A stretch of DNA of 64,000 nucleotides. It comes from Acidobacteria bacterium SCN 69-37 (GTDB lineage: Bacteria > Acidobacteriota > Vicinamibacteria > Vicinamibacterales > SCN-69-37). This document shows, one piece after another, positions 1 through 64,000 of the stretch. How positions within the stretch are numbered: the first letter of the stretch is position 1; every line of letters begins with the position of its first letter. The notes below the pieces were generated by a model that saw only the letters and a program-made list of their open reading frames with translations, had not been told where the DNA came from and made no database searches. The stretch covers positions 21,685-85,684 of the forward strand of contig MEDJ01000008.1 of the NCBI GenBank assembly GCA_001724025.1, in the 5' to 3' direction. The translations under genes were made by a program, and so were the position numbers.

Positions 1-1
1 C

Positions 2-1522
<1,521 letters not shown>

Positions 1523-1619
1523 CCGAAACGGGCGGATCGTGCCGGATCGGCCGGCACCGATGCCGTATAATGCCGAGAAGGAAACGCGCTGAGAGCTCCA
1601 CTTTCAGGCGGACGACTCG

Positions 1620-4061
<2,442 letters not shown>

Positions 4062-4066
4062 GCAGC

Positions 4067-6733
4067 GTGGTATCCATGTTCGTTCGCTCGATGTTCGTTG
4101 CGGCGGCGCTGTTCGTCTGGGCTGCGCCGGCCGCCGCGCAGGTCGCACCCTGCTCGGCCTCGGAAACCTCCGCCAACCTGCCACCGGCCGATTCGGGCCC
4201 GCTCTACCGGTGCGTGCAGATCGTGGCCCACGCCGGTGGCGACCGTGTCACCGAGGTCGAGCCGATGGTCGATCCGCGCACGTACGCCGCGGCCCTGACG
4301 CCGGCCTGGACGCAGCGCAGCCGCAGCCTCTGGATGCCGTACGACGAGAGCATCCTGCAGGCCGACTTCTGGAAGCTCTGGCGGACGGAATTCCTCGAAG
4401 ATCTCTGGATCGAGGTCATCGACGAGCCGTTCGAGAATGGCGTGATCGGCAAGCACGTCATCTTCCATTACGAGGAACGCGCGCGTGTCAAGGTGGTCGA
4501 CTACGTGCCGGCCAACGAGGACGAGAAGCTGAAGGTCAACGTCTCGGACATCGAGAAGAAGCTGCGCGAGGACAACATCGCGGTGCGGCTCGACTCGTTC
4601 GTCGACGAGGCCAGCCTGCGCAAGGTCATCGGCGTGCTGCGGACGCTGTACGCCGAGAAGGGGTATAACGACGCGTCGGTGGCCACCGAGCGCGCACCGG
4701 TCGTTGGCGGCTCGAAGCTGATTCACCTCACGTTCCGGATCGATCCGGGGCCCAAGGTGGAGATTGCCGAGGTCCTGTTCGAGGGGAACGAGGCGTTCAG
4801 CGATGGCAAGCTGCGCCGGCAGATGGCGCACAACAAGCCGAACGGGTTCCTCGGCCTGCTCGGCGACGCCATCTACAACGAGTCGCTGTTCCCCGAGGAC
4901 GCCGAGCGCGTCACGGACTTCTACCGGCGGAACGGCTACGCCACGGCCCAGATCGGTCAGCCGGCCATCGAGACGGTGCGGCTCGCACCCGACGGCAGCC
5001 GGCGCTGGATCCGGCTGCGCGTGCCGGTCGACGAAGGGCCGCTCTACACGATTGGCACGTTCGAGATCACCGGCGAGGAGAAGCTGAATCTCGAGGCCGT
5101 CAAGAGCCTGTTCAAGATTCATCCCGGCGATACCTACAGCAGCGAGAAGATCCGCAAGGGCATCGACGAGGCGCGCAAGGCGTATGGCGCGTACGGCTAC
5201 TGGCAATGGCAGCCGGACCCCGAACTGCAGCCGCGCGACATCGATCCCTCGACGGGAGAGACCATTCCCGATGCGCCGCCGGTGATGGACATCCGTCTCC
5301 GGATGGAGCCGGGCGAGCAGTTCTTCGTCAACCGGATCACCTTCACGGGGAACACCACGACACACGACTCGGTCATCAGGCGCGAGATGCGCGTGGCCGA
5401 AGGCGGCGTGTTCAACGCTGAGGCGCTCAAGGAGAGCGTGCGTCGCCTGAACCAACTCGGGTACTTCCGGGCGTTCGAGGGGACCGACGGCGAGATGGAC
5501 GTGGCGCAGACGCCCGGCACCGAGAACAAGGTGGACGTCACGCTGAAGTTCGAGGAGCAGAACCGGAACCAGCTGACGTTCGGGGCGGGCGTGTCGCAGT
5601 TCGACGGCTTCTTCGGCCAGCTGTCGTTCCAGACGTCGAACTTCCTGGGACGCGGGGAAACGGTCGGCGTCTCGCTCCAGAAGGGCGCGCGGGCGCGCAA
5701 CTACCAGCTCTCGTTCAGCGAGCCGTACCTCTTCGAGCGGCCCATCACGGTGGGCGCCGACGTCTACAGCCGCGAGTACATCTTCCCGCTGCAGTACACG
5801 CAGCGATCGACCGGCACGAACTACGTCTTCGGGTTCCCGCTGGCCGACTACACGCGGATGTTCCTGACGTACTCGTACGAACAGATCGAGGTGCGTGACG
5901 TCAACCCGGTGTACTCGCCCGAGGTCCTGAGCGCGAGCCCGTATCTGGCCGACGCGCTGCTGTCCAACCAGGGCGGCAAGCGCCGCGTGAGCAAGATTTC
6001 GCCGAGCCTCGTGTTCAACACGGTCAACAGGCCGATCTTCCCGACGGCCGGCACGCGGTATTCGGCGACGTTCGACTTCGCCGGCTCCGGACTGGGCGGC
6101 AACACGGACTACGTGCAGACCCGGCTCGAGGGGATCTGGTACCTGCCGATCACCGCGCGGACGTCATTCGGTCTTCGCGCCGAGGGGCAGTACGTCAGGC
6201 CCTACGGCCGGACGACGACGCTGCCGATTTTCGAGAAGCTGTTCTCGGGCGGCGAGTACTCGATGCGTGGATTCGATCTGCGGACGGTCGGTCCGCGCGA
6301 CCCGGCGACCGGTGTGTTGATCGGCGGCAACAAGATGCTGACGTTCAACGCCGAGTACTACGTCGACATCATGAGTCAGTTGCGACTGGTGATGTTCGCC
6401 GACGCAGGGCAGGTGCGCGACGTGGGCGACCGGTTCGCGTGGCAGGAAGACGTGCTGCGCCGTGTCGTGCCGGATCCGCCCTTCCTGAGCGACCTGCTCG
6501 GGACGACGAACCTGCTGTATCCGGAAGGCCAGGGCATCAGGACCGAGGTGGTAGGGCAGACAGCCGCGTTCAAGACCTCACTCGGCCTCGAAGTGCGATT
6601 CATGATGCCGGTGCTGAACGTGCCGTTCCGGCTCATCGGGGCCTACAACCCGAGCCGCGGCCAGGTCTACAACCACCAGTCCGAACTGACGAAGGGCCTC
6701 ACGTTCCGCTTCGCCGTCGGCACGACGTTTTAA
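4067..6733 (+). CDS. bamA: Outer membrane protein assembly factor BamA (POTRA + Omp85 barrel)
   Basis: Signal peptide, repeated POTRA-like segments, C-terminal barrel ending in '...GLTFRFAVGTTF'. Confidence 0.9.
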   Translation: MVSMFVRSMFVAAALFVWAAPAAAQVAPCSASETSANLPPADSGPLYRCVQIVAHAGGDRVTEVEPMVDPRTYAAALTPAWTQRSRSLWMPYDESILQADFWKLWRTEFLEDLWIEVIDEPFENGVIGKHVIFHYEERARVKVVDYVPANEDEKLKVNVSDIEKKLREDNIAVRLDSFVDEASLRKVIGVLRTLYAEKGYNDASVATERAPVVGGSKLIHLTFRIDPGPKVEIAEVLFEGNEAFSDGKLRRQMAHNKPNGFLGLLGDAIYNESLFPEDAERVTDFYRRNGYATAQIGQPAIETVRLAPDGSRRWIRLRVPVDEGPLYTIGTFEITGEEKLNLEAVKSLFKIHPGDTYSSEKIRKGIDEARKAYGAYGYWQWQPDPELQPRDIDPSTGETIPDAPPVMDIRLRMEPGEQFFVNRITFTGNTTTHDSVIRREMRVAEGGVFNAEALKESVRRLNQLGYFRAFEGTDGEMDVAQTPGTENKVDVTLKFEEQNRNQLTFGAGVSQFDGFFGQLSFQTSNFLGRGETVGVSLQKGARARNYQLSFSEPYLFERPITVGADVYSREYIFPLQYTQRSTGTNYVFGFPLADYTRMFLTYSYEQIEVRDVNPVYSPEVLSASPYLADALLSNQGGKRRVSKISPSLVFNTVNRPIFPTAGTRYSATFDFAGSGLGGNTDYVQTRLEGIWYLPITARTSFGLRAEGQYVRPYGRTTTLPIFEKLFSGGEYSMRGFDLRTVGPRDPATGVLIGGNKMLTFNAEYYVDIMSQLRLVMFADAGQVRDVGDRFAWQEDVLRRVVPDPPFLSDLLGTTNLLYPEGQGIRTEVVGQTAAFKTSLGLEVRFMMPVLNVPFRLIGAYNPSRGQVYNHQSELTKGLTFRFAVGTTF

Positions 6734-6812
6734 GAAGGCGGGGAGGCTGCAGGCTGGAAGGAGGCGGGAAGGCTTCCTGGCCGCCTCCCCGCCTGTCGCC
6801 TCCCAGCCTTCT
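6733..6812. repeat. Imperfect inverted repeat of GGGAGGCGGCAGGCTGGGAGGAGG family; putative bidirectional terminator
   Basis: Left arm 'agaaggcggggaggctgcaggctgg' and reverse complement of right arm 'agaaggctgggaggcgacaggcggg' match, lying between convergent genes. Confidence 0.7.
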
Positions 6813-6816
6813 TTTT

Positions 6817-7455
6817 CTAGAAGTGCGTCACATCAATCGTGAACGTGGCCGGACCCTCGAGCCGGCCGACGTCGTAGACGCGCGCGCAGAGTGAGCCCGC
6901 GCCCTGCACCACGCCGCTGACCAGGCCGCCCTGTGCGGTGATGTCGTTGGCCAGCACGATCGTGCAGGTCGTGCCGCTCCAGGTGCCGAGCGCCAGCCCC
7001 ACGATCGTGTTCCCGAGCGACTCGTTGGTCCACCGGGCGCCGCTGGTGACGCCGATGATGGTTTCCCCGGTCGGCAGCGTGCCGCTGAGGTCATTGAGGA
7101 ACAGGCCGTTCGTGGCCGGGTTCCACGCGTGGACCGTGGCCGAGCCCGTCGGTTCATCCGGGTTCTCGCCGATGTAAACCGTCTCGCCGACGACGAAGGT
7201 CCCGCTGCCGCCCGAGGCCACGCGCATCGTCAGACGGGGCCGGAGCCCGCGGAGTGAGGCGTTGACCGAGCCGGCCGTCTGGATGGCGATCGGCGCGAAC
7301 GTGACGGCGCCATTGACCGTGAGCGTGCCCTCGAAGGACTCGGTCACCGGCGTGAGATCGGGGGTTGGGGTCGGGGTCGTCGGATTGTCGCCGCACGCGA
7401 GGGTCGCGGTGGCGCAGAAGATGATGACAGCTCGCAGTATCGACGGTCGGCGCAT
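6817..7455 (-). CDS. Hypothetical secreted protein/lipoprotein
   Basis: Start MRRPSILRAVIIFCATATLACGDNPTTPTPTP: lipobox-like 'TLAC' then Thr/Pro linker. The longer ORF upstream is antisense artefact. Confidence 0.75.
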   Translation of the reverse strand: MRRPSILRAVIIFCATATLACGDNPTTPTPTPDLTPVTESFEGTLTVNGAVTFAPIAIQTAGSVNASLRGLRPRLTMRVASGGSGTFVVGETVYIGENPDEPTGSATVHAWNPATNGLFLNDLSGTLPTGETIIGVTSGARWTNESLGNTIVGLALGTWSGTTCTIVLANDITAQGGLVSGVVQGAGSLCARVYDVGRLEGPATFTIDVTHF

Positions 7456-7782
7456 GCCTGCTCCTTGAGTGTGTCCGGCTGATCGAGCAACGTTCGTGCC
7501 TCGGCCGACGGGACAACCGAAATAGTCTACTCGGGCCTGACGCAATCTCAGCAGACGTGCGGGAACGCCAACTGGCCGGTTCGGGTGACAACGGGCTGTC
7601 CGATGAGGACGACCGGACACGGCCGTCCGGCGTCTGAAGCCGGCAGGTTGGCGCTGGGATCCGTGCACACGACGGCGCCGATGTCTGGTAGGATGCAGTG
7701 TTCCCACGAGCCGGCGTGGCGTGGCTACCCGGTTCTCGTCGTGGCCGCGGCCACGGGAAGGGCAGCAGAGGTTCAGCCAAAG

Positions 7783-8382
7783 ATGACGCGTGTAATCACC
7801 GCCACCGTACTGAGTACGTTTCTCGTCGTGAGCACGGCCGCGGCCCAGACGCCGGCCGCTCCCGCCCCCTCGACACCGGCGCCCGCCGCGCAGGCTCCGG
7901 CCGCGGTTCCCAATCCCGGACCGTTCCCGGCCGACGCACGGATCGCGTTCGTCAACCTGCAGGCCGTGGTCCAGAACTCGCAGCTCGGCCGCGCCGGCCA
8001 GGAGCGCATCAAGGCGTTGAGCGACAAGCAGAACACCGAGATTGGCGCGAAGAACAAGGAACTCCAGACGCTCCAGCAGGAGATTCAGAGCGGCAGCAGC
8101 GTGCTGGCGGCCGCGGTGCTCGCGCAGAAGACCGCAGACGCCGATCGCCGGGGCCGCGAACTGCAGTTCCTGCAGGAACAGGCGCAGGTCGATCTGAGCG
8201 CACTGCAGAACGAGTTGCTCGAGGACTTCGGCGAGAAGGTGCTGCCGATCGTCGAGCAGATTCGCGCCGAGCGGAACCTGTGGGCGGTGTTCACGACCGG
8301 TGACGGCAGCGGGCTCGCAGCGATCAACGGGGCCCTCGAGATCTCGGCCGAGGTCGTGCGTCGCCTCGATGCGGCCAAGTAG
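7783..8382 (+). CDS. OmpH/Skp family periplasmic chaperone
   Basis: Signal peptide then 'IAFVNLQAVVQNSQLGRAGQERIKAL' and a coiled-coil region, located between bamA and fabZ-lpxA. Confidence 0.85.
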   Translation: MTRVITATVLSTFLVVSTAAAQTPAAPAPSTPAPAAQAPAAVPNPGPFPADARIAFVNLQAVVQNSQLGRAGQERIKALSDKQNTEIGAKNKELQTLQQEIQSGSSVLAAAVLAQKTADADRRGRELQFLQEQAQVDLSALQNELLEDFGEKVLPIVEQIRAERNLWAVFTTGDGSGLAAINGALEISAEVVRRLDAAK

Positions 8383-8466
8383 GGCCGGCCGGACGGCCGA
8401 ATCGATGACTCCGGCGGTCGACGCCGCGGCTTCGGCCCGGTGACGGCTGCCGGAGTTCTTTTTTTG

Positions 8467-9735
8467 CCGATGATCACCATACCCCCCGTTCTCGAACGCC
8501 TCGCACACCGTTATCCGTCCGTGCTGGTCGACGCCGTCACCAGTCACGATCCCGGCCGCCGCATCGTCGCCGTCAAGAACGTCACGGTGAACGAGGAGTA
8601 CTTCCAGGGGCACTTCCCGGGAACGCCGGTCCTGCCCGCCGTGCTGATGATCGAGGCGCTGACGCAGGCGGCCACGCTGCTGGTGGCCGGCACCGACGCG
8701 GAGGGACGACGGGCGCGGCTGCGGGGCGTGGACAAGGCCAAGTTCCGGCGCCAGGTCGTGCCGGGTGACCGCGTCGAACTCGAGGTGGCGATGGGCCGGC
8801 GGCGCGGCGCGGTCGTCCGCGCACGGGCCGTGGCGTCGGTCGACGGCCACGTGGTGGCCGAGGCCGAACTGGTGCTCGCGTTCGAGCGCGTGCCGCGGCC
8901 TCGCGAGGCCGCGTTCCCGGGCGCCGACGTCCACGAGACGGCCATCGTCCACGAGGGCGCCGTGATTGGCGAGGGGACCGTGGTCGGGCCTCACGCGATC
9001 GTCGGGCCGCAGGTGGTGCTCGGCCGGCACTGCCACGTCGGGGCGTCGGCCATCGTCGAGGGCTACACGACGATTGGCGATCGTACCGAGATCTACCCGT
9101 TCGCCTCGATCGGGCTCGTGCCGCAGGATCGGAAGTTCCAGGGCGAGGTGACGAGGCTCGTCATCGGCCAGCACAACATCTTCCGCGAGTTCGTCACGAT
9201 CCACAGGGGCACGGCCGGGGGCGGCGGCGTCACGACGATCGGCGACAGCAACCTGTTCATGGCCTACGCGCACGTGGCGCACGACTGCCACGTGGGCGAC
9301 TCCACGATTTTCGGCAACGGCGCCACGATCGGCGGCCACGTCACGGTGGAGGATTTCGCGACGATCAGCGCGTACTCCGGCGTGCACCAGTTCTGCCGGG
9401 TCGGACGCCACGCCTTCATCGGCGGCTACACGGTCGTTACGCGCGACGCGCTGCCGTACGCGAAGACGGTGGGCAACCGCGCGCGGATCTACGGGGTCAA
9501 CACGATCGGCCTCGTCCGGAGCGGCTTCAGCCCGGAGTTGATCGGCAAGCTCGGCCGGGCGTACCGGCACCTGTTGCAGCACAATACGAGCAGGGCGCTC
9601 GAGCTGATCGAGCGCGATCCGACGCTGGTGGCCGACGAGGTGAGCTATCTCGTCAACTTCATCCTGTCGGCCAAGCGCGGCGTCATCCTCCGGCGGCCCT
9701 CGCGGCGCGTCGACGATCAGATCGAGACGGAATGA
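8467..9735 (+). CDS. Fused 3-hydroxyacyl-ACP dehydratase (FabZ) / UDP-GlcNAc acyltransferase (LpxA)
   Basis: N-terminal 'YFQGHFPGTPVLPAVLMIEALTQAA' (FabZ); C-terminal hexapeptide repeats with 'FREFVTIHRGT' and 'AYAHVAHDCHVGD' (LpxA) in one frame. Start assumed at the second Met; ORF opens at 8440. Confidence 0.9.
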   Translation, partial: PMITIPPVLERLAHRYPSVLVDAVTSHDPGRRIVAVKNVTVNEEYFQGHFPGTPVLPAVLMIEALTQAATLLVAGTDAEGRRARLRGVDKAKFRRQVVPGDRVELEVAMGRRRGAVVRARAVASVDGHVVAEAELVLAFERVPRPREAAFPGADVHETAIVHEGAVIGEGTVVGPHAIVGPQVVLGRHCHVGASAIVEGYTTIGDRTEIYPFASIGLVPQDRKFQGEVTRLVIGQHNIFREFVTIHRGTAGGGGVTTIGDSNLFMAYAHVAHDCHVGDSTIFGNGATIGGHVTVEDFATISAYSGVHQFCRVGRHAFIGGYTVVTRDALPYAKTVGNRARIYGVNTIGLVRSGFSPELIGKLGRAYRHLLQHNTSRALELIERDPTLVADEVSYLVNFILSAKRGVILRRPSRRVDDQIETE

Positions 9736-9738
9736 GTC

Positions 9739-10563
9739 GTGGCGATCGGGCTGATCGCGGGTAACGGGACGTTTCCGTTCCTCGTGCTGCGGGCGGCGCG
9801 ACGGCTCGGCCACGAGGTCGTCGTGGTCGCGGTGCGCGGCGAGGCGTTTTCCGACCTCGAGGCCCTGGCCCGCGAACTCGGGGGCACGACGTTCGAGTGG
9901 ATTTCGCTCGGCCAGCTCGGGCGCTGCATTGCCACGCTGCGGCGGCACGACGTGCGGCGAGCCGTCATGGCCGGACAGGTCAAGCACGTCAAGCTGTTCA
10001 CCGACGTGATGCCCGACTTCACGATGCTCGGCGTGCTCGGCCGCCTGGTCACGAAGAACACCGACGCGCTGATCTCCGGGATCGCCGACGCGTTGGCCCG
10101 CCAGGGCATCACCCTCATGGATTCCACCGATCTGCTGGCCGACCTGCTGGCGCGCCCCGGCGTACTGACGCGGACCGCGCCGTCGGCCGCGATGTCGGCC
10201 GATTTCGCCTTCGGCTATCCGATTGCCGACGCGATCGGCGGGCTCGACATCGGCCAGACCATCGTCGTGAAGGACCGTGCGGTGGTGGCCGTCGAGGCGA
10301 TGGAAGGCACCGACGAGGCGATCCTGCGTGCCGGCCAGCTCGCCGGTCCGGGCGCCCGCGTCGTGAAAGTGGCCAAGCCGCGGCAGGACATGCGCTTCGA
10401 CGTCCCTGTCGTGGGGCTGACGACGATCGAGACGCTGCGGACGGCGGGTATCGACGGCCTGTCGATCGACGCGGGCCGCACGCTGGTGCTCGATGGCGAC
10501 GACTTCATCAGGGCGGCCGACGAGGCCGGCATCGTGGTGGTCGGTCGGGAGGCCGCGTCGTGA
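9739..10563 (+). CDS. lpxI: UDP-2,3-diacylglucosamine pyrophosphatase LpxI (DUF1009)
   Basis: 'IGLIAGNGTFPFLVLRAARRLGHEVVVVA...VMAGQVKH' with conserved C-terminal 'KPRQDMRFDVPVVGLTTIETL'. Confidence 0.88.
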   Translation: MAIGLIAGNGTFPFLVLRAARRLGHEVVVVAVRGEAFSDLEALARELGGTTFEWISLGQLGRCIATLRRHDVRRAVMAGQVKHVKLFTDVMPDFTMLGVLGRLVTKNTDALISGIADALARQGITLMDSTDLLADLLARPGVLTRTAPSAAMSADFAFGYPIADAIGGLDIGQTIVVKDRAVVAVEAMEGTDEAILRAGQLAGPGARVVKVAKPRQDMRFDVPVVGLTTIETLRTAGIDGLSIDAGRTLVLDGDDFIRAADEAGIVVVGREAAS

Positions 10564-11528
10564 CGGACGCGCCGCTCCTGCGCACCGCCGTGGTCGGCGT
10601 CGGACACCTGGGCCGGCATCACGCGCGCCTGCTCGCGACGATGCCCGGCACGCAGTTCGTGGCCGCCGTCGACCTCGATCGCGCGCGGGCCGAGGCAGCG
10701 GTCGCCGGCACGGCGGCCGAGGCGCTCGTCGATCACCGTGACCTGTTCGGCCGCGTCGACGCGGTAACCGTGGCCGTGCCGACCGCTGCGCACCTCGACG
10801 TGGCGCGCGCGTTCCTCGACCAGGGCATCCACGTGCTGGTCGAGAAGCCGATGGCGACCTCTGTGGCCGAGGCCGATGCGCTGCTCGCCGCGGCGGCGCG
10901 TCGCGGCGTCACGCTGGCCGTCGGGCACGTCGAGCGGTTCAACCCGGCCATCGAAGCGGCGCTGGCCGTGCTGCAGCAGCCGCGCTTCATCGAAATCGAT
11001 CGGCTCAGCGGTTTCCCCGAGCGCAGCCTCGACATCGATGTCATCTTCGACGTGATGATCCATGATCTCGATCTGGTCCTGGCCATCGATCGCAGCGGTG
11101 TGGCCAGCGTCGAGGCGGTCGGCGTGCCGGTGCTGACGTCGCGCGTCGACATCGCGAACGCGCGCGTGCGGTTCGCGTCGGGCTGCATCGCGAACGTGAC
11201 GGCCAGCCGCATCAGTCGCGATCAGGTCCGGAAGGTCCGCTGCTTCCAGCCGGACATGTACGTCTCGGTCGACGCCGGCGCGCGGGAACTCGAGGTCTGG
11301 CGCCTGCGCCGCTCTGACGGAGTACGTCCCGCGATCGAGGGCGGGCCCGTCGAGGTAGAGCAGGATGAACCGCTGCGGCGGGAACTGGCCGACTTCGTCG
11401 ACGCCGTGCGCACGGGGCGGCCGCCGCGGGTGACGGGCGAGGCTGGCCGCGACGCGCTGGCGCTGGCCGCGCGCGTGACCCGCGCGATCGAGGCCGGGCC
11501 GGTGGCCACAGGAGGACAGGCAGGATGA
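10560..11528 (+). CDS. Gfo/Idh/MocA family oxidoreductase
   Basis: GTG start overlapping the lpxI stop; 'TAVVGVGHLGRHHARLL' Rossmann, 'VLVEKPMATSVAEAD', 'VGHVERFNPAI'. Confidence 0.87.
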   Translation: MTDAPLLRTAVVGVGHLGRHHARLLATMPGTQFVAAVDLDRARAEAAVAGTAAEALVDHRDLFGRVDAVTVAVPTAAHLDVARAFLDQGIHVLVEKPMATSVAEADALLAAAARRGVTLAVGHVERFNPAIEAALAVLQQPRFIEIDRLSGFPERSLDIDVIFDVMIHDLDLVLAIDRSGVASVEAVGVPVLTSRVDIANARVRFASGCIANVTASRISRDQVRKVRCFQPDMYVSVDAGARELEVWRLRRSDGVRPAIEGGPVEVEQDEPLRRELADFVDAVRTGRPPRVTGEAGRDALALAARVTRAIEAGPVATGGQAG

Positions 11529-12424
11529 CGGCGCACGCACTGGGATCGCTCGAGGCTCGGCTGGCGCGGGGAGAGACGGCCACGCGCGAAGACGTCGCGA
11601 GTCTGTGCCGGGGCCAGGACCTGGTGAGCATCGGCGTCATCGGCGATCTGGTCCGGCAGGCGTGCACGGGCACGCGCGTGACCTACGGGCGCGTGCTGTC
11701 GTGCGAGGGCGACGTGCCGGACGCGATCGGGCAGGCCGGAGAGGTCCGGCTCGTCGGCACGCCCGCGTCGATCGACGACGCGCGTCGCCGCGTGCGCGCG
11801 GCGGTGGCCAGGGCTGGTGGCCGCGTGGTGACCGGGTTCTCGCTGGCCGACCTCGTCTCTCTGGCCGGTGACGATCGCGATCGTCTCCGCGGCGTGGCGG
11901 CCGACCTGGCGCAGGACGGGCTCGTGGCCGTAGCCGAGGTCGCAATCGACAGGGCGATTTCGGATGCCGCGGCGATCGCGCAGGTGCAGGCCGTGCGGGC
12001 CGGCGGGCTCGAGACCTGGCGCCTCACCATCGACGACGCCGAGGGGCTCGACGTCCGGATGGCGCTGATCGAACGGGCCCGGGCCGTGCAGGAGGCGACT
12101 GGAGCGGTGAGGGCCTTTGCGCCGCTGCCGCGGCGCGATCCGCGTGGCACGCCGTCGACAGGCTACGACGATGTGAAGACAGTGGCCGCGGCGCGGGTGC
12201 GGTGTCCAGACATCGAGGTGATCCAGATCGACTGGCCGCTCTACGGACCCAAGCTCGCGCAGGTGGCGCTGACGTTCGGCGCCGGCGATCTCGACGGCAT
12301 CTCCCCGTACGACACGAGCGATCTCGGCCCGCGGCGCGCGCCGGTCGAGGACATCCACAGGCAGATCCGGGCGGCGGGCGGTGAGCCTGTCGAGCGCGAC
12401 GCCACGTATCGTCCGAGAGGCTGA
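11525..12424 (+). CDS. MqnE-like protein lacking the radical-SAM cysteine motif
   Basis: C-terminal 'YGPKLAQVALTFGAGDLDGIS...IRAAGGEPVERDATY' is MqnE-like; N-terminal 'DLVSIGVIGDLVRQACTGTRVTYGRV' aligns with MqnE but the CxxxCxxC segment is missing. Stop/start overlap with upstream gene. Confidence 0.8.
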   Translation: MTAHALGSLEARLARGETATREDVASLCRGQDLVSIGVIGDLVRQACTGTRVTYGRVLSCEGDVPDAIGQAGEVRLVGTPASIDDARRRVRAAVARAGGRVVTGFSLADLVSLAGDDRDRLRGVAADLAQDGLVAVAEVAIDRAISDAAAIAQVQAVRAGGLETWRLTIDDAEGLDVRMALIERARAVQEATGAVRAFAPLPRRDPRGTPSTGYDDVKTVAAARVRCPDIEVIQIDWPLYGPKLAQVALTFGAGDLDGISPYDTSDLGPRRAPVEDIHRQIRAAGGEPVERDATYRPRG

Positions 12425-12425
12425 C

Positions 12426-13238
12426 ATGGTGCGGCTCGGCGCTGTCAGCTACCTCAACGTCAGGCCGCTCGTCGCCGGCCTGGCGCACGACCCCGACGTG
12501 TCGCTGCGCTTCGACGTCCCGTCTGTCTGCGCGCGGCTGCTCGGCGAGGGGATCATCGACCTGGGCATGGTGCCGTCGATCACCTGGCTCGATCGGCCCG
12601 GGCATCGCATCGTGCCGGGCATGTGCATCGGGTCTGACGGACCTGTCGCGTCGGTCGCGCTCTTCACGCGCCGGGCGATGACCGATGTCCGCACCGTGGC
12701 GCTCGATGCGTCGTCGCGGACGTCGGCGGCGCTGGTCCGCATTCTCTGCCGCCGCTACTTCGCCATCGATCCGGTATTCCTGACGCAGCCGCCCGACGTG
12801 GACGCGATGCTCGGCCGGGCCGATGCCGCACTGCTCATCGGCGATCCGGCGCTGTTCCTCGATCACCGGGCCCTCGGGCTCGACAAGATCGATCTCGGGG
12901 CGCTGTGGACCGGGATGACAGGACTGCCGTTCGTGTGGGCGTTCTGGTCCGGTCGGGCCGATGCGGCCTCGCCGGCAACGGTGGCCCGTCTGCAGGCGGC
13001 TGCGGCGGACGGCGCCGCCGATCTCGATCGCATTGCCGCGGCCTACTGCGAGGACGAGCCGTCGCACGTCCCCGTGGCGCGTCAGTACCTGCGCGAGCAC
13101 ATGCGCTACGGGTTCGGACCGCGCGAGATCGAGGGGCTGCGCCGGTACTACAGCGAGGTCGCGGCGCTGGGTCTGGCGACCCATGGTGCGCGCGATCCCG
13201 AGTTCTTTGCCGGACCCGACACGCCGCCGGCCGGCTGA
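12426..13238 (+). CDS. mqnA: Chorismate dehydratase MqnA
   Basis: 'VRLGAVSYLNVRPLVAGL', 'IIDLGMVPSITW', 'LLIGDPAL', 'GLPFVWAFWSGR'. Confidence 0.92.
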   Translation: MVRLGAVSYLNVRPLVAGLAHDPDVSLRFDVPSVCARLLGEGIIDLGMVPSITWLDRPGHRIVPGMCIGSDGPVASVALFTRRAMTDVRTVALDASSRTSAALVRILCRRYFAIDPVFLTQPPDVDAMLGRADAALLIGDPALFLDHRALGLDKIDLGALWTGMTGLPFVWAFWSGRADAASPATVARLQAAAADGAADLDRIAAAYCEDEPSHVPVARQYLREHMRYGFGPREIEGLRRYYSEVAALGLATHGARDPEFFAGPDTPPAG

Positions 13239-13262
13239 AGGCTTCGCATAGAATTGTCGGAC

Positions 13263-14471
13263 ATGAGTGTGGACGCGATGGCCGACCGGATCCGCGCAGG
13301 CGCGCGTCTGTCGTTCGACGAGGCTGTCGTCCTCTACCGCGAGGCGCCGACGAGCCTGCTGGGGCGTCTCGCCGATGCCCGTCGCCGTGCGCGGCACCCG
13401 GATGGCATCGTCACCTACATCATCGACCGCAACGTCAACTACACGAACGTGTGCGTGGCGCGGTGCCGGTTCTGCGCGTTCTATCGTCCCGTCGGATCGG
13501 CTGAAGGCTACACGCTCGGCTTCGCCGAGATTTTCCGGAAGATCGAAGAGACGATCGCGCTCGGCGGCGAACAGCTGCTGCTGCAGGGCGGGCACAACCC
13601 GGACGTGCCGCTGGCGTGGTACGAGGATCTGTTCCGCCAGGTCAAGGTGCGGTATCCGGCCTTCCGCCTGCACGCGCTCTCGCCGCCGGAGGTGCTGCAC
13701 ATCTCGCGGCTGTCGCAGCTGCCGGTCCCGGTCGTCATCGAGCGGCTCGTCGCGGCAGGCCTCGACAGCATTCCGGGCGGCGGTGCCGAGATTCTCGTCG
13801 ATCGCGTCAGGAAGATTCTGCACTGCTACAACAAGGCGTCGGCCGACGAGTGGCTCGACGTCATGCGGCACGCGCACCGGGCCGGGCTGCGCACGACGGC
13901 CACGATGATGTACGGCACGGTCGAGACGATGGAGGAGCGGCTCGAGCATCTGTACCGGCTGCGCGATCTCCAGGACGAGACCGGCGGGTTCACGGCGTTC
14001 ATCGCGTGGAGTTTCCAGCCGCACCACACCGAACTCGGCGGCATCGAGGCGACGGGCGTCGAGTACCTCCGCACGCTCGCCATGGCGCGCCTGGTCCTCG
14101 ACAACTTCGAGAACCTCCAGGCGTCGTGGGTCACGCAGGGCGGGAAGGTCGGCCAGCTCAGCCTCGCGTACGGGGCGAACGACATGGGCAGCGTGATGAT
14201 CGAGGAAAACGTCGTGCGCGCGGCCGGGGCCGAGTACTGCATGGACGAGTTCGAGGTCGTCCGCAACATCGAGAACGCGGGGTTCGTGGCCAGGCGCCGG
14301 AACATGCACTACGACATCCTCGGCGGGCCGATCTTTCGCGAACGCGCGGTGCCGCGCATGCTCGAACTTGCCGTGGCCCGCGCCGACGGCCAGGCCGGCG
14401 AGTCCGACGATCTCCGCGGATACGAGGCCCGCAGCACGGGAGGGCGCCGACGCCGGTCGGCGACGTCGTGA
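13263..14471 (+). CDS. mqnC: Cyclic dehypoxanthine futalosine synthase MqnC (radical SAM)
   Basis: Intact 'NVNYTNVCVARCRFCAFYR', 'GGQLLLQGGHNPDVPLAWYEDLF'-like region, 'MMYGTVETMEERLEHL'. Confidence 0.93.
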   Translation: MSVDAMADRIRAGARLSFDEAVVLYREAPTSLLGRLADARRRARHPDGIVTYIIDRNVNYTNVCVARCRFCAFYRPVGSAEGYTLGFAEIFRKIEETIALGGEQLLLQGGHNPDVPLAWYEDLFRQVKVRYPAFRLHALSPPEVLHISRLSQLPVPVVIERLVAAGLDSIPGGGAEILVDRVRKILHCYNKASADEWLDVMRHAHRAGLRTTATMMYGTVETMEERLEHLYRLRDLQDETGGFTAFIAWSFQPHHTELGGIEATGVEYLRTLAMARLVLDNFENLQASWVTQGGKVGQLSLAYGANDMGSVMIEENVVRAAGAEYCMDEFEVVRNIENAGFVARRRNMHYDILGGPIFRERAVPRMLELAVARADGQAGESDDLRGYEARSTGGRRRRSATS

Positions 14472-14477
14472 CGCGCC

Positions 14478-15683
14478 ATGTTCTACGCGTGCCGCTGGCT
14501 GCTGCCGATCGATCGCCCGCCCATCGAACACGCCTGGCTTGAAACAGCCCATGGCGTGATCCGCCGTCTCGGCGAGGGCCCACCCCCGGCGCCCGCCGAG
14601 AATCTCGGCGACGTGGTCGTGATGCCCGGCCTGGTCAACGCGCATACGCACCTCGAATTGAGCTGGATGGCGGGGCAGGTCGCGCCGGCCGCGTCGCTCG
14701 TCGCCTGGATCCGCGCGATGCTGACGCTGCGCCGATCGGGGGCGCCGGGCGGACAGGCGCGCGAAGCGCAGGCGGTCGGCGAAGCGCTGGCCTCGATGCA
14801 CGCGTCGGGCACGGTCCTTGTGGGCGACATCTCCAACAGCCTGATGACGCCAGCCCTCATGGCACGCGCCGGAATGGGCGGCGTCGTGTTTCACGAGCTG
14901 ATTGGCTTCGACGTCATCGATCCGGTCAGCGTGGTCAGCGATGCGATCGGACGCCTCGGCATCGTGCACGGCCAGATCGACAGAGCGGTGCCGCTCGTGC
15001 GTCTGTCTCTGGCGGCGCACGCGCCCTATTCGGTGGCGCCTTCGCTCTTTCGCGAGATCGCGGCCCGCGTCCCGGACGGCCCGCTATCCGTGCACCTGGC
15101 CGAATCGGCCGATGAGCTGGCCTTCCTCCGGACGGGCCGCGGACCGATGCGCGACCTGCTCGACGATCTCGGCTCGTGGACGCCCGCCTGGTCGGCGCCC
15201 GGTGGTGGTCCGGTCGAGTACCTCGCGCAGCAGGGGTATCTGCGGCGCGGCCTGCTGGCCGTGCACGGCGTGCACCTGGCTGACGACGACCTGTGGCGGC
15301 TGCGCGAAGCCGGCGCCACGCTGGTCACGTGTCCGCGCAGCAATCTCTGGGTGGGGGCCGGCATGCCGCGCATCCCGCATTTCTATGCCGCGGGTCTTCC
15401 GGTGGCCATCGGCACCGACAGCCTGGCGTCCGTCGATTCGCTGAGCCTGTTCGATGAACTCGCCGAACTGCGGCGGATTGCCCCGGACGTGACGGCGGCG
15501 GCGCTGCTGGCCAGCGCAACGCGCGTCGGCGCCGAGGCGCTGGGGTTCGGCCAGACGCACGGCACGATTGCCGCGGGCAAGACCGCGGCCCTGCTTGCCG
15601 TCGACATCCCGGCCGGCGTGCGCGATGTGGAAGAATACCTGGTGAGCGGCGTACCGTCGTCTGCCGTTCGCCACCTGTCGTGA
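14478..15683 (+). CDS. Amidohydrolase, putative aminodeoxyfutalosine deaminase
   Basis: 'VVMPGLVNAHTHLELSWM', 'VHGVHLADDDLWRLREAGATLVTCPRSNLWVG', 'AIGTDSLASVDSLSLF'; embedded in mqn cluster. Confidence 0.83.
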   Translation: MFYACRWLLPIDRPPIEHAWLETAHGVIRRLGEGPPPAPAENLGDVVVMPGLVNAHTHLELSWMAGQVAPAASLVAWIRAMLTLRRSGAPGGQAREAQAVGEALASMHASGTVLVGDISNSLMTPALMARAGMGGVVFHELIGFDVIDPVSVVSDAIGRLGIVHGQIDRAVPLVRLSLAAHAPYSVAPSLFREIAARVPDGPLSVHLAESADELAFLRTGRGPMRDLLDDLGSWTPAWSAPGGGPVEYLAQQGYLRRGLLAVHGVHLADDDLWRLREAGATLVTCPRSNLWVGAGMPRIPHFYAAGLPVAIGTDSLASVDSLSLFDELAELRRIAPDVTAAALLASATRVGAEALGFGQTHGTIAAGKTAALLAVDIPAGVRDVEEYLVSGVPSSAVRHLS

Positions 15684-16537
15684 TGCCCGGCCGCCTGCAG
15701 ACGTACGCGTCGTTCGTCCGCGTCAGCCACTCGGTCTTTGCGCTGCCGTTCGCGCTGGCCGGGGCGCTGCTGGCGTCGCGGATCGTACCGCTCACCTGGT
15801 CGCGCGTCGGCTGGATCGTGGCCTGCATGGTCACGGCGCGCAGCGCCGCGATGGGGTTCAATCGGCTCGCCGACGCCACCTGGGACGCGCGCAATCCCCG
15901 GACCGCCTCGCGTGAACTGCCGCGCGGGGCCCTGTCGCGTCGCGAGGCCATCCTCTTCATCGTCGTCATGTCGGTGGCGTTCGTCTGGTGTGCGGCGCAG
16001 CTCGGCTGGGTCTGCCTGGCGCTGGCGCCGGTGGCGCTGGCCATCGTTTTCTGGTATTCGCTCGCCAAGCGCTACACGAGCTACACGCAGTTGTTCCTGG
16101 GCCTCGCCATGGCCGTGGCCCCGGCCGGCGGCTGGATTGCGGCCGGCGGGCCGGCGCAGATCGAGCCGTGGCTGCTCGGGCTCGCCATCGGCGCGTGGGT
16201 GGCCGGCTTCGACATCCTGTATGCGTGCCAGGATCTCGAGTTCGATCGGCGCGAGGGGCTGCGATCGATGCCCGTGCGCTTCGGTGTCGCACGCGCGATC
16301 GCGATCTCGCGCGGACTGCACCTGGTCACGGTCATCGCGCTCGCGCTGGTCGGCCAGCTCGCCGGGCTCGGCACCGTCTACGCGGTCGGCGTCGGACTGG
16401 TGGCGGTCCTGCTGGTCTACGAGCAGTCACTCGTGAGCGCCGCGGATCTGTCGCAGGTCAAGCGGGCCTTCGATCTCAACGGTTGGGTCGGCCTGCTGTA
16501 TCTGGCCGCGATGGCCGTGGACGTGTACGTCGCATGA
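15680..16537 (+). CDS. UbiA-family prenyltransferase (MqnP-like)
   Basis: 'MGFNRLADATWDARNPRT' and 'YACQDLEFDRREGLRSMPVRFG' Asp-rich motifs; many hydrophobic segments. Confidence 0.9.
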   Translation: MMPGRLQTYASFVRVSHSVFALPFALAGALLASRIVPLTWSRVGWIVACMVTARSAAMGFNRLADATWDARNPRTASRELPRGALSRREAILFIVVMSVAFVWCAAQLGWVCLALAPVALAIVFWYSLAKRYTSYTQLFLGLAMAVAPAGGWIAAGGPAQIEPWLLGLAIGAWVAGFDILYACQDLEFDRREGLRSMPVRFGVARAIAISRGLHLVTVIALALVGQLAGLGTVYAVGVGLVAVLLVYEQSLVSAADLSQVKRAFDLNGWVGLLYLAAMAVDVYVA

Positions 16538-17163
16538 CGACGCCCGTGGACGGTCGGCGAGCAGGACGGATCGCCATCGGCGTGACCGGGGCGAGCGGAG
16601 CCATCTACGCCGTGCGCACGATGGCCGCGCTGCTCGAACGCGGCTGCCATCTCGATCTCGTGGTCAGCGACTACGGGCGCCGGCTGCTGGTCGAAGAGAT
16701 CGGCGCCGAGGTTCGGGCCGAGCGGCTGCAGGTCACCCTCGCCGAGCGCTACGGCCCCGGGGTGATGGCCGGGACGATCACGCTGCACGCGCATCGCGAT
16801 CTCGGATCGGCGCTGGCCAGTGGCGGTCATCGCTGCGCCGCGATGGTCATCGTGCCGTGTTCGATGAAGACGCTGGCGGGCGTGGCGCACGGGCTGTCGC
16901 AGAATCTGATCGAACGCGCGGCCGACGTGATGTTGAAGGAGCGGCGCCGGCTGATCGTCGTGCCGCGTGAAACGCCGATGAGCCTGCCCGATCTGCGCAA
17001 CATGGTCGCGTGCGCCGAGGCCGGTGCGATGGTCCTGCCGGCGATGCCGGCCTTCTACCAGAAGCCGCAGACGATCGACGATCTGGCGGCGTTCATCGCG
17101 GGCAAGATTCTCGACGCGCTCGGGTTCGAGCAGGATCTCTTTCCCGCCTGGACGGGGGCGTGA
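16534..17163 (+). CDS. UbiX-family flavin prenyltransferase
   Basis: 'RIAIGVTGASGAIYAVRTM', 'MVIVPCSMKTLAGVAHGLSQNLIERAADVMLKERRRLIVVPRETPMS'. Confidence 0.92.
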   Translation: MTTPVDGRRAGRIAIGVTGASGAIYAVRTMAALLERGCHLDLVVSDYGRRLLVEEIGAEVRAERLQVTLAERYGPGVMAGTITLHAHRDLGSALASGGHRCAAMVIVPCSMKTLAGVAHGLSQNLIERAADVMLKERRRLIVVPRETPMSLPDLRNMVACAEAGAMVLPAMPAFYQKPQTIDDLAAFIAGKILDALGFEQDLFPAWTGA

Positions 17164-17936
17164 TGGACGCGGCGCCCGTGACCACCTCGAAGGAGCCGGC
17201 CCGGATCGCGGGCATGTTCGACGCGATCGCACGGCACTACGACCTGCTCAATCGCCTGCTCAGCGCGGGATTCGACAGGCGCTGGCGCGCGCAGGCCGTC
17301 GCGGCGCTGCGGTTGTCGGGACGCGAGCGGCTGCTCGACATGTGCACCGGCACGGCGGACCTGGCGATGGCCGCGGTGACCGCGGCACGCGGCCAGGCGC
17401 GCGACGTCATCGGGATCGATTTTTCCGCGAACATGCTCGTGCGCGGACTCGCGAAAGTGCGCAGCGCCGGCCTGCAGACGCGCGTGCACCTCGCCCGCGG
17501 TGACGCGACGGCCGTGCCGCTGCCGGACGGGGCCGTCGAGGCGGCGAGCGTGGCGTTCGGCATCCGCAACGTAATCGATCCCGAGGCGGCGTGTCGCGAG
17601 TTCCATCGCGTGCTCGTCCCCGGCGGCCGTCTCGCCGTGCTCGAGTTCGGCACGCCGCGTCTGCCCGGATTGCGCGCCGCATACCTGTGGTACTTCCGCG
17701 TGATCCTGCCGCGCATCGGCGGCCTGGTTTCGCGCCATGGCGATGCGTACGCGTACCTGCCCGCGTCGGTGGCGGAGTTTCCGTGTGGCGACGCGTTTGC
17801 CGCCGTGCTCACCCGCGCGGGGTTCGGCCAGGTCACCTGGCGGACGCTCACGTTCGGCATCGTCTACCTGTATCTGGCGACCAGACTGCCCGACGATCGG
17901 GACGACACCGGCCGCCGGACGGATGCCGGCGTCTGA
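17163..17936 (+). CDS. UbiE/MenG-family demethylmenaquinone methyltransferase
   Basis: 'MFDAIARHYDLLNRLLSAGFDRRWR', 'LLDMCTGTADLA', 'VAFGIRNVIDPEAACREFHRVLVPGGRLAVLEF'. Confidence 0.93.
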   Translation: MDAAPVTTSKEPARIAGMFDAIARHYDLLNRLLSAGFDRRWRAQAVAALRLSGRERLLDMCTGTADLAMAAVTAARGQARDVIGIDFSANMLVRGLAKVRSAGLQTRVHLARGDATAVPLPDGAVEAASVAFGIRNVIDPEAACREFHRVLVPGGRLAVLEFGTPRLPGLRAAYLWYFRVILPRIGGLVSRHGDAYAYLPASVAEFPCGDAFAAVLTRAGFGQVTWRTLTFGIVYLYLATRLPDDRDDTGRRTDAGV

Positions 17937-18005
17937 ACCTGCCGTGAGGCCCCGGGCCGGTTTCCGGCCGCCGCCAGCCAGCCGTATACTGCCAACAAGT
18001 CGCTG

Positions 18006-18947
18006 ATGTACTTCGATTTCGAGGATTACCGGCCAGAGGCGCCGCGAATTCCCCAGGCCATTTCGATTCGCGAAGCCGTGCTGGTGTCGGTCATCCTGCA
18101 CCTGCTGGGGCTCGTCGCGTACCTGGTCATGCCCCGGCAGTGGTTCGATCGTCCCGAGACGCAGCTGGCCGAGGTGATCCCGCAGACCCCTGACGAGCGA
18201 CAACCGATGCGGTTCGTCGAGGTGGTCCCGTTCGTCGATCGGTCGGCGCCGCCGGAGCGTCCGGCCGATGCGTCGGACATGGACCGTCGCAGTGCGACAC
18301 GTGAGCGGCCGCCTGACGCGACGAATTCCCAACCGTTCCTGCAGGGCTCCACGCCGGAGCTGATGCAGGGCGGGCCACCCACGCCGCCCGCGCCCCCGAG
18401 TCCGCCACCCGCACCGCCAGCGCCGCCGGCCGCGCAGGTCGAGGCGCCACCCGCGAAGCCCGCCGAGCAGGGGTTCATCCCGGTCCCGCAGGAGGCCGCG
18501 CGGGAACGTCCGGCGCAGACCACGAACCTGCGCGAGTCGTTGAGCAACCTGCAGCAGTACCTGCGACAGGAGAATCTCGACAATGCGCGCGGCGGCCAGA
18601 CCGATGTGTCGGCCGACATCCAGTTCGATTCGAAGGGCGTGGAATTCGGGCCGTGGCTGCTGCGCTTCAAACGCCAGGTCGAACGCAACTGGCTGGTGCC
18701 GCAGATTCTGGCCACGCACAGGCGCTACGAGCAGGTCGTCGTGCGCTTCATCGTCCATCGCAACGGATTCATTTCGAACGTCGAGGTCCTGCGGACCGCA
18801 TCCATCCCGGCCCTGACGACGGCCGTGGTGAACTCGTTGCGGCTGTCGAATCCGACGGCCGTGCTGCCGCCGGAGTACCCGGAAGATCAGATGCCGATTG
18901 TCGCCACGTTCCACTACAACTACGACAGTCGTCCGGATCGGCCGTGA
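18006..18947 (+). CDS. TonB-family / energy transducer-like protein
   Basis: One N-terminal TM, Pro-rich linker 'PPTPPAPPSPPPAPPAPP', C-terminal 'VVVRFIVHRNGFISNVEVLRTASIPAL'. Confidence 0.75.
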   Translation: MYFDFEDYRPEAPRIPQAISIREAVLVSVILHLLGLVAYLVMPRQWFDRPETQLAEVIPQTPDERQPMRFVEVVPFVDRSAPPERPADASDMDRRSATRERPPDATNSQPFLQGSTPELMQGGPPTPPAPPSPPPAPPAPPAAQVEAPPAKPAEQGFIPVPQEAARERPAQTTNLRESLSNLQQYLRQENLDNARGGQTDVSADIQFDSKGVEFGPWLLRFKRQVERNWLVPQILATHRRYEQVVVRFIVHRNGFISNVEVLRTASIPALTTAVVNSLRLSNPTAVLPPEYPEDQMPIVATFHYNYDSRPDRP

Positions 18948-19954
18948 CCGCCGCACGTCTCGTGGCCGTCGTCGGCCCCACGGCCACGGGCAAGAGCGCG
19001 CTGGCCATCGCGCTGGCGCAGCGGTTCGGCGGGGAAGTGCTCGGCTGCGACTCGACGGCCGTGTATCGCGGCATCGACATCGGCACGGACAAGGTGCCGG
19101 CGGCCGAGCAGGGCGGCGTGCCGCACCATCTCATCGATCTCGTCGAGCCGACGGCGGTCTACTCGGCGGCGCGGTATGCCGCAGACGCGGCCGCTGTCGC
19201 GCGCGCGGTCGTGGCGCGCGGGCACCTGCCGATTCTGGCCGGCGGGACCGGGTTCTACTATCGCGCGCTCGTGCGGGGCATGTTTCCCGGCCCGGCTCGT
19301 GACGAGGCGTTGCGGGCGCGGCTCGAGCGCGTGGCCGAGCGCCGCGGAACGGAATCGCTGCACCGGTGGCTCCAGCGTGTCGATCCGGCGTCGGCCCAGC
19401 GCATCCAGCCGCGCGATCGCATGCGGCTCGTCCGCGCGCTTGAGGTGTACCGGTTGACGCGCCGGCCGCTCACCGAGCACTTCGCGCACACGGTGTCGCC
19501 GATTGCGGAATTTGCGATCCTGCCGATTGGCCTGCGATTGCCGGCCGACCTGTTGCGCGAGCGCGTCACGCGCCGCGTCGATCAGCAGTTCCACGCCGGC
19601 CTGCTCGGCGAGGTCGAGCAGCTGGTGGCCGCCGGCGTGCCGCCCGGGGCGCACGCGTTCAGCGGCCTGGTCTATCGTCAGGTGATGGAACTGCGCGCCG
19701 GCGTCCGCGATCTCGCGGCCACGCGCGATCTCATCATCCGCGAGAACCTGCGGTACGCGCGGCGGCAGGCGATGTGGTTCCGCCGCGAAGCCGGCGTGCA
19801 CTGGCTCGACCTGGCGGGAGAAACGCCGGAGGCCGTCGCCATCGCCGCGGGCGTTGTCGAGGCGTGGCTGTCGACCCCGCAGGGGCCGAAGCCCCCGCGC
19901 TCCGGTGCGGCGTCTGTCGGAGCCCCGGGTCTTCAGACCCGGGGAGACCAGTAG
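18944..19954 (+). CDS. miaA: tRNA dimethylallyltransferase MiaA (C-terminal tail read from repeat elements)
   Basis: GTG start; 'VAVVGPTATGKSALAIALAQRFGGEVLGCDSTAVYRGIDIGTDK'. Confidence 0.93.
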   Translation: MTAARLVAVVGPTATGKSALAIALAQRFGGEVLGCDSTAVYRGIDIGTDKVPAAEQGGVPHHLIDLVEPTAVYSAARYAADAAAVARAVVARGHLPILAGGTGFYYRALVRGMFPGPARDEALRARLERVAERRGTESLHRWLQRVDPASAQRIQPRDRMRLVRALEVYRLTRRPLTEHFAHTVSPIAEFAILPIGLRLPADLLRERVTRRVDQQFHAGLLGEVEQLVAAGVPPGAHAFSGLVYRQVMELRAGVRDLAATRDLIIRENLRYARRQAMWFRREAGVHWLDLAGETPEAVAIAAGVVEAWLSTPQGPKPPRSGAASVGAPGLQTRGDQ

Positions 19955-19965
19955 GAGATACCCGC

Positions 19966-21138
19966 ATGAGCACCCGTCCCACACGCGTCATCCTCCTCGT
20001 CATGGACTCGGTCGGCATCGGGGAACTGCCCGACGCCGACCGTTACGGCGACCGTGGCAGCGACACGGTCGGCAACATCCACAGGCAGGTACCGCTGGCC
20101 GTGCCGTGGCTGCGGCGGCTCGGCCTGGCGCGCGTGGCCGCCATCGGCGAGCCGTCGCCCGAACCGCTCGGGGCGTACGGCCGGATGGCGGAGCGGTCGG
20201 CGGGCAAGGATTCGGTGACCGGCCACTGGGAGCTGGCGGGCCTCGTTCTCGAGCGCGCGTTTCCCACGTTCCCGAACGGCTTTCCCGCGCCGCTCATGCG
20301 CGCGTTCGAACAACGGATCGGCCGCGCGACGATCGGGAACACGGCGGCGTCGGGCACGGCCATCATCGAACAGCTCGGTGCCGAGCACGTGCGGACGGGA
20401 TCGCCCATCGTCTATACGTCGGCCGACAGCGTGTTCCAGATTGCCGCGCACGAGGCGGTGATCCCGCTCGAGGAGCAGTACCGCATCTGCGAGGTGGCCG
20501 CCGACCTGGTCGTGCGCGGCATGGGGATGGGGCGCGTCATCGCGCGGCCGTTCGTGGGCGAGCCCGGGCAATTCGTGCGCACCGCCAATCGGCGGGACTT
20601 CGCGCTCGAGCCGCGGGGCCGTACGCTGCTCGATGCCCTGACAGTCGCCGGGCACCCGGTCATCGCCATCGGCAAGATCGAGGACCTGTTCGCCACGCGC
20701 GGGATTGCGCGTGCCGTGCACACGGTGTCGGACGAGGACGGGATGGACGTGCTGGAAGGGGCGATGGCGGACGAGCCGGCAGGGCTGCTGTTCGTGAACC
20801 TCGTCGACTTCGACACGCAGTACGGGCATCGCAACGACGTGGCCGGCTACGCGGCGAACCTCGAGCGTTTCGATCGTCGCCTGGGAGCGCTCATCGACAG
20901 CCTGACGCCCGAGGATCTGCTCGTCGTCACGGCCGATCACGGCAACGATCCGACGACCGCGTCGACCGATCATTCGCGCGAGTACGTGCCGGTCCTGCTG
21001 TTCGGCGACGCCGTGCGATCGGGGATCGATCTCGGCACCCGGGCGACGTTCGCGGACCTCGGCCAGACGCTGGCCGACCTGTTCGGCGTGCCGCCGCTCG
21101 CGCACGGCACCAGCTTCCTGTCGGACGTCCTGCGCTAA
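19966..21138 (+). CDS. deoB: Phosphopentomutase DeoB
   Basis: 'VILLVMDSVGIGELPDADRYGD', 'GKDSVTGHWELAGL', 'VVTADHGNDPTT'. Confidence 0.93.
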   Translation: MSTRPTRVILLVMDSVGIGELPDADRYGDRGSDTVGNIHRQVPLAVPWLRRLGLARVAAIGEPSPEPLGAYGRMAERSAGKDSVTGHWELAGLVLERAFPTFPNGFPAPLMRAFEQRIGRATIGNTAASGTAIIEQLGAEHVRTGSPIVYTSADSVFQIAAHEAVIPLEEQYRICEVAADLVVRGMGMGRVIARPFVGEPGQFVRTANRRDFALEPRGRTLLDALTVAGHPVIAIGKIEDLFATRGIARAVHTVSDEDGMDVLEGAMADEPAGLLFVNLVDFDTQYGHRNDVAGYAANLERFDRRLGALIDSLTPEDLLVVTADHGNDPTTASTDHSREYVPVLLFGDAVRSGIDLGTRATFADLGQTLADLFGVPPLAHGTSFLSDVLR

Positions 21139-21155
21139 ACTGGCCGGCGTCCCAC

Positions 21156-22190
21156 ATGTCCACGATCCGCCAGCAACTCGAAGCCCTCGAAGCCCAGTAT
21201 CTCGCCCCACAAGCCGCACACAGCGCCGCCAGCCGCGGCCGGATGCGACCCGAGCCCGAGGATCCGATCCGCCCGGTCTTCCAGCGCGATCGCGATCGGG
21301 TGATTCACGCCAAGGCGTTCAGGCGTCTGAAGCACAAGACGCAGGTGTTCCTGGCGCCGACCGGCGATCACTACCGCACGCGGCTCACGCACACGCTCGA
21401 GGTCTCGCAGATTGCGCGGAGCATCGCGAAGGTGCTGCGCCTGCACGAGGAGCTGACCGAGGCGATTGCGCTCGGCCACGATCTCGGCCATCCACCGTTC
21501 GGTCACGCCGGCGAGCGGGTGCTCGATCGGCTGACCGGGGGGTTCAGTCACTACGAGCAGAGCCTGCGCGTGGTCGACGTCATCGAGCACGGCGGGCAGG
21601 GGCTGAACCTGACGTGGGAGGTGCGCGACGGCATTGCGCGCCATTCCAAGGGCAAGCACGGCCTGCCCGTCGGCGCGCCGCCCGACGCGCGCGCGAGCAC
21701 GATCGAGGGGCAGATTGCCCGGGTGGCCGACATCATCGCGTACGTCAATCACGACATCGACGATGCGGTGCGCGCCGGCGTGCTGGATGAGCACGATCTG
21801 CCGGCCGAGCCGTCCCGGCTGCTGGGCCGGACGTCGTCGCAGCGGATCAACACGATGGTGACCGACGTGGTCCTGCGGACGATCGAGGGCGGGCTGACCG
21901 AGGTGCGGATGAGCGACGCGATCCTCGAGGCCACGCTCGAACTGCGCGGGTTCCTGTTCGAGGCGGTCTACGAGAATCCGCAGGCCACTGCGGAGTTCGA
22001 GAAGGCGTCGGGGGTCCTCGGCGGCATCTGGGAGAAGCTCCACCAGCGGCCCGATCCGCACCTGGACGCTGGGACGATCGAGGCAGAGGGGCTCGACGTG
22101 GCCATCAGGGATTTCATGGCCGGGATGACCGACCGCTACGCCGTGGCCCTGTTCCAGGAGCTGTTCGTCCCCAGGGAGTGGGGGGCGTAA
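21156..22190 (+). CDS. dGTPase-like HD-domain protein
   Basis: 'FQRDRDRVIHAKAFRRLKHKTQVFL', 'RTRLTHTLEVSQIARSIA', 'GHDLGHPPFGHAGE'. Confidence 0.92.
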   Translation: MSTIRQQLEALEAQYLAPQAAHSAASRGRMRPEPEDPIRPVFQRDRDRVIHAKAFRRLKHKTQVFLAPTGDHYRTRLTHTLEVSQIARSIAKVLRLHEELTEAIALGHDLGHPPFGHAGERVLDRLTGGFSHYEQSLRVVDVIEHGGQGLNLTWEVRDGIARHSKGKHGLPVGAPPDARASTIEGQIARVADIIAYVNHDIDDAVRAGVLDEHDLPAEPSRLLGRTSSQRINTMVTDVVLRTIEGGLTEVRMSDAILEATLELRGFLFEAVYENPQATAEFEKASGVLGGIWEKLHQRPDPHLDAGTIEAEGLDVAIRDFMAGMTDRYAVALFQELFVPREWGA

Positions 22191-22243
22191 GGGCCCGTTT
22201 TCTGTTAACATCTCCGTTTGGCCGCGTGGTGGCCTGGTGTGCC

Positions 22244-22789
22244 ATGAGTATGCTCCTCGACCTCAGCCGGTTGCGGGGCGGGGGCGGACGGATCGACCGT
22301 CGGGACCCGCCCGAGGCCTTCGACGCGACGAACGAGGACTTCCGCGTCGTGGCGCCTGTGGTGCTCGGCGCCGATGTCCGGAAGGATCGCGGGAACGTCC
22401 GGATTGTCGGGCGCCTCACGGGGGAACTGGAACTGTCGTGCAGCCGGTGCCTCGAGCCGTTCCGGATTCCGGTCGACAGCGCGTTCGATCTGCTGTATCT
22501 GCCGGCCTCGACAGACGCGGCGGCCGCGCCCGACGAGGACCATCAGCTCGAGGACGAAGACGCGAATGTGTCGTTCTACGAGGACGAGACGATCGACCTC
22601 GCGCACCTGGTGCGCGAGCAGTTCTACCTGGCGCTGCCGATGAAGCCGCTCTGCCGGCCGGACTGCCAGGGGTTGTGCCCGGTCTGTGGCACGAACCGGA
22701 ATGTCGAGACCTGCGCGTGCGACGCGACGTGGGTCGACCCGAGGATGGAGGCGCTGCGCCGCCTTCGGGAGACGAAGACGGGACACTAG
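22244..22789 (+). CDS. YceD/DUF177 family protein
   Basis: 'CSRCLEPFRIPVDSAFDLLY', 'EQFYLALPMKPLCRPDCQGLCPVCGTNRN'; immediately upstream of rpmF. Confidence 0.88.
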   Translation: MSMLLDLSRLRGGGGRIDRRDPPEAFDATNEDFRVVAPVVLGADVRKDRGNVRIVGRLTGELELSCSRCLEPFRIPVDSAFDLLYLPASTDAAAAPDEDHQLEDEDANVSFYEDETIDLAHLVREQFYLALPMKPLCRPDCQGLCPVCGTNRNVETCACDATWVDPRMEALRRLRETKTGH

Positions 22790-22850
22790 CGGTCCCGGCA
22801 GCACAACCCGCGGGTCGCCCGAGCGCCCGCCTCGCAAGCGACCGAGAGCC

Positions 22851-23033
22851 ATGCCGAATCCGAAACGCCGCCACTCGAAGACCCGTACCGCCAAGCGCCG
22901 CACGCACGACGCCCTCAAGCCGATCGGCACGAGCGAGTGCCCGCAGTGCCACGAGCTCAAGCTGCCGCACGTGGTCTGCCGCCACTGCGGTCACTACCGG
23001 GGCCGTCAGGTCCGTCCCGTCCAGGAAGACTGA
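22851..23033 (+). CDS. rpmF: 50S ribosomal protein L32
   Basis: 'MPNPKRRHSKTRTAKRRTHDAL...CPQCHELKLPHVVCRHCGHYRGRQV'. Confidence 0.96.
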   Translation: MPNPKRRHSKTRTAKRRTHDALKPIGTSECPQCHELKLPHVVCRHCGHYRGRQVRPVQED

Positions 23034-23072
23034 CCGCGTCACGCCGGCCGGACGTGAAGGCCGTGGAACGCC

Positions 23073-24083
23073 GTGGGTGACGCCGCCGTCCTGACCGTCG
23101 CTGTCGACGCGATGGGGGGCGATCACGCCCCCGCCGCGGTCATCGACGGCGCGGTGCAGGCCGCGCGCACGCTCGACGTGGCGCTGGCCCTCGTCGGGCC
23201 GGCGGCGCGTCTGCACGAGGAACTGGCGCGTCGCGACACGGGCGATCTCCGCCTGTCCGTGATCGACGCGCCCGACGTCGTCCCCATGGACGAGGCCCCG
23301 CTGGCCGCCTTGCGGCGTCGGCCGCGCGCCTCGGTGCGCGTGGCGGCGGACCTGGTCGCGGCTGGTGAGGCCGCAGCGTTCTTCAGCGCCGGACACTCGG
23401 GCGCCACGGTGCTGGCCGCGCACGCGGCCCTGGGCCTGCTCCCGGGCGTGCATCGTCCCGCGCTGGCCGTGACGGTCCCCACGCAGTCGGGCGCGGCCGT
23501 CCTGCTCGACGCCGGGGCCAACGTCGAGTGTCGTCCCGATCATCTCGTCCAGTTCGCGCACCTCGGCGTCGCCTACGCGTCGGTGGCCATGGATCTGCCG
23601 ACGCCACGCGTGGGGCTCCTGTCGATTGGCGAGGAGGCGCGCAAGGGGACCGACCTCGTGCGCGAGACCCACAGCCGGCTGCAGCGGGAACCGCTCGTGT
23701 TCATCGGGAACGTCGATGCGCGCGAGTTGTTCACCGGCCGCGCCGACGTCGTCGTGTGCGACGGCTTCACGGGGAACATCGCGTTGAAGGTGGGGGAGGG
23801 ACTCGTCGAGTCGCTCGAGGCGATGCTGCGCCAGGCGTTCGACGCCGAACTCGTCTCGCAGATTGGCGGCCTGCTGACGCGCCGGGCGTTCGCGCGGTTC
23901 CGGCAGCGGGTCGACTACGCGGAGTTCGGCGCCGCGCCGCTGCTCGGCGTCGATGGGCTGGCGCTGGTCGGGCACGGACGGTCGTCGTCGCGTGCGGTGG
24001 GCAGCGGGATCGCGATGGCCGTACGGCTGGCCCGGTCGCGGATGGCCGACAGGGTTCGCGCGGCCTTCGCGTCGGCTGGTTGA
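23073..24083 (+). CDS. plsX: Phosphate acyltransferase PlsX
   Basis: 'VAVDAMGGDHAP', 'GHSGATVLAA', 'VVCDGFTGNIALK'. Confidence 0.93.
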   Translation: MGDAAVLTVAVDAMGGDHAPAAVIDGAVQAARTLDVALALVGPAARLHEELARRDTGDLRLSVIDAPDVVPMDEAPLAALRRRPRASVRVAADLVAAGEAAAFFSAGHSGATVLAAHAALGLLPGVHRPALAVTVPTQSGAAVLLDAGANVECRPDHLVQFAHLGVAYASVAMDLPTPRVGLLSIGEEARKGTDLVRETHSRLQREPLVFIGNVDARELFTGRADVVVCDGFTGNIALKVGEGLVESLEAMLRQAFDAELVSQIGGLLTRRAFARFRQRVDYAEFGAAPLLGVDGLALVGHGRSSSRAVGSGIAMAVRLARSRMADRVRAAFASAG

Positions 24084-24139
24084 GGACGATCCTGCGTGTT
24101 GCGTCGAAATGCGGGCTGTGCTGAAGTAGGCAGGCTGAG

Positions 24140-24880
24140 ATGACCACCTTCGAGGGCCGTGTGGCCCTGATCACCGGCGCGTCACGCGGAATTGGACGGG
24201 CGATTGCGATGCGCCTGGCTGCCGGCGGGGCCACGGTCGTGGCCGCGGCACGCGGGACGAATGCGGCCGACACCGTGGCGGCGATCACCGCGGCCGGCGG
24301 ACGGGCCGAGACCCTGCCGCTCGAGATCACCGACAGCGACGCCGTCAGCGCAGCGGTCGCGGGCATCCTCTCGCGGCACGGCCGGATCGACATCCTGGTC
24401 AACAACGCCGGAGTCACGCGCGATCAGTTGATGCTGCGCATGAAGCGCGACGACTGGGATGCGGTCATCGCCACGAATCTCACGGGCGCGTTCACGTGCA
24501 TCCAGGCTGTCCTGAAGCCGATGGTGAAGCAGCGGTCGGGCCGCATCATCAACATCTCCTCGGTGGTGGGGCAGGCCGGCAACGCCGGGCAGGTGAACTA
24601 CGCGGCGTCGAAGGCCGGCATGATTGGCGTGACGAAGGCGCTGGCGCTGGAACTGGCGTCGCGGCAGATTACGGTGAACGCCGTCACGCCCGGGCTGATC
24701 GACACCGACATGACGCGCGCGATTGCTGCCGGGGCGCACGAGGCGTGGGCGGCGAAAATCCCGCTGCAGCGGCTCGGCACCCCCGAGGACGTGGCCGGGG
24801 CCGTGGCGTTCCTGGCCTCGGACGAAGCAGCGTATATTACGGGGCACGTGCTGGCCGTCAACGGCGGAATGTACATGTAA
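24140..24880 (+). CDS. fabG: 3-oxoacyl-ACP reductase FabG
   Basis: 'ALITGASRGIGRAIA', 'NNAGVTRDQLMLRMK', 'YAASKAGMIGVTKALA'. Confidence 0.95.
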   Translation: MTTFEGRVALITGASRGIGRAIAMRLAAGGATVVAAARGTNAADTVAAITAAGGRAETLPLEITDSDAVSAAVAGILSRHGRIDILVNNAGVTRDQLMLRMKRDDWDAVIATNLTGAFTCIQAVLKPMVKQRSGRIINISSVVGQAGNAGQVNYAASKAGMIGVTKALALELASRQITVNAVTPGLIDTDMTRAIAAGAHEAWAAKIPLQRLGTPEDVAGAVAFLASDEAAYITGHVLAVNGGMYM

Positions 24881-24957
24881 CGGAGAGCCGCTGGGCCGCC
24901 GCACGAGGCGGGGCGCAGCGGAGTGGTGGCGGCGAGGCCGCCCGCGAGGAGGACTGA

Positions 24958-25197
24958 ATGGCAGTTGCGGATCAGGTCAAGAAAATCATCGTCGAACAGC
25001 TCGGCGTCGATGAAGAGGAAGTTACGCCGGACGCCTCGTTCGTCGACGACCTCGGTGCCGATTCGCTCGACACCGTCGAGCTGGTCATGGCGTTCGAGGA
25101 AGAGTTCGGGATCGAGATCCCCGACGAGGACGCCGAGAAGATTACCCGCGTGAAGGAAGCCATCGAGTACATCGAGGGCCACGCGAAGAAGAAGTAA
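24958..25197 (+). CDS. acpP: Acyl carrier protein
   Basis: '[35 protein letters not shown]'. Confidence 0.97.
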
Positions 25198-25214
25198 GTC
25201 ACCGCGGAGGCCAC

Positions 25215-26459
25215 TTGACGAGGCGAGTTGTCGTGACCGGTGTCGGCCTGCTGTCATCGGTCGGCATCGGCACCGAATCCACCTGGGACGCCCTCTGCGC
25301 CGGCCGCAGCGGGATTGCCCCCATCACCCACTTCGACGCGTCGAGACACGCGGCGCAGATCGCCGGTGAGGTGAAGGGGTTCGATCCCCTGCAGTTCGTG
25401 GAGAAGAAGGACGTCAAGAAGATGGACGTCTTCATCCAGTACGCCATTGCGGCAGCCGACTTTGCCGTCCGCGATGCGCGGCTCGAGGTGACCGACGCCA
25501 ATGCCGACGACATCGGCGTCTTCATCGCCTCGGGGATTGGCGGGTTCCAGACGATCGAGGACGAGCACCTGGCCCTGATCAACGGGGGGCCTCGCCGGAT
25601 CTCGCCATTCTTCATCCCGGCCTCGATCATCAACCTGGCCGCCGGCCAGGTGTCGATCCGGTTCGGGGCGCGCGGGCCCAACCTCGCCACGTGTACCGCC
25701 TGCACGGCGTCGGCGCACGCGATTGGCGAGGCCGCCGAGATCATCAAGCGCGGCGACGCCGACGCGATGATCGCCGGCGGATCGGAGGCGTCGATCACGC
25801 CGCTCGGCGTCGGCGGGTTCGCGGCGCTGCGCGCCCTGTCGACGCGCAACGACGAGCCCGAGCGGGCGAGCCGGCCGTTCGACAAGGATCGCGACGGGTT
25901 CGTCATCGGCGAGGGCGCGGGCATCGTCATCCTCGAAGAACTCGAGATGGCCAGGCGCCGGGGCGCCACGATCTATGCGGAGATCGCCGGCTACGGCCTC
26001 TCGGGCGACGCGTACCACCTGACGTCGCAGCCCGAAGATGCCAACGGCGCCATTCGATCGATGCGCATGGCGCTGCGCAAGGCCGGCGTCCGGCCCGATC
26101 AGATCGATTACATCAACGCCCACGGCACGTCGACGCCCATCAACGATCCCACCGAGACGCTTGCCGTGAAGACGACGTTCGGCGAGCACGCGTCGAAGCT
26201 GGTGATGTCGTCGACGAAGTCGATGACAGGACACCTGCTCGGGGCGGCCGGCGGTCTCGAGGCCGGGATCACCGCGCTGGCGGTGCGCGACCAGGTGGCG
26301 CCGCCCACCATCAACCTCGAGCACCCCGATCCGGCGTGCGATCTCGATTACGCGCCGAACGTGAAGCGGCCGATGCGGATCGAGTACGCGCTGTCGAACT
26401 CGTTCGGGTTCGGCGGCACCAACGGCACGCTGCTGCTGAAGCGGTATCACGGCGAGTGA
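25215..26459 (+). CDS. fabF: 3-oxoacyl-ACP synthase II FabF
   Basis: 'ATCTACTASAHAIGEAAEIIKRGDAD', 'NAHGTSTPINDPTE', 'SNSFGFGGTNGTLL'. Confidence 0.95.
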   Translation: MTRRVVVTGVGLLSSVGIGTESTWDALCAGRSGIAPITHFDASRHAAQIAGEVKGFDPLQFVEKKDVKKMDVFIQYAIAAADFAVRDARLEVTDANADDIGVFIASGIGGFQTIEDEHLALINGGPRRISPFFIPASIINLAAGQVSIRFGARGPNLATCTACTASAHAIGEAAEIIKRGDADAMIAGGSEASITPLGVGGFAALRALSTRNDEPERASRPFDKDRDGFVIGEGAGIVILEELEMARRRGATIYAEIAGYGLSGDAYHLTSQPEDANGAIRSMRMALRKAGVRPDQIDYINAHGTSTPINDPTETLAVKTTFGEHASKLVMSSTKSMTGHLLGAAGGLEAGITALAVRDQVAPPTINLEHPDPACDLDYAPNVKRPMRIEYALSNSFGFGGTNGTLLLKRYHGE

Positions 26460-26502
26460 GCGAAGGCCGGGAGGCGGCGGGCTGGGAGGAGGCTGAGAGG
26501 CC

Positions 26503-27177
26503 GTGTCTTCCAGCTTGAGCCGCGGCCGGCGTCTCGAGGCGGCGGCCATCGCCGCCGTCGCCACTCCCGTCATCACCAGCCTCGGCCGCACGTATCACTG
26601 GCACGAGACAGGGACCGAATACCTCGACCAGATTGTCCGCGACGGGCGCCAGCCCATCTACGCGCTCTGGCACGGCCGGATCATGCCCGGCATCCCGTAC
26701 CTCCGCGATCGCGGCATCGTCGTCATCATCAGCGAGAACTTCGACGGGGAGTGGATCGCGCGCGTGGTCGGCCGTCTCGGCTTCGACACGGCGCGCGGGT
26801 CGTCGTCGCGCGGCGGGGCAAGGGCACTGGTACAGTTGCGACGCGACATGCGAGCCGGGCGTCCCGTGGCATTCACCCTCGATGGCCCTCGCGGTCCGCG
26901 GGAGGTGGCCCAGCCGGGCGCCGTGTGGCTTGCCGGGGCCACAGGCAATCCGCTGCTGCCCTTCCACATCGAGTCGTCCGCGTCCTGGACGGCCAGCAGC
27001 TGGGACCGGCACCAGGTCCCCAAACCGTTCAGCCACGTGGCCGTGGCCATGGGACCGCCCATCGACGTCCCGGCCGGGGCGGATGAGGCGGTGCTCGAGA
27101 GAGCACGGCAGCAGCTGGAGCACACCCTGGCGGACCTGAAAGCTCGCGCCATCGCGCTTCTGCCATCGCCGAGATAG
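26503..27177 (+). CDS. DUF374 lysophospholipid acyltransferase-like protein
   Basis: GTG start; 'ALWHGRIMPGIPYLRDRGIVVIISENFDGEWIARVVGRLGF', 'TLDGPRGPREVAQPGAVWLA'. Confidence 0.88.
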   Translation: MSSSLSRGRRLEAAAIAAVATPVITSLGRTYHWHETGTEYLDQIVRDGRQPIYALWHGRIMPGIPYLRDRGIVVIISENFDGEWIARVVGRLGFDTARGSSSRGGARALVQLRRDMRAGRPVAFTLDGPRGPREVAQPGAVWLAGATGNPLLPFHIESSASWTASSWDRHQVPKPFSHVAVAMGPPIDVPAGADEAVLERARQQLEHTLADLKARAIALLPSPR

Positions 27178-27185
27178 CTCGATCT

Positions 27186-27258
27186 TCGGAGCCCTGGGGC
27201 TTCAGCCCCAGGGGGCACGTCTGGTCTCGGATCTTCCTTCTCGGGGGCTCCGAAGATT
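27186..27258. repeat. REP-like palindrome (27186-27215) plus inverted half copy (27243-27258)
   Basis: 'tcggagccctggggcttcagccccaggggg' ... 'gggggctccgaaga'. Confidence 0.8.
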
Positions 27259-27281
27259 CATGTTGTGCTACTCTGTGCTAC

Positions 27282-27629
27282 ATGCAGGCCGTGACTCCGC
27301 ATGCTCAACATCTCTCCGCGGCGCTCGTCTCAGATCGCGACCAGTCGTCCGGCGGTCGCGTCGGCGTGCGCGAACTGCGGCAGAACCTGTCGGTGTATCT
27401 CGATCGCGTGAAGCAGGGGGAATCGCTCGCCGTGACCGAGCGTGGCCAGGTCGTGGCGCTCCTTTCGCCGCTGACGCGTCCGCTTTCGCCGCTCGAGCGG
27501 CTGATTGCCGAGGGCCGCGCAACGCCGGCCACCCGTCCGCTCCGGGATCTGCGGCCGCGGCGATTTGGCGGGCCGGATGAGCGGACGACGGACGAGGTGC
27601 TGGCCGACCAGCGGGACGAGCGCCTGTGA
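27282..27629 (+). CDS. Type II antitoxin, Phd/YefM family
   Basis: 'VGVRELRQNLSVYLDRVKQGESLAVTERGQVVALLSPL'. Confidence 0.87.
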   Translation: MQAVTPHAQHLSAALVSDRDQSSGGRVGVRELRQNLSVYLDRVKQGESLAVTERGQVVALLSPLTRPLSPLERLIAEGRATPATRPLRDLRPRRFGGPDERTTDEVLADQRDERL

Positions 27630-28027
27630 AGCGCGCCTATTTCGATGCCTCGGCCATCGCGAAGCTGATTCGTGAGGAGCCCGAGTCTCTGGCGCTCGTC
27701 GAGTTCCTCGAGGATCCGATGGAGGCCGTGACGTCGGGACTCTCGGAGGTCGAGGTGCCGCGTGCGCTGCGGCGATACGGCATCGAGGCCGGGGACGTGG
27801 CCGAGGCGTTGAGAGGATTCGTCGTGGTGTCGATTGACGCCGACATTCGGGCTCGCGCGAGCGCGCTCGAACCACCGGCCATGCGCTCGCTCGACGCGTT
27901 GCACCTGGCGACGGCGATGGCGATCGGCACCGACGGGCTGCAGATCGTCACGTACGACGATCGGCTTGCCGCGGCGGCGCGCGCACACGGGCTCGTTGTC
28001 GCACAGCCAGGCAAGGTGCCGGCGTGA
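27626..28027 (+). CDS. PIN-domain toxin, VapC family
   Basis: 'AYFDASAIAKLIREEPES', 'SLDALHLATAMAI', '[16 protein letters not shown]'; overlaps antitoxin stop by 4 nt. Confidence 0.88.
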   Translation: MKRAYFDASAIAKLIREEPESLALVEFLEDPMEAVTSGLSEVEVPRALRRYGIEAGDVAEALRGFVVVSIDADIRARASALEPPAMRSLDALHLATAMAIGTDGLQIVTYDDRLAAAARAHGLVVAQPGKVPA

Positions 28028-28938
28028 TCATCGTGACGAGCCCGCGGTTCATCGATCACACACCGCCGCCCGGGCATCCCGAGCGGCCCGAACGCGCCGG
28101 TGTGTTCCAGGCGGTGGCGGAGGCGTTCCGGGCAGCCGGCGGCGAGATGCGTGAGCCGCGGGCGGCAACGCGCGAGGCGGTCGCGCGCGTCCATGCGGCG
28201 TCGCTGATCGACGACATCGCGTCGCGGGCGGGGCAGGCGACGATGATCGACGCCGACACGTATACCAGTCCCGAGTCGAGCGACCTGGCGTGGCTCGCGG
28301 CCGGGGCGGCGATCGATGCGGCCACGCACGCGGCGACGCAGGCCGAACCTGCACTGGCGCTCGTGCGCCCGCCCGGGCACCATGCCGAGCCCGATCGCGC
28401 GATGGGGTTCTGTCTGTTCAACAACGTGGCCGTGGCCGCGGCGGCGCTGCGGGCATCGGGCGTGGCGCGCGTGGCCATCGTCGACATCGACGTGCACCAC
28501 GGCAACGGCACGCAGGCGGCCTTCTACGCCGATCCCTCGGTGTTCTACGCGTCGACGCACCAGTTCCCGTACTACCCGGGCACCGGGGCGGCCGACGAGC
28601 GCGGCGTCGGCGATGGGGTGGGGGCCACGGTGAACGTGCCGCTCGAGGCCGGGGCCCGCGATCAGGCGTTCATCGACGCGTACGAGCGGGTCATCGTGCC
28701 GGCACTCGATCGGTTCGAGCCGGAGGTGCTGCTGGTGTCGGCGGGCTTCGACGCGCACCATCTCGATCCGCTCGGCGGCCTGCGGGTCACGACCGACGGC
28801 ATCCGTGTCGTGGCTGGCCTGATCGACGATGCGGCACGGCGGCTGTGCGGACGTCGGACCGCCTGGGTGACCGAGGGCGGCTACTACCTCGAGGCGCTGC
28901 GCGACTGTCTTGACGTCACGATCGACGTGCTAAGCTAA
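28024..28938 (+). CDS. Histone deacetylase/AcuC family protein
   Basis: GTG start; 'RPPGHHAEPDRAMGFCLFNNVAVAA', 'VAIVDIDVHHGNGTQAAFY', 'VSAGFDAHHLDPLGGL'. Confidence 0.92.
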   Translation: MIIVTSPRFIDHTPPPGHPERPERAGVFQAVAEAFRAAGGEMREPRAATREAVARVHAASLIDDIASRAGQATMIDADTYTSPESSDLAWLAAGAAIDAATHAATQAEPALALVRPPGHHAEPDRAMGFCLFNNVAVAAAALRASGVARVAIVDIDVHHGNGTQAAFYADPSVFYASTHQFPYYPGTGAADERGVGDGVGATVNVPLEAGARDQAFIDAYERVIVPALDRFEPEVLLVSAGFDAHHLDPLGGLRVTTDGIRVVAGLIDDAARRLCGRRTAWVTEGGYYLEALRDCLDVTIDVLS

Positions 28939-29036
28939 GTGTTTCAGGAGGCAGGGCTTAGGAGCGTCTGTGCCGTCCCTGTCCGCCTCGTCGCCCCTCG
29001 TAGCCGTGTAGCCCTGTCCCTGTATAGGCGTCCACC

Positions 29037-31583
29037 GTGTCTGATTATCGTCCGCAGGAAATCGAGAAGAAGTGGCAGGACCGCTGGCGCGAGACGCGCG
29101 CCTTCGAGGTCAAGGTTGACCCGTCGCGCCCGAAGTTCTACTGCCTCGAGATGTTCGCCTACCCGTCAGGGCATGCGCACGTGGGCCACGTGCGCAATTA
29201 CATGATCGGCGACATCATGGCCCGCATGAAGCGCATGCGGGGCTTCAACGTGCTGCACCCGTTCGGGTGGGACGCGTTCGGCCTGCCGGCCGAGAACGCC
29301 GCGATCAAGAACCACACGCATCCCGAGACCTGGACGTTCGACAACATCGCCCACATGAAGGGGCAGTTGCAGCGGCTCGGCATCAGCTATGCCTGGGAAC
29401 GGGAAATCGCGACCTGCCAGCCCGAGTACTACAGGTGGAACCAGTGGCTGTTCACGCGGATGTTCGAGAAGGGGCTGGCGTACCGCCGGCGGTCGAACGT
29501 CAACTGGTGTGAGAGCTGTGCCACGGTATTGGCCAACGAGCAGGTGGTCGATGGCGGCTGCTGGCGCTGCGGCACGCCCGTGGTCACGCGCGATCTCGAG
29601 CAGTGGTTCCTGCGCATCACCGCGTACGCCGACGAACTGCTCGACGCGCTGCCGACGCTGACCGACTGGCCCGAGAAGGTCCTGACGATGCAGCGGAACT
29701 GGATCGGGCGCTCGGTGGGCGCCCGCGTGCGGTTCCCGATTGCCGAGGGCGTGACGCCGACGACGGAGGCGATCGAGGTCTTCACGACGCGCATCGACAC
29801 GATCTATGGCGCCAACTTCGTGCTGCTCGCACCCGAGCACCCGATCGTCGAGCGGTTCGCAGCCGAGTCGCCGGATCCGGCGGCGTTTCGTGCGAAGGTG
29901 GCCGCGTTCCGGGCGCTGGATCGGACGGCGCGGCTGACAGGCGAGATCGAGAAGGAAGGATTCGCCACCGGGCGTTACGTGATCAACCCGTTCACGCACA
30001 CGCCCGTGCCGGTGTGGATTGCCAACTTCGTGCTGGGCGAGTACGGCACCGGTGCGGTGATGGCGGTGCCGGCGCACGATCAGCGCGACTTCGAGTTTGC
30101 CCGCAAGTACGACCTGCCCGTCACCGTGGTCATCCAGCCCGAGGGCGGGACGTCCGAGGGAGACGAGTTGACCGACGCCTACACGGGTGACGGCGTGCTC
30201 GTGGGATCCGGATCGTTCAGCGGCCTGTCGACCGACGAGGCGCGCACGCGCCTGACGGCCGAAGCCGCGGCGCACGGCATTGGCGAGGCGACCGTCCAGT
30301 ATCGGCTCAAGGACTGGGGCGTCTCGCGTCAGCGCTACTGGGGCACGCCAATCCCGATCATTCAGTGCGAGGTCTGCGGGCTCGTGCCGGTCCCCGACGC
30401 GGATCTGCCGGTCCGGCTGCCGACCATTTCCGAGTTCACGGGCCGGGGCGACTCGCCGCTCGCGCACGTGGCCGAGTTCGTCAACGTGCCGTGTCCGCGC
30501 TGCCAGCGGCCGGCGCGGCGCGAGACGGACACGATGGACACGTTCGTCGATTCGTCCTGGTACTACTACCGCTACTGCGATCCGACGAACGAGTCGCTGC
30601 CGTTCGATCCGGCCACCGTTGCGTACTGGGGCCCTGTCGATTTCTACAGCGGCGGCGTCGAGCACGCCATCCTGCACCTGATCTACTCGCGCTTCTTCAG
30701 TCGCGTGTTCCGTGACGTCGGCCTGGTGACGATTGACGAGCCGTTCACGCGGCTCCTCACGCAGGGCATGGTACTGCGCCACGGCGCGGTCATGTCCAAG
30801 TCCAAGGGGAACGTCGTCGATCCGGACGACATGATCACGCGGTTCGGCGCCGACGCGCTGCGGCTGTACGTGATGTTCGTCGCGCCACCCGAGAAGGAAG
30901 TCGAGTGGACCGACACCGGGCTCGAGGGCGCCTACAGGTTCCTCGGCCGCGTGTGGCGCGCGGCCGATCACCTGATTCCGGCCGTCGCCGACGCCCCGGC
31001 GCCTGACGGGCTCGCGTTCGACGCGGACGAGAAGCGGCTGCGGCGCGCCACGCATCGCACGATCGATCGCGTGACGCGTGACATCGATCCGCGCATGCAC
31101 CTGAACACGGCGATCTCGGCCGTGATGGAACTGGTCAACGACCTGTACGCGTTCTGCGACATCCGCGGCATCAAGCCCGGTGCGCGCGACGATGCGCCGC
31201 CGCCCGCGATCGCGCGTCCCGAGGCCGCCGCCGCGCTGCGCGAGGCGATCGAGGCGCTGGTCCGGCTGCTGTCGCCGTTCACGCCGCACCTGTCGGAAGA
31301 GCTCTGGGAACGGCTCGGGCACGACGACGGCGTGGTGGCTGCCGGGTGGCCGGTGTTCGACGCCGCCGCGGCGGCCGAGGACGAGATCGAGATCCCCGTG
31401 CAGATCAACGGCAAGCTGCGCGCGCGGCTCACGATCGCCGCCGGCGCGTCCGACGAGGCCACGCGCGAGGCGGCCCTGGCGCTGCCGGCCATCCAGACGC
31501 ACCTGGCGGGGGCCGAGGTCGTCAAGACCATCGTGGCTGGCGGCCGTCTGGTCAACATCGTCGTCAAGGCATCAAAGGGGTGA
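29037..31583 (+). CDS. leuS: Leucyl-tRNA synthetase
   Basis: GTG start; '[17 protein letters not shown]' (HIGH-like), '[12 protein letters not shown]' (KMSKS), editing domain. Confidence 0.96.
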
Positions 31584-31586
31584 CGG

Positions 31587-32126
31587 ATGCGCGAATGGAC
31601 ACGACGCGATGTGTTGTGGCTGGCGGGGGCGGCGGTCACGTCGGGCTGCGGGTATGCGCTGGCCGGGCGGGGGAACACGCTGCCCGCGAGCATCGTGTCG
31701 ATCGGCGTCCCGCCGTTCGTGAACCAGTCGCCCGTCCCCGACGTCGACCGCGTGCTGACCGACGCCGTGCGGGCGGAGTTCCAGACCAAGGGACGCTACC
31801 GCATCCTGCCTGAGAGCACGGGCGTGGACGGGCTGTGCATCGGCCGCGTGCTGAGCGTGGTTCTCCAGCCCAGCGCGTTCACGGCGGACAAGCAGGCGTC
31901 CCGCCAGTTGATCGTCACCACGGCGTCCATCGAGTTCACCGAGGTGGCCGCGGCACGCGTGATCTGGGCGAACCCGTCGTTCCAGGTGCGCGATGAGTTC
32001 GACATCACCACGGGCGAATCGGCCAACGACCCTGCCGCGCTCTTCACGCAGGACGCCAACGCGCTCGATCGGCTGGCGCGCAACTTCGCGCGCAGCGTCG
32101 TGACGTCGATTTTCGAGGCGTTCTGA
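31587..32126 (+). CDS. lptE: LPS assembly lipoprotein LptE-like
   Basis: Signal with 'GCGYALAGRGNTLP', LptE-like 'VPPFVNQSPVPDVDRVLTDAVRAEF'; between leuS and holA. Confidence 0.82.
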   Translation: MREWTRRDVLWLAGAAVTSGCGYALAGRGNTLPASIVSIGVPPFVNQSPVPDVDRVLTDAVRAEFQTKGRYRILPESTGVDGLCIGRVLSVVLQPSAFTADKQASRQLIVTTASIEFTEVAAARVIWANPSFQVRDEFDITTGESANDPAALFTQDANALDRLARNFARSVVTSIFEAF

Positions 32127-32132
32127 CCGTCC

Positions 32133-33164
32133 GTGCCGACGCTCACCCTCGACGCCCTGCGCCAGCGGCTGGCGGACCGGAAACCCGGAGCCCTCCACCT
32201 GTTCGTCGGTGACGACGTGCAGCTCATCACGCGGATGGTCGAGGCGGTGGAAGCCACCGTCGACGAAGCCGATCGTCCCTTCGCCGTCGACAGGGTGCGG
32301 GCCGGTGAACCGGGCGGCAGCCCGATCGAGATCAGCAGCGCTGCCAGGAACCTGCCGATGCTGGGCGACAGGCGCATCGTCATCGTGCTGCGCGCCGAGC
32401 GACTGCTGAAGCCGAAACGGACGGGAAAGGCGGCAGAGGAGGGCGACGACGAGGAGCCGGCCGCCGACGAGGGGCAGGCCGTCGACGCGTCGGCGCTCGA
32501 GGCGTATGTGAACGACCCGTCGCCGTTTGCCACGCTGGTGTTCGTGGCCTCCGAGATCGACAGGGGACGCCGGCTGACGAAGCGGGTCATCGAGAAGGCG
32601 CTCGTCACCGTGTTCGACGGCAACGAGCGGGACGATCTGAAGGTCGATCAGCGGACGTCGCTGCTGCACGTGCTGCGCGGTACGCTCGCGCGCGAGGGCC
32701 GCACCATCGAGAAGGATGCGGAACAGTTGCTCGTCAGGCGCGCGGCTGGCGACGTTTCGAAGCTGCGCGACGATCTCGAGAAGCTCGTCCTGTTCGCCGG
32801 TGAGCGAACGAAGCTGACGGAAGATGACGTGATGGCTGTCTCGGCCGAGCACGAGGCAGTCGAGGACGAGTGGGCCGTGACCAACGCCATCGGGGCGGGC
32901 GACGCGGCGGCGGCGCTCATCGAGACCGGCAGGCGGCTCGATCGCGGCGATTCCGTGCACGCCCTGGTGGGGCAGTTGCGCTGGTGGGTCTCGAACCGGC
33001 TGGCCGGCAACGATCCATCGCGGGTGCGCCCGGCACTCGAGGCGCTCCTGCGCACCGACCTCGCCCTGAAGAGTTCAGGCGGCGACGAGCGCGTGCTGGT
33101 GGAACGGCTGGTGGTGGAATTGACGGGGCGGGCGATCCCGCCCCAGCAGAGGTGGGGCCGGTAG
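32133..33164 (+). CDS. holA: DNA polymerase III delta subunit HolA
   Basis: GTG start; 'LHLFVGDDVQLI', 'RNLPMLGDRRIVIVLRAERLLK', clamp-loader architecture. Confidence 0.88.
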   Translation: MPTLTLDALRQRLADRKPGALHLFVGDDVQLITRMVEAVEATVDEADRPFAVDRVRAGEPGGSPIEISSAARNLPMLGDRRIVIVLRAERLLKPKRTGKAAEEGDDEEPAADEGQAVDASALEAYVNDPSPFATLVFVASEIDRGRRLTKRVIEKALVTVFDGNERDDLKVDQRTSLLHVLRGTLAREGRTIEKDAEQLLVRRAAGDVSKLRDDLEKLVLFAGERTKLTEDDVMAVSAEHEAVEDEWAVTNAIGAGDAAAALIETGRRLDRGDSVHALVGQLRWWVSNRLAGNDPSRVRPALEALLRTDLALKSSGGDERVLVERLVVELTGRAIPPQQRWGR

Positions 33165-33172
33165 CGCGGCGC

Positions 33173-33448
33173 CTAGGCTTTCGCCGAGGCGGCCGCGAGA
33201 CGCTTGGCAATCCGCGACTTGTAGCGGGCGGCCGCGTTGTCGTGGATGATGCCCTTGCCCGACATCTTGTCGATGACCGACACCGTCTGGCTGAGGGCTG
33301 CGCTGGCGCTCGCCGTGTCGCCCGACGCGATGGACGCGCGGATCGACTTCAACGCCGTGCGGAGCTTCGAACGAAGCGCGCGATTGCGCTCGGTACGCTT
33401 GATGGTCTGGCGGTGAGCCTTCACCGCGGATGCATGTCGAGTCGCCAC
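33173..33448 (-). CDS. rpsT: 30S ribosomal protein S20
   Basis: 'RQTIKRTERNRALRSKLRTALKSIRASI...SVIDKMSGKGIIHDNAAARYKSRIAKRL'. Confidence 0.95.
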   Translation of the reverse strand: MATRHASAVKAHRQTIKRTERNRALRSKLRTALKSIRASIASGDTASASAALSQTVSVIDKMSGKGIIHDNAAARYKSRIAKRLAAASAKA

Positions 33449-33565
33449 TCTCTGGTCCCCTGAATCCTGAAACGGGCCCCGAGCCGCAGACGCGGTCCGT
33501 GCGGCGGCCCGAGAACACGAAAGTATACCACGGCCCCAGGCGCACCTGCCGACAGGCAGCCGCCG

Positions 33566-33955
33566 TTACCAGTCTTCCTTGACCCGGCGCAGCCGGCGGC
33601 GTTCGTCGCGGTCCGGCGCGTCGGGCGAGGTCCGCCCCCGCGGGTTCGCCAGGCGGATCAGGTCGCGAATCGCCTGTTCCTCCGGGGACGGGGGCGGCGT
33701 GGTGTCCTCGTAGAGCGCGCGCGCCTCGGCCCTGGGCACGTGCGCCTCTGCCGTGGCGAGGATGACCACCCGCTGCCGCCGGCCCGCGGATCTGGTGATG
33801 TCGAGGACATCGCCGGGTTTGACCTCCCGGTTCTGCCGCGCGGCGTGGCCGTTGACGTCGACCTTGCCGCCCTTGCACGCGCGCTGCGCCTCGGAGCGCG
33901 TCTTGAACAGGCACGCGACGTCCAGCCAGACGTCGAGGCGGACAGGCGATGTCAT
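33566..33955 (-). CDS. S4-domain RNA-binding protein (HslR/RqcP-like)
   Basis: 'VRLDVWLDVACLFKTRSEAQRACKGGKVDVNGHAARQNREVKPGDVLDI'. Confidence 0.85.
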   Translation of the reverse strand: MTSPVRLDVWLDVACLFKTRSEAQRACKGGKVDVNGHAARQNREVKPGDVLDITRSAGRRQRVVILATAEAHVPRAEARALYEDTTPPPSPEEQAIRDLIRLANPRGRTSPDAPDRDERRRLRRVKEDW

Positions 33956-36642
33956 CCCAGCGCCTGCGTGACCATGTCGCGCGCGGTCGTGAGCAGCGCG
34001 TCGATCTGCGAGACGTCGCGGCCGCCCGCTTCGGCAAAATCCGGCCGGCCGCCGCCCTTGCCGCCAACGATCGGTGCGAGATCCTTGACGAGCTGCCCGG
34101 CCTTGATCGTCGACGTCAGGTCCTTGCTGACCGACACGAGCAGCTGCACTTTGTCGTCGTTCTCCGCGGCGAGCACCACCACGCCGCGCCCGATCCGATC
34201 GCGCAGCGAATCCGAGAGGCCGCGCAGCGCGTCCTTGTCCAGCCCCGTCACGCGCCTGGTGACGAGTCGCGCGTCACCGACGATGACCGCGTCGTCGTCC
34301 GTGCGTCCGCTGCCGCCGCCGAGCGCCACCTTCACCTTGAGCTGCGCGTTCTCGCGCGCGAGCCGGCGCGTCTCGGCCTGGAGCTTCTCGATCGATGCGA
34401 TGGTGTCGGCGACAGGCACGCCAAGTGCGGCGCTGGCCTGCTCGAGCGTCTGGCCGCGCCGCTGGAGGTAGGTCACGGCCTCGGCGCCCGTGAGCGCCTC
34501 GATCCGGCGGATCCCGGCCGCAACGCCCGTCTCCTCGGTCAGCACGAACGGACCAATCTCGCCCGTGGCCCGCACGTGCGTGCCGCCACAGAGTTCCGTG
34601 CTGTACCCGGCAATCTGGACGACGCGCACGCGGTCGCCGTATTTCTCGCCGAAGAGCGCCATCGCACCGGCCTTGACGGCCTCGTCGGTGCTCTTCTCCT
34701 CGGTGACCACAGGGGTATCGCGATAGACCTGGGCATTGACGGCACGTTCCACCTCGAGCCGATCCTCGGCCGTCATCGGCTGGAAATGATCGAAGTCGAA
34801 CCGCAGGCGTCCGGGGGCGACGAGCGATCCCTTCTGCCTGACGTGCGTGCCCAGCCGCGCGCGCAGCGCGGCGTGCAGGAGGTGCGTGGCCGTGTGATTG
34901 CGACGGGTGGCGTCGCGGACCTCGGCGTCGACCACCGCATCGACACGCTGGCCGGCGGCAAGGGGCGCGGCGGTCGTGACGCGATGGACGCGCGCCGCGC
35001 CCGGGGCCACGCGGCTCATCCCGGTGACCGTGGCGGCCACATCGCCGTCGATCCGCAGGATGCCGGTGTCGGAGACCTGCCCGCCCGATTCCACGTAGAA
35101 CGGCGTGCGGTCCAGCACGACGTAGCCGTCGGCCGACGCGGGCAGCGACGGTACGAGGCGGCGCTGGCTGTCGAAGAGCGCGAGCACTTCCGTGGCCAGG
35201 ACCTCCGTGAACGCGTAGCCATCGAACACGTCTGGCAGCGACTCGATCTGTGTGCGCGTCGCGTCGTCCGGGTACTCGAATCCGATCGTCTTCTTCGTCT
35301 CGAACGCGCTGCTGGCCCGCGCTCGTTCGCGCTGCGCGTCGAGGGCCTGCTCGTAGCCCGCGCGATCGATCGTCAGTCCGCGCTGGCCCGCCAGGTCGTC
35401 AGCGAAGTCGTACGGCACGCCGAGCGAGTCGTACAGACGGAAGACCTCGTCGCCCGGAATGGTCGACGCGCCGGCGGCCTGCGTGCGCTCGATCAGGTCC
35501 TCGAGCCGGGGCAGGCCCGAGGTCAGCACCAGATCGAAGCGATCTTCCTCGGCGTGGACCGTGCGCACGATGGCGTCGTGACCGCTCACGAGTTCCGGAT
35601 ACGCCGCGCCCATCTCCGCGACGACGACGTCCACGAGCCGGTAGAGGAACGGGTCGGTGAAGCCGAGCCGCTTGCCGTGACGCATCGCGCGCCGCATGAT
35701 TTTCCGCAGCACGTACCCACGCCACTCGTTCGAGGGCACCACGCCGTCGGCGATGAGGAACGTCATCGCGCGCAGGTGATCGGCAATCACGCGCATCGAC
35801 ACGTCCGGGTGATCGCCGCCGCCGTGGAAGTGCGTGTAGGGCCGGCCGGCCGCCGCGCCAATGGCGTCGAGCAGCGGCAGGAAGATGTCCGTGTCGTAGT
35901 TCGAGAACTTGCCCTGGAGAACCGACGTCACGCGCTCGAGGCCCATGCCCGTGTCGACGGACAACGCCGGCAGCGGGTGCAGCGTGCCGTCGTCGGTCCT
36001 GTTGAACTCCATGAAGACGTTGTTCCAGATCTCGAAGTAGCGATCGCAGCTGCACTCGAGTCCGCGGCATACGGGCTGGTCGCAGGGCGCGTCCGGGCGG
36101 TAGTACATGATCTCGGAGCACCGGCCGCAGGGACCGGTATCACCCATCTGCCAGAAGTTGTCGGCCGAGCCGAGCTCCGTGATGCGATCGGCCGGCACGA
36201 ACTGCGTCCAGATCGCGAACGCCTCGTCGTCGCGCGGCACGCCGGCTTCGCCCTTGAAGATTGTCGGGTACATGCGCGACGGGTCCATGCCCCAGACTTC
36301 GGTCAGCAGCCGCCAGGCGAACGGGATCGCATCGGCCTTGAAGTAGTCGCCGAACGAGAAGTTGCCGAGCATCTCGAAGAACGTGTGGTGCCGGTGCGAC
36401 GGGCCGACGTTGTCGAGGTCGTTGTGCTTGCCGCTGACCCGCATGACCTTCTGCGACGTCGTCGCGCGCCGGTAGTCGCGCCGCTCCTTGCCGAGGAAGA
36501 GATCCTTGAACTGGTTCATGCCGGCATTGGTGAACAGCAGCGTCGGATCGTCGGTGGGGACGAGCGAGGACGAGGCCACGATCCGATGACCGTGACCGGC
36601 GAAGTAGTCGAGGAAGCTCTGGCGGATCTCGTGGGCCTTCAT
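33952..36642 (-). CDS. alaS: Alanyl-tRNA synthetase
   Basis: 'MKAHEIRQSFLDYFAGHGHRIVASSSLVP', 'HTATHLLHAALR', 'GGTHVRATGEIG', 'KGGGRPDFAEAGGRD'. Confidence 0.97.
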   Translation of the reverse strand: MKAHEIRQSFLDYFAGHGHRIVASSSLVPTDDPTLLFTNAGMNQFKDLFLGKERRDYRRATTSQKVMRVSGKHNDLDNVGPSHRHHTFFEMLGNFSFGDYFKADAIPFAWRLLTEVWGMDPSRMYPTIFKGEAGVPRDDEAFAIWTQFVPADRITELGSADNFWQMGDTGPCGRCSEIMYYRPDAPCDQPVCRGLECSCDRYFEIWNNVFMEFNRTDDGTLHPLPALSVDTGMGLERVTSVLQGKFSNYDTDIFLPLLDAIGAAAGRPYTHFHGGGDHPDVSMRVIADHLRAMTFLIADGVVPSNEWRGYVLRKIMRRAMRHGKRLGFTDPFLYRLVDVVVAEMGAAYPELVSGHDAIVRTVHAEEDRFDLVLTSGLPRLEDLIERTQAAGASTIPGDEVFRLYDSLGVPYDFADDLAGQRGLTIDRAGYEQALDAQRERARASSAFETKKTIGFEYPDDATRTQIESLPDVFDGYAFTEVLATEVLALFDSQRRLVPSLPASADGYVVLDRTPFYVESGGQVSDTGILRIDGDVAATVTGMSRVAPGAARVHRVTTAAPLAAGQRVDAVVDAEVRDATRRNHTATHLLHAALRARLGTHVRQKGSLVAPGRLRFDFDHFQPMTAEDRLEVERAVNAQVYRDTPVVTEEKSTDEAVKAGAMALFGEKYGDRVRVVQIAGYSTELCGGTHVRATGEIGPFVLTEETGVAAGIRRIEALTGAEAVTYLQRRGQTLEQASAALGVPVADTIASIEKLQAETRRLARENAQLKVKVALGGGSGRTDDDAVIVGDARLVTRRVTGLDKDALRGLSDSLRDRIGRGVVVLAAENDDKVQLLVSVSKDLTSTIKAGQLVKDLAPIVGGKGGGRPDFAEAGGRDVSQIDALLTTARDMVTQALG

Positions 36643-36687
36643 GCAACTCGTGATTGTATCCGGAGTGTCTGCCGGCGAGAGGCGTTC

Positions 36688-36946
36688 CCCCGAGGCCGAA
36701 GCCTCGGGGCTCCGAAGACCTCATCCAGCCGGAGCCCTGGGGCTTCAGCCCCAGGGGAACCAGTGTCAGATTTCCTCCGGATCCACGTCGAGAGATCTCA
36801 TCCAGCCGGAGCCTTGGGGCTTCAGCCCCAGGGGAACGGGCGTCAGATCCCCGCCGGTTCCACGTCGAGAGATCTCATCCGGCCGGAGCCCTGGGGCTTC
36901 AGCCCCAGGGGAACCAGTGTCAGATTTCCTCCGGATCCACGTCGAG
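36688..36946. repeat. Inverted REP-like copy plus about 3 copies of a 77-bp tandem unit (36721-36797, 36798-36874, 36875-36946)
   Basis: Unit 'tcatccagccggagccctggggcttcagccccaggggaaccagtgtcagatttcctccggatccacgtcgagagatc'; third unit overlaps the recX 3' end. Confidence 0.92.
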
Positions 36947-37408
36947 GGCGCGGGCAATGAGGTCCGCGGGGAAGCCTCGCCGCAGGAGCTGCTGGAACAG
37001 CCGCCGGCGGTCGGCGGGCGCCAGGGGGCCGGGCCGGCGTCGGCGCGTGAGCTGCCGCTGGATGGCGGCCAGGTCGTCGTCGGGGGAGAGTTGCGCGAGC
37101 GCGTCGCGGATGACGCTGGCGGCGATACCGCGGCGTTCGAGTTCGCGGCGGATGCGGTGCGTGCCGCGTCCCTTGATCCGCGCAGCGGTTCTGACGTGCG
37201 CGAACGCCGTGCGACGGTCGTCGACGGCACCATCGGCGACCAGCGCCGTCACTATCGCTTCTACGTCGTCGGCCGCGTAGCCGCGCTCGGTCAGGCGCGT
37301 CGTGATCTCAGCGGCGGAGTAGTCGCGCCGCCCGAGCAGGCGCAGCGCGGCCAGCCGCGGCGACCCCTGCGGCGGGGCCTGGGCGTCGTCCGATCGGCGG
37401 CGTGTCAT
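36920..37408 (-). CDS. recX: Regulatory protein RecX
   Basis: 'ALRLLGRRDYSAAEITTRLTERGYAADDVEAIVTALVADGAVDDRRTAFAHV'. Confidence 0.88.
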   Translation of the reverse strand: MTRRRSDDAQAPPQGSPRLAALRLLGRRDYSAAEITTRLTERGYAADDVEAIVTALVADGAVDDRRTAFAHVRTAARIKGRGTHRIRRELERRGIAASVIRDALAQLSPDDDLAAIQRQLTRRRRPGPLAPADRRRLFQQLLRRGFPADLIARALDVDPEEI

Positions 37409-37416
37409 GCATCTGG

Positions 37417-38589
37417 TTATCTCACGAACCGGGGCTCGTCGGCGCCCATGCCGTTGGTCACCATGTTGGTGCCGGCGCCCGTGGTGATGCCGCGCAGCCG
37501 CATGCGGAACTCCTCCACGTTCGTGACCGACCCTTCGGCCTCGGCCACGCTGACGACACCGTCATGGCACAGCTTGAGAATCGCCTGGTCGAAGCTCTGC
37601 ATCCCGTATTCGGACGCGCCGGCCACGATGGCGTCCGGGATGAGCGAGGTCTTGTCGCGATCCTGGATGCAGTCCTTGATGTAGGGCGTCGAGACCAGTA
37701 CCTCGGCGGCCAGCACACGACGCTTGCCGTCGGCGGCCTGCAGCAGACGCTGCGAAACCGACGCCCGCAGCACGCCCGCGAGCTGATGGCGGATCTGATC
37801 CTGCTGGTGCGGCGGGAACACCGTGACGATGCGGTTGATCGTCTCGGGCGCATTGAGCGTGTGCAGCGTGGAGAAGACGAGGTGGCCCGTTTCGGCCGCG
37901 ACGAGCGCGGTCTCGATCGTCTCGGCGTCGCGCATCTCGCCAATCATGATGACGTCGGGGTCCTGGCGGAGGGCGGACCGCAGGCCCGTGGCGTACGACA
38001 GCGTGTCGGTGCGGATCTCGCGCTGCGTGACCGTGGCCATCTTGTTGCGGTGGACGAACTCGATCGGATCCTCGATGGTCAGCACGTGCGCCGGGCGCGT
38101 GCGGTTGATGACGTCGATCAGCGCGGCGAGGGTGGTGCTCTTGCCGCTGCCCGTGATGCCGGTGACCACCACGAGACCGCGTCGCAGTTCGGCGAGCTTG
38201 ATGACGGAGGCCGGCAGGCCGAGTTCTTCGATCGGCGGGATCCGATCCGGAATCAGGCGCATCGACACGCCGACGGTGCCGCGCTGCCGGAACACGCTGG
38301 CGCGGATGCGGACCGCCTCGGAGGCCTGCCACGCCACGTCGACCTCGAGCCGGCCCTCGGTCGCCGGCTCGTTGCTCCCGGCACTCACGCCGCGGCCCTG
38401 GCCGAGATAGATCCCGGGCGGCAGCAGCCGCTGGGCGATGGCTTCGAGATGGGCCGGGGTCAGGGCCGCCACCGATCCCCAGCGCTGGAGATCGCCGTTG
38501 ACGCGGACGAGCGGCGGGTGCCCGGCTCGCAGGTGGATGTCTGAGGCTTTGCTGTTCGCAGCAGCGCTGATGAGCTGGTCGAATGTCAT
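37417..38589 (-). CDS. pilT: PilT/PilU-family twitching motility ATPase
   Basis: 'VVVTGITGSGKSTTLAALID', 'HVLTIEDPIEFVH', 'ALRQDPDVIMIGEMRDAETIETAL', 'AAETGHLVFSTLHT'. Confidence 0.92.
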   Translation of the reverse strand: MTFDQLISAAANSKASDIHLRAGHPPLVRVNGDLQRWGSVAALTPAHLEAIAQRLLPPGIYLGQGRGVSAGSNEPATEGRLEVDVAWQASEAVRIRASVFRQRGTVGVSMRLIPDRIPPIEELGLPASVIKLAELRRGLVVVTGITGSGKSTTLAALIDVINRTRPAHVLTIEDPIEFVHRNKMATVTQREIRTDTLSYATGLRSALRQDPDVIMIGEMRDAETIETALVAAETGHLVFSTLHTLNAPETINRIVTVFPPHQQDQIRHQLAGVLRASVSQRLLQAADGKRRVLAAEVLVSTPYIKDCIQDRDKTSLIPDAIVAGASEYGMQSFDQAILKLCHDGVVSVAEAEGSVTNVEEFRMRLRGITTGAGTNMVTNGMGADEPRFVR

Positions 38590-38590
38590 G

Positions 38591-38634
38591 TCGAACGGGT
38601 CCCGGGCCGCACACGCGCGGCGAGACCCGTTCGA
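38591..38634 (-). promoter_or_regulatory. Perfect 11-bp inverted repeat directly upstream of pilT ATG
   Basis: Arms tcgaacgggtc (38591-38601) and gacccgttcga (38624-38634). Confidence 0.6.
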
Positions 38635-38728
38635 CTGCAAGTTTCTTGCCTGCCTGTCAGACCTTCATTCCCGTGTTCACCGGAGTTCCGGGATCACTAT
38701 CCTGACGGTCGACCGACAAACTCGATGG

Positions 38729-39682
38729 TCAGCGGCCGGCCGGTGCGGCGTCGGCCGAGGGCACGAGCGGCAGCAGCCAGCCGTGCGCGTCGGGCACGAC
38801 CCCATTGACGTAGTCGAAGAAGGCCTGCTGCAGCCGCGTGGTGAGGGGCCCGCGGCGACCGGTGCCGATCTCGCTCTTGTCCACCGACCGGATTGGCGTG
38901 ACCTCGGCGGCCGTGCCCGTGAAGAACAGCTCGTCGGCGATGTAGAGCGCCTCGCGCGGGATGTCCTCCTCGCGGACCTCGATGCCGAGGTCACGGGCCA
39001 GCGTGATGACGCTGTCGCGCGTGATGCCCGACAGGCCGGCGGTGGCCAGCGGCGGCGTGATGAGCACGCCGTTGCGGACCAGGAACAGGTTCTGCCCGCT
39101 GCCCTCGCTCACCTTGCCGAACGAGTCGAGCGCGATGGCTTCGCTGTAGCCGTTCAGCAGCGCTTCCATCTTGATCAGCTGCGAGTTGGCGTAGTTGGCG
39201 GCCGACTTCGCCATGGCCGGGAACGTGTTGGGGGCGGCACGCGACCACGAGCTGACGCACACGTCGGCGCCGCGCTCGAGCGCCTCGGGACCGAGGTACG
39301 CGCCCCACTCCCAGACGAGGATGGCGCAGTCGACGGGGCAGTTCAGCGGGTTGACGCCCAGTTCGTTGTAGCCGCGATAGACGATGGGACGGATGTAGCA
39401 GGCCTCGAGGTTGTTCGCCTTGACGGTGTCGACCACCGCCTGGGTGATCTGCTCGAGGCTGAGCGGATACTGCATCCGGTAGATCTTTGCCGAGTCGTAC
39501 AGCCGGCGCATGTGCGCGTCGAGCCGGAAGAAGACCGATCCCTTCGGGGTCTTGTAACAGCGCGCGCCCTCGAAGACCGCCGATCCGTAGTGGAGGACGT
39601 GCGACGCCACGTGGACATTGGCCTGCGACCATTCCACGATCCGTCCGTTCATCCACACCTTGCCGGTGCCACTGAAGGCCAT
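38729..39682 (-). CDS. ilvE: Branched-chain amino acid aminotransferase
   Basis: '[37 protein letters not shown]', '[13 protein letters not shown]', '[17 protein letters not shown]'. Confidence 0.93.
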
Positions 39683-39750
39683 GAATACTCCTGAAACGAG
39701 GTGAACCGCGCGACAGCGCGTCGGGCGGGGGTCTTCGATTTTACTACGCC

Positions 39751-40770
39751 CTACTGGCTTTCACCACAGAACGGGCAGCGTCCTGCGCGCGACGGCAGCG
39801 GCTTCCGGCAGTGCCAGCAGAAGCGATTCGCCACGGCGCTGCCGGCCGGGGCGCGCACCGGCGTGGGGCGCGGCGTCTCGATCGCCCGCGGCGTGCCGCG
39901 CACGGGCGTGTGACGACGGACCGATGCGGCAGGCGTCGGGACAGTCGCCGGCGTCGTCGGGCGGCGGACGAGATCGTGCCGGGCAGCCAGGATGTCGTCG
40001 AGGATCGCCTCGGCGTGCTGGTAGCGCTGGTCCACGTCGTGGTGCAGCGCCTTCAGGATCACGTGGTCGATCGACGCCGGGATCGCCGGGTTGATCAGGC
40101 GCGCCGAGTGCACAAGTTCACCGGTGCGCAGCTTGTCGAGATCGCTCGGCGCCGGCATGTCGTACGGCAGCTGCCCGGTGAGCATCTGGTATATCGTCAC
40201 ACCCACCGAGTAGAGATCCGATCCGAACACCGCGCGGCCGTCGAACTGCTCGGGCGCCATATACGGCGGGCTGCCGATGACGGTGGTGCCGTGCGCGGCC
40301 AGTTCGAGGAAGCGCGACGTGCCGAAGTCGCCGACCTTAAGCAGGCCGCGCTCGGTCACGAAGATGTTGGCCGGGCGCAGATCCCTGTGGATGACGTTCT
40401 GCTTGTGCGCGTGATCGACGGCGTTGACGATCTGACACGTGTAGTCGAGCGCCTGCGTCAGGTCGAGCGGTCCGCGCTCGAGAATGATCGTCTCGAGCGT
40501 CTCGCCGGGGACGTACTCCATCACGATGAAGAACACGCCGTCCTGTTTCTCGGCGGTGATGACCGTGACGATGTTCGGGTGATTGAGCGCAGCGAGCAGG
40601 CGCGGTTCGCGGAGCAGTTCGCCGAAGTCGAGCGTCTGACGGTGCGGAACCTTGATGGCGACGCGCTTGTCGATCCACGTATCCTCGGCCAGATACACGG
40701 TACCGAACCCGCCGCTGCCGAGCGGCTCGAGAATCCGGTACTTGCCGAGCGCCTGTCCGCGAAAGACCAT
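39751..40770 (-). CDS. Serine/threonine protein kinase with C-terminal zinc ribbon
   Basis: '[20 protein letters not shown]', '[13 protein letters not shown]', '[10 protein letters not shown]'; C-terminal '[22 protein letters not shown]'. Confidence 0.9.
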
Positions 40771-40795
40771 CCCGGTGGAGAGTATAACGGTAGCC

Positions 40796-41527
40796 GTGAA
40801 GACACATCGCTGCCACGTGCCCGGTGCCTCGGGCCCACGCGTCGTCCTGCCGGCCGTCGAAGCCCATCATGTCCGTCACGTGCTGCGGATGGCAGCAGGC
40901 GACGCGATCGGCGTCTTCGACGGTGCCGGCCGCGAGTGGCATGCGCGGATCCATCGCCTGGATCGGCACGTGGTCGAAGTGGACCTGCTGGACGCCGTCA
41001 CGCCGGTGGCCGAGCCATCGCTCGCCGTCACGCTCGCGATCGGGTACCTGAAGGGCGATCAGATGAGCACCGTCGTGCGCGATGCCACGGCGCTCGGCGT
41101 GGCGCGCATCGTCCTGCTGGCCACGAGTCACGTGGCCGTACCCGCCGCCGCACGACAGGGAAGCGTGGTCGACAGGCTCACGCGCATCGCCGCGTCGTCG
41201 TCCGCCCAGTGCGGCCGCGCTGTCGTGCCGGAGATCGACGGGGTGACGCCGCTCGACGCGCTGCTCGACGATGCGCGCTGGCCGGGAACGCGGGTGGTCT
41301 GTGTCGAGCCCGCACTCGCCGGCGCGGCCGAGGGGCTGGTGCCGTGGCCGGGCGGAGGCGATCGCGTGACGCTGTTCGTCGGGCCGGAAGGCGGCTGGTC
41401 AACAGACGAGCTCGCGCGATTCCGCGCGGCGGGAGCATTCGCGCTCTCGCTCGGTCCCCGCACGCTCCGCGCGGAACTGGCGCCGACGGTGGCGCTGGCA
41501 AGACTCGGTGATGTCCCCCGGGGCTGA
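40796..41527 (+). CDS. rsmE: 16S rRNA (uracil(1498)-N(3))-methyltransferase RsmE
   Basis: 'HHVRHVLRMAAGDAIGVFDG', 'LAIGYLKGDQMSTVVRDATALGV', 'LFVGPEGGWSTDELARF', 'LSLGPRTLRAELAP'. Confidence 0.9.
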   Translation: MKTHRCHVPGASGPRVVLPAVEAHHVRHVLRMAAGDAIGVFDGAGREWHARIHRLDRHVVEVDLLDAVTPVAEPSLAVTLAIGYLKGDQMSTVVRDATALGVARIVLLATSHVAVPAAARQGSVVDRLTRIAASSSAQCGRAVVPEIDGVTPLDALLDDARWPGTRVVCVEPALAGAAEGLVPWPGGGDRVTLFVGPEGGWSTDELARFRAAGAFALSLGPRTLRAELAPTVALARLGDVPRG

Positions 41528-41728
41528 AGCCCCGGGGCTCCGAAGAACGATGGTCGGTCGCCGACAGTCGGAGCCCTGGGGCTTCAGCCCCAGGGAGATC
41601 ACGCGTCGGCTGCGCCGATGTCGTGGCCCTCGCCGTTGGATCCCGGGGCTCCGAAGAACAATGGTCGGTCGCCGATTGTCGGAGCCCTGGGGCTTCAGCC
41701 CCAGGGGAACCAGCCCCAGGGGAACCAG
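41514..41728. repeat. Two REPIN-like inverted pairs of the palindromic repeat plus a 15-bp tandem duplication
   Basis: Inverted copy + spacer 'gaagaacgatggtcggtcgccgacagtcgg' + direct copy, repeated at 41641-41708 with spacer 'gaagaacaatggtcggtcgccgattgtcgg'; then 'agccccaggggaacc' x2. Confidence 0.88.
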
Positions 41729-41750
41729 CCGGTAGCCGCTGCAGAACGCG

Positions 41751-42638
41751 CTACCGTCCGAACGCGATGGCCATCCACGTGTCCTCTTCGCCCTGCTCGA
41801 TCGGTGTGAAACCGACAGCACCGAACGCGGCCGCGACGTCGTCACGCTCGTGCGTCTGGAAGCCGCTGGTGATGAGCAGACCGCCCGAGGCCACGGTGGC
41901 CGCCACGGCCGCGGCGTGCCGTTGCAGCATCGCGCCCGTGATGTTCGCGAAAACCCGATCGAACCCCGCTGGGGAATCGTGGCGCGCCAGCAGCGGGGCC
42001 GCGCCCTGCGTGATGTCGGCGACGTCGAGCACGACCTCGTCCACCTGGTTGAGCTCGACGTTCTCGGCCGCTGACGTCAGCGCGTCGCGGTCCACATCCA
42101 CCGCTACCACACGCCGTGCGCCCAGTCGACGCGCGGCAATCGCGAGCACGGCCGATCCCGTGCCGATATCGAGCACGTCGGCATCCGTACACCCGCGCTG
42201 CTGCAGCAGCCGGAGGCATAGACGGGTGGACTGGTGATGCCCGGTGCCGAAGCCCATCGACGGCTGAATCACGAGCAGCCACGCGGGATCCGGATCGTCC
42301 GCGCCGTCGTCGGCCATCGTGCGCGCCTCGTCCACGGCCCACGGGGGCGAGACGACGAAGCGGCCGACGCGCACGGGGCGCAGCGACGCCTGGCTGCGCT
42401 CGGCCCAGTCCTCGTCGGGAACGGCTTCGGCCGTGATGGTGGCGGCAGGGAAGGCCGCCTGCACGATCGGACGTGCCGCGTCGCGCGCCTCGTCCGACTC
42501 GAAGAACACGCGCATGCCCATCGCGTGCTCTTCAGCCGCGATCGGGCCGCAGTCGTCGACCGCGGCCAGGACGAACGCGCTCCGGTCGTCGTCAGCCGCG
42601 TCGGTGAAGGTGATGTCGAGAGCGGGGTAGGTGCGCAC
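41751..42638 (-). CDS. prmA: Ribosomal protein L11 methyltransferase
   Basis: 'FGTGHHQSTRLCLRLLQQ', 'VLDIGTGSAVLAIAARRLGARRVVAVDVD', 'FANITGAMLQRHAAAV'. Confidence 0.92.
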   Translation of the reverse strand: MRTYPALDITFTDAADDDRSAFVLAAVDDCGPIAAEEHAMGMRVFFESDEARDAARPIVQAAFPAATITAEAVPDEDWAERSQASLRPVRVGRFVVSPPWAVDEARTMADDGADDPDPAWLLVIQPSMGFGTGHHQSTRLCLRLLQQRGCTDADVLDIGTGSAVLAIAARRLGARRVVAVDVDRDALTSAAENVELNQVDEVVLDVADITQGAAPLLARHDSPAGFDRVFANITGAMLQRHAAAVAATVASGGLLITSGFQTHERDDVAAAFGAVGFTPIEQGEEDTWMAIAFGR

Positions 42639-42644
42639 CGACGG

Positions 42645-43772
42645 TCAGCCGAACAGATCCTTGACCTTCTCGAAGAACGGCTTGTCGCTCGTGTCGTCGA
42701 CTGACGACGGTTCCAGCTTGTCGACCGTGATGGTGCGACCGAACTGCTCGATGGCCTTCTTCTGATCCTTCGTCAGGCGCTTCGGGACGTCGATCACCAG
42801 CCGCACGTGGAAGGCGCCGCGGCCGCGGCCGCTCACGTTCGGCATGCCCTTGCCCTTGAACGTCTTGACCGTACCGCTGGGCGTGCCGCCCGAAACGTCG
42901 ACCGACAGCGGACCGCCGGGGCCGTCGACCTCGAACTGGCCGCCGAGCGCCATTACGTGGAAGGGGACCGGCACCTCGATGTGCAGGTCGTCTTCCTCGC
43001 GATGGAACGCCTGGTGCGGCGGCACGTGGATGACGACGTAGAGATCGCCGCTGGGGCCGCCGAGCGCGCCATGTTCGCCCTCGCCGTGCAGGCGCAGGCG
43101 CTGGCCGTCGGCAATGCCGGCGGGAATCTTCACGGTGACGCGGCGGTCCTGCGTGGTGCGTCCGGCACCGCGGCAGGTCTGGCAGGGGTGGCGCACGATC
43201 CGGCCGGTGCCCGAGCACTGGCTGCAGGGGCGCGAGACGATCAGGAAGCCCTGCTGGAAGCGGAGCTGGCCGGCGCCGCGGCACTGCGGGCAGATGTCGG
43301 GCAGTTCGCCGTTGGCCGAGCGCGTGCCGTTGCACGCCGTGCAGGTTTCCTCGCGCGGGATCTGGATTGTTTTCTCGCTGCCGCTGTACGACTCGTCGAA
43401 CGAGATCTCGAGGTCGTATCGCAGGTCCGAGCCGCGCATCGGTCCCTGGCGGCGCGACCCGCCGCCGAAACCGAAGAAGTCGCCGAGGATGTCGGAAAAG
43501 TCCGCGAAGATGTCCGCGTTGAAACCGCCGCCCGGACCGCCCTGGTTCGAGACGCCCGCGTGACCGAACCGATCGTAGCGCGCGCGCTTTTCCGCATCGC
43601 CGAGCACGGCATAGGCCTCGGCCGCCTCCTTGAACCGCGTCTCGGCCTCGGTGTCGCCCGGGTTGCGGTCGGGGTGGTACTTGAGTGCCAGCTTGCGGTA
43701 CGCGCTCTTGATCTCGGTCTCGCCTGCGTCGCGCGAGACGCTGAGGACTTCGTAGTAGTCGAGCTGGGTCAC
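42645..43772 (-). CDS. dnaJ: Chaperone DnaJ
   Basis: J domain 'YRKLALKYHPDRNPGD', four CxxCxG-type motifs, 'HRE..DLHIEVPV'. Confidence 0.97.
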   Translation of the reverse strand: MTQLDYYEVLSVSRDAGETEIKSAYRKLALKYHPDRNPGDTEAETRFKEAAEAYAVLGDAEKRARYDRFGHAGVSNQGGPGGGFNADIFADFSDILGDFFGFGGGSRRQGPMRGSDLRYDLEISFDESYSGSEKTIQIPREETCTACNGTRSANGELPDICPQCRGAGQLRFQQGFLIVSRPCSQCSGTGRIVRHPCQTCRGAGRTTQDRRVTVKIPAGIADGQRLRLHGEGEHGALGGPSGDLYVVIHVPPHQAFHREEDDLHIEVPVPFHVMALGGQFEVDGPGGPLSVDVSGGTPSGTVKTFKGKGMPNVSGRGRGAFHVRLVIDVPKRLTKDQKKAIEQFGRTITVDKLEPSSVDDTSDKPFFEKVKDLFG

Positions 43773-44284
43773 GATTGCGCCACTTTCACCATCGCGGCAC
43801 GCAGCAGCCGCTGGCCCATGCGGTATCCGCGGCGGATCTCGCTCGTGATCTGTCCCTCGGTCAGGCCGTCGGTCACCGGCTCGGTTGCGAGAGCCTCGTG
43901 CCAGACCGGATCGAACGTCTCGCCCACGGCCGGAATGGCTTCCACGCCGCGGCGCTGGAGCGTGTCGAGGAACTGCCGGCGCACCATGTCGACGCCATCG
44001 CGCAGCGCCGTCAGCCGCGGGTCGTCGTCGACACCGCCCGCCGAGGCTTCGAGCGCGCGATCGAGATTGTCGACAACGGGCAGCAGATCCTTCACCAGGT
44101 CCGCGGCGGCGTATTCCGCCTGGTCCCGCCGTTCGCGCTCGGTGCGCTTGCGGTAGTTGTCGAAGTCGGCGCTGGTCCGCAGCAGGCGGTCGCGCAGGTC
44201 GTCGCGCTCCTGGCGCAGGGCGTCGGGTGACGGCGCGGGGGTGCCCGCGCCCGAATCGGGATTCGGGATGGTCTCGCTGGACAT
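43769..44284 (-). CDS. grpE: GrpE nucleotide exchange factor
   Basis: 'RTSADFDNYRKRTERERRDQAEYAAADLVKDLLPVVDNLDRALE'. Confidence 0.95.
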   Translation of the reverse strand: MSSETIPNPDSGAGTPAPSPDALRQERDDLRDRLLRTSADFDNYRKRTERERRDQAEYAAADLVKDLLPVVDNLDRALEASAGGVDDDPRLTALRDGVDMVRRQFLDTLQRRGVEAIPAVGETFDPVWHEALATEPVTDGLTEGQITSEIRRGYRMGQRLLRAAMVKVAQS

Positions 44285-44291
44285 GATGGGG

Positions 44292-45326
44292 CTATTGACC
44301 TTCGAAGAGTCGTGCGACGGTGTGCGAGACGCCGTCGACGACGGAAATGGCCCGCTGGTAGCGCATGCGCGTCGGGCCGATGATGCCGATGGTGCTCAGT
44401 CGATCGCCGTCCTGGAACGTCGACAGGACGACACTGAACGGCCGCAGTTCGGGAGACCCGCTTTCTTCGCCGATGAGCACCGTCAGCCCCGGGGTCTCGA
44501 GCGACCGCGTCAGCAGTTCGACGAGCCGGTGCTTCTCCTCGATCATCCGGAGCAGCACGCGCAGCGTTTCGAGCGCTTCCTGCCGCCCGTCGGTCTCGCT
44601 GCGCAGTTCCTCCACGAGGAACGACGTGCCCTGGACGTGCAGCGTCTCTTCCGGCGCCACCTCGTGCAGGCCGCTCTGCGCGAGCACGAGCGCGCGGCGC
44701 ATGAGCGCGTCGTAGAGTTGCCGCTCCTCGCGCAGCCGCGTCACGATGGCCGTCCGCGCTTCGTCCAGGGTCAGACCGGCCAGTTCGGCATTGACGTAGT
44801 TGGCGGCCTGCTGGAGCGTCGTGGCGTCGTACCGCTCGGCGGTTTCGATGGCCCTGTGCGTCACCTGGCCGCCCGTGGCCACGATGATGACCAGCACGCG
44901 GCAGCCGTCGAGCCCGACGAAGTCGATGTGCTTGAGGCGCAGCGATGAACTCGCCGGCGCCAGGGCGAAGCCGACCTGGTGCGACGCACGCGACAGTTCC
45001 TGCGAGGCGTGCGCGAGCAGGTCGCCAACGGTGGCCGAGCGCCGCAGCCGGGCCTCGAGGTCGCGCACCGGCCGGGGCGGCCGGCGCGATTCGAGCAGTT
45101 CATCGACGTACTGCCGGTAGCCGTGATCGGTCGGGATGCGGCCCGACGAGGTGTGCGGCTGGCGCACGAGTCCCTGATCTTCGAGCCGGGCCAGGATGTT
45201 GCGAACCGTGGCCGACGACAGCCCCAGCGCGCTGTTCTCGGCCAGCCACGCCGACGACACAGGTTCTCCCTGTTCGATGTACTCGGCGACGAGGCTGGCC
45301 AGAATCCGGTGGTGGCGGTCGGTCAT
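44292..45326 (-). CDS. hrcA: Heat-inducible transcription repressor HrcA
   Basis: 'RHHRILASLVAEYIEQGEPVSS', 'LSSATVRNILARLEDQGLVRQPHTSSGRIPTDHGYRQYVD', 'IGIIGPTRMRYQRAI'. Start placed at MTDRHH; the track start (45344) lies inside the CIRCE-like site. Confidence 0.94.
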   Translation of the reverse strand: MTDRHHRILASLVAEYIEQGEPVSSAWLAENSALGLSSATVRNILARLEDQGLVRQPHTSSGRIPTDHGYRQYVDELLESRRPPRPVRDLEARLRRSATVGDLLAHASQELSRASHQVGFALAPASSSLRLKHIDFVGLDGCRVLVIIVATGGQVTHRAIETAERYDATTLQQAANYVNAELAGLTLDEARTAIVTRLREERQLYDALMRRALVLAQSGLHEVAPEETLHVQGTSFLVEELRSETDGRQEALETLRVLLRMIEEKHRLVELLTRSLETPGLTVLIGEESGSPELRPFSVVLSTFQDGDRLSTIGIIGPTRMRYQRAISVVDGVSHTVARLFEGQ

Positions 45327-45333
45327 GGTCGAG

Positions 45334-45360
45334 TTAGCAGTCATGATTGGTGACTGCTAA
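45334..45360 (-). promoter_or_regulatory. CIRCE-like operator (TTAGCAGTC-N9-GACTGCTAA)
   Basis: Perfect 9-bp inverted repeat with 9-nt spacer immediately upstream of hrcA; one symmetric change from the TTAGCACTC-N9-GAGTGCTAA consensus. Confidence 0.92.
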
Positions 45361-45421
45361 CGAGCAGTATAACAAATATCGGCGGACGCCCCGGCGTCCC
45401 CGGTCCGAACGGAAACGGGCA

Positions 45422-45452
45422 GTCGGAGCCCTGGGGCTTCCGCCCCGGGGCA
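45422..45452 (+). repeat. REP-like palindrome
   Basis: 'gtcggagccctggggcttccgccccgggg'. Confidence 0.75.
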
Positions 45453-45469
45453 CAGCGCGCGGGGGGCCG

Positions 45470-47866
45470 CTATCGCCCCAGCCCGAAGAAGCCGCGGAAC
45501 CGCGAGAAGAACGAGTCGTTGCCGTGCACGTGACACGTCTCCGTGGGGACGTGGTCGGCGAGGAACGCCTCGGTCGAAACGCGCGGGCAGTTGGCCGTGG
45601 CCAGTTGGCCGGTGTCCTTGTCGATCTCGGCCCAGGTGATGCCGCCGGGGGCCTCGAACGCCTGGTTGGGCCGGCCGGCCAGGGCGCGTCGCATGAACGT
45701 GGCCCAGATCGGCACGGCCGCCTGGCCGCCCGTCAGGCCGAGTGGCTGATTGTCGTCGAAGCCGACCCAGACGGCCGTGAGCAGTTCCGGCGTCAGGCCG
45801 ATGAACCACGCGTCGCGCAGATCGTTGGTCGTGCCGGTCTTGCCCGCGGCCTCCAGGCGGAAGCCGGCCGCACGCGCGCTGGCGCCCGACCCCTCGTCGA
45901 GCACGCTGCGCATCATCTGCGTGACGAGGAACGTCGTGTCGGCGCGGGCCACGCGCCGGGCCTCGTCGCCGCGGACCTGGCGCTCGCTGTCGTTCTCGGT
46001 GACGCGCGTCAGTGCCTTCAGCGGCCGGACGACCCCGTCGTTGGCGAAAATCGTGTAGGCCTGCGCCATCTCGATCGGGGACGCTTCGAAGACGCCGAGG
46101 GCGATCGAGGGATAGGCACGCGCCGGCGTGCCCACGCGCAGGCGCGACCACAGCGCGACCACGCGGTCGTAGCCGACCTGCTCGGCCACCTTGATGGCGA
46201 CCACGTTGCGCGACGAGGCGAGTGCACGGCGCAGCGTCACGGCGCCTTCGTATTCGCCCTCGAAGTTGGCCGGCTCGTACAGGTTCTCGCCGTCCTGGAA
46301 CACCGTCGGCTCGTCGACGACGAGCGTGGCCGGGGTGAAGTCGGCGCGCCCGGCGGCCGTTTCTTCGAACGCCGTCAGATAGACGAAGGGTTTGAAGACG
46401 GATCCTGGCTGCCGGCGTGCCAGCACCACGCGGTTGTACTGCGACTGGCTGTAGGCTCGGCCGCCGACCATCGCGAGAATCTCGCCCGTGCGCGGATCCA
46501 GGGCAACGAGCGCCACCTGCGGCTGGCCCTTGCGCTTGCGGCCGGCGAGCCGCTTGTCGACCGCGGCGATGCCCTCGGCCACGGCTTCCTGCGCGAACCG
46601 CTGCAGGTGCAGGTCGAGCGTGGTGTGGATGTCCACGCGTGACCCGCGCGTGAGCAACCCCGGGAACTGCTCGGCGGCCAGTTGTCCGACGTAGTCGATG
46701 AAGTAGGGCGCCTCGTTCTCGAGCGCGCGCGCGGCGACGGTGAGCGGCAGGGCCGCGGCCTCGTCGGCCTGAGCGCTGGTAATCGCGCCGGTGTCGACCA
46801 TCGCGCGCAGGACGACGTTCCGGCGCTCCCGGGCGCGTTCGGGATTGCGGAACGGCGCGAGCCGGGACGGCGACTGGATCAGGCCCGCGAGCGTGGCCGA
46901 CTCGGCGAGCGTGAGGTTGCGGACGTCCTTGCCGAAGAAGATCCGCGCCGCTTCCGGCACGCCGTGGATGGCGAACGGCCCGCGCTGGCCCAGCACGATG
47001 TCGTTCAGGTACAGCTCGAGGATCTGTGCTTTTGTGAAGCGCGACTCGAGCACCAGCGCCATGAACTGCTCCTGCAGCTTCCGGCGCATCGTCTTCTCGG
47101 GCGTGAGGAACGTGTTCTTGACGATCTGCTGGGTGAGTGTCGAGGCGCCCTCGAGATACGGACGGTCGCCGCGCAGGTTGGTGACGATGGCGCCGATGGC
47201 GCGGATCGGATCGACCCCGGGGTGATCGAAAAAACGCCGGTCCTCGATCGCGAGCACGGCGTCGATCACGTCCTTCGGCATGTTCACCAGCGGCACGTGC
47301 CGTCGTCGTTCCCCCTGTGCGAGCGAGGCGATCAGCGGCGCCTCGAGCGCGAACCGATCCACGCGCGTGGTGCCCGTCGTGCTGATGCGCGAAACGGTCG
47401 GTGAATTCCCGGCCGAGAATTCGACGGTGAGCGCGCGTGAGGGCGCGTCCGTCGCCTCGCGGGTCACGACCGTGATTTCGCGGTCCGCGACCGTGAACTC
47501 GCCGGGCGATCCGGCCTTCACGCGCTGCGCGTAGCCGACGTCGTTGAGCCGCTGGACGAATTGCGCGGGCGTCAGGGCCTGGCCGCGTTGGACCTGGAAC
47601 GGGCGCCCGAACACGCGCGGCGCGACCTCCTGATCGCCGGCGAGCTTGCGGTCGATGAGGCGGCCGTACGTGATCCAGAGGCCGGCGATGGTGACGACGG
47701 CGATGACGAAGATGCCGGTGGCCGTCAGGGCGAGGAACCGCGAGAGCCGCGAGCCGCGGGCCACGCGAATCCTGACCCCGCGCGGTCGGCGCGCCGGTGT
47801 CGAGCGACCCTTGGATGAACGGGAGCGTGGCGCCACGGGTGTGCAGCAGTGTACAAGATGACCCAC
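45470..47866 (-). CDS. Class A penicillin-binding protein 1 (transglycosylase/transpeptidase); start uncertain
   Basis: 'VLAIEDRRFFDHPGVDPIRAIGAI', 'GASTLTQQIVKNTFLTPEKTMRRKLQE', 'QPGSVFKPFVYLTAFE', 'KTGTTNDLRDAWFIG'. Confidence 0.93.
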   Translation of the reverse strand: MGHLVHCCTPVAPRSRSSKGRSTPARRPRGVRIRVARGSRLSRFLALTATGIFVIAVVTIAGLWITYGRLIDRKLAGDQEVAPRVFGRPFQVQRGQALTPAQFVQRLNDVGYAQRVKAGSPGEFTVADREITVVTREATDAPSRALTVEFSAGNSPTVSRISTTGTTRVDRFALEAPLIASLAQGERRRHVPLVNMPKDVIDAVLAIEDRRFFDHPGVDPIRAIGAIVTNLRGDRPYLEGASTLTQQIVKNTFLTPEKTMRRKLQEQFMALVLESRFTKAQILELYLNDIVLGQRGPFAIHGVPEAARIFFGKDVRNLTLAESATLAGLIQSPSRLAPFRNPERARERRNVVLRAMVDTGAITSAQADEAAALPLTVAARALENEAPYFIDYVGQLAAEQFPGLLTRGSRVDIHTTLDLHLQRFAQEAVAEGIAAVDKRLAGRKRKGQPQVALVALDPRTGEILAMVGGRAYSQSQYNRVVLARRQPGSVFKPFVYLTAFEETAAGRADFTPATLVVDEPTVFQDGENLYEPANFEGEYEGAVTLRRALASSRNVVAIKVAEQVGYDRVVALWSRLRVGTPARAYPSIALGVFEASPIEMAQAYTIFANDGVVRPLKALTRVTENDSERQVRGDEARRVARADTTFLVTQMMRSVLDEGSGASARAAGFRLEAAGKTGTTNDLRDAWFIGLTPELLTAVWVGFDDNQPLGLTGGQAAVPIWATFMRRALAGRPNQAFEAPGGITWAEIDKDTGQLATANCPRVSTEAFLADHVPTETCHVHGNDSFFSRFRGFFGLGR

Positions 47867-48613
47867 ATGCCTGACCCGGGTCGATCCATCCGTGCGGCGG
47901 GCGTCGGGCGCTGTCGCCTGGCGGCCGCCATGGCCGCAGGGCTGGTGCTCGCGGCGTGTGCGTCACCTCCGGCCGTCCTGCGGGATCTGGAACCGGAGGC
48001 GCGCACGGTGGCACGCGTGCTGCGGACCACGGATCGCGCGGCCTTCGACGCGTTGATCGCGCGGATGGCCGCCGGCGATGTATCGGATCCGACGCAGCAG
48101 GCGATCCGGTTTCACGCGTACCTGCGAACCGGCGTGGTTCCGACCTACGTGCCGCTGGCCTCCGACGAGGCCATCCGTGCGTACGTCCGCGTCACGATGA
48201 CCGAGATCCGCGAACTGCGCGACGCCAGCTACGCCCGCTGTTTTGCCTTCCTGTTCGGCAGTCGCACTGATGAGGCCGAGTTGATTCGACTCGAGGCGAC
48301 GTTGTCGCCCGCGACGCGGACGGCGGCCTTCCGGGCGATTGCGAATCTGATGACGTCGGCGGAACCCGTACCCGTGTCCGTGGACGAGGAGGCGGTGTGG
48401 CACGTGCTCGACAACCGGATCGTGCCGGCGCTGCCGGCCTGGCTCGGGGAGCGCACGATGGTGCTGCGCGACGCGCGGGCACGCGACCTCGATCGCACGG
48501 CCGCCTGCGACGTCACGGCCGCCGTCTACGCGGCGGTCGTAGATCTACCCGGCCCGGACGGGGCCGCCGTGATGCGGTACCTGCTGGCACGCCAGATGAT
48601 GGCGGGGTTGTAG
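47867..48613 (+). CDS. Hypothetical lipoprotein
   Basis: Signal peptide with lipobox 'LVLAACASPP'; divergent from PBP1 gene. Confidence 0.65.
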   Translation: MPDPGRSIRAAGVGRCRLAAAMAAGLVLAACASPPAVLRDLEPEARTVARVLRTTDRAAFDALIARMAAGDVSDPTQQAIRFHAYLRTGVVPTYVPLASDEAIRAYVRVTMTEIRELRDASYARCFAFLFGSRTDEAELIRLEATLSPATRTAAFRAIANLMTSAEPVPVSVDEEAVWHVLDNRIVPALPAWLGERTMVLRDARARDLDRTAACDVTAAVYAAVVDLPGPDGAAVMRYLLARQMMAGL

Positions 48614-48691
48614 TGGGCTGGCCGCGCGGCGGCACGGCGGCGGGCCGCCGCGAGAAGCCTCGCTGACGACCGGGCTTCCGTGGGCGCCTGC

Positions 48692-49170
48692 TCAGGAGGC
48701 TTCTGGCTTCGAACTCGAGGGTGCTGGCTCTTTCAGCAGCCTCTTGGCAGTCCGTGGCGGTTCCCACGGGTTGAGGACGTCGACGCCGGTCGGCGCGAGA
48801 TCCGAAACGTTGCGCGTGACGACGGTCATGCCGTGAACCAGTGCTGTTGCGGCGATCAGGGCATCCCGCTCTGCGCGCGGCGTCGGCACATGAAGCCCGC
48901 GCAGCATCGCGCGACCGCCGGATCGACGGGCAGCACCTGGCCCTCGAATCGCGGCAGGATCTGATCGTCGATCCACGTGCGAAGGACTGCTCCCTGCGCG
49001 GTGTCTCGTCGTGCGATGAGCAGCGCTCCCATTTCTATTTCCAGAATCGAAATCGCAGACAGGAACGTCCTGGCTGCCGGCGTCGAGCCGGCCCATGCCG
49101 CCACGAGCGGGTTGGCCTTGTCGGGGCGTCTGAGCTCGGAGATGACCGTGGTGTCGAGCTGGAACATCAA
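48692..49170 (-). pseudogene. VapC-family PIN toxin with internal frameshift near 48896-48898
   Basis: Frame 1 'MFQLDTTVISELRRPDKANPLVAAWAG...VLPVDPAVARCCAG' continues in another frame as 'LHVPTPRAERDALIAATALVHGMTVVTRNVSDLAPTGVDVLNPWEP'. Confidence 0.85.
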
Positions 49171-49424
49171 TCGAGGTCGGCCGGCTTGAACACGCCACCG
49201 CGCAGGCGGGGCGGTTCGAACTCGAAATCAGCGGTCGTTCGCTGAGCCAGTGCTTCAGCGACGGACGTCGTATCGCCGGTCAGACGTTGATAGTCCTCGA
49301 TGGACAGCAGGACATGCGCCAGCCTGCCGCGGTCGGTAATGAAGACAGGACCGCGCCTGGCGGCCTTCGTGGCCCTGCTCGTGTCCTGATTGAACTCCCG
49401 GCTCGTCAGCGTGGTAGGCGGCAC
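49167..49424 (-). CDS. Phd/YefM-family antitoxin
   Basis: GTG start 'VPPTTLTSREFNQDTSRATKAARRGPVFITDRGRLAHVLLSIEDYQRLTG'; 4-nt overlap with downstream vapC. Confidence 0.87.
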   Translation of the reverse strand: MPPTTLTSREFNQDTSRATKAARRGPVFITDRGRLAHVLLSIEDYQRLTGDTTSVAEALAQRTTADFEFEPPRLRGGVFKPADLD

Positions 49425-49663
49425 CGATCTATTGTAAGTAAATGTGTCTACATTCAATGGCGGCGCGTCATGCGCCCGAGGTCCGAGGTTGAGACGATGG
49501 CGGACGCGCGGGAAGTGATAGACGTCAGTGACGGATGCCGGCCGGCCGAGGTGAACGGCGGCAGGAGAAGACGAGTCGCCTCGCGCTCGGGGCTCTCTCT
49601 GCGCGACCGCCGCGAATGCGTCGCGCCGGCGCGATAGGCGGCGCGACCTCCAAGGTTGAAACA

Positions 49664-49693
49664 ATGGAGCCCCGGACCTTCAGGTCCCGGGAG
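49664..49693 (+). repeat. REP-like palindrome (variant stem)
   Basis: 'tggagccccggaccttcaggtcccggga'. Confidence 0.7.
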
Positions 49694-49706
49694 TCGCCGT
49701 GACAGG

Positions 49707-49723
49707 TTGCCAAAAATTGGCAA
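49707..49723. promoter_or_regulatory. Putative ParD operator: TTGCCAA-AAA-TTGGCAA
   Basis: Perfect 7-bp inverted repeat 20 bp upstream of the parD ATG in a locally AT-rich patch. Confidence 0.65.
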
Positions 49724-49743
49724 ACGCGCTTAATCTGCATCCC

Positions 49744-49995
49744 ATGAGCACGATGAACATCTCGTTGCCGGAACACCTGAAGGCATTCGTAGACGAGCAG
49801 GTGAATCGAGGTGCCTACGGCACCAGCAGCGAGTACGTCCGCGAGTTGATCAGGCGCGACCAGGATCGTCAGCAATTGCGTGACCTGCTGCTCGAGGGCG
49901 CTCGCTCGCCGCAGGGCGCTCCGGCCGATGCCGCGTGGTTCTCGACGCTGAGGGCGCGGGTGCGCAAAGCCGCCAATCAGGCTCGGCGGAAGTGA
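49744..49995 (+). CDS. ParD-family antitoxin
   Basis: 'MNISLPEHLKAFVDEQVNRGAYGTSSEYVRELIRRDQDRQQLRDLLLEGA'. Confidence 0.92.
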   Translation: MSTMNISLPEHLKAFVDEQVNRGAYGTSSEYVRELIRRDQDRQQLRDLLLEGARSPQGAPADAAWFSTLRARVRKAANQARRK

Positions 49996-50318
49996 GCGTC
50001 AAGGCCGTCCGGCCCCGTCGATCGGCGATCGATGACGTCGAACGTGCGATTGACTATTACCTCGGTGAAGGTTCGATTGACGCCGCCTCAGGGTTCGTCG
50101 ATGCGCTCGAAGGGGCGTACAGCGAGATTGGACGCCATCCTTCCATCGGCTCGCCGCGTTATGCCGTCGAACTGAATCTGCCTGAGCTTCGACACTGGGC
50201 GCTGACGAAGTCCCCCTATCTCGTGTTCTACGTCGATCGCGCCGACCACATCGATGTCTGGCGTGTGCTGCACCAGCACCGCAACATTCCTGCCTCGATG
50301 CAGGATGGCGCGGGGTAG
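49992..50318 (+). CDS. ParE/RelE-family toxin
   Basis: 'AIDDVERAIDYYLGEGSIDAASGFVDALEGAYSEIGRHPSIGSPRY...PYLVFYVDRADHIDVWRVLHQHRNIP'; overlaps antitoxin stop. Confidence 0.9.
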   Translation: MSVKAVRPRRSAIDDVERAIDYYLGEGSIDAASGFVDALEGAYSEIGRHPSIGSPRYAVELNLPELRHWALTKSPYLVFYVDRADHIDVWRVLHQHRNIPASMQDGAG

Positions 50319-50359
50319 ACACAGACGGGGACGGGCGCACGCGCATCTCCCCGACCGGA

Positions 50360-50704
50360 TCACGCGTCGCTGCGCAGCACGGTCTGGATGATGGACGCCA
50401 TGCGTTCCCAGGCGTCTTTCTCCTTGCCGAGCTGGCGTTTGCCGGCGGGCGTGAGCGAATAGAAGCGCGCGCGGCGGTTCGTGTCGGTCGTGCCCCACGC
50501 GCCGCGCAGCAGACCGCGTTGTTCGAGCCGCATCAGCGCCGGATAGAGCGTGCCCATGTTCAGTTGGAGCGCGCCGTTCGACACCTGCTCGAGCCGCGAC
50601 GCGATGGTATAGCCGTGTGACGGCCCCAGCGTCTCGAGCGTACGCATCACCATCAGGTCGAGCGTGCCCTGGAGGACGTCGGCCTTGGTCTCTTTATTGG
50701 CCAT
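50360..50704 (-). CDS. PadR-family transcriptional regulator
   Basis: 'VLQGTLDLMVMRTLETLGPSHGYTIASRLEQVSNGALQLNMGTLYPALMRLEQRGLL'. Confidence 0.93.
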   Translation of the reverse strand: MANKETKADVLQGTLDLMVMRTLETLGPSHGYTIASRLEQVSNGALQLNMGTLYPALMRLEQRGLLRGAWGTTDTNRRARFYSLTPAGKRQLGKEKDAWERMASIIQTVLRSDA

Positions 50705-50751
50705 GCCAATGAAGTATGGCGGTTTCCGGTCGGATGTCAAACGGCCACGCG

Positions 50752-50890
50752 GCGTCCCCCGAGGTCGTGGCCTCGGGGCCTCGTAGCCCCGCCGCCCCGT
50801 CGCCTTGTAGCCGCCCCCTGGGGCTGAAGCCCCAGGGCTCCGAGAAGCCTTCTTCCAGCCTCCTCCCAGCCCGTCGCCTCCCCGCCTCCT
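50752..50890. repeat. REP-like palindromes (50752-50776 degenerate; 50814-50846) plus GGGAGGCGG-family copy (about 50850-50890)
   Basis: 'cccctggggctgaagccccagggctccgaga' and 'cttccagcctcctcccagcccgtcgcctccccgcctcc'. Confidence 0.75.
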
Positions 50891-52547
50891 ACGGCACTAC
50901 CACATAGTGCGCGTCGGCCGGGAGGGGCAGGCCGTCGATCAGGCGGGTGCCGAGGTCGAGGCCGTAGCGGTTGACGAAATAGGTGAGGCTGAGGAAGCGT
51001 TCCTGCGGATGGCCCTCCGGGAACGTCAGGTTACGCGTCCGGATGAACTGGCGTCGCAGCGTCTCGTCCTTCTTCTTCGACGCCTGCAGCACCTTGCCGT
51101 GCAGGCTCGCCAACGTCTCGCGCATGCGCGTCACGGTCGTCTCGGCCGCCCCGGCCAGCGTCGCGTCGACCAGTGCGGCGGCCTCGCCAATCCGCGAAGC
51201 CTGGCCGGCAATCGCCGTCTCGAACGCGGTGAACGCAGCCTCGACTTCGGCCGGCATCTGGAGCGCGAGCAGGTGATTGAGCACGGACTCGTCCTGCGGC
51301 TGCAGCGCCTCGAGGGCGACGGGATGACGATCGAAGAACCGCAGCGCGGCCGCATCGACGAGCGTGGCGCTGGCCCGCGAGGCCACGAGGGGCCGCTCGA
51401 TGCCGAACGCGGCGTACACCGGCCCGAGTTGCGCGTGATAGGCGAGTTCAGAGGGACCAGCGATGTAGCAGACGGTGGGGAAGATGGTGTCCTGGACCAG
51501 GGGACGCAGCAGGACGTTGGGGCTGAATCGATCGGGGTGGGCGGTCATCTCGGCACGGAGGTCGTCGACCGACCACTCGTGACCGTCGACAGTCACGTGG
51601 CCGTCACGACAGCGCAGTGGCCGGCGTCCCGTCTCGTCCACCCGGAACAGGCACACCACGTCGTCGCCGGGCACGACCTGCGCTGTGTGTCCGCCGTCCG
51701 CCATGCGGGTGCCGGCCTCGCGCGCCAGCCGGGCCGTCTCGCCGGGCGTGGCCAGTTCGCGCGCGAACACGTCGGCCGTGAAACGCTTGGCCGCCGGATC
51801 CGACGCCTCGAACACGACGAGCCCCTCGGACCCGAGCAGCGCCTCGATCCAGCCGGCGCACGCAGCGGCCGGCGACTGGCCGGCACGGTAGTGCGCGCGC
51901 AGGGTGTCGAGCACGGCCGGTGTGAATTCGGTGGGCGTCAGTCGGGCGGCAAGGTCGTCGAGGACCTGATCGATGCCCGCGTCGAAGGCCAGCGCGCCCA
52001 CGGGCTGCGAGCCGGCGCCGGGCAGATCGCCGGCCGTCACCGTGACCGGGGCGTAGTCGCGATCGAGCAGGTGCGCGGCGCGAATCTCGTCCCAGTCGTG
52101 ATCGTCGGCGTCCACCCAGAAGACGGGAACGACAGGCACACCGTGACGCGCCTGGGCCGCGCGGGCGTACTGGATGGTCGTGACGGCCTTCAGCAGCGTG
52201 TAGAGCGGCCCGCCGAACACGCCGGCCTGCTGACCCGTGACCACGGCGACGGCGCCGGGCGTCGCCAGTTCGGCAGCGGCGGCGCGGGCGCGCGCGGGCG
52301 CGTGCCGACGGGCCAGTTGGGCCTGCACGACCTCGGCGATGGCCGCGTGCGGGCGCGACTGGCGAGTCACGCGATCGATCGTTGCCTGCCAGGCGGCCGG
52401 GTCGGCCGGATCGCCGGCGAAGAGCGAGGCCACAGCGGAGAAGTCGTGGGTCGTGGCCGCGACGAGCGGCCGGATCCAGGGCAGGCGGTCATACGGGATG
52501 ACGTCGCGGACGAGGCCGGACGTCAGGGTATCGGAATGGCTCGACAC
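50889..52547 (-). CDS. bshC: Putative cysteine ligase BshC (bacillithiol biosynthesis)
   Basis: 'VVTGQQAGVFGGPLYTLLKAVTTIQYAR', 'VPVFWVDADDHDWDEI', 'YIAGPSELAYHAQLGPVYAAFGI'. Confidence 0.9.
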   Translation of the reverse strand: MSSHSDTLTSGLVRDVIPYDRLPWIRPLVAATTHDFSAVASLFAGDPADPAAWQATIDRVTRQSRPHAAIAEVVQAQLARRHAPARARAAAAELATPGAVAVVTGQQAGVFGGPLYTLLKAVTTIQYARAAQARHGVPVVPVFWVDADDHDWDEIRAAHLLDRDYAPVTVTAGDLPGAGSQPVGALAFDAGIDQVLDDLAARLTPTEFTPAVLDTLRAHYRAGQSPAAACAGWIEALLGSEGLVVFEASDPAAKRFTADVFARELATPGETARLAREAGTRMADGGHTAQVVPGDDVVCLFRVDETGRRPLRCRDGHVTVDGHEWSVDDLRAEMTAHPDRFSPNVLLRPLVQDTIFPTVCYIAGPSELAYHAQLGPVYAAFGIERPLVASRASATLVDAAALRFFDRHPVALEALQPQDESVLNHLLALQMPAEVEAAFTAFETAIAGQASRIGEAAALVDATLAGAAETTVTRMRETLASLHGKVLQASKKKDETLRRQFIRTRNLTFPEGHPQERFLSLTYFVNRYGLDLGTRLIDGLPLPADAHYVVVP

Positions 52548-52727
52548 GGCAGCACTGTACTACAGCGCCTGTGACGCGCGCGTCGCCCCTGGCAGCGGCC
52601 GGCGGTACCCGGCTGCGCCGAAAGATGTAGACTCACAACGCCCACCCTCGGCTCCGGACCGGAGCCGGTCATAGCCTTCGGCTCACCCGATCAGGCACAA
52701 TACAGGGTTGACGAGCGGAGATCATTC

Positions 52728-53846
52728 TTGGACGCAGTGCTAGCGCTGGAGAACGGGACGGTGTTTCGCGGCAAGGCCGCGGGGGCCGCCGGGGAGACTG
52801 GTGGCGAGGTCGTGTTCAACACCAGCATGACCGGATATCAGGAAGTGTTGACCGATCCGTCCTACGCGGGACAGATCGTCACGATGACCGCGCCAGAAAT
52901 CGGGAACTACGGGGTCACGGCCGCCGACGTCGAGTCGCGCGGGGTCCAGGTGGCCGGGTTCATCATCCGCGAACAGTCGGCGATTGCGTCGAACTGGCGC
53001 GCCGACGGCACGCTGCGCGAGTACCTCGTGGCGCAGAACGTGGTGGCGATCTCGGACGTCGATACCCGGGCGCTGACCCGGCTGCTCCGGTCGAGCGGCG
53101 TGATGCGCGGCATCATCGCCACCGGGCGCGTCGTCCCCGAGGAGCTCGTCGAGAAGGCCCGGGCGCTGCCGAACATGGAGGGCGCGGATCTCGTCCGCAC
53201 CGTCACCTGCCAGGAACCGTTCGTCTACACGCCGCCGGCCGACGACGACTTCGGCGTCGTGCCGTCGCGGGCCGGCAAGCGACGCCTGCGCGTGGCGGCC
53301 TACGACCTCGGGATGAAATACAACATCCTGCGCCGGTTCGCCGCGCACGGCTGTGACGTCACCGTGTATCCGGCCGGAACCCCGGCGGCGACGCTCCTCG
53401 AGACGAAGCCCGACGGCGTGTTCTTCAGCAACGGCCCCGGCGACCCGGCGGTGCTCGACTACGTCATCGCCAATGCCCGCACCGTCATCGAGAGCGGCGT
53501 GCCGACGTTCGGCATCTGTCTCGGGCACCAGGTCTTCGGCCTGGCACTCGGCGCGCGGACGTACAAGCTGAAATTCGGGCACCGCGGCGGCAATCACCCG
53601 GTGAAGGAACTGCGGACGGGCAAGATCGAGATTACGTCGCAGAACCACGGGTTCGCCGTCGATCCGGCCACGCTGCCGCCCGAGATCGAGGTCACGCACC
53701 TGAACCTGTACGACGGCACGGTCGAGGGGCTCCGGCACACCAACCGCCCGGTGTTCTGCGTCCAGTACCACCCTGAAGCCGCACCGGGTCCGCACGACGC
53801 GGATTACCTGTTCGCGCAGTTCCTCGACGCGATGGAACGGCGCTGA
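52728..53846 (+). CDS. carA: Carbamoyl-phosphate synthase small subunit
   Basis: '[47 protein letters not shown]', '[16 protein letters not shown]'. Confidence 0.96.
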
Positions 53847-53877
53847 CGCGCCCGCCCGTCATCGTCTGTCTCCGTTC

Positions 53878-56800
53878 ATGCCCAAGCGAACCGAACTGAA
53901 ACGTATCCTCGTGATCGGCTCCGGCCCGATTGTCATCGGCCAGGCCTGTGAATTCGACTACTCCGGCACGCAGGCCTGCAAGGCCCTGCGCTCCGAAGGG
54001 CTGGAAGTGATCCTGGTCAACAGCAATCCGGCCACGATCATGACCGACCCCGAGACAGCCGATCGGACGTACATCGAGCCGCTGACCGTCTCGGCCGTCG
54101 AGCAGATCATCGCGCGCGAGCGGCCCGACGCCCTGCTGCCGACCGTCGGCGGCCAGACCGCGCTCAACCTCGCCGTCGATCTCGCCGAAGCCGGCGTGCT
54201 CGAGAAGTACGGCGTGGCGCTGATCGGTGCCTCGATCCAGGCCATAAAGCTGGCCGAGGACCGGCTGCTCTTCAAGGATGCGATGCGCTCGATCGGCCTG
54301 GCCGTGCCCGAGAGCTCGGTCGTCAAGTCGATGGACGAGGCCATGGTCGTGGCCGACCGCATCGGCTATCCGCTCATCATCCGTCCCAGCTTCACGATGG
54401 GCGGCGTGGGCGGCGGCATCGCGTACAACGTCGAGGAGTTCCGCACGATCTGCGAGCGCGGGCTGAAGCTCAGCCCGGTGCACGAGGTGCTCGTCGAAGA
54501 GTCGGTCATCGGCTGGAAGGAATTCGAGCTCGAGGTGATGCGCGATCACGCCGACAACTTCGTCGTGATCTGTTCGATCGAGAACATCGATCCGATGGGC
54601 GTGCACACGGGCGACAGCATCACCGTGGCCCCGGCGCTCACGCTGACCGACAAGGAATACCAGCGGATGCGCGATGCGGGCCGGCGCATCATCCGCCGCA
54701 TCGGCGTGGAGACCGGCGGCTCGAACATCCAGTTCGCGATCAACCCGGCCGACGGCCGCATGGTGGCGATCGAGATGAACCCGCGCGTGTCGCGTTCGTC
54801 GGCGCTCGCGTCGAAGGCCACAGGATTCCCGATCGCGAAGATCGCGGCCAAGCTCGCGCTCGGCTATACGCTCGACGAGATCCCGAACGACATCACGCGG
54901 CTGACGCCCGCGTCCTTCGAGCCGACGATCGACTACGTCGTCGTGAAGGTGCCGCGCTGGGCGTTCGAGAAGTTCCCGCAGGCCGATCGCACGCTGACGA
55001 CGCAGATGAAGTCGGTGGGCGAGGCGATGGCCATCGGCCGGACGTTCAAGGAAGCGTTCCTGAAGGCGTTCCGCTCGCTCGAACTCGGGGCGTCGGGACG
55101 GCTGCTCGGCCAGCGCGTGTCGGAAGAGGACGACGTCTCCTTGCAGCAGGCCCTCGGGATTCCGACCGAACGGCGCATGTGGGCCGTGTTCCGCGCGCTC
55201 GAGCGTGGCTGGAGCCTCGAGGAGATTCACCGGCTGACGAAGATCGACCCCTGGTTCCTGACGCAGTTCCAGCAGATCGTCGAGCTGGCGCGATCGGCCG
55301 AGGCGGTCGGCGCGCGCGATCTGTCGGACGACCTGCTGCGGGATCTCAAGCGCGCCGGCTTCGCCGACGCCGACGTGGCGCGGCTGGCGGGTATGGACGA
55401 GGCGTCGCTGCGTGAACGACGCCGCGAGATCGGCCTGACGACGGTCTACAAGCGCATCGACACGTGCGCGGCGGAGTTCGAGTCGTTCACGCCGTACATG
55501 TACGGCACGTTCGAGCAGCAGTGCGAAGCCGACCCGACGTCGCGGCCGAAGGTCCTGATCCTCGGCAGCGGCCCGAACCGCATCGGGCAGGGCATCGAGT
55601 TCGACTACTGCTGCTGTCACGCGGCGTTCGCCCTGCGCGACGAGGGGTACGAGACCATCATGGTCAACTGCAACCCCGAGACGGTGTCGACCGACTACGA
55701 CACCGTGGATCGCCTCTACTTCGAGCCGCTGACGTTCGAGGACGTGATGGCGATCATCGATCGCGAGCGCAGCGCCGGCGGCGAGGTCTCGTGCGTCGTC
55801 CAGTACGGCGGCCAGACACCGCTGAAGCTCGCGCTGCCGCTCCAGAACGCCGGCGTGCGCATCCTGGGCACGTCGCCCGACTCGATCGACCTGGCCGAGG
55901 ATCGCGATCGGTTCTCGAAGCTGCTCTGGGAACTGGGCATCCCGCAGGCGGCCAGCGGGACGGCCACGTCGCCGGAAGAGGCGGTCGAGGTGGCGGGCAC
56001 GATCGGGTTCCCCGTGGTCGTGCGCCCGTCGTACGTGCTCGGCGGCCGGGCGATGGCCATCGTGTACGACACGGCGGCGCTCGATCGCTACATGCGCTTC
56101 GCGGTGCAGGCCTCGCCGGAGCACCCGATCCTGATCGACAAGTTCCTCGAGGATGCGACGGAGATCGACGTCGACGCGCTGGCCGATGCCAGCGGCGGCG
56201 TGATCATCGGCGGCATCATGGAGCACATCGAGCAGGCCGGCATCCACTCGGGCGACAGCTCGTGCGTGGTGCCGCCGTTCCAGCTCTCGGCCGCGCACAT
56301 CGCGACCATCCGCGACTACGGCCGCCGCATCGCGCGCGCCCTGAACGTCGTCGGCCTGATGAACGCGCAGTTCGCCATCAAGGATGACGTGGTGTACGTG
56401 CTCGAGGTGAACCCGCGGGCGTCGCGCACCGTGCCGTACCTGTCGAAGGCGACGGGCGTGCCGCTCGCGAAGATTGCCGCGCAGCTGATGGTCGGCCGGA
56501 CGCTGGCCGATCTCGGGCTGACGAGCGACCTCGAGGTGCGTGGATCGTTCGTGAAGTCGCCGGTGTTCCCGTTCGTGCGGTTCCCGGGCGTGGACACGCT
56601 GCTCGGGCCCGAGATGAAGTCGACGGGCGAAGTGATGGGCGCGGCCGAGAGTTTCGGGTCGGCGTTCGCCAAGGCGATGATGGGGGCCGGCCAGCACCTG
56701 CCGCAGAGCGGCACGGCGTTCATCAGCGTCAATAACCGCGACAAGGCGGCGGCCGTGCCGATCGCGCGCGACCTGGCGCGGCTCGGGTTCTCGCTGATGG

Positions 56801-57105
56801 CCACGCGCGGGACGGCCGCATACCTGCGCGCGCACGGCATCCAGGCCGACATCGTGTTCAAGATCAACGAAGGCCGGCCGCACGTGGGCGACGAACTGCT
56901 CAACAGGAAGATCGTGCTCGTCATCAACACGCCGCTCGGTCGCGATTCGTTCTTCGACGACAAGACCGTGCGCAGCGTGGCGATGCTGCAGGGCGTGCCG
57001 GCCATCACCACGCTGACGGGCGCCGCGGCCGCTGTCAGTGCCATCGAAGCCATCCGCCACGAAGGCCTCACCGTCAAGTCGCTGCAGGAGTATCACGCTC
57101 GGTAG
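53878..57105 (+). CDS. carB: Carbamoyl-phosphate synthase large subunit
   Basis: '[26 protein letters not shown]', duplicated ATP-grasp halves. Confidence 0.97.
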
Positions 57106-57260
57106 GCGGGGAGGCGGCAGGCGGGGAGGAGGCCGGAAGGCCTTCGGAGCCCTGGGGCTTCAGCCCCAGGGACCGGTGACGAAGCGACAAGGCGACTCAC
57201 GGCAGAGGCTCGGCTTCGGCGTAGCTCTTCGGAGCCCCGAGGCTTCGGCCTCGGGGAGAC
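57106..57260. repeat. GGGAGGCGG-family copy (57106-57141) plus two REP-like palindromes (57142-57172, 57227-57260)
   Basis: 'ttcggagccctggggcttcagccccaggga' and 'cttcggagccccgaggcttcggcctcggggaga'. Confidence 0.85.
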
Positions 57261-57376
57261 GGCGACGAGGCTACGCGCGACCGGTCGTACCTGAATGAAG
57301 GGCCCCAGAGATCGCCGGGCCCACCTGTCGCCCGTCGTACCTGAGATTGCCCTGTCGTACCTGAGATAATGCCCCG

Positions 57377-57799
57377 GTGCCGCTCGTCATCACCCCTACG
57401 TTTTCGCTCGACGACGCGCTGGTGACCGAGCGGTTCGTGCGCGCGTCCGGGCCAGGCGGTCAGAACGTCAACAAGGTGGCCACCGCCGTGGAACTGCGTT
57501 TCGATCTCGGCGCCGCGCCGATCGACGACGCGGCCAAGGTGCGGCTGCGCGTGCTGGCCGGCAGCCGGCTGGTCGACGGCGACGTGATCGTCATCGACGC
57601 GCGCGAACATCGGCTGCAGTCGAAGAATCGCGAGGCCGCGCGGGCGCGGCTCGCATCGCTGATCCGTGCGGCACTCGTGCGGCCGAAGCGGCGGACGAAG
57701 ACGCGTCCGACAGCCGCGTCGAAGGCGCGCCGGATCGAGGGCAAGGTGCGACGGGCGCGCGTGAAGGCGGGCCGCTCGGGCCGGATCGACACGGAGTAG
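57377..57799 (+). CDS. arfB: ArfB/YaeJ-like peptidyl-tRNA hydrolase (ribosome rescue)
   Basis: 'RFVRASGPGGQNVNKVATAVELRFDL' (GGQ) and basic C-terminal tail. Confidence 0.9.
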   Translation: MPLVITPTFSLDDALVTERFVRASGPGGQNVNKVATAVELRFDLGAAPIDDAAKVRLRVLAGSRLVDGDVIVIDAREHRLQSKNREAARARLASLIRAALVRPKRRTKTRPTAASKARRIEGKVRRARVKAGRSGRIDTE

Positions 57800-57844
57800 A
57801 TCCGGCCGCGGTGCCGGCCGGACGTGCATTTTCGAGGAGACCAC

Positions 57845-58432
57845 ATGCGGATCATCGTCATCGGAGCAACGGGGACCATTGGACGGGCGGTGGCCGACGC
57901 GCTGTCGGCGACGCACACGGTGATTGCGGCCAGCCGCCACGGTGACGCGCGCGTCGACATTGCGGATCCGGCATCCATCCGCGCGCTGTTCGCGGCCACG
58001 GGGCGGGTCGACGCGGTGGTGAGTGCGGCCGGCGCCGCGCGCTTCCGTCCGATCGCGGAGCTGACCGACGAGGACTTCGCGTTCAGCCTCGCGAACAAAT
58101 TGATGGGACAGGTGAACGTCGTGCGCGAGGCGATCGCGCACGTCGCCGACGGCGGATCGATCACGGTGACGAGCGGCGTGCTGGGGCAGCAGCCGTCACC
58201 GGGGAGCGGGGCGATCAGCCTCGTGAACGCCGGACTCGAAGGGTTCGCCCGTGCCGCGGCACTTGAGGCGCCGCGGGGGATCCGTGTCAATGTGGTCAGC
58301 CCGCCGTGGATCACCGAGACGCTGCGTGCGCTCGGCATGCCGCTCGAGGGCGGACTCGACGCTGCCGCTGCCGCACAGGTCTACGTGCAGAGCGTCGAAG
58401 GCACCGAGACCGGCGTCGTCTACAGACCCTGA
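57845..58432 (+). CDS. Short-chain dehydrogenase/reductase
   Basis: 'MRIIVIGATGTIGRAVADAL', 'SAAGAARFRPI', 'GIRVNVVSPPWI'. Confidence 0.88.
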   Translation: MRIIVIGATGTIGRAVADALSATHTVIAASRHGDARVDIADPASIRALFAATGRVDAVVSAAGAARFRPIAELTDEDFAFSLANKLMGQVNVVREAIAHVADGGSITVTSGVLGQQPSPGSGAISLVNAGLEGFARAAALEAPRGIRVNVVSPPWITETLRALGMPLEGGLDAAAAAQVYVQSVEGTETGVVYRP

Positions 58433-58498
58433 CGCGGGTGCGGTGCGATCGGCGCGGGCCGGGGGCCTTGCGTAGTGGCGCGCGTCTACAATGACGCC

Positions 58499-59353
58499 AT
58501 GCCTCGCGTCTTTCCGTGCGCCGCGGTGGTCGCTGCTGTCATCCTGCTGACGGGATGCATGCGGGCGACGCCCGCGACACCTGCCGCCACGGCCGGGGTA
58601 AGCGGCACTGATGCGCGCGGGCCGCTCCCGCCGCGCGACGGTCGCATCGACGACCTGAGGCCCGGCGTCCTGCTCGTGGCCTCGCGCGATTTGCGCGATC
58701 CGAACTTCATCGAGACCGTCATCCTGCTCGTCCTGTACGGCGACGACGGCGCGATGGGGCTGGTGCTCAATCGCGAGACCGACGTGCCGGTCGGCCGGAT
58801 CTTCGAATCGGGCGCAGGGGCCGACGACCGATCCGGGCGCGTATTCCTCGGCGGACCCGTGGCGCCATCAGCCGTGCAGGCGCTCGTGCGATCGGCGGGC
58901 GTGGTGACGCATGGCCGGCGTGTGCTCGACGATGTCCACGTCGTCGGATCGGCCGAAGCGCTCAGGCGACGGATGGACACCGGCATCGACAGGGATCGCT
59001 TCCGGATCTACCTCGGCTACTCCGGCTGGGGGCCGGGGCAGTTGGAGCGCGAGATGGCCCGGGGCGGCTGGCACATCGTCGACGCGGACGCGGATCTCGT
59101 GTTCGACCGCGAGCCGGCCACGCTGTGGCGCCGGCAGATCCGGCGGACAGACGTCCTCATGGCGTCGACGCCGCGACCTCTTCAGCGTTCGGCGTCAGCT
59201 GAGCGAGCGATCTCGCGTTATACGGAGACCCGAGGCTTCAGCCTCGGGGGAGAGTCCCTGGGGCTGACCACCTTCGCGCGAGGCTCCGGTGGGCCGCCGA
59301 AGCCTTGGCGGAGGCTGAAGCCCCAGGGCTCCGGTTGGCACACAGGCACGTAG
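58499..59353 (+). CDS. YqgE/AlgH (UPF0301) family protein with N-terminal lipobox
   Basis: 'VVAAVILLTGCMRA' signal; 'PGVLLVASRDLRDPNFIETVILLVLYGDDGAMGLVLNR', 'YLGYSGWGPGQLEREM'. C-terminal about 45 aa are repeat-derived. Confidence 0.85.
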   Translation: MPRVFPCAAVVAAVILLTGCMRATPATPAATAGVSGTDARGPLPPRDGRIDDLRPGVLLVASRDLRDPNFIETVILLVLYGDDGAMGLVLNRETDVPVGRIFESGAGADDRSGRVFLGGPVAPSAVQALVRSAGVVTHGRRVLDDVHVVGSAEALRRRMDTGIDRDRFRIYLGYSGWGPGQLEREMARGGWHIVDADADLVFDREPATLWRRQIRRTDVLMASTPRPLQRSASAERAISRYTETRGFSLGGESLGLTTFARGSGGPPKPWRRLKPQGSGWHTGT

Positions 59354-59494
59354 TACCCGCGCCATCGTCCCGCTGCTGCTCAGCGTCAGTCGAGAGAACG
59401 ACGTCGCATCGTCCGAAACCCCGAGGCTTCAGCTTCCGGAGCCCCGAGGCTTCAGCCTCGGGGGAGGCTCCCTGGCGGAAGCCCCCAGGGGCTC
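59221..59494. repeat. Cluster of REP-like palindromes in both orientations
   Basis: 'ggagacccgaggcttcagcctcgggggag', 'ggaggctgaagccccagggctccgg', 'cggagccccgaggcttcagcctcgggggag'. Confidence 0.8.
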
Positions 59495-59501
59495 CCGGCG
59501 T

Positions 59502-60104
59502 TCAGGGCTGCGGCCGGCGGAACCGGCCCGTGTACGCGGCGCGGCCGAGCACGTGACCGTCGATTGCCTGCATGATGACCTTGCGCGTCTCGAAGGCATC
59601 CGCGCGCGGTGTCACGTCGAGGACGATGTCGAGCGCGTAGAGTTCGAGGACGTAGTGGTGCAGCGGGCCCGCGGCCGAGGCGCCCGGACCGCGATACATG
59701 GGACCAGACACGCTGATCTGGTAACTGCCGTCGGCGAGCCGCGAACCGGCCGGGATGCCTTCCGGCAGGCCGGTGGCGGTCGGCGGGATGTTCCAGACCA
59801 GCCAGTGGACCTGATCGTCGATCGAGCGATTGCGCACGAAGTCGAGATCGTGCATGTGGAGGAACAGGCTGCGCGTGCCCGTCGGCACGTTCGCCCAGGT
59901 CAGGGCCGGTGACGTGCCGCCGCCCGGCGCCGCGTCCGGCGCGGCCTGGCTGAACTTCACCGGGATGATGCCGCCGTCGTCATAGGCGGTGGTCGAGAGC
60001 GTCAGGGCTGGCGCCGGTGCACCGCCGGGTGGGGCTTGGGCCGCGACGACCGCGACGGCCAGCAGGGAAGACAGGAGGGCGGGGACGAACAGCTTCGATC
60101 GCAT
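59502..60104 (-). CDS. Secreted PEBP/Raf kinase inhibitor-like protein
   Basis: Signal peptide; 'SPALTWANVPTGTRSLFLHMHDLD', 'VHWLVWNIPPTATGLPEGIPAG', 'PLHHYVLELYALD'. Confidence 0.9.
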   Translation of the reverse strand: MRSKLFVPALLSSLLAVAVVAAQAPPGGAPAPALTLSTTAYDDGGIIPVKFSQAAPDAAPGGGTSPALTWANVPTGTRSLFLHMHDLDFVRNRSIDDQVHWLVWNIPPTATGLPEGIPAGSRLADGSYQISVSGPMYRGPGASAAGPLHHYVLELYALDIVLDVTPRADAFETRKVIMQAIDGHVLGRAAYTGRFRRPQP

Positions 60105-60678
60105 GGAGATACCTCTGAGAGCGGCCAGTCTAGCAGACGAGGTGCGGGGGGATTCGCGCGGATGCCCATCCACGGTCGAGGACACACGCGACCGCTGCCG
60201 CGGTGGTACGCATTCGCCGATCGGCCGCGAGGCGACCGCGGTACGGAGGCGAGGCAACACCGGACGCGCATCCACCCGATTGCTGTCGGCCGTGTATCCG
60301 TTCGCTGACGCGCCTTCAGCCATTTGCTCTCGAACTGACAGCCATTCGCTGTCCGACCATCACCCAACAGCGGATCGAGAAACACCCGTTTGGTGCCGCA
60401 CGATCACTCATCCTGCGATCGACGATCACCCATTCGGTGCCGGGCGATCGTCCAGAGGCGTCGCTGTAACGTGTTGACCGCCTGAGACATCACAGGCAAA
60501 AACGAGAGTTGAGTCGATCGACTGCACGAGTGATGCGCGGGTCCACGACGCGTGCGACGCGAGGACCGCGGAGTGATGCGCGGGCTGCCGGCGACCGGCA
60601 CGCGCCGGCCGACACGTTCGACGGATTGTCCGGAGACCCGTGCGCGGGCTGGGGGCGAGCGATGCGCGGGGGCCTTCA

Positions 60679-62187
60679 TCAGCGAATTGCCGACGTACCT
60701 CGCGGCGGATGGATTGCGGTTGATGGCGCGGTGGAGACGTCCCAGCCACCGCCAAGGGCCTTGTAGAGCGCCACCAATTGCACGGCCGCGTTGGTATGGG
60801 CCCGCGCGGCTACGGTTTCGGCCTCGTGCAGGCTGCGCTGGGCGGCCAGCAACTCGACCAGGGCGATGTCGCCCGCGGCGTAGCGAGCCTTGGCGTGGCC
60901 GTAGCTGGTGCGTGCGGCATCCAGTGACATGCCACGGCGCTCAAGCGTGTCCAGTCCGCCGTGGTAGTCGCCTAGGGCGCGCTCGGCGTCGCCCAGCGCC
61001 GTCAGCACGGCCTGTTCATAGGCCAGCGCGGCCTGCCGCTCGGCGGCCTCGCGCGCCCGAATTTCGGCGCGCACACGGCCACCGTCGAACAGGCGCCAGG
61101 AAATCAGCGGCAGGATGGAGAAACGCAAGCTGGAGGCATCGAACCAATCGCCCGTGCTGAGCGCTTGGAACCCGCCGCCAACACCGATGGAGAGCTTCGG
61201 GAACAACTCGGCCGTGGCCACGCCAATATCGGCAGAACTCGCTGCCAGGCGACGCTCCGCCGCCAGCACGTCAGGGCGTCGGCGCAGCATGTCGGCGCGC
61301 TCGCCCACCGGCAGCGCCCGCAGCGTGCTCGGAGCCAAAGGGCCGTCAAGCAGTGCCAGCTCCCGCTCCGGCGGTGCGCCCAGCAGCACGCCCAGGCTGA
61401 GCACTGCGGCGCGCTGACGCGCCTGGATATCCGGGATGAGTGCGTTGACTGCTGTCCATTGGGCGTACGCCGCCTCCACGTCGGCGGCCGACGCGTCGCC
61501 CAGCGCATGCCGTAGGCGCACCAATTCCAAGGTCTGCTGCAGCGTATCCAGCGTGGCCTGTTGTGCGTGCAACTCATAGCGGGCGCCAACGGCGACGAAC
61601 CAGGTGCGCGCGACCTCGGCCACGATGCGTATGCGTACGCCTTGTGCCTCGGCTTCAGTCGCCTGCAGGCGGGCACTGGCGCCTTCCAGAGCGCGCCGCT
61701 TGGCCCCGAACAAGTCGACCTCCCAGGCCGCGTCGAAGCCCGCGTCGTAGATGGTCTGCGTGGCGTCAAGGCCGGGGATCGATCCTACGGGCAGGGGGCC
61801 GTTCTCGCTTTGACCGCGCCGATTGACGCTCGCGCCAGCGGCGGCGGTGGGCAATGCCTCGCCGGCCACACGATCGCGCAGGGCGCGTGCCTCATCGATG
61901 CGTGCCGCCGCCTGGCGCAGATCCAGGTTCTGTGCCAGCGCCGTGGTCATCAGGCGATTGAGGATGGGATCGTCCAGTGCAGACCACCATTGGCTCAAGT
62001 CTGCGGACTGGGATTCGCTTGCCAACGGCAAGCTCCAGCCGCTGCCGACGTCGACCGCTGGCGGCTCGCGGTAGTCGGGGCCCACGCTTGCGCAGGCAGT
62101 CAGCAGCACGCAGGACAGGGCCAGCGCGGGCGGACGCAGGCCGGCGATGGTTGCGCGAAAAAGGGGAGTGCAGGGCTTGGGTTTCAT
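60679..62187 (-). CDS. Efflux outer membrane lipoprotein, NodT/OprM family
   Basis: 'LALSCVLLTACASVGPDYREPPAVDVGSGW' lipobox and TolC-like repeats ('VAYAQ...', 'ALGDAERALGDY'). Confidence 0.93.
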   Translation of the reverse strand: MKPKPCTPLFRATIAGLRPPALALSCVLLTACASVGPDYREPPAVDVGSGWSLPLASESQSADLSQWWSALDDPILNRLMTTALAQNLDLRQAAARIDEARALRDRVAGEALPTAAAGASVNRRGQSENGPLPVGSIPGLDATQTIYDAGFDAAWEVDLFGAKRRALEGASARLQATEAEAQGVRIRIVAEVARTWFVAVGARYELHAQQATLDTLQQTLELVRLRHALGDASAADVEAAYAQWTAVNALIPDIQARQRAAVLSLGVLLGAPPERELALLDGPLAPSTLRALPVGERADMLRRRPDVLAAERRLAASSADIGVATAELFPKLSIGVGGGFQALSTGDWFDASSLRFSILPLISWRLFDGGRVRAEIRAREAAERQAALAYEQAVLTALGDAERALGDYHGGLDTLERRGMSLDAARTSYGHAKARYAAGDIALVELLAAQRSLHEAETVAARAHTNAAVQLVALYKALGGGWDVSTAPSTAIHPPRGTSAIR

Positions 62188-63302
62188 TGCAGGCGTCCTC
62201 GGACGAATGCGGTGGCCATGGTCAGCGTGGCGAGGGCGATGAGCGCCAGTGGCCACAGGCTGGCGAGAATGTCGCTGGGTGGCATGGCCTTGAGAAAACT
62301 GCCTTCGACGATGATGAGGAAGTGGGTCAGCGGAATGGCCTGGGCCAGCCATTGCAGGACGACAGGCATGTTTTCAACCGGTGTGGCGAAACCGGACATC
62401 AGCACTGCCGGCACGCCAATGGCGAACGCACCAAGGATAGCCTGCTGCTGCGTCATGCTGACGGCGGAAATCATCAGGCCGATGCCGACCACCGACAGGA
62501 TGAACAGCACCAGGCTGGCAAGCAGCAGCGCGAACGAGCCGGTGAACGGGATGCTGAACAGGAACACGCCCGCGCTGATCATGAACAGGCCCAGCAGTGT
62601 GCCGATCGCCAGCGCCGGCAGCGACTTGGAGACAATGATCTCCGGCGTCGAGGTGGGCGACACGAGTAACTGGTCGAAAGTGCCCAGCTCGCGTTCGCGC
62701 GCGATCGACAGCGAGGTGATGAGCAGCGCGCTGAACAGGGCCAGGATGCCGGTGAGCCCGGGCACGATGAACCAGCGGTAGACCAGGTTCGGGTTGAACC
62801 AGTGGCGCACGACCACGGGCGTTGGTGCCTGGGCGTCGGGCGCGACCTCGGCGCCGACATCGGCGGCGATGGTGGACAGATAGGCGACGGTGATCTGGCC
62901 CGAGTTGCTGCGCCGGCCATCAACGAGAACTTGAGCGCGGCCGCTGTCGCCGGCAGCGATGGTGCGCGAGAAGTCCACGGGAATGGCGAGCGCGGCGATC
63001 ACCTCGCCACGGTCGATCATCTCGTGCAACTGTCGCTGGCTGTCCACGTGCCGGACGTGGGTGATGAAGCGGGCGCTGTCCAGGCGCTGCACCAGTTCAT
63101 GCGACCAGCGTCCGGCGTCCTGGTTGTAGACGGCGATGTCGACGTTGCGCACTTCCAGCGTGGCGGCAAAGGCGAATACGAGTAGTTGCAGGATGGGCGG
63201 CACGAACACTACCATGCGGCTGCGCGGGTCGCGCAGCACGCTCAAGACTTCCTTGATGAACTGGGCGCGCAGACGGGTGAACGAGAAGGCGGAGGTCAAC
63301 AT
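62184..63302 (-). CDS. ABC-2 type transporter permease
   Basis: 'FIKEVLSVLRDPRSRMVVFVPPILQLLVFAFAATLEV', C-terminal TM block 'ERELGTFDQLLVSPTSTPEIIVSKSLPAL'. Confidence 0.92.
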   Translation of the reverse strand: MLTSAFSFTRLRAQFIKEVLSVLRDPRSRMVVFVPPILQLLVFAFAATLEVRNVDIAVYNQDAGRWSHELVQRLDSARFITHVRHVDSQRQLHEMIDRGEVIAALAIPVDFSRTIAAGDSGRAQVLVDGRRSNSGQITVAYLSTIAADVGAEVAPDAQAPTPVVVRHWFNPNLVYRWFIVPGLTGILALFSALLITSLSIARERELGTFDQLLVSPTSTPEIIVSKSLPALAIGTLLGLFMISAGVFLFSIPFTGSFALLLASLVLFILSVVGIGLMISAVSMTQQQAILGAFAIGVPAVLMSGFATPVENMPVVLQWLAQAIPLTHFLIIVEGSFLKAMPPSDILASLWPLALIALATLTMATAFVRGRLQ

Positions 63303-63306
63303 CGCG

Positions 63307-64000
63307 TCACTCCAGGTTCTTGCGCGTGGCGCGCTTGGCGATGGCGAAGAACAACGCCCCGATCGCCGCCATGGCCGCCAGGTTGGGCAGGAACACGGCC
63401 CAGATGTCGCCGGCCAGGAACACGGTCTTGAGCGAGTCAACGAAGTAGCGCGCCGGAACCACCCGAGTGATGGCGCGGATCGGCGCTGGCATCGCGTCGA
63501 TCTCGTACAGAAAGCCCGAGAGCATGAAGGCCGGCAGAAAGCCCGTGAACAACGCAATCTGCGCCGCCAGGAACTGGTTGCGCGCCAGCGACGAAATCAA
63601 GAGGCCCTGGCCCAGCGCCGGCACCATGAACACCGCCGACAAGAGCAGCAGCGCCGCCAGCGAGCCGCGCATCGGCACGCCAAAGACGAACACCGCCAGC
63701 GCCGCCGCACCCAGTGTGGACAGCATGCCGAGCACGAAGTACGGCAGCAGCTTGCCGATCAGGATTTCGGCCACCGAGGCGGGCGTGGACAGCACCGCTT
63801 CCATGGTGCCGCGCTCCCATTCGCGCGCCACCACCAGCGCGGTCAGCATGGGGCCGATGATGGTCATGACGATGGCAATGGCCCCGGGAATCAGCGCGCG
63901 GCGGCTCTCCAACTCGGGGTTGAACCAGTAGCGTGGCTCCAGCACGACGGACTGCGCGGGTGCTGCGATATCGAGCCCGGCACGCCATGTCTGCACCACG
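63307..64000 (-). CDS. ABC-2 type transporter permease (5' part beyond window end)
   Basis: 'WFNPELESRRALIPGAIAIVMTIIGPMLTALVVAREWERGTMEAVLSTPASVAEILIGKLLPYF'; open to the edge. Confidence 0.9.
   Translation of the reverse strand, partial: VVQTWRAGLDIAAPAQSVVLEPRYWFNPELESRRALIPGAIAIVMTIIGPMLTALVVAREWERGTMEAVLSTPASVAEILIGKLLPYFVLGMLSTLGAAALAVFVFGVPMRGSLAALLLLSAVFMVPALGQGLLISSLARNQFLAAQIALFTGFLPAFMLSGFLYEIDAMPAPIRAITRVVPARYFVDSLKTVFLAGDIWAVFLPNLAAMAAIGALFFAIAKRATRKNLE

Follow-up and report, generated by a model that had tools for sequence, protein, structure and literature searches.

Gene organization of the locus

The window, i.e., the whole 64-kb stretch of DNA from Acidobacteria bacterium SCN 69-37 that was analyzed, carries a complete open reading frame (ATG to TGA, 11525–12424, + strand, 299 amino acids), here named PSE. 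According to its reading frame, profile searches, AlphaFold and Foldseek, it codes for a paralogue of MqnE which lacks the cluster site and is predicted to form a complete (beta-alpha)8 barrel. PSE overlaps by 4 nt (ATGA, 11525–11528) with an upstream gene for a Gfo/Idh/MocA oxidoreductase (10557–11528, +; frame, NCBIfam and Pfam), and it is followed by mqnA (12426–13238, +; chorismate dehydratase family, PF02621, 154 bits), whose start codon (ATG 12426) lies 1 nt 3' of the PSE stop codon. Next come mqnC (13254–14471, +), which encodes an intact radical SAM protein with the CxxxCxxC motif (PF04055; TIGR03699, 474 bits, over cut-off), and an amidohydrolase gene, probably for an MqnX-like aminofutalosine deaminase (14478–15683, +; PF01979; best model NF006269 with 135 bits, under the cut-off of 320). 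The last two genes code for a UbiA-type prenyltransferase, probably MqnP (15680–16537, +; TIGR01475 283.6 bits, over cut-off; MqnP models 207–262 bits, below cut-off), and a UbiX-like flavin prenyltransferase, probably MqnM (16534–17163, +; frame read by eye, start near 16534 assumed). On the upstream side, lpxI is located at 9739–10563 (+; PF06230, PF17930). Besides, FabZ (residues 17–147) and LpxA (163–417) are fused in one frame at 8440–9735 (+), both over their NCBIfam cut-offs. The fabZ-lpxA, lpxI and Gfo/Idh genes are also part of the PSE operon in the order Vicinamibacterales. Promoter and terminator scans found nothing.

An earlier note on this DNA had described an intact PSE frame with 4-nt coupling to the upstream gene and an operon sibling, mqnC, that kept its motif, and both descriptions were borne out. 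It had also placed mqnA right after PSE, which is correct, although the gap is 1 nt and not 2 nt. As it had claimed, neither mqnE nor mqnB was found within the 64-kb window. The genome-wide search that it had proposed located an intact mqnE on another contig (C23:62661–63707, 473.8 bits, over cut-off), as well as mqnB (C12:11199–11789) and mqnD (C12:11810–12511), which lie side by side. Together with mqnA and mqnC of the window, these genes cover the route from chorismate to 1,4-dihydroxy-6-naphthoate without PSE. The possibility that PSE is a stand-in for a missing MqnE, MqnB or MqnD was rejected for this genome, because all three are present. In about half of 40 relatives, TIGR03664 (MqnB) had no match despite the presence of other futalosine genes; MqnB in these organisms may have diverged, or another nucleosidase may take its place.

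PSE is a homologue of MqnE without radical SAM features

NCBIfam models covered only the C-terminal half of PSE. The MqnE model TIGR03700 matched residues 175–296 with 63.7 bits (E 1.3e-17) against a curated cut-off of 434.55 bits, which leaves PSE outside the MqnE family by score, and the second-best model was that of MqnC (TIGR03699, 44.3 bits, cut-off 428.1). This half (12047–12412, +; strands 6–8, CofH_C-like) is the part recognizable by sequence, and it holds Q234, D236, W237, Q246, D255, D257, R270 and R271. CofH_C (PF19288) matched all 30 PSE members at E ≤ 0.01 (best 2.1e-12) and gave the window protein 26.7 bits, just under the gathering score of 27. Profile-profile comparison (hhalign) revealed full-length homology between PSE and MqnE (99.9%, E 4.4e-37, 294 columns), and the match to MqnC was weaker (E 1.7e-31). 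The best PDB matches of the PSE model in Foldseek were four chains of P. heparinus MqnE (6xig/6xi9, E 2.9e-17, TM 0.80), followed by HydE, PylB and HydG with E near 1e-9.

The cluster is the defining feature of radical SAM enzymes. The CxxxCxxC motif was absent from PSE, from 30 of 30 orthologues and from all of the best 80 of the 228 GTDB loci that encode a PSE relative. Radical_SAM (PF04055) had no match in the window protein at E ≤ 1, nor among the 30 PSE members at E ≤ 0.01. These searches support PSE as an MqnE-derived paralogue that would be incapable of radical SAM chemistry. The earlier note had reached a similar view by eye, from a likeness to MqnE and a missing CxxxCxxC segment; profile, profile-profile and structure searches now all place PSE with MqnE, and the HMM searches it had proposed returned TIGR03700 in the C-terminal half and no PF04055. 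It had named a lack of structural similarity to MqnE as evidence to the contrary, and the structure prediction instead gave a complete barrel with MqnE as the closest PDB structure.

The AlphaFold model of PSE, built with 30 orthologues, contained eight strands and accompanying helices (pLDDT 94.3, pTM 0.92); a model of the intact MqnE from this genome reached pLDDT 88.8. When strands were assigned with DSSP in both models, the linker between strands 1 and 2 was 12 residues long in PSE (residues 61–72; 11705–11740, +) vs 43 residues in MqnE (69–111), where the alignment places the cluster loop with the invariant C71, C75 and C78, as well as helix 95–103. In these models, PSE shows a clean excision of the [4Fe-4S]/SAM loop and of helix 1, and the barrel is predicted to close where they are missing. 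PSE also lacks a short helix that follows strand 4 in MqnE (188–194, behind the PGGG motif).

Distribution and selection

PSE orthologues were found in nearly all of 40 relatives searched and in 129 of 149 Vicinamibacterales genomes, with PSE matches far stronger than any match to MqnE or MqnC. Eight genomes had no homologue of the family (MqnE, MqnC or PSE); seven of these (G023, G033, G278, G285, G291, G297 and G303) belonged to family f11 and the eighth was G039. MqnA/MqnD were also absent from G023, G033 and G039. These eight genomes may use another quinone route. The other 12 genomes contained MqnE or MqnC and gave no PSE match. A PF02621 search detected at most MqnD in all but one of the 12, and therefore mqnA is missing there too. 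A contig end lies within PSE in G294, where residues 241–295 remain in front of mqnA; the G305 contig breaks off within mqnA. All 12 were rejected as exceptions to PSE retention, since either the assembly lacked the mqnA operon or a contig end interrupted it, and no intact mqnA-mqnC operon without PSE was found among the 149 genomes of the order.

The records of the best 80 of the 228 GTDB loci were mostly titled Acidobacteria, several being named Vicinamibacterales or Vicinamibacteraceae, and a few oddly named ones with the same operon are probably mislabelled bins. PSE preceded mqnA in 78 of these 80 loci, and the spacing between the PSE stop and the mqnA start was −4, i.e., a 4-nt overlap, in 43 of the 78.

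In 12 close pairs, dN/dS of PSE was 0.09–0.26, indicating purifying selection; the values were somewhat higher than those of MqnA (0.03–0.23) and MqnC (0.04–0.15) in the same pairs. Mean pairwise identity over 23 loci was 0.45 for PSE, 0.56 for MqnA and 0.77 for MqnC. Thus, PSE evolves faster than its neighbors, yet it is clearly constrained. The suggestion in the earlier note that the gene is retained rather than decaying is supported by order-wide presence of the cysteine-less form, dN/dS values that are not near 1, and the conserved slot directly before mqnA. Of the observations that the note had listed as contrary to its reading, none was made.

Changed residues of the barrel

We compared 85 PSE with 23 MqnE sequences and found that several positions constant or nearly so in MqnE hold other residues in PSE, namely R75 instead of H, Q234 instead of K, V259 instead of T and D236 instead of Y/F, which are 96–99% constant. 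The MqnE-invariant H114, K294 and T319 thus correspond to R75, Q234 and V259, and the likewise invariant PGGG (179–182) and H226/E228 are deleted or changed. Additional near-invariant residues of PSE were P210, Y214, P242, K243, G268, R270 and R271, and E73, R224, W237, Q246, D255 and D257 were near-invariant in both proteins. Across 30 PSE sequences, 27 columns were invariant. Along strands 2, 7 and 8, residues 73/75, 234/236 and 255/257/259 show the alternation typical of lumen-facing side chains, and, judging from these strand positions, the changed residues may line a ligand pocket. A remnant or bare scaffold is not expected to fix new residues at exactly these places; the conservation pattern is better fitted by a pocket that was rebuilt rather than one that decayed.

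Origin of PSE

In two genomes from a sister order of the same class (L126 and L127), the operon reads mqnE-mqnA-mqnC, and the mqnE stop runs into the mqnA start at a junction nearly identical to that of PSE and mqnA. The occurrence of mqnE in the PSE slot suggests that PSE is probably an operonic mqnE copy turned to another use. In the phylogenetic tree, PSE formed one clade (100/100), which fell on the side of MqnE (93/99) and whose stem was very long (2.86); AU tests rejected none of the unions of PSE, i.e., with MqnE of its own order (p 0.27), MqnE of the sister order (0.34) or MqnC (0.18). The simplest account would be that the Vicinamibacterales ancestor carried two mqnE genes, one in an mqnE-mqnA-mqnC operon and the other elsewhere, so that the operonic copy was free to change. 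This copy would then have shed the [4Fe-4S]/SAM loop together with helix 1, the barrel would have closed up, and the pocket at the substrate end would have been re-specified.

Other motif-less proteins of the family in the phylum

A scan of the phylum revealed that the motif is also missing from other CofH-family proteins. In family f23, four genomes encode such a protein of 302–316 amino acids (L124:5363-6310 (-), L122:4719-5624 (+), L125:4457-5395 (+) and L123:1652-2596 (-)), for which the best model was MqnC (133–294 bits, cut-off 428.1). In L122 and L124 it adjoins a cellulose-synthase-like glycosyltransferase gene, outside any mqn operon, and besides an intact MqnE the f23 genomes encode a divergent, motif-bearing MqnC/CofH-like protein. 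The f23 proteins formed their own clade (98/98), and their union with PSE was not rejected by the AU test (p 0.44), so their independence rests on sequence likeness to MqnC. These sequences suggest that one or more further CofH-family paralogues without a cluster originated elsewhere in the phylum. In family f41, an MqnE-like protein of G213 (L154:3948-5108 (+)), directly upstream of mqnC, has Pro in place of the first motif Cys (PxxxCxxC), and a fragment of the same kind occurs at a contig end in G235 (L155:2866-3345 (-)). None of the 15 genomes of this family, whose assemblies are incomplete, yielded an MqnE over cut-off.

Possible functions of PSE

The best explanation of these observations is that PSE is a neofunctionalized pseudoenzyme of the CofH/MqnE/MqnC family. 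With regard to its role, we favor a non-radical partner of MqnA that would bind 3-enolpyruvylbenzoate, with a probability of roughly 0.4. 3-Enolpyruvylbenzoate is the product of MqnA and the substrate of MqnE. PSE would perform no radical chemistry; it would bind MqnA and/or the MqnA product in the old pocket, and hold the intermediate, meter it or pass it on for use by the intact MqnE, whose gene lies elsewhere. In a mirror-tree analysis with LpxI and Gfo/Idh as controls, the partial correlation was 0.54 for PSE-MqnA (subsampling 0.41–0.65), 0.40 for PSE-MqnX and 0.03 for PSE-MqnC, values that are a hint only because genome pairs are not independent and operon neighbors share history. This weak signal, which seems to point to MqnA and not to MqnC, agrees with the tight conserved junction of PSE and mqnA. 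We favor the MqnA partner because of this hint, the junction, and the fact that the MqnA product is the substrate of the parent enzyme MqnE. On the other hand, MqnA homologues of other phyla occur without PSE, and no PSE-MqnA or PSE-MqnC fusion was present in the best 80 of the 228 GTDB loci, both of which count against a partner. At one locus, a single open frame (L091:5297-8002 (+)) matched MqnC (125–367) and the MqnX-like amidohydrolase (512–893); it could reflect either a genuine fusion or accidental read-through.

A decaying pseudogene or an assembly error was rejected as extremely improbable: loss of the catalytic residues and evolution faster than that of the neighbors would suit it, but the frame is open in over a hundred independent assemblies, orthologues are under purifying selection, and invariant columns persist. 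PSE could also be a retooled enzyme, whose barrel catalyzes a non-radical step in or close to the futalosine pathway, e.g., hydrolysis, isomerization, deamination or the removal of a side product. Such a role, which we consider somewhat doubtful, would account for the new invariant charged residues R75, D142, D236, K243, R270 and R271 beside the retained E73, D255 and D257, several of which appear to face the lumen, and enzymes that have taken on a new substrate usually evolve fast but under constraint. However, the MqnA, E, B, C and D steps are all accounted for in the genome, leaving no gap to fill, and neither Pfam nor NCBIfam recognizes a metal or catalytic motif in PSE. It is unlikely that PSE pairs with MqnE or MqnC via the retained family interface as a structural or allosteric subunit. 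It has the full-length fold of this family and shares an operon with mqnC, and a radical SAM heterodimer of related subunits, Dph1-Dph2, is known (PMC11048331); nevertheless, PSE evolves far faster than MqnC, with no residual co-variation between the two, mqnE lies on another contig, and MqnE and MqnC of other phyla work without such a partner. Still less probable is a role in regulation or sensing, apart from the chemistry of the pathway, such as that of a ligand sensor, or a function tied to the upstream lpx/Gfo genes. Although the operon includes these genes, PSE is lost together with the mqn genes in genomes without the pathway, and its partial correlation is higher with the mqn partners than with Gfo/Idh.

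The earlier note had proposed a non-catalytic MqnE paralogue. Absence of the radical SAM site, retention and an intact mqnE elsewhere agree with it, and the roles it listed (partner, scaffold, intermediate channelling or repurposed enzyme) remain plausible suggestions. It is conceivable, and we propose only tentatively, that PSE is an obligatory, hitherto undescribed component of the futalosine pathway throughout the order, either a non-radical enzyme or an MqnA-bound intermediate carrier, which acts on a pathway intermediate. We file PSE as a candidate conserved pseudoenzyme of the radical SAM family with changed function. No description of a cluster-less MqnE was found in a search of open papers, where absence is not proof. 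A whole order in which a descendant without the cluster persists alongside intact copies of MqnE and MqnC provides a natural test of the barrel without radical chemistry. In addition, PSE suggests an extra component in a pathway thought to be complete, in an abundant group of soil bacteria, and annotation pipelines that score homology may wrongly label it as MqnE.

Comparison with known systems

The aminofutalosine synthase MqnE (TIGR03700; 6xig, 6xi9) shares with PSE the barrel, the N-terminal helices and the C-terminal CofH_C region, as well as the retained E, W, Q, D and D residues, and in the sister order mqnE occupies the operon slot of PSE. In contrast to MqnE, PSE has no CxxxCxxC, cluster loop, helix 1, PGGG motif or MLYGHxE motif, and the H, K, T and Y/F positions are altered. 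The cyclic dehypoxanthinyl futalosine synthase MqnC (TIGR03699) belongs to the same family and operon, but the operon MqnC is intact and its model matches PSE more weakly. CofH and CofG of F420 biosynthesis, from the same superfamily, are two related radical SAM barrels that act in series; both keep their clusters, whereas PSE has none. Dph1-Dph2 shows that a radical SAM enzyme can consist of two related subunits that form a heterodimer. Both of its subunits bind clusters (PMC11048331), whereas the site in PSE is lost outright. The fold class and pathway of Dph1-Dph2 are unrelated to those of PSE.
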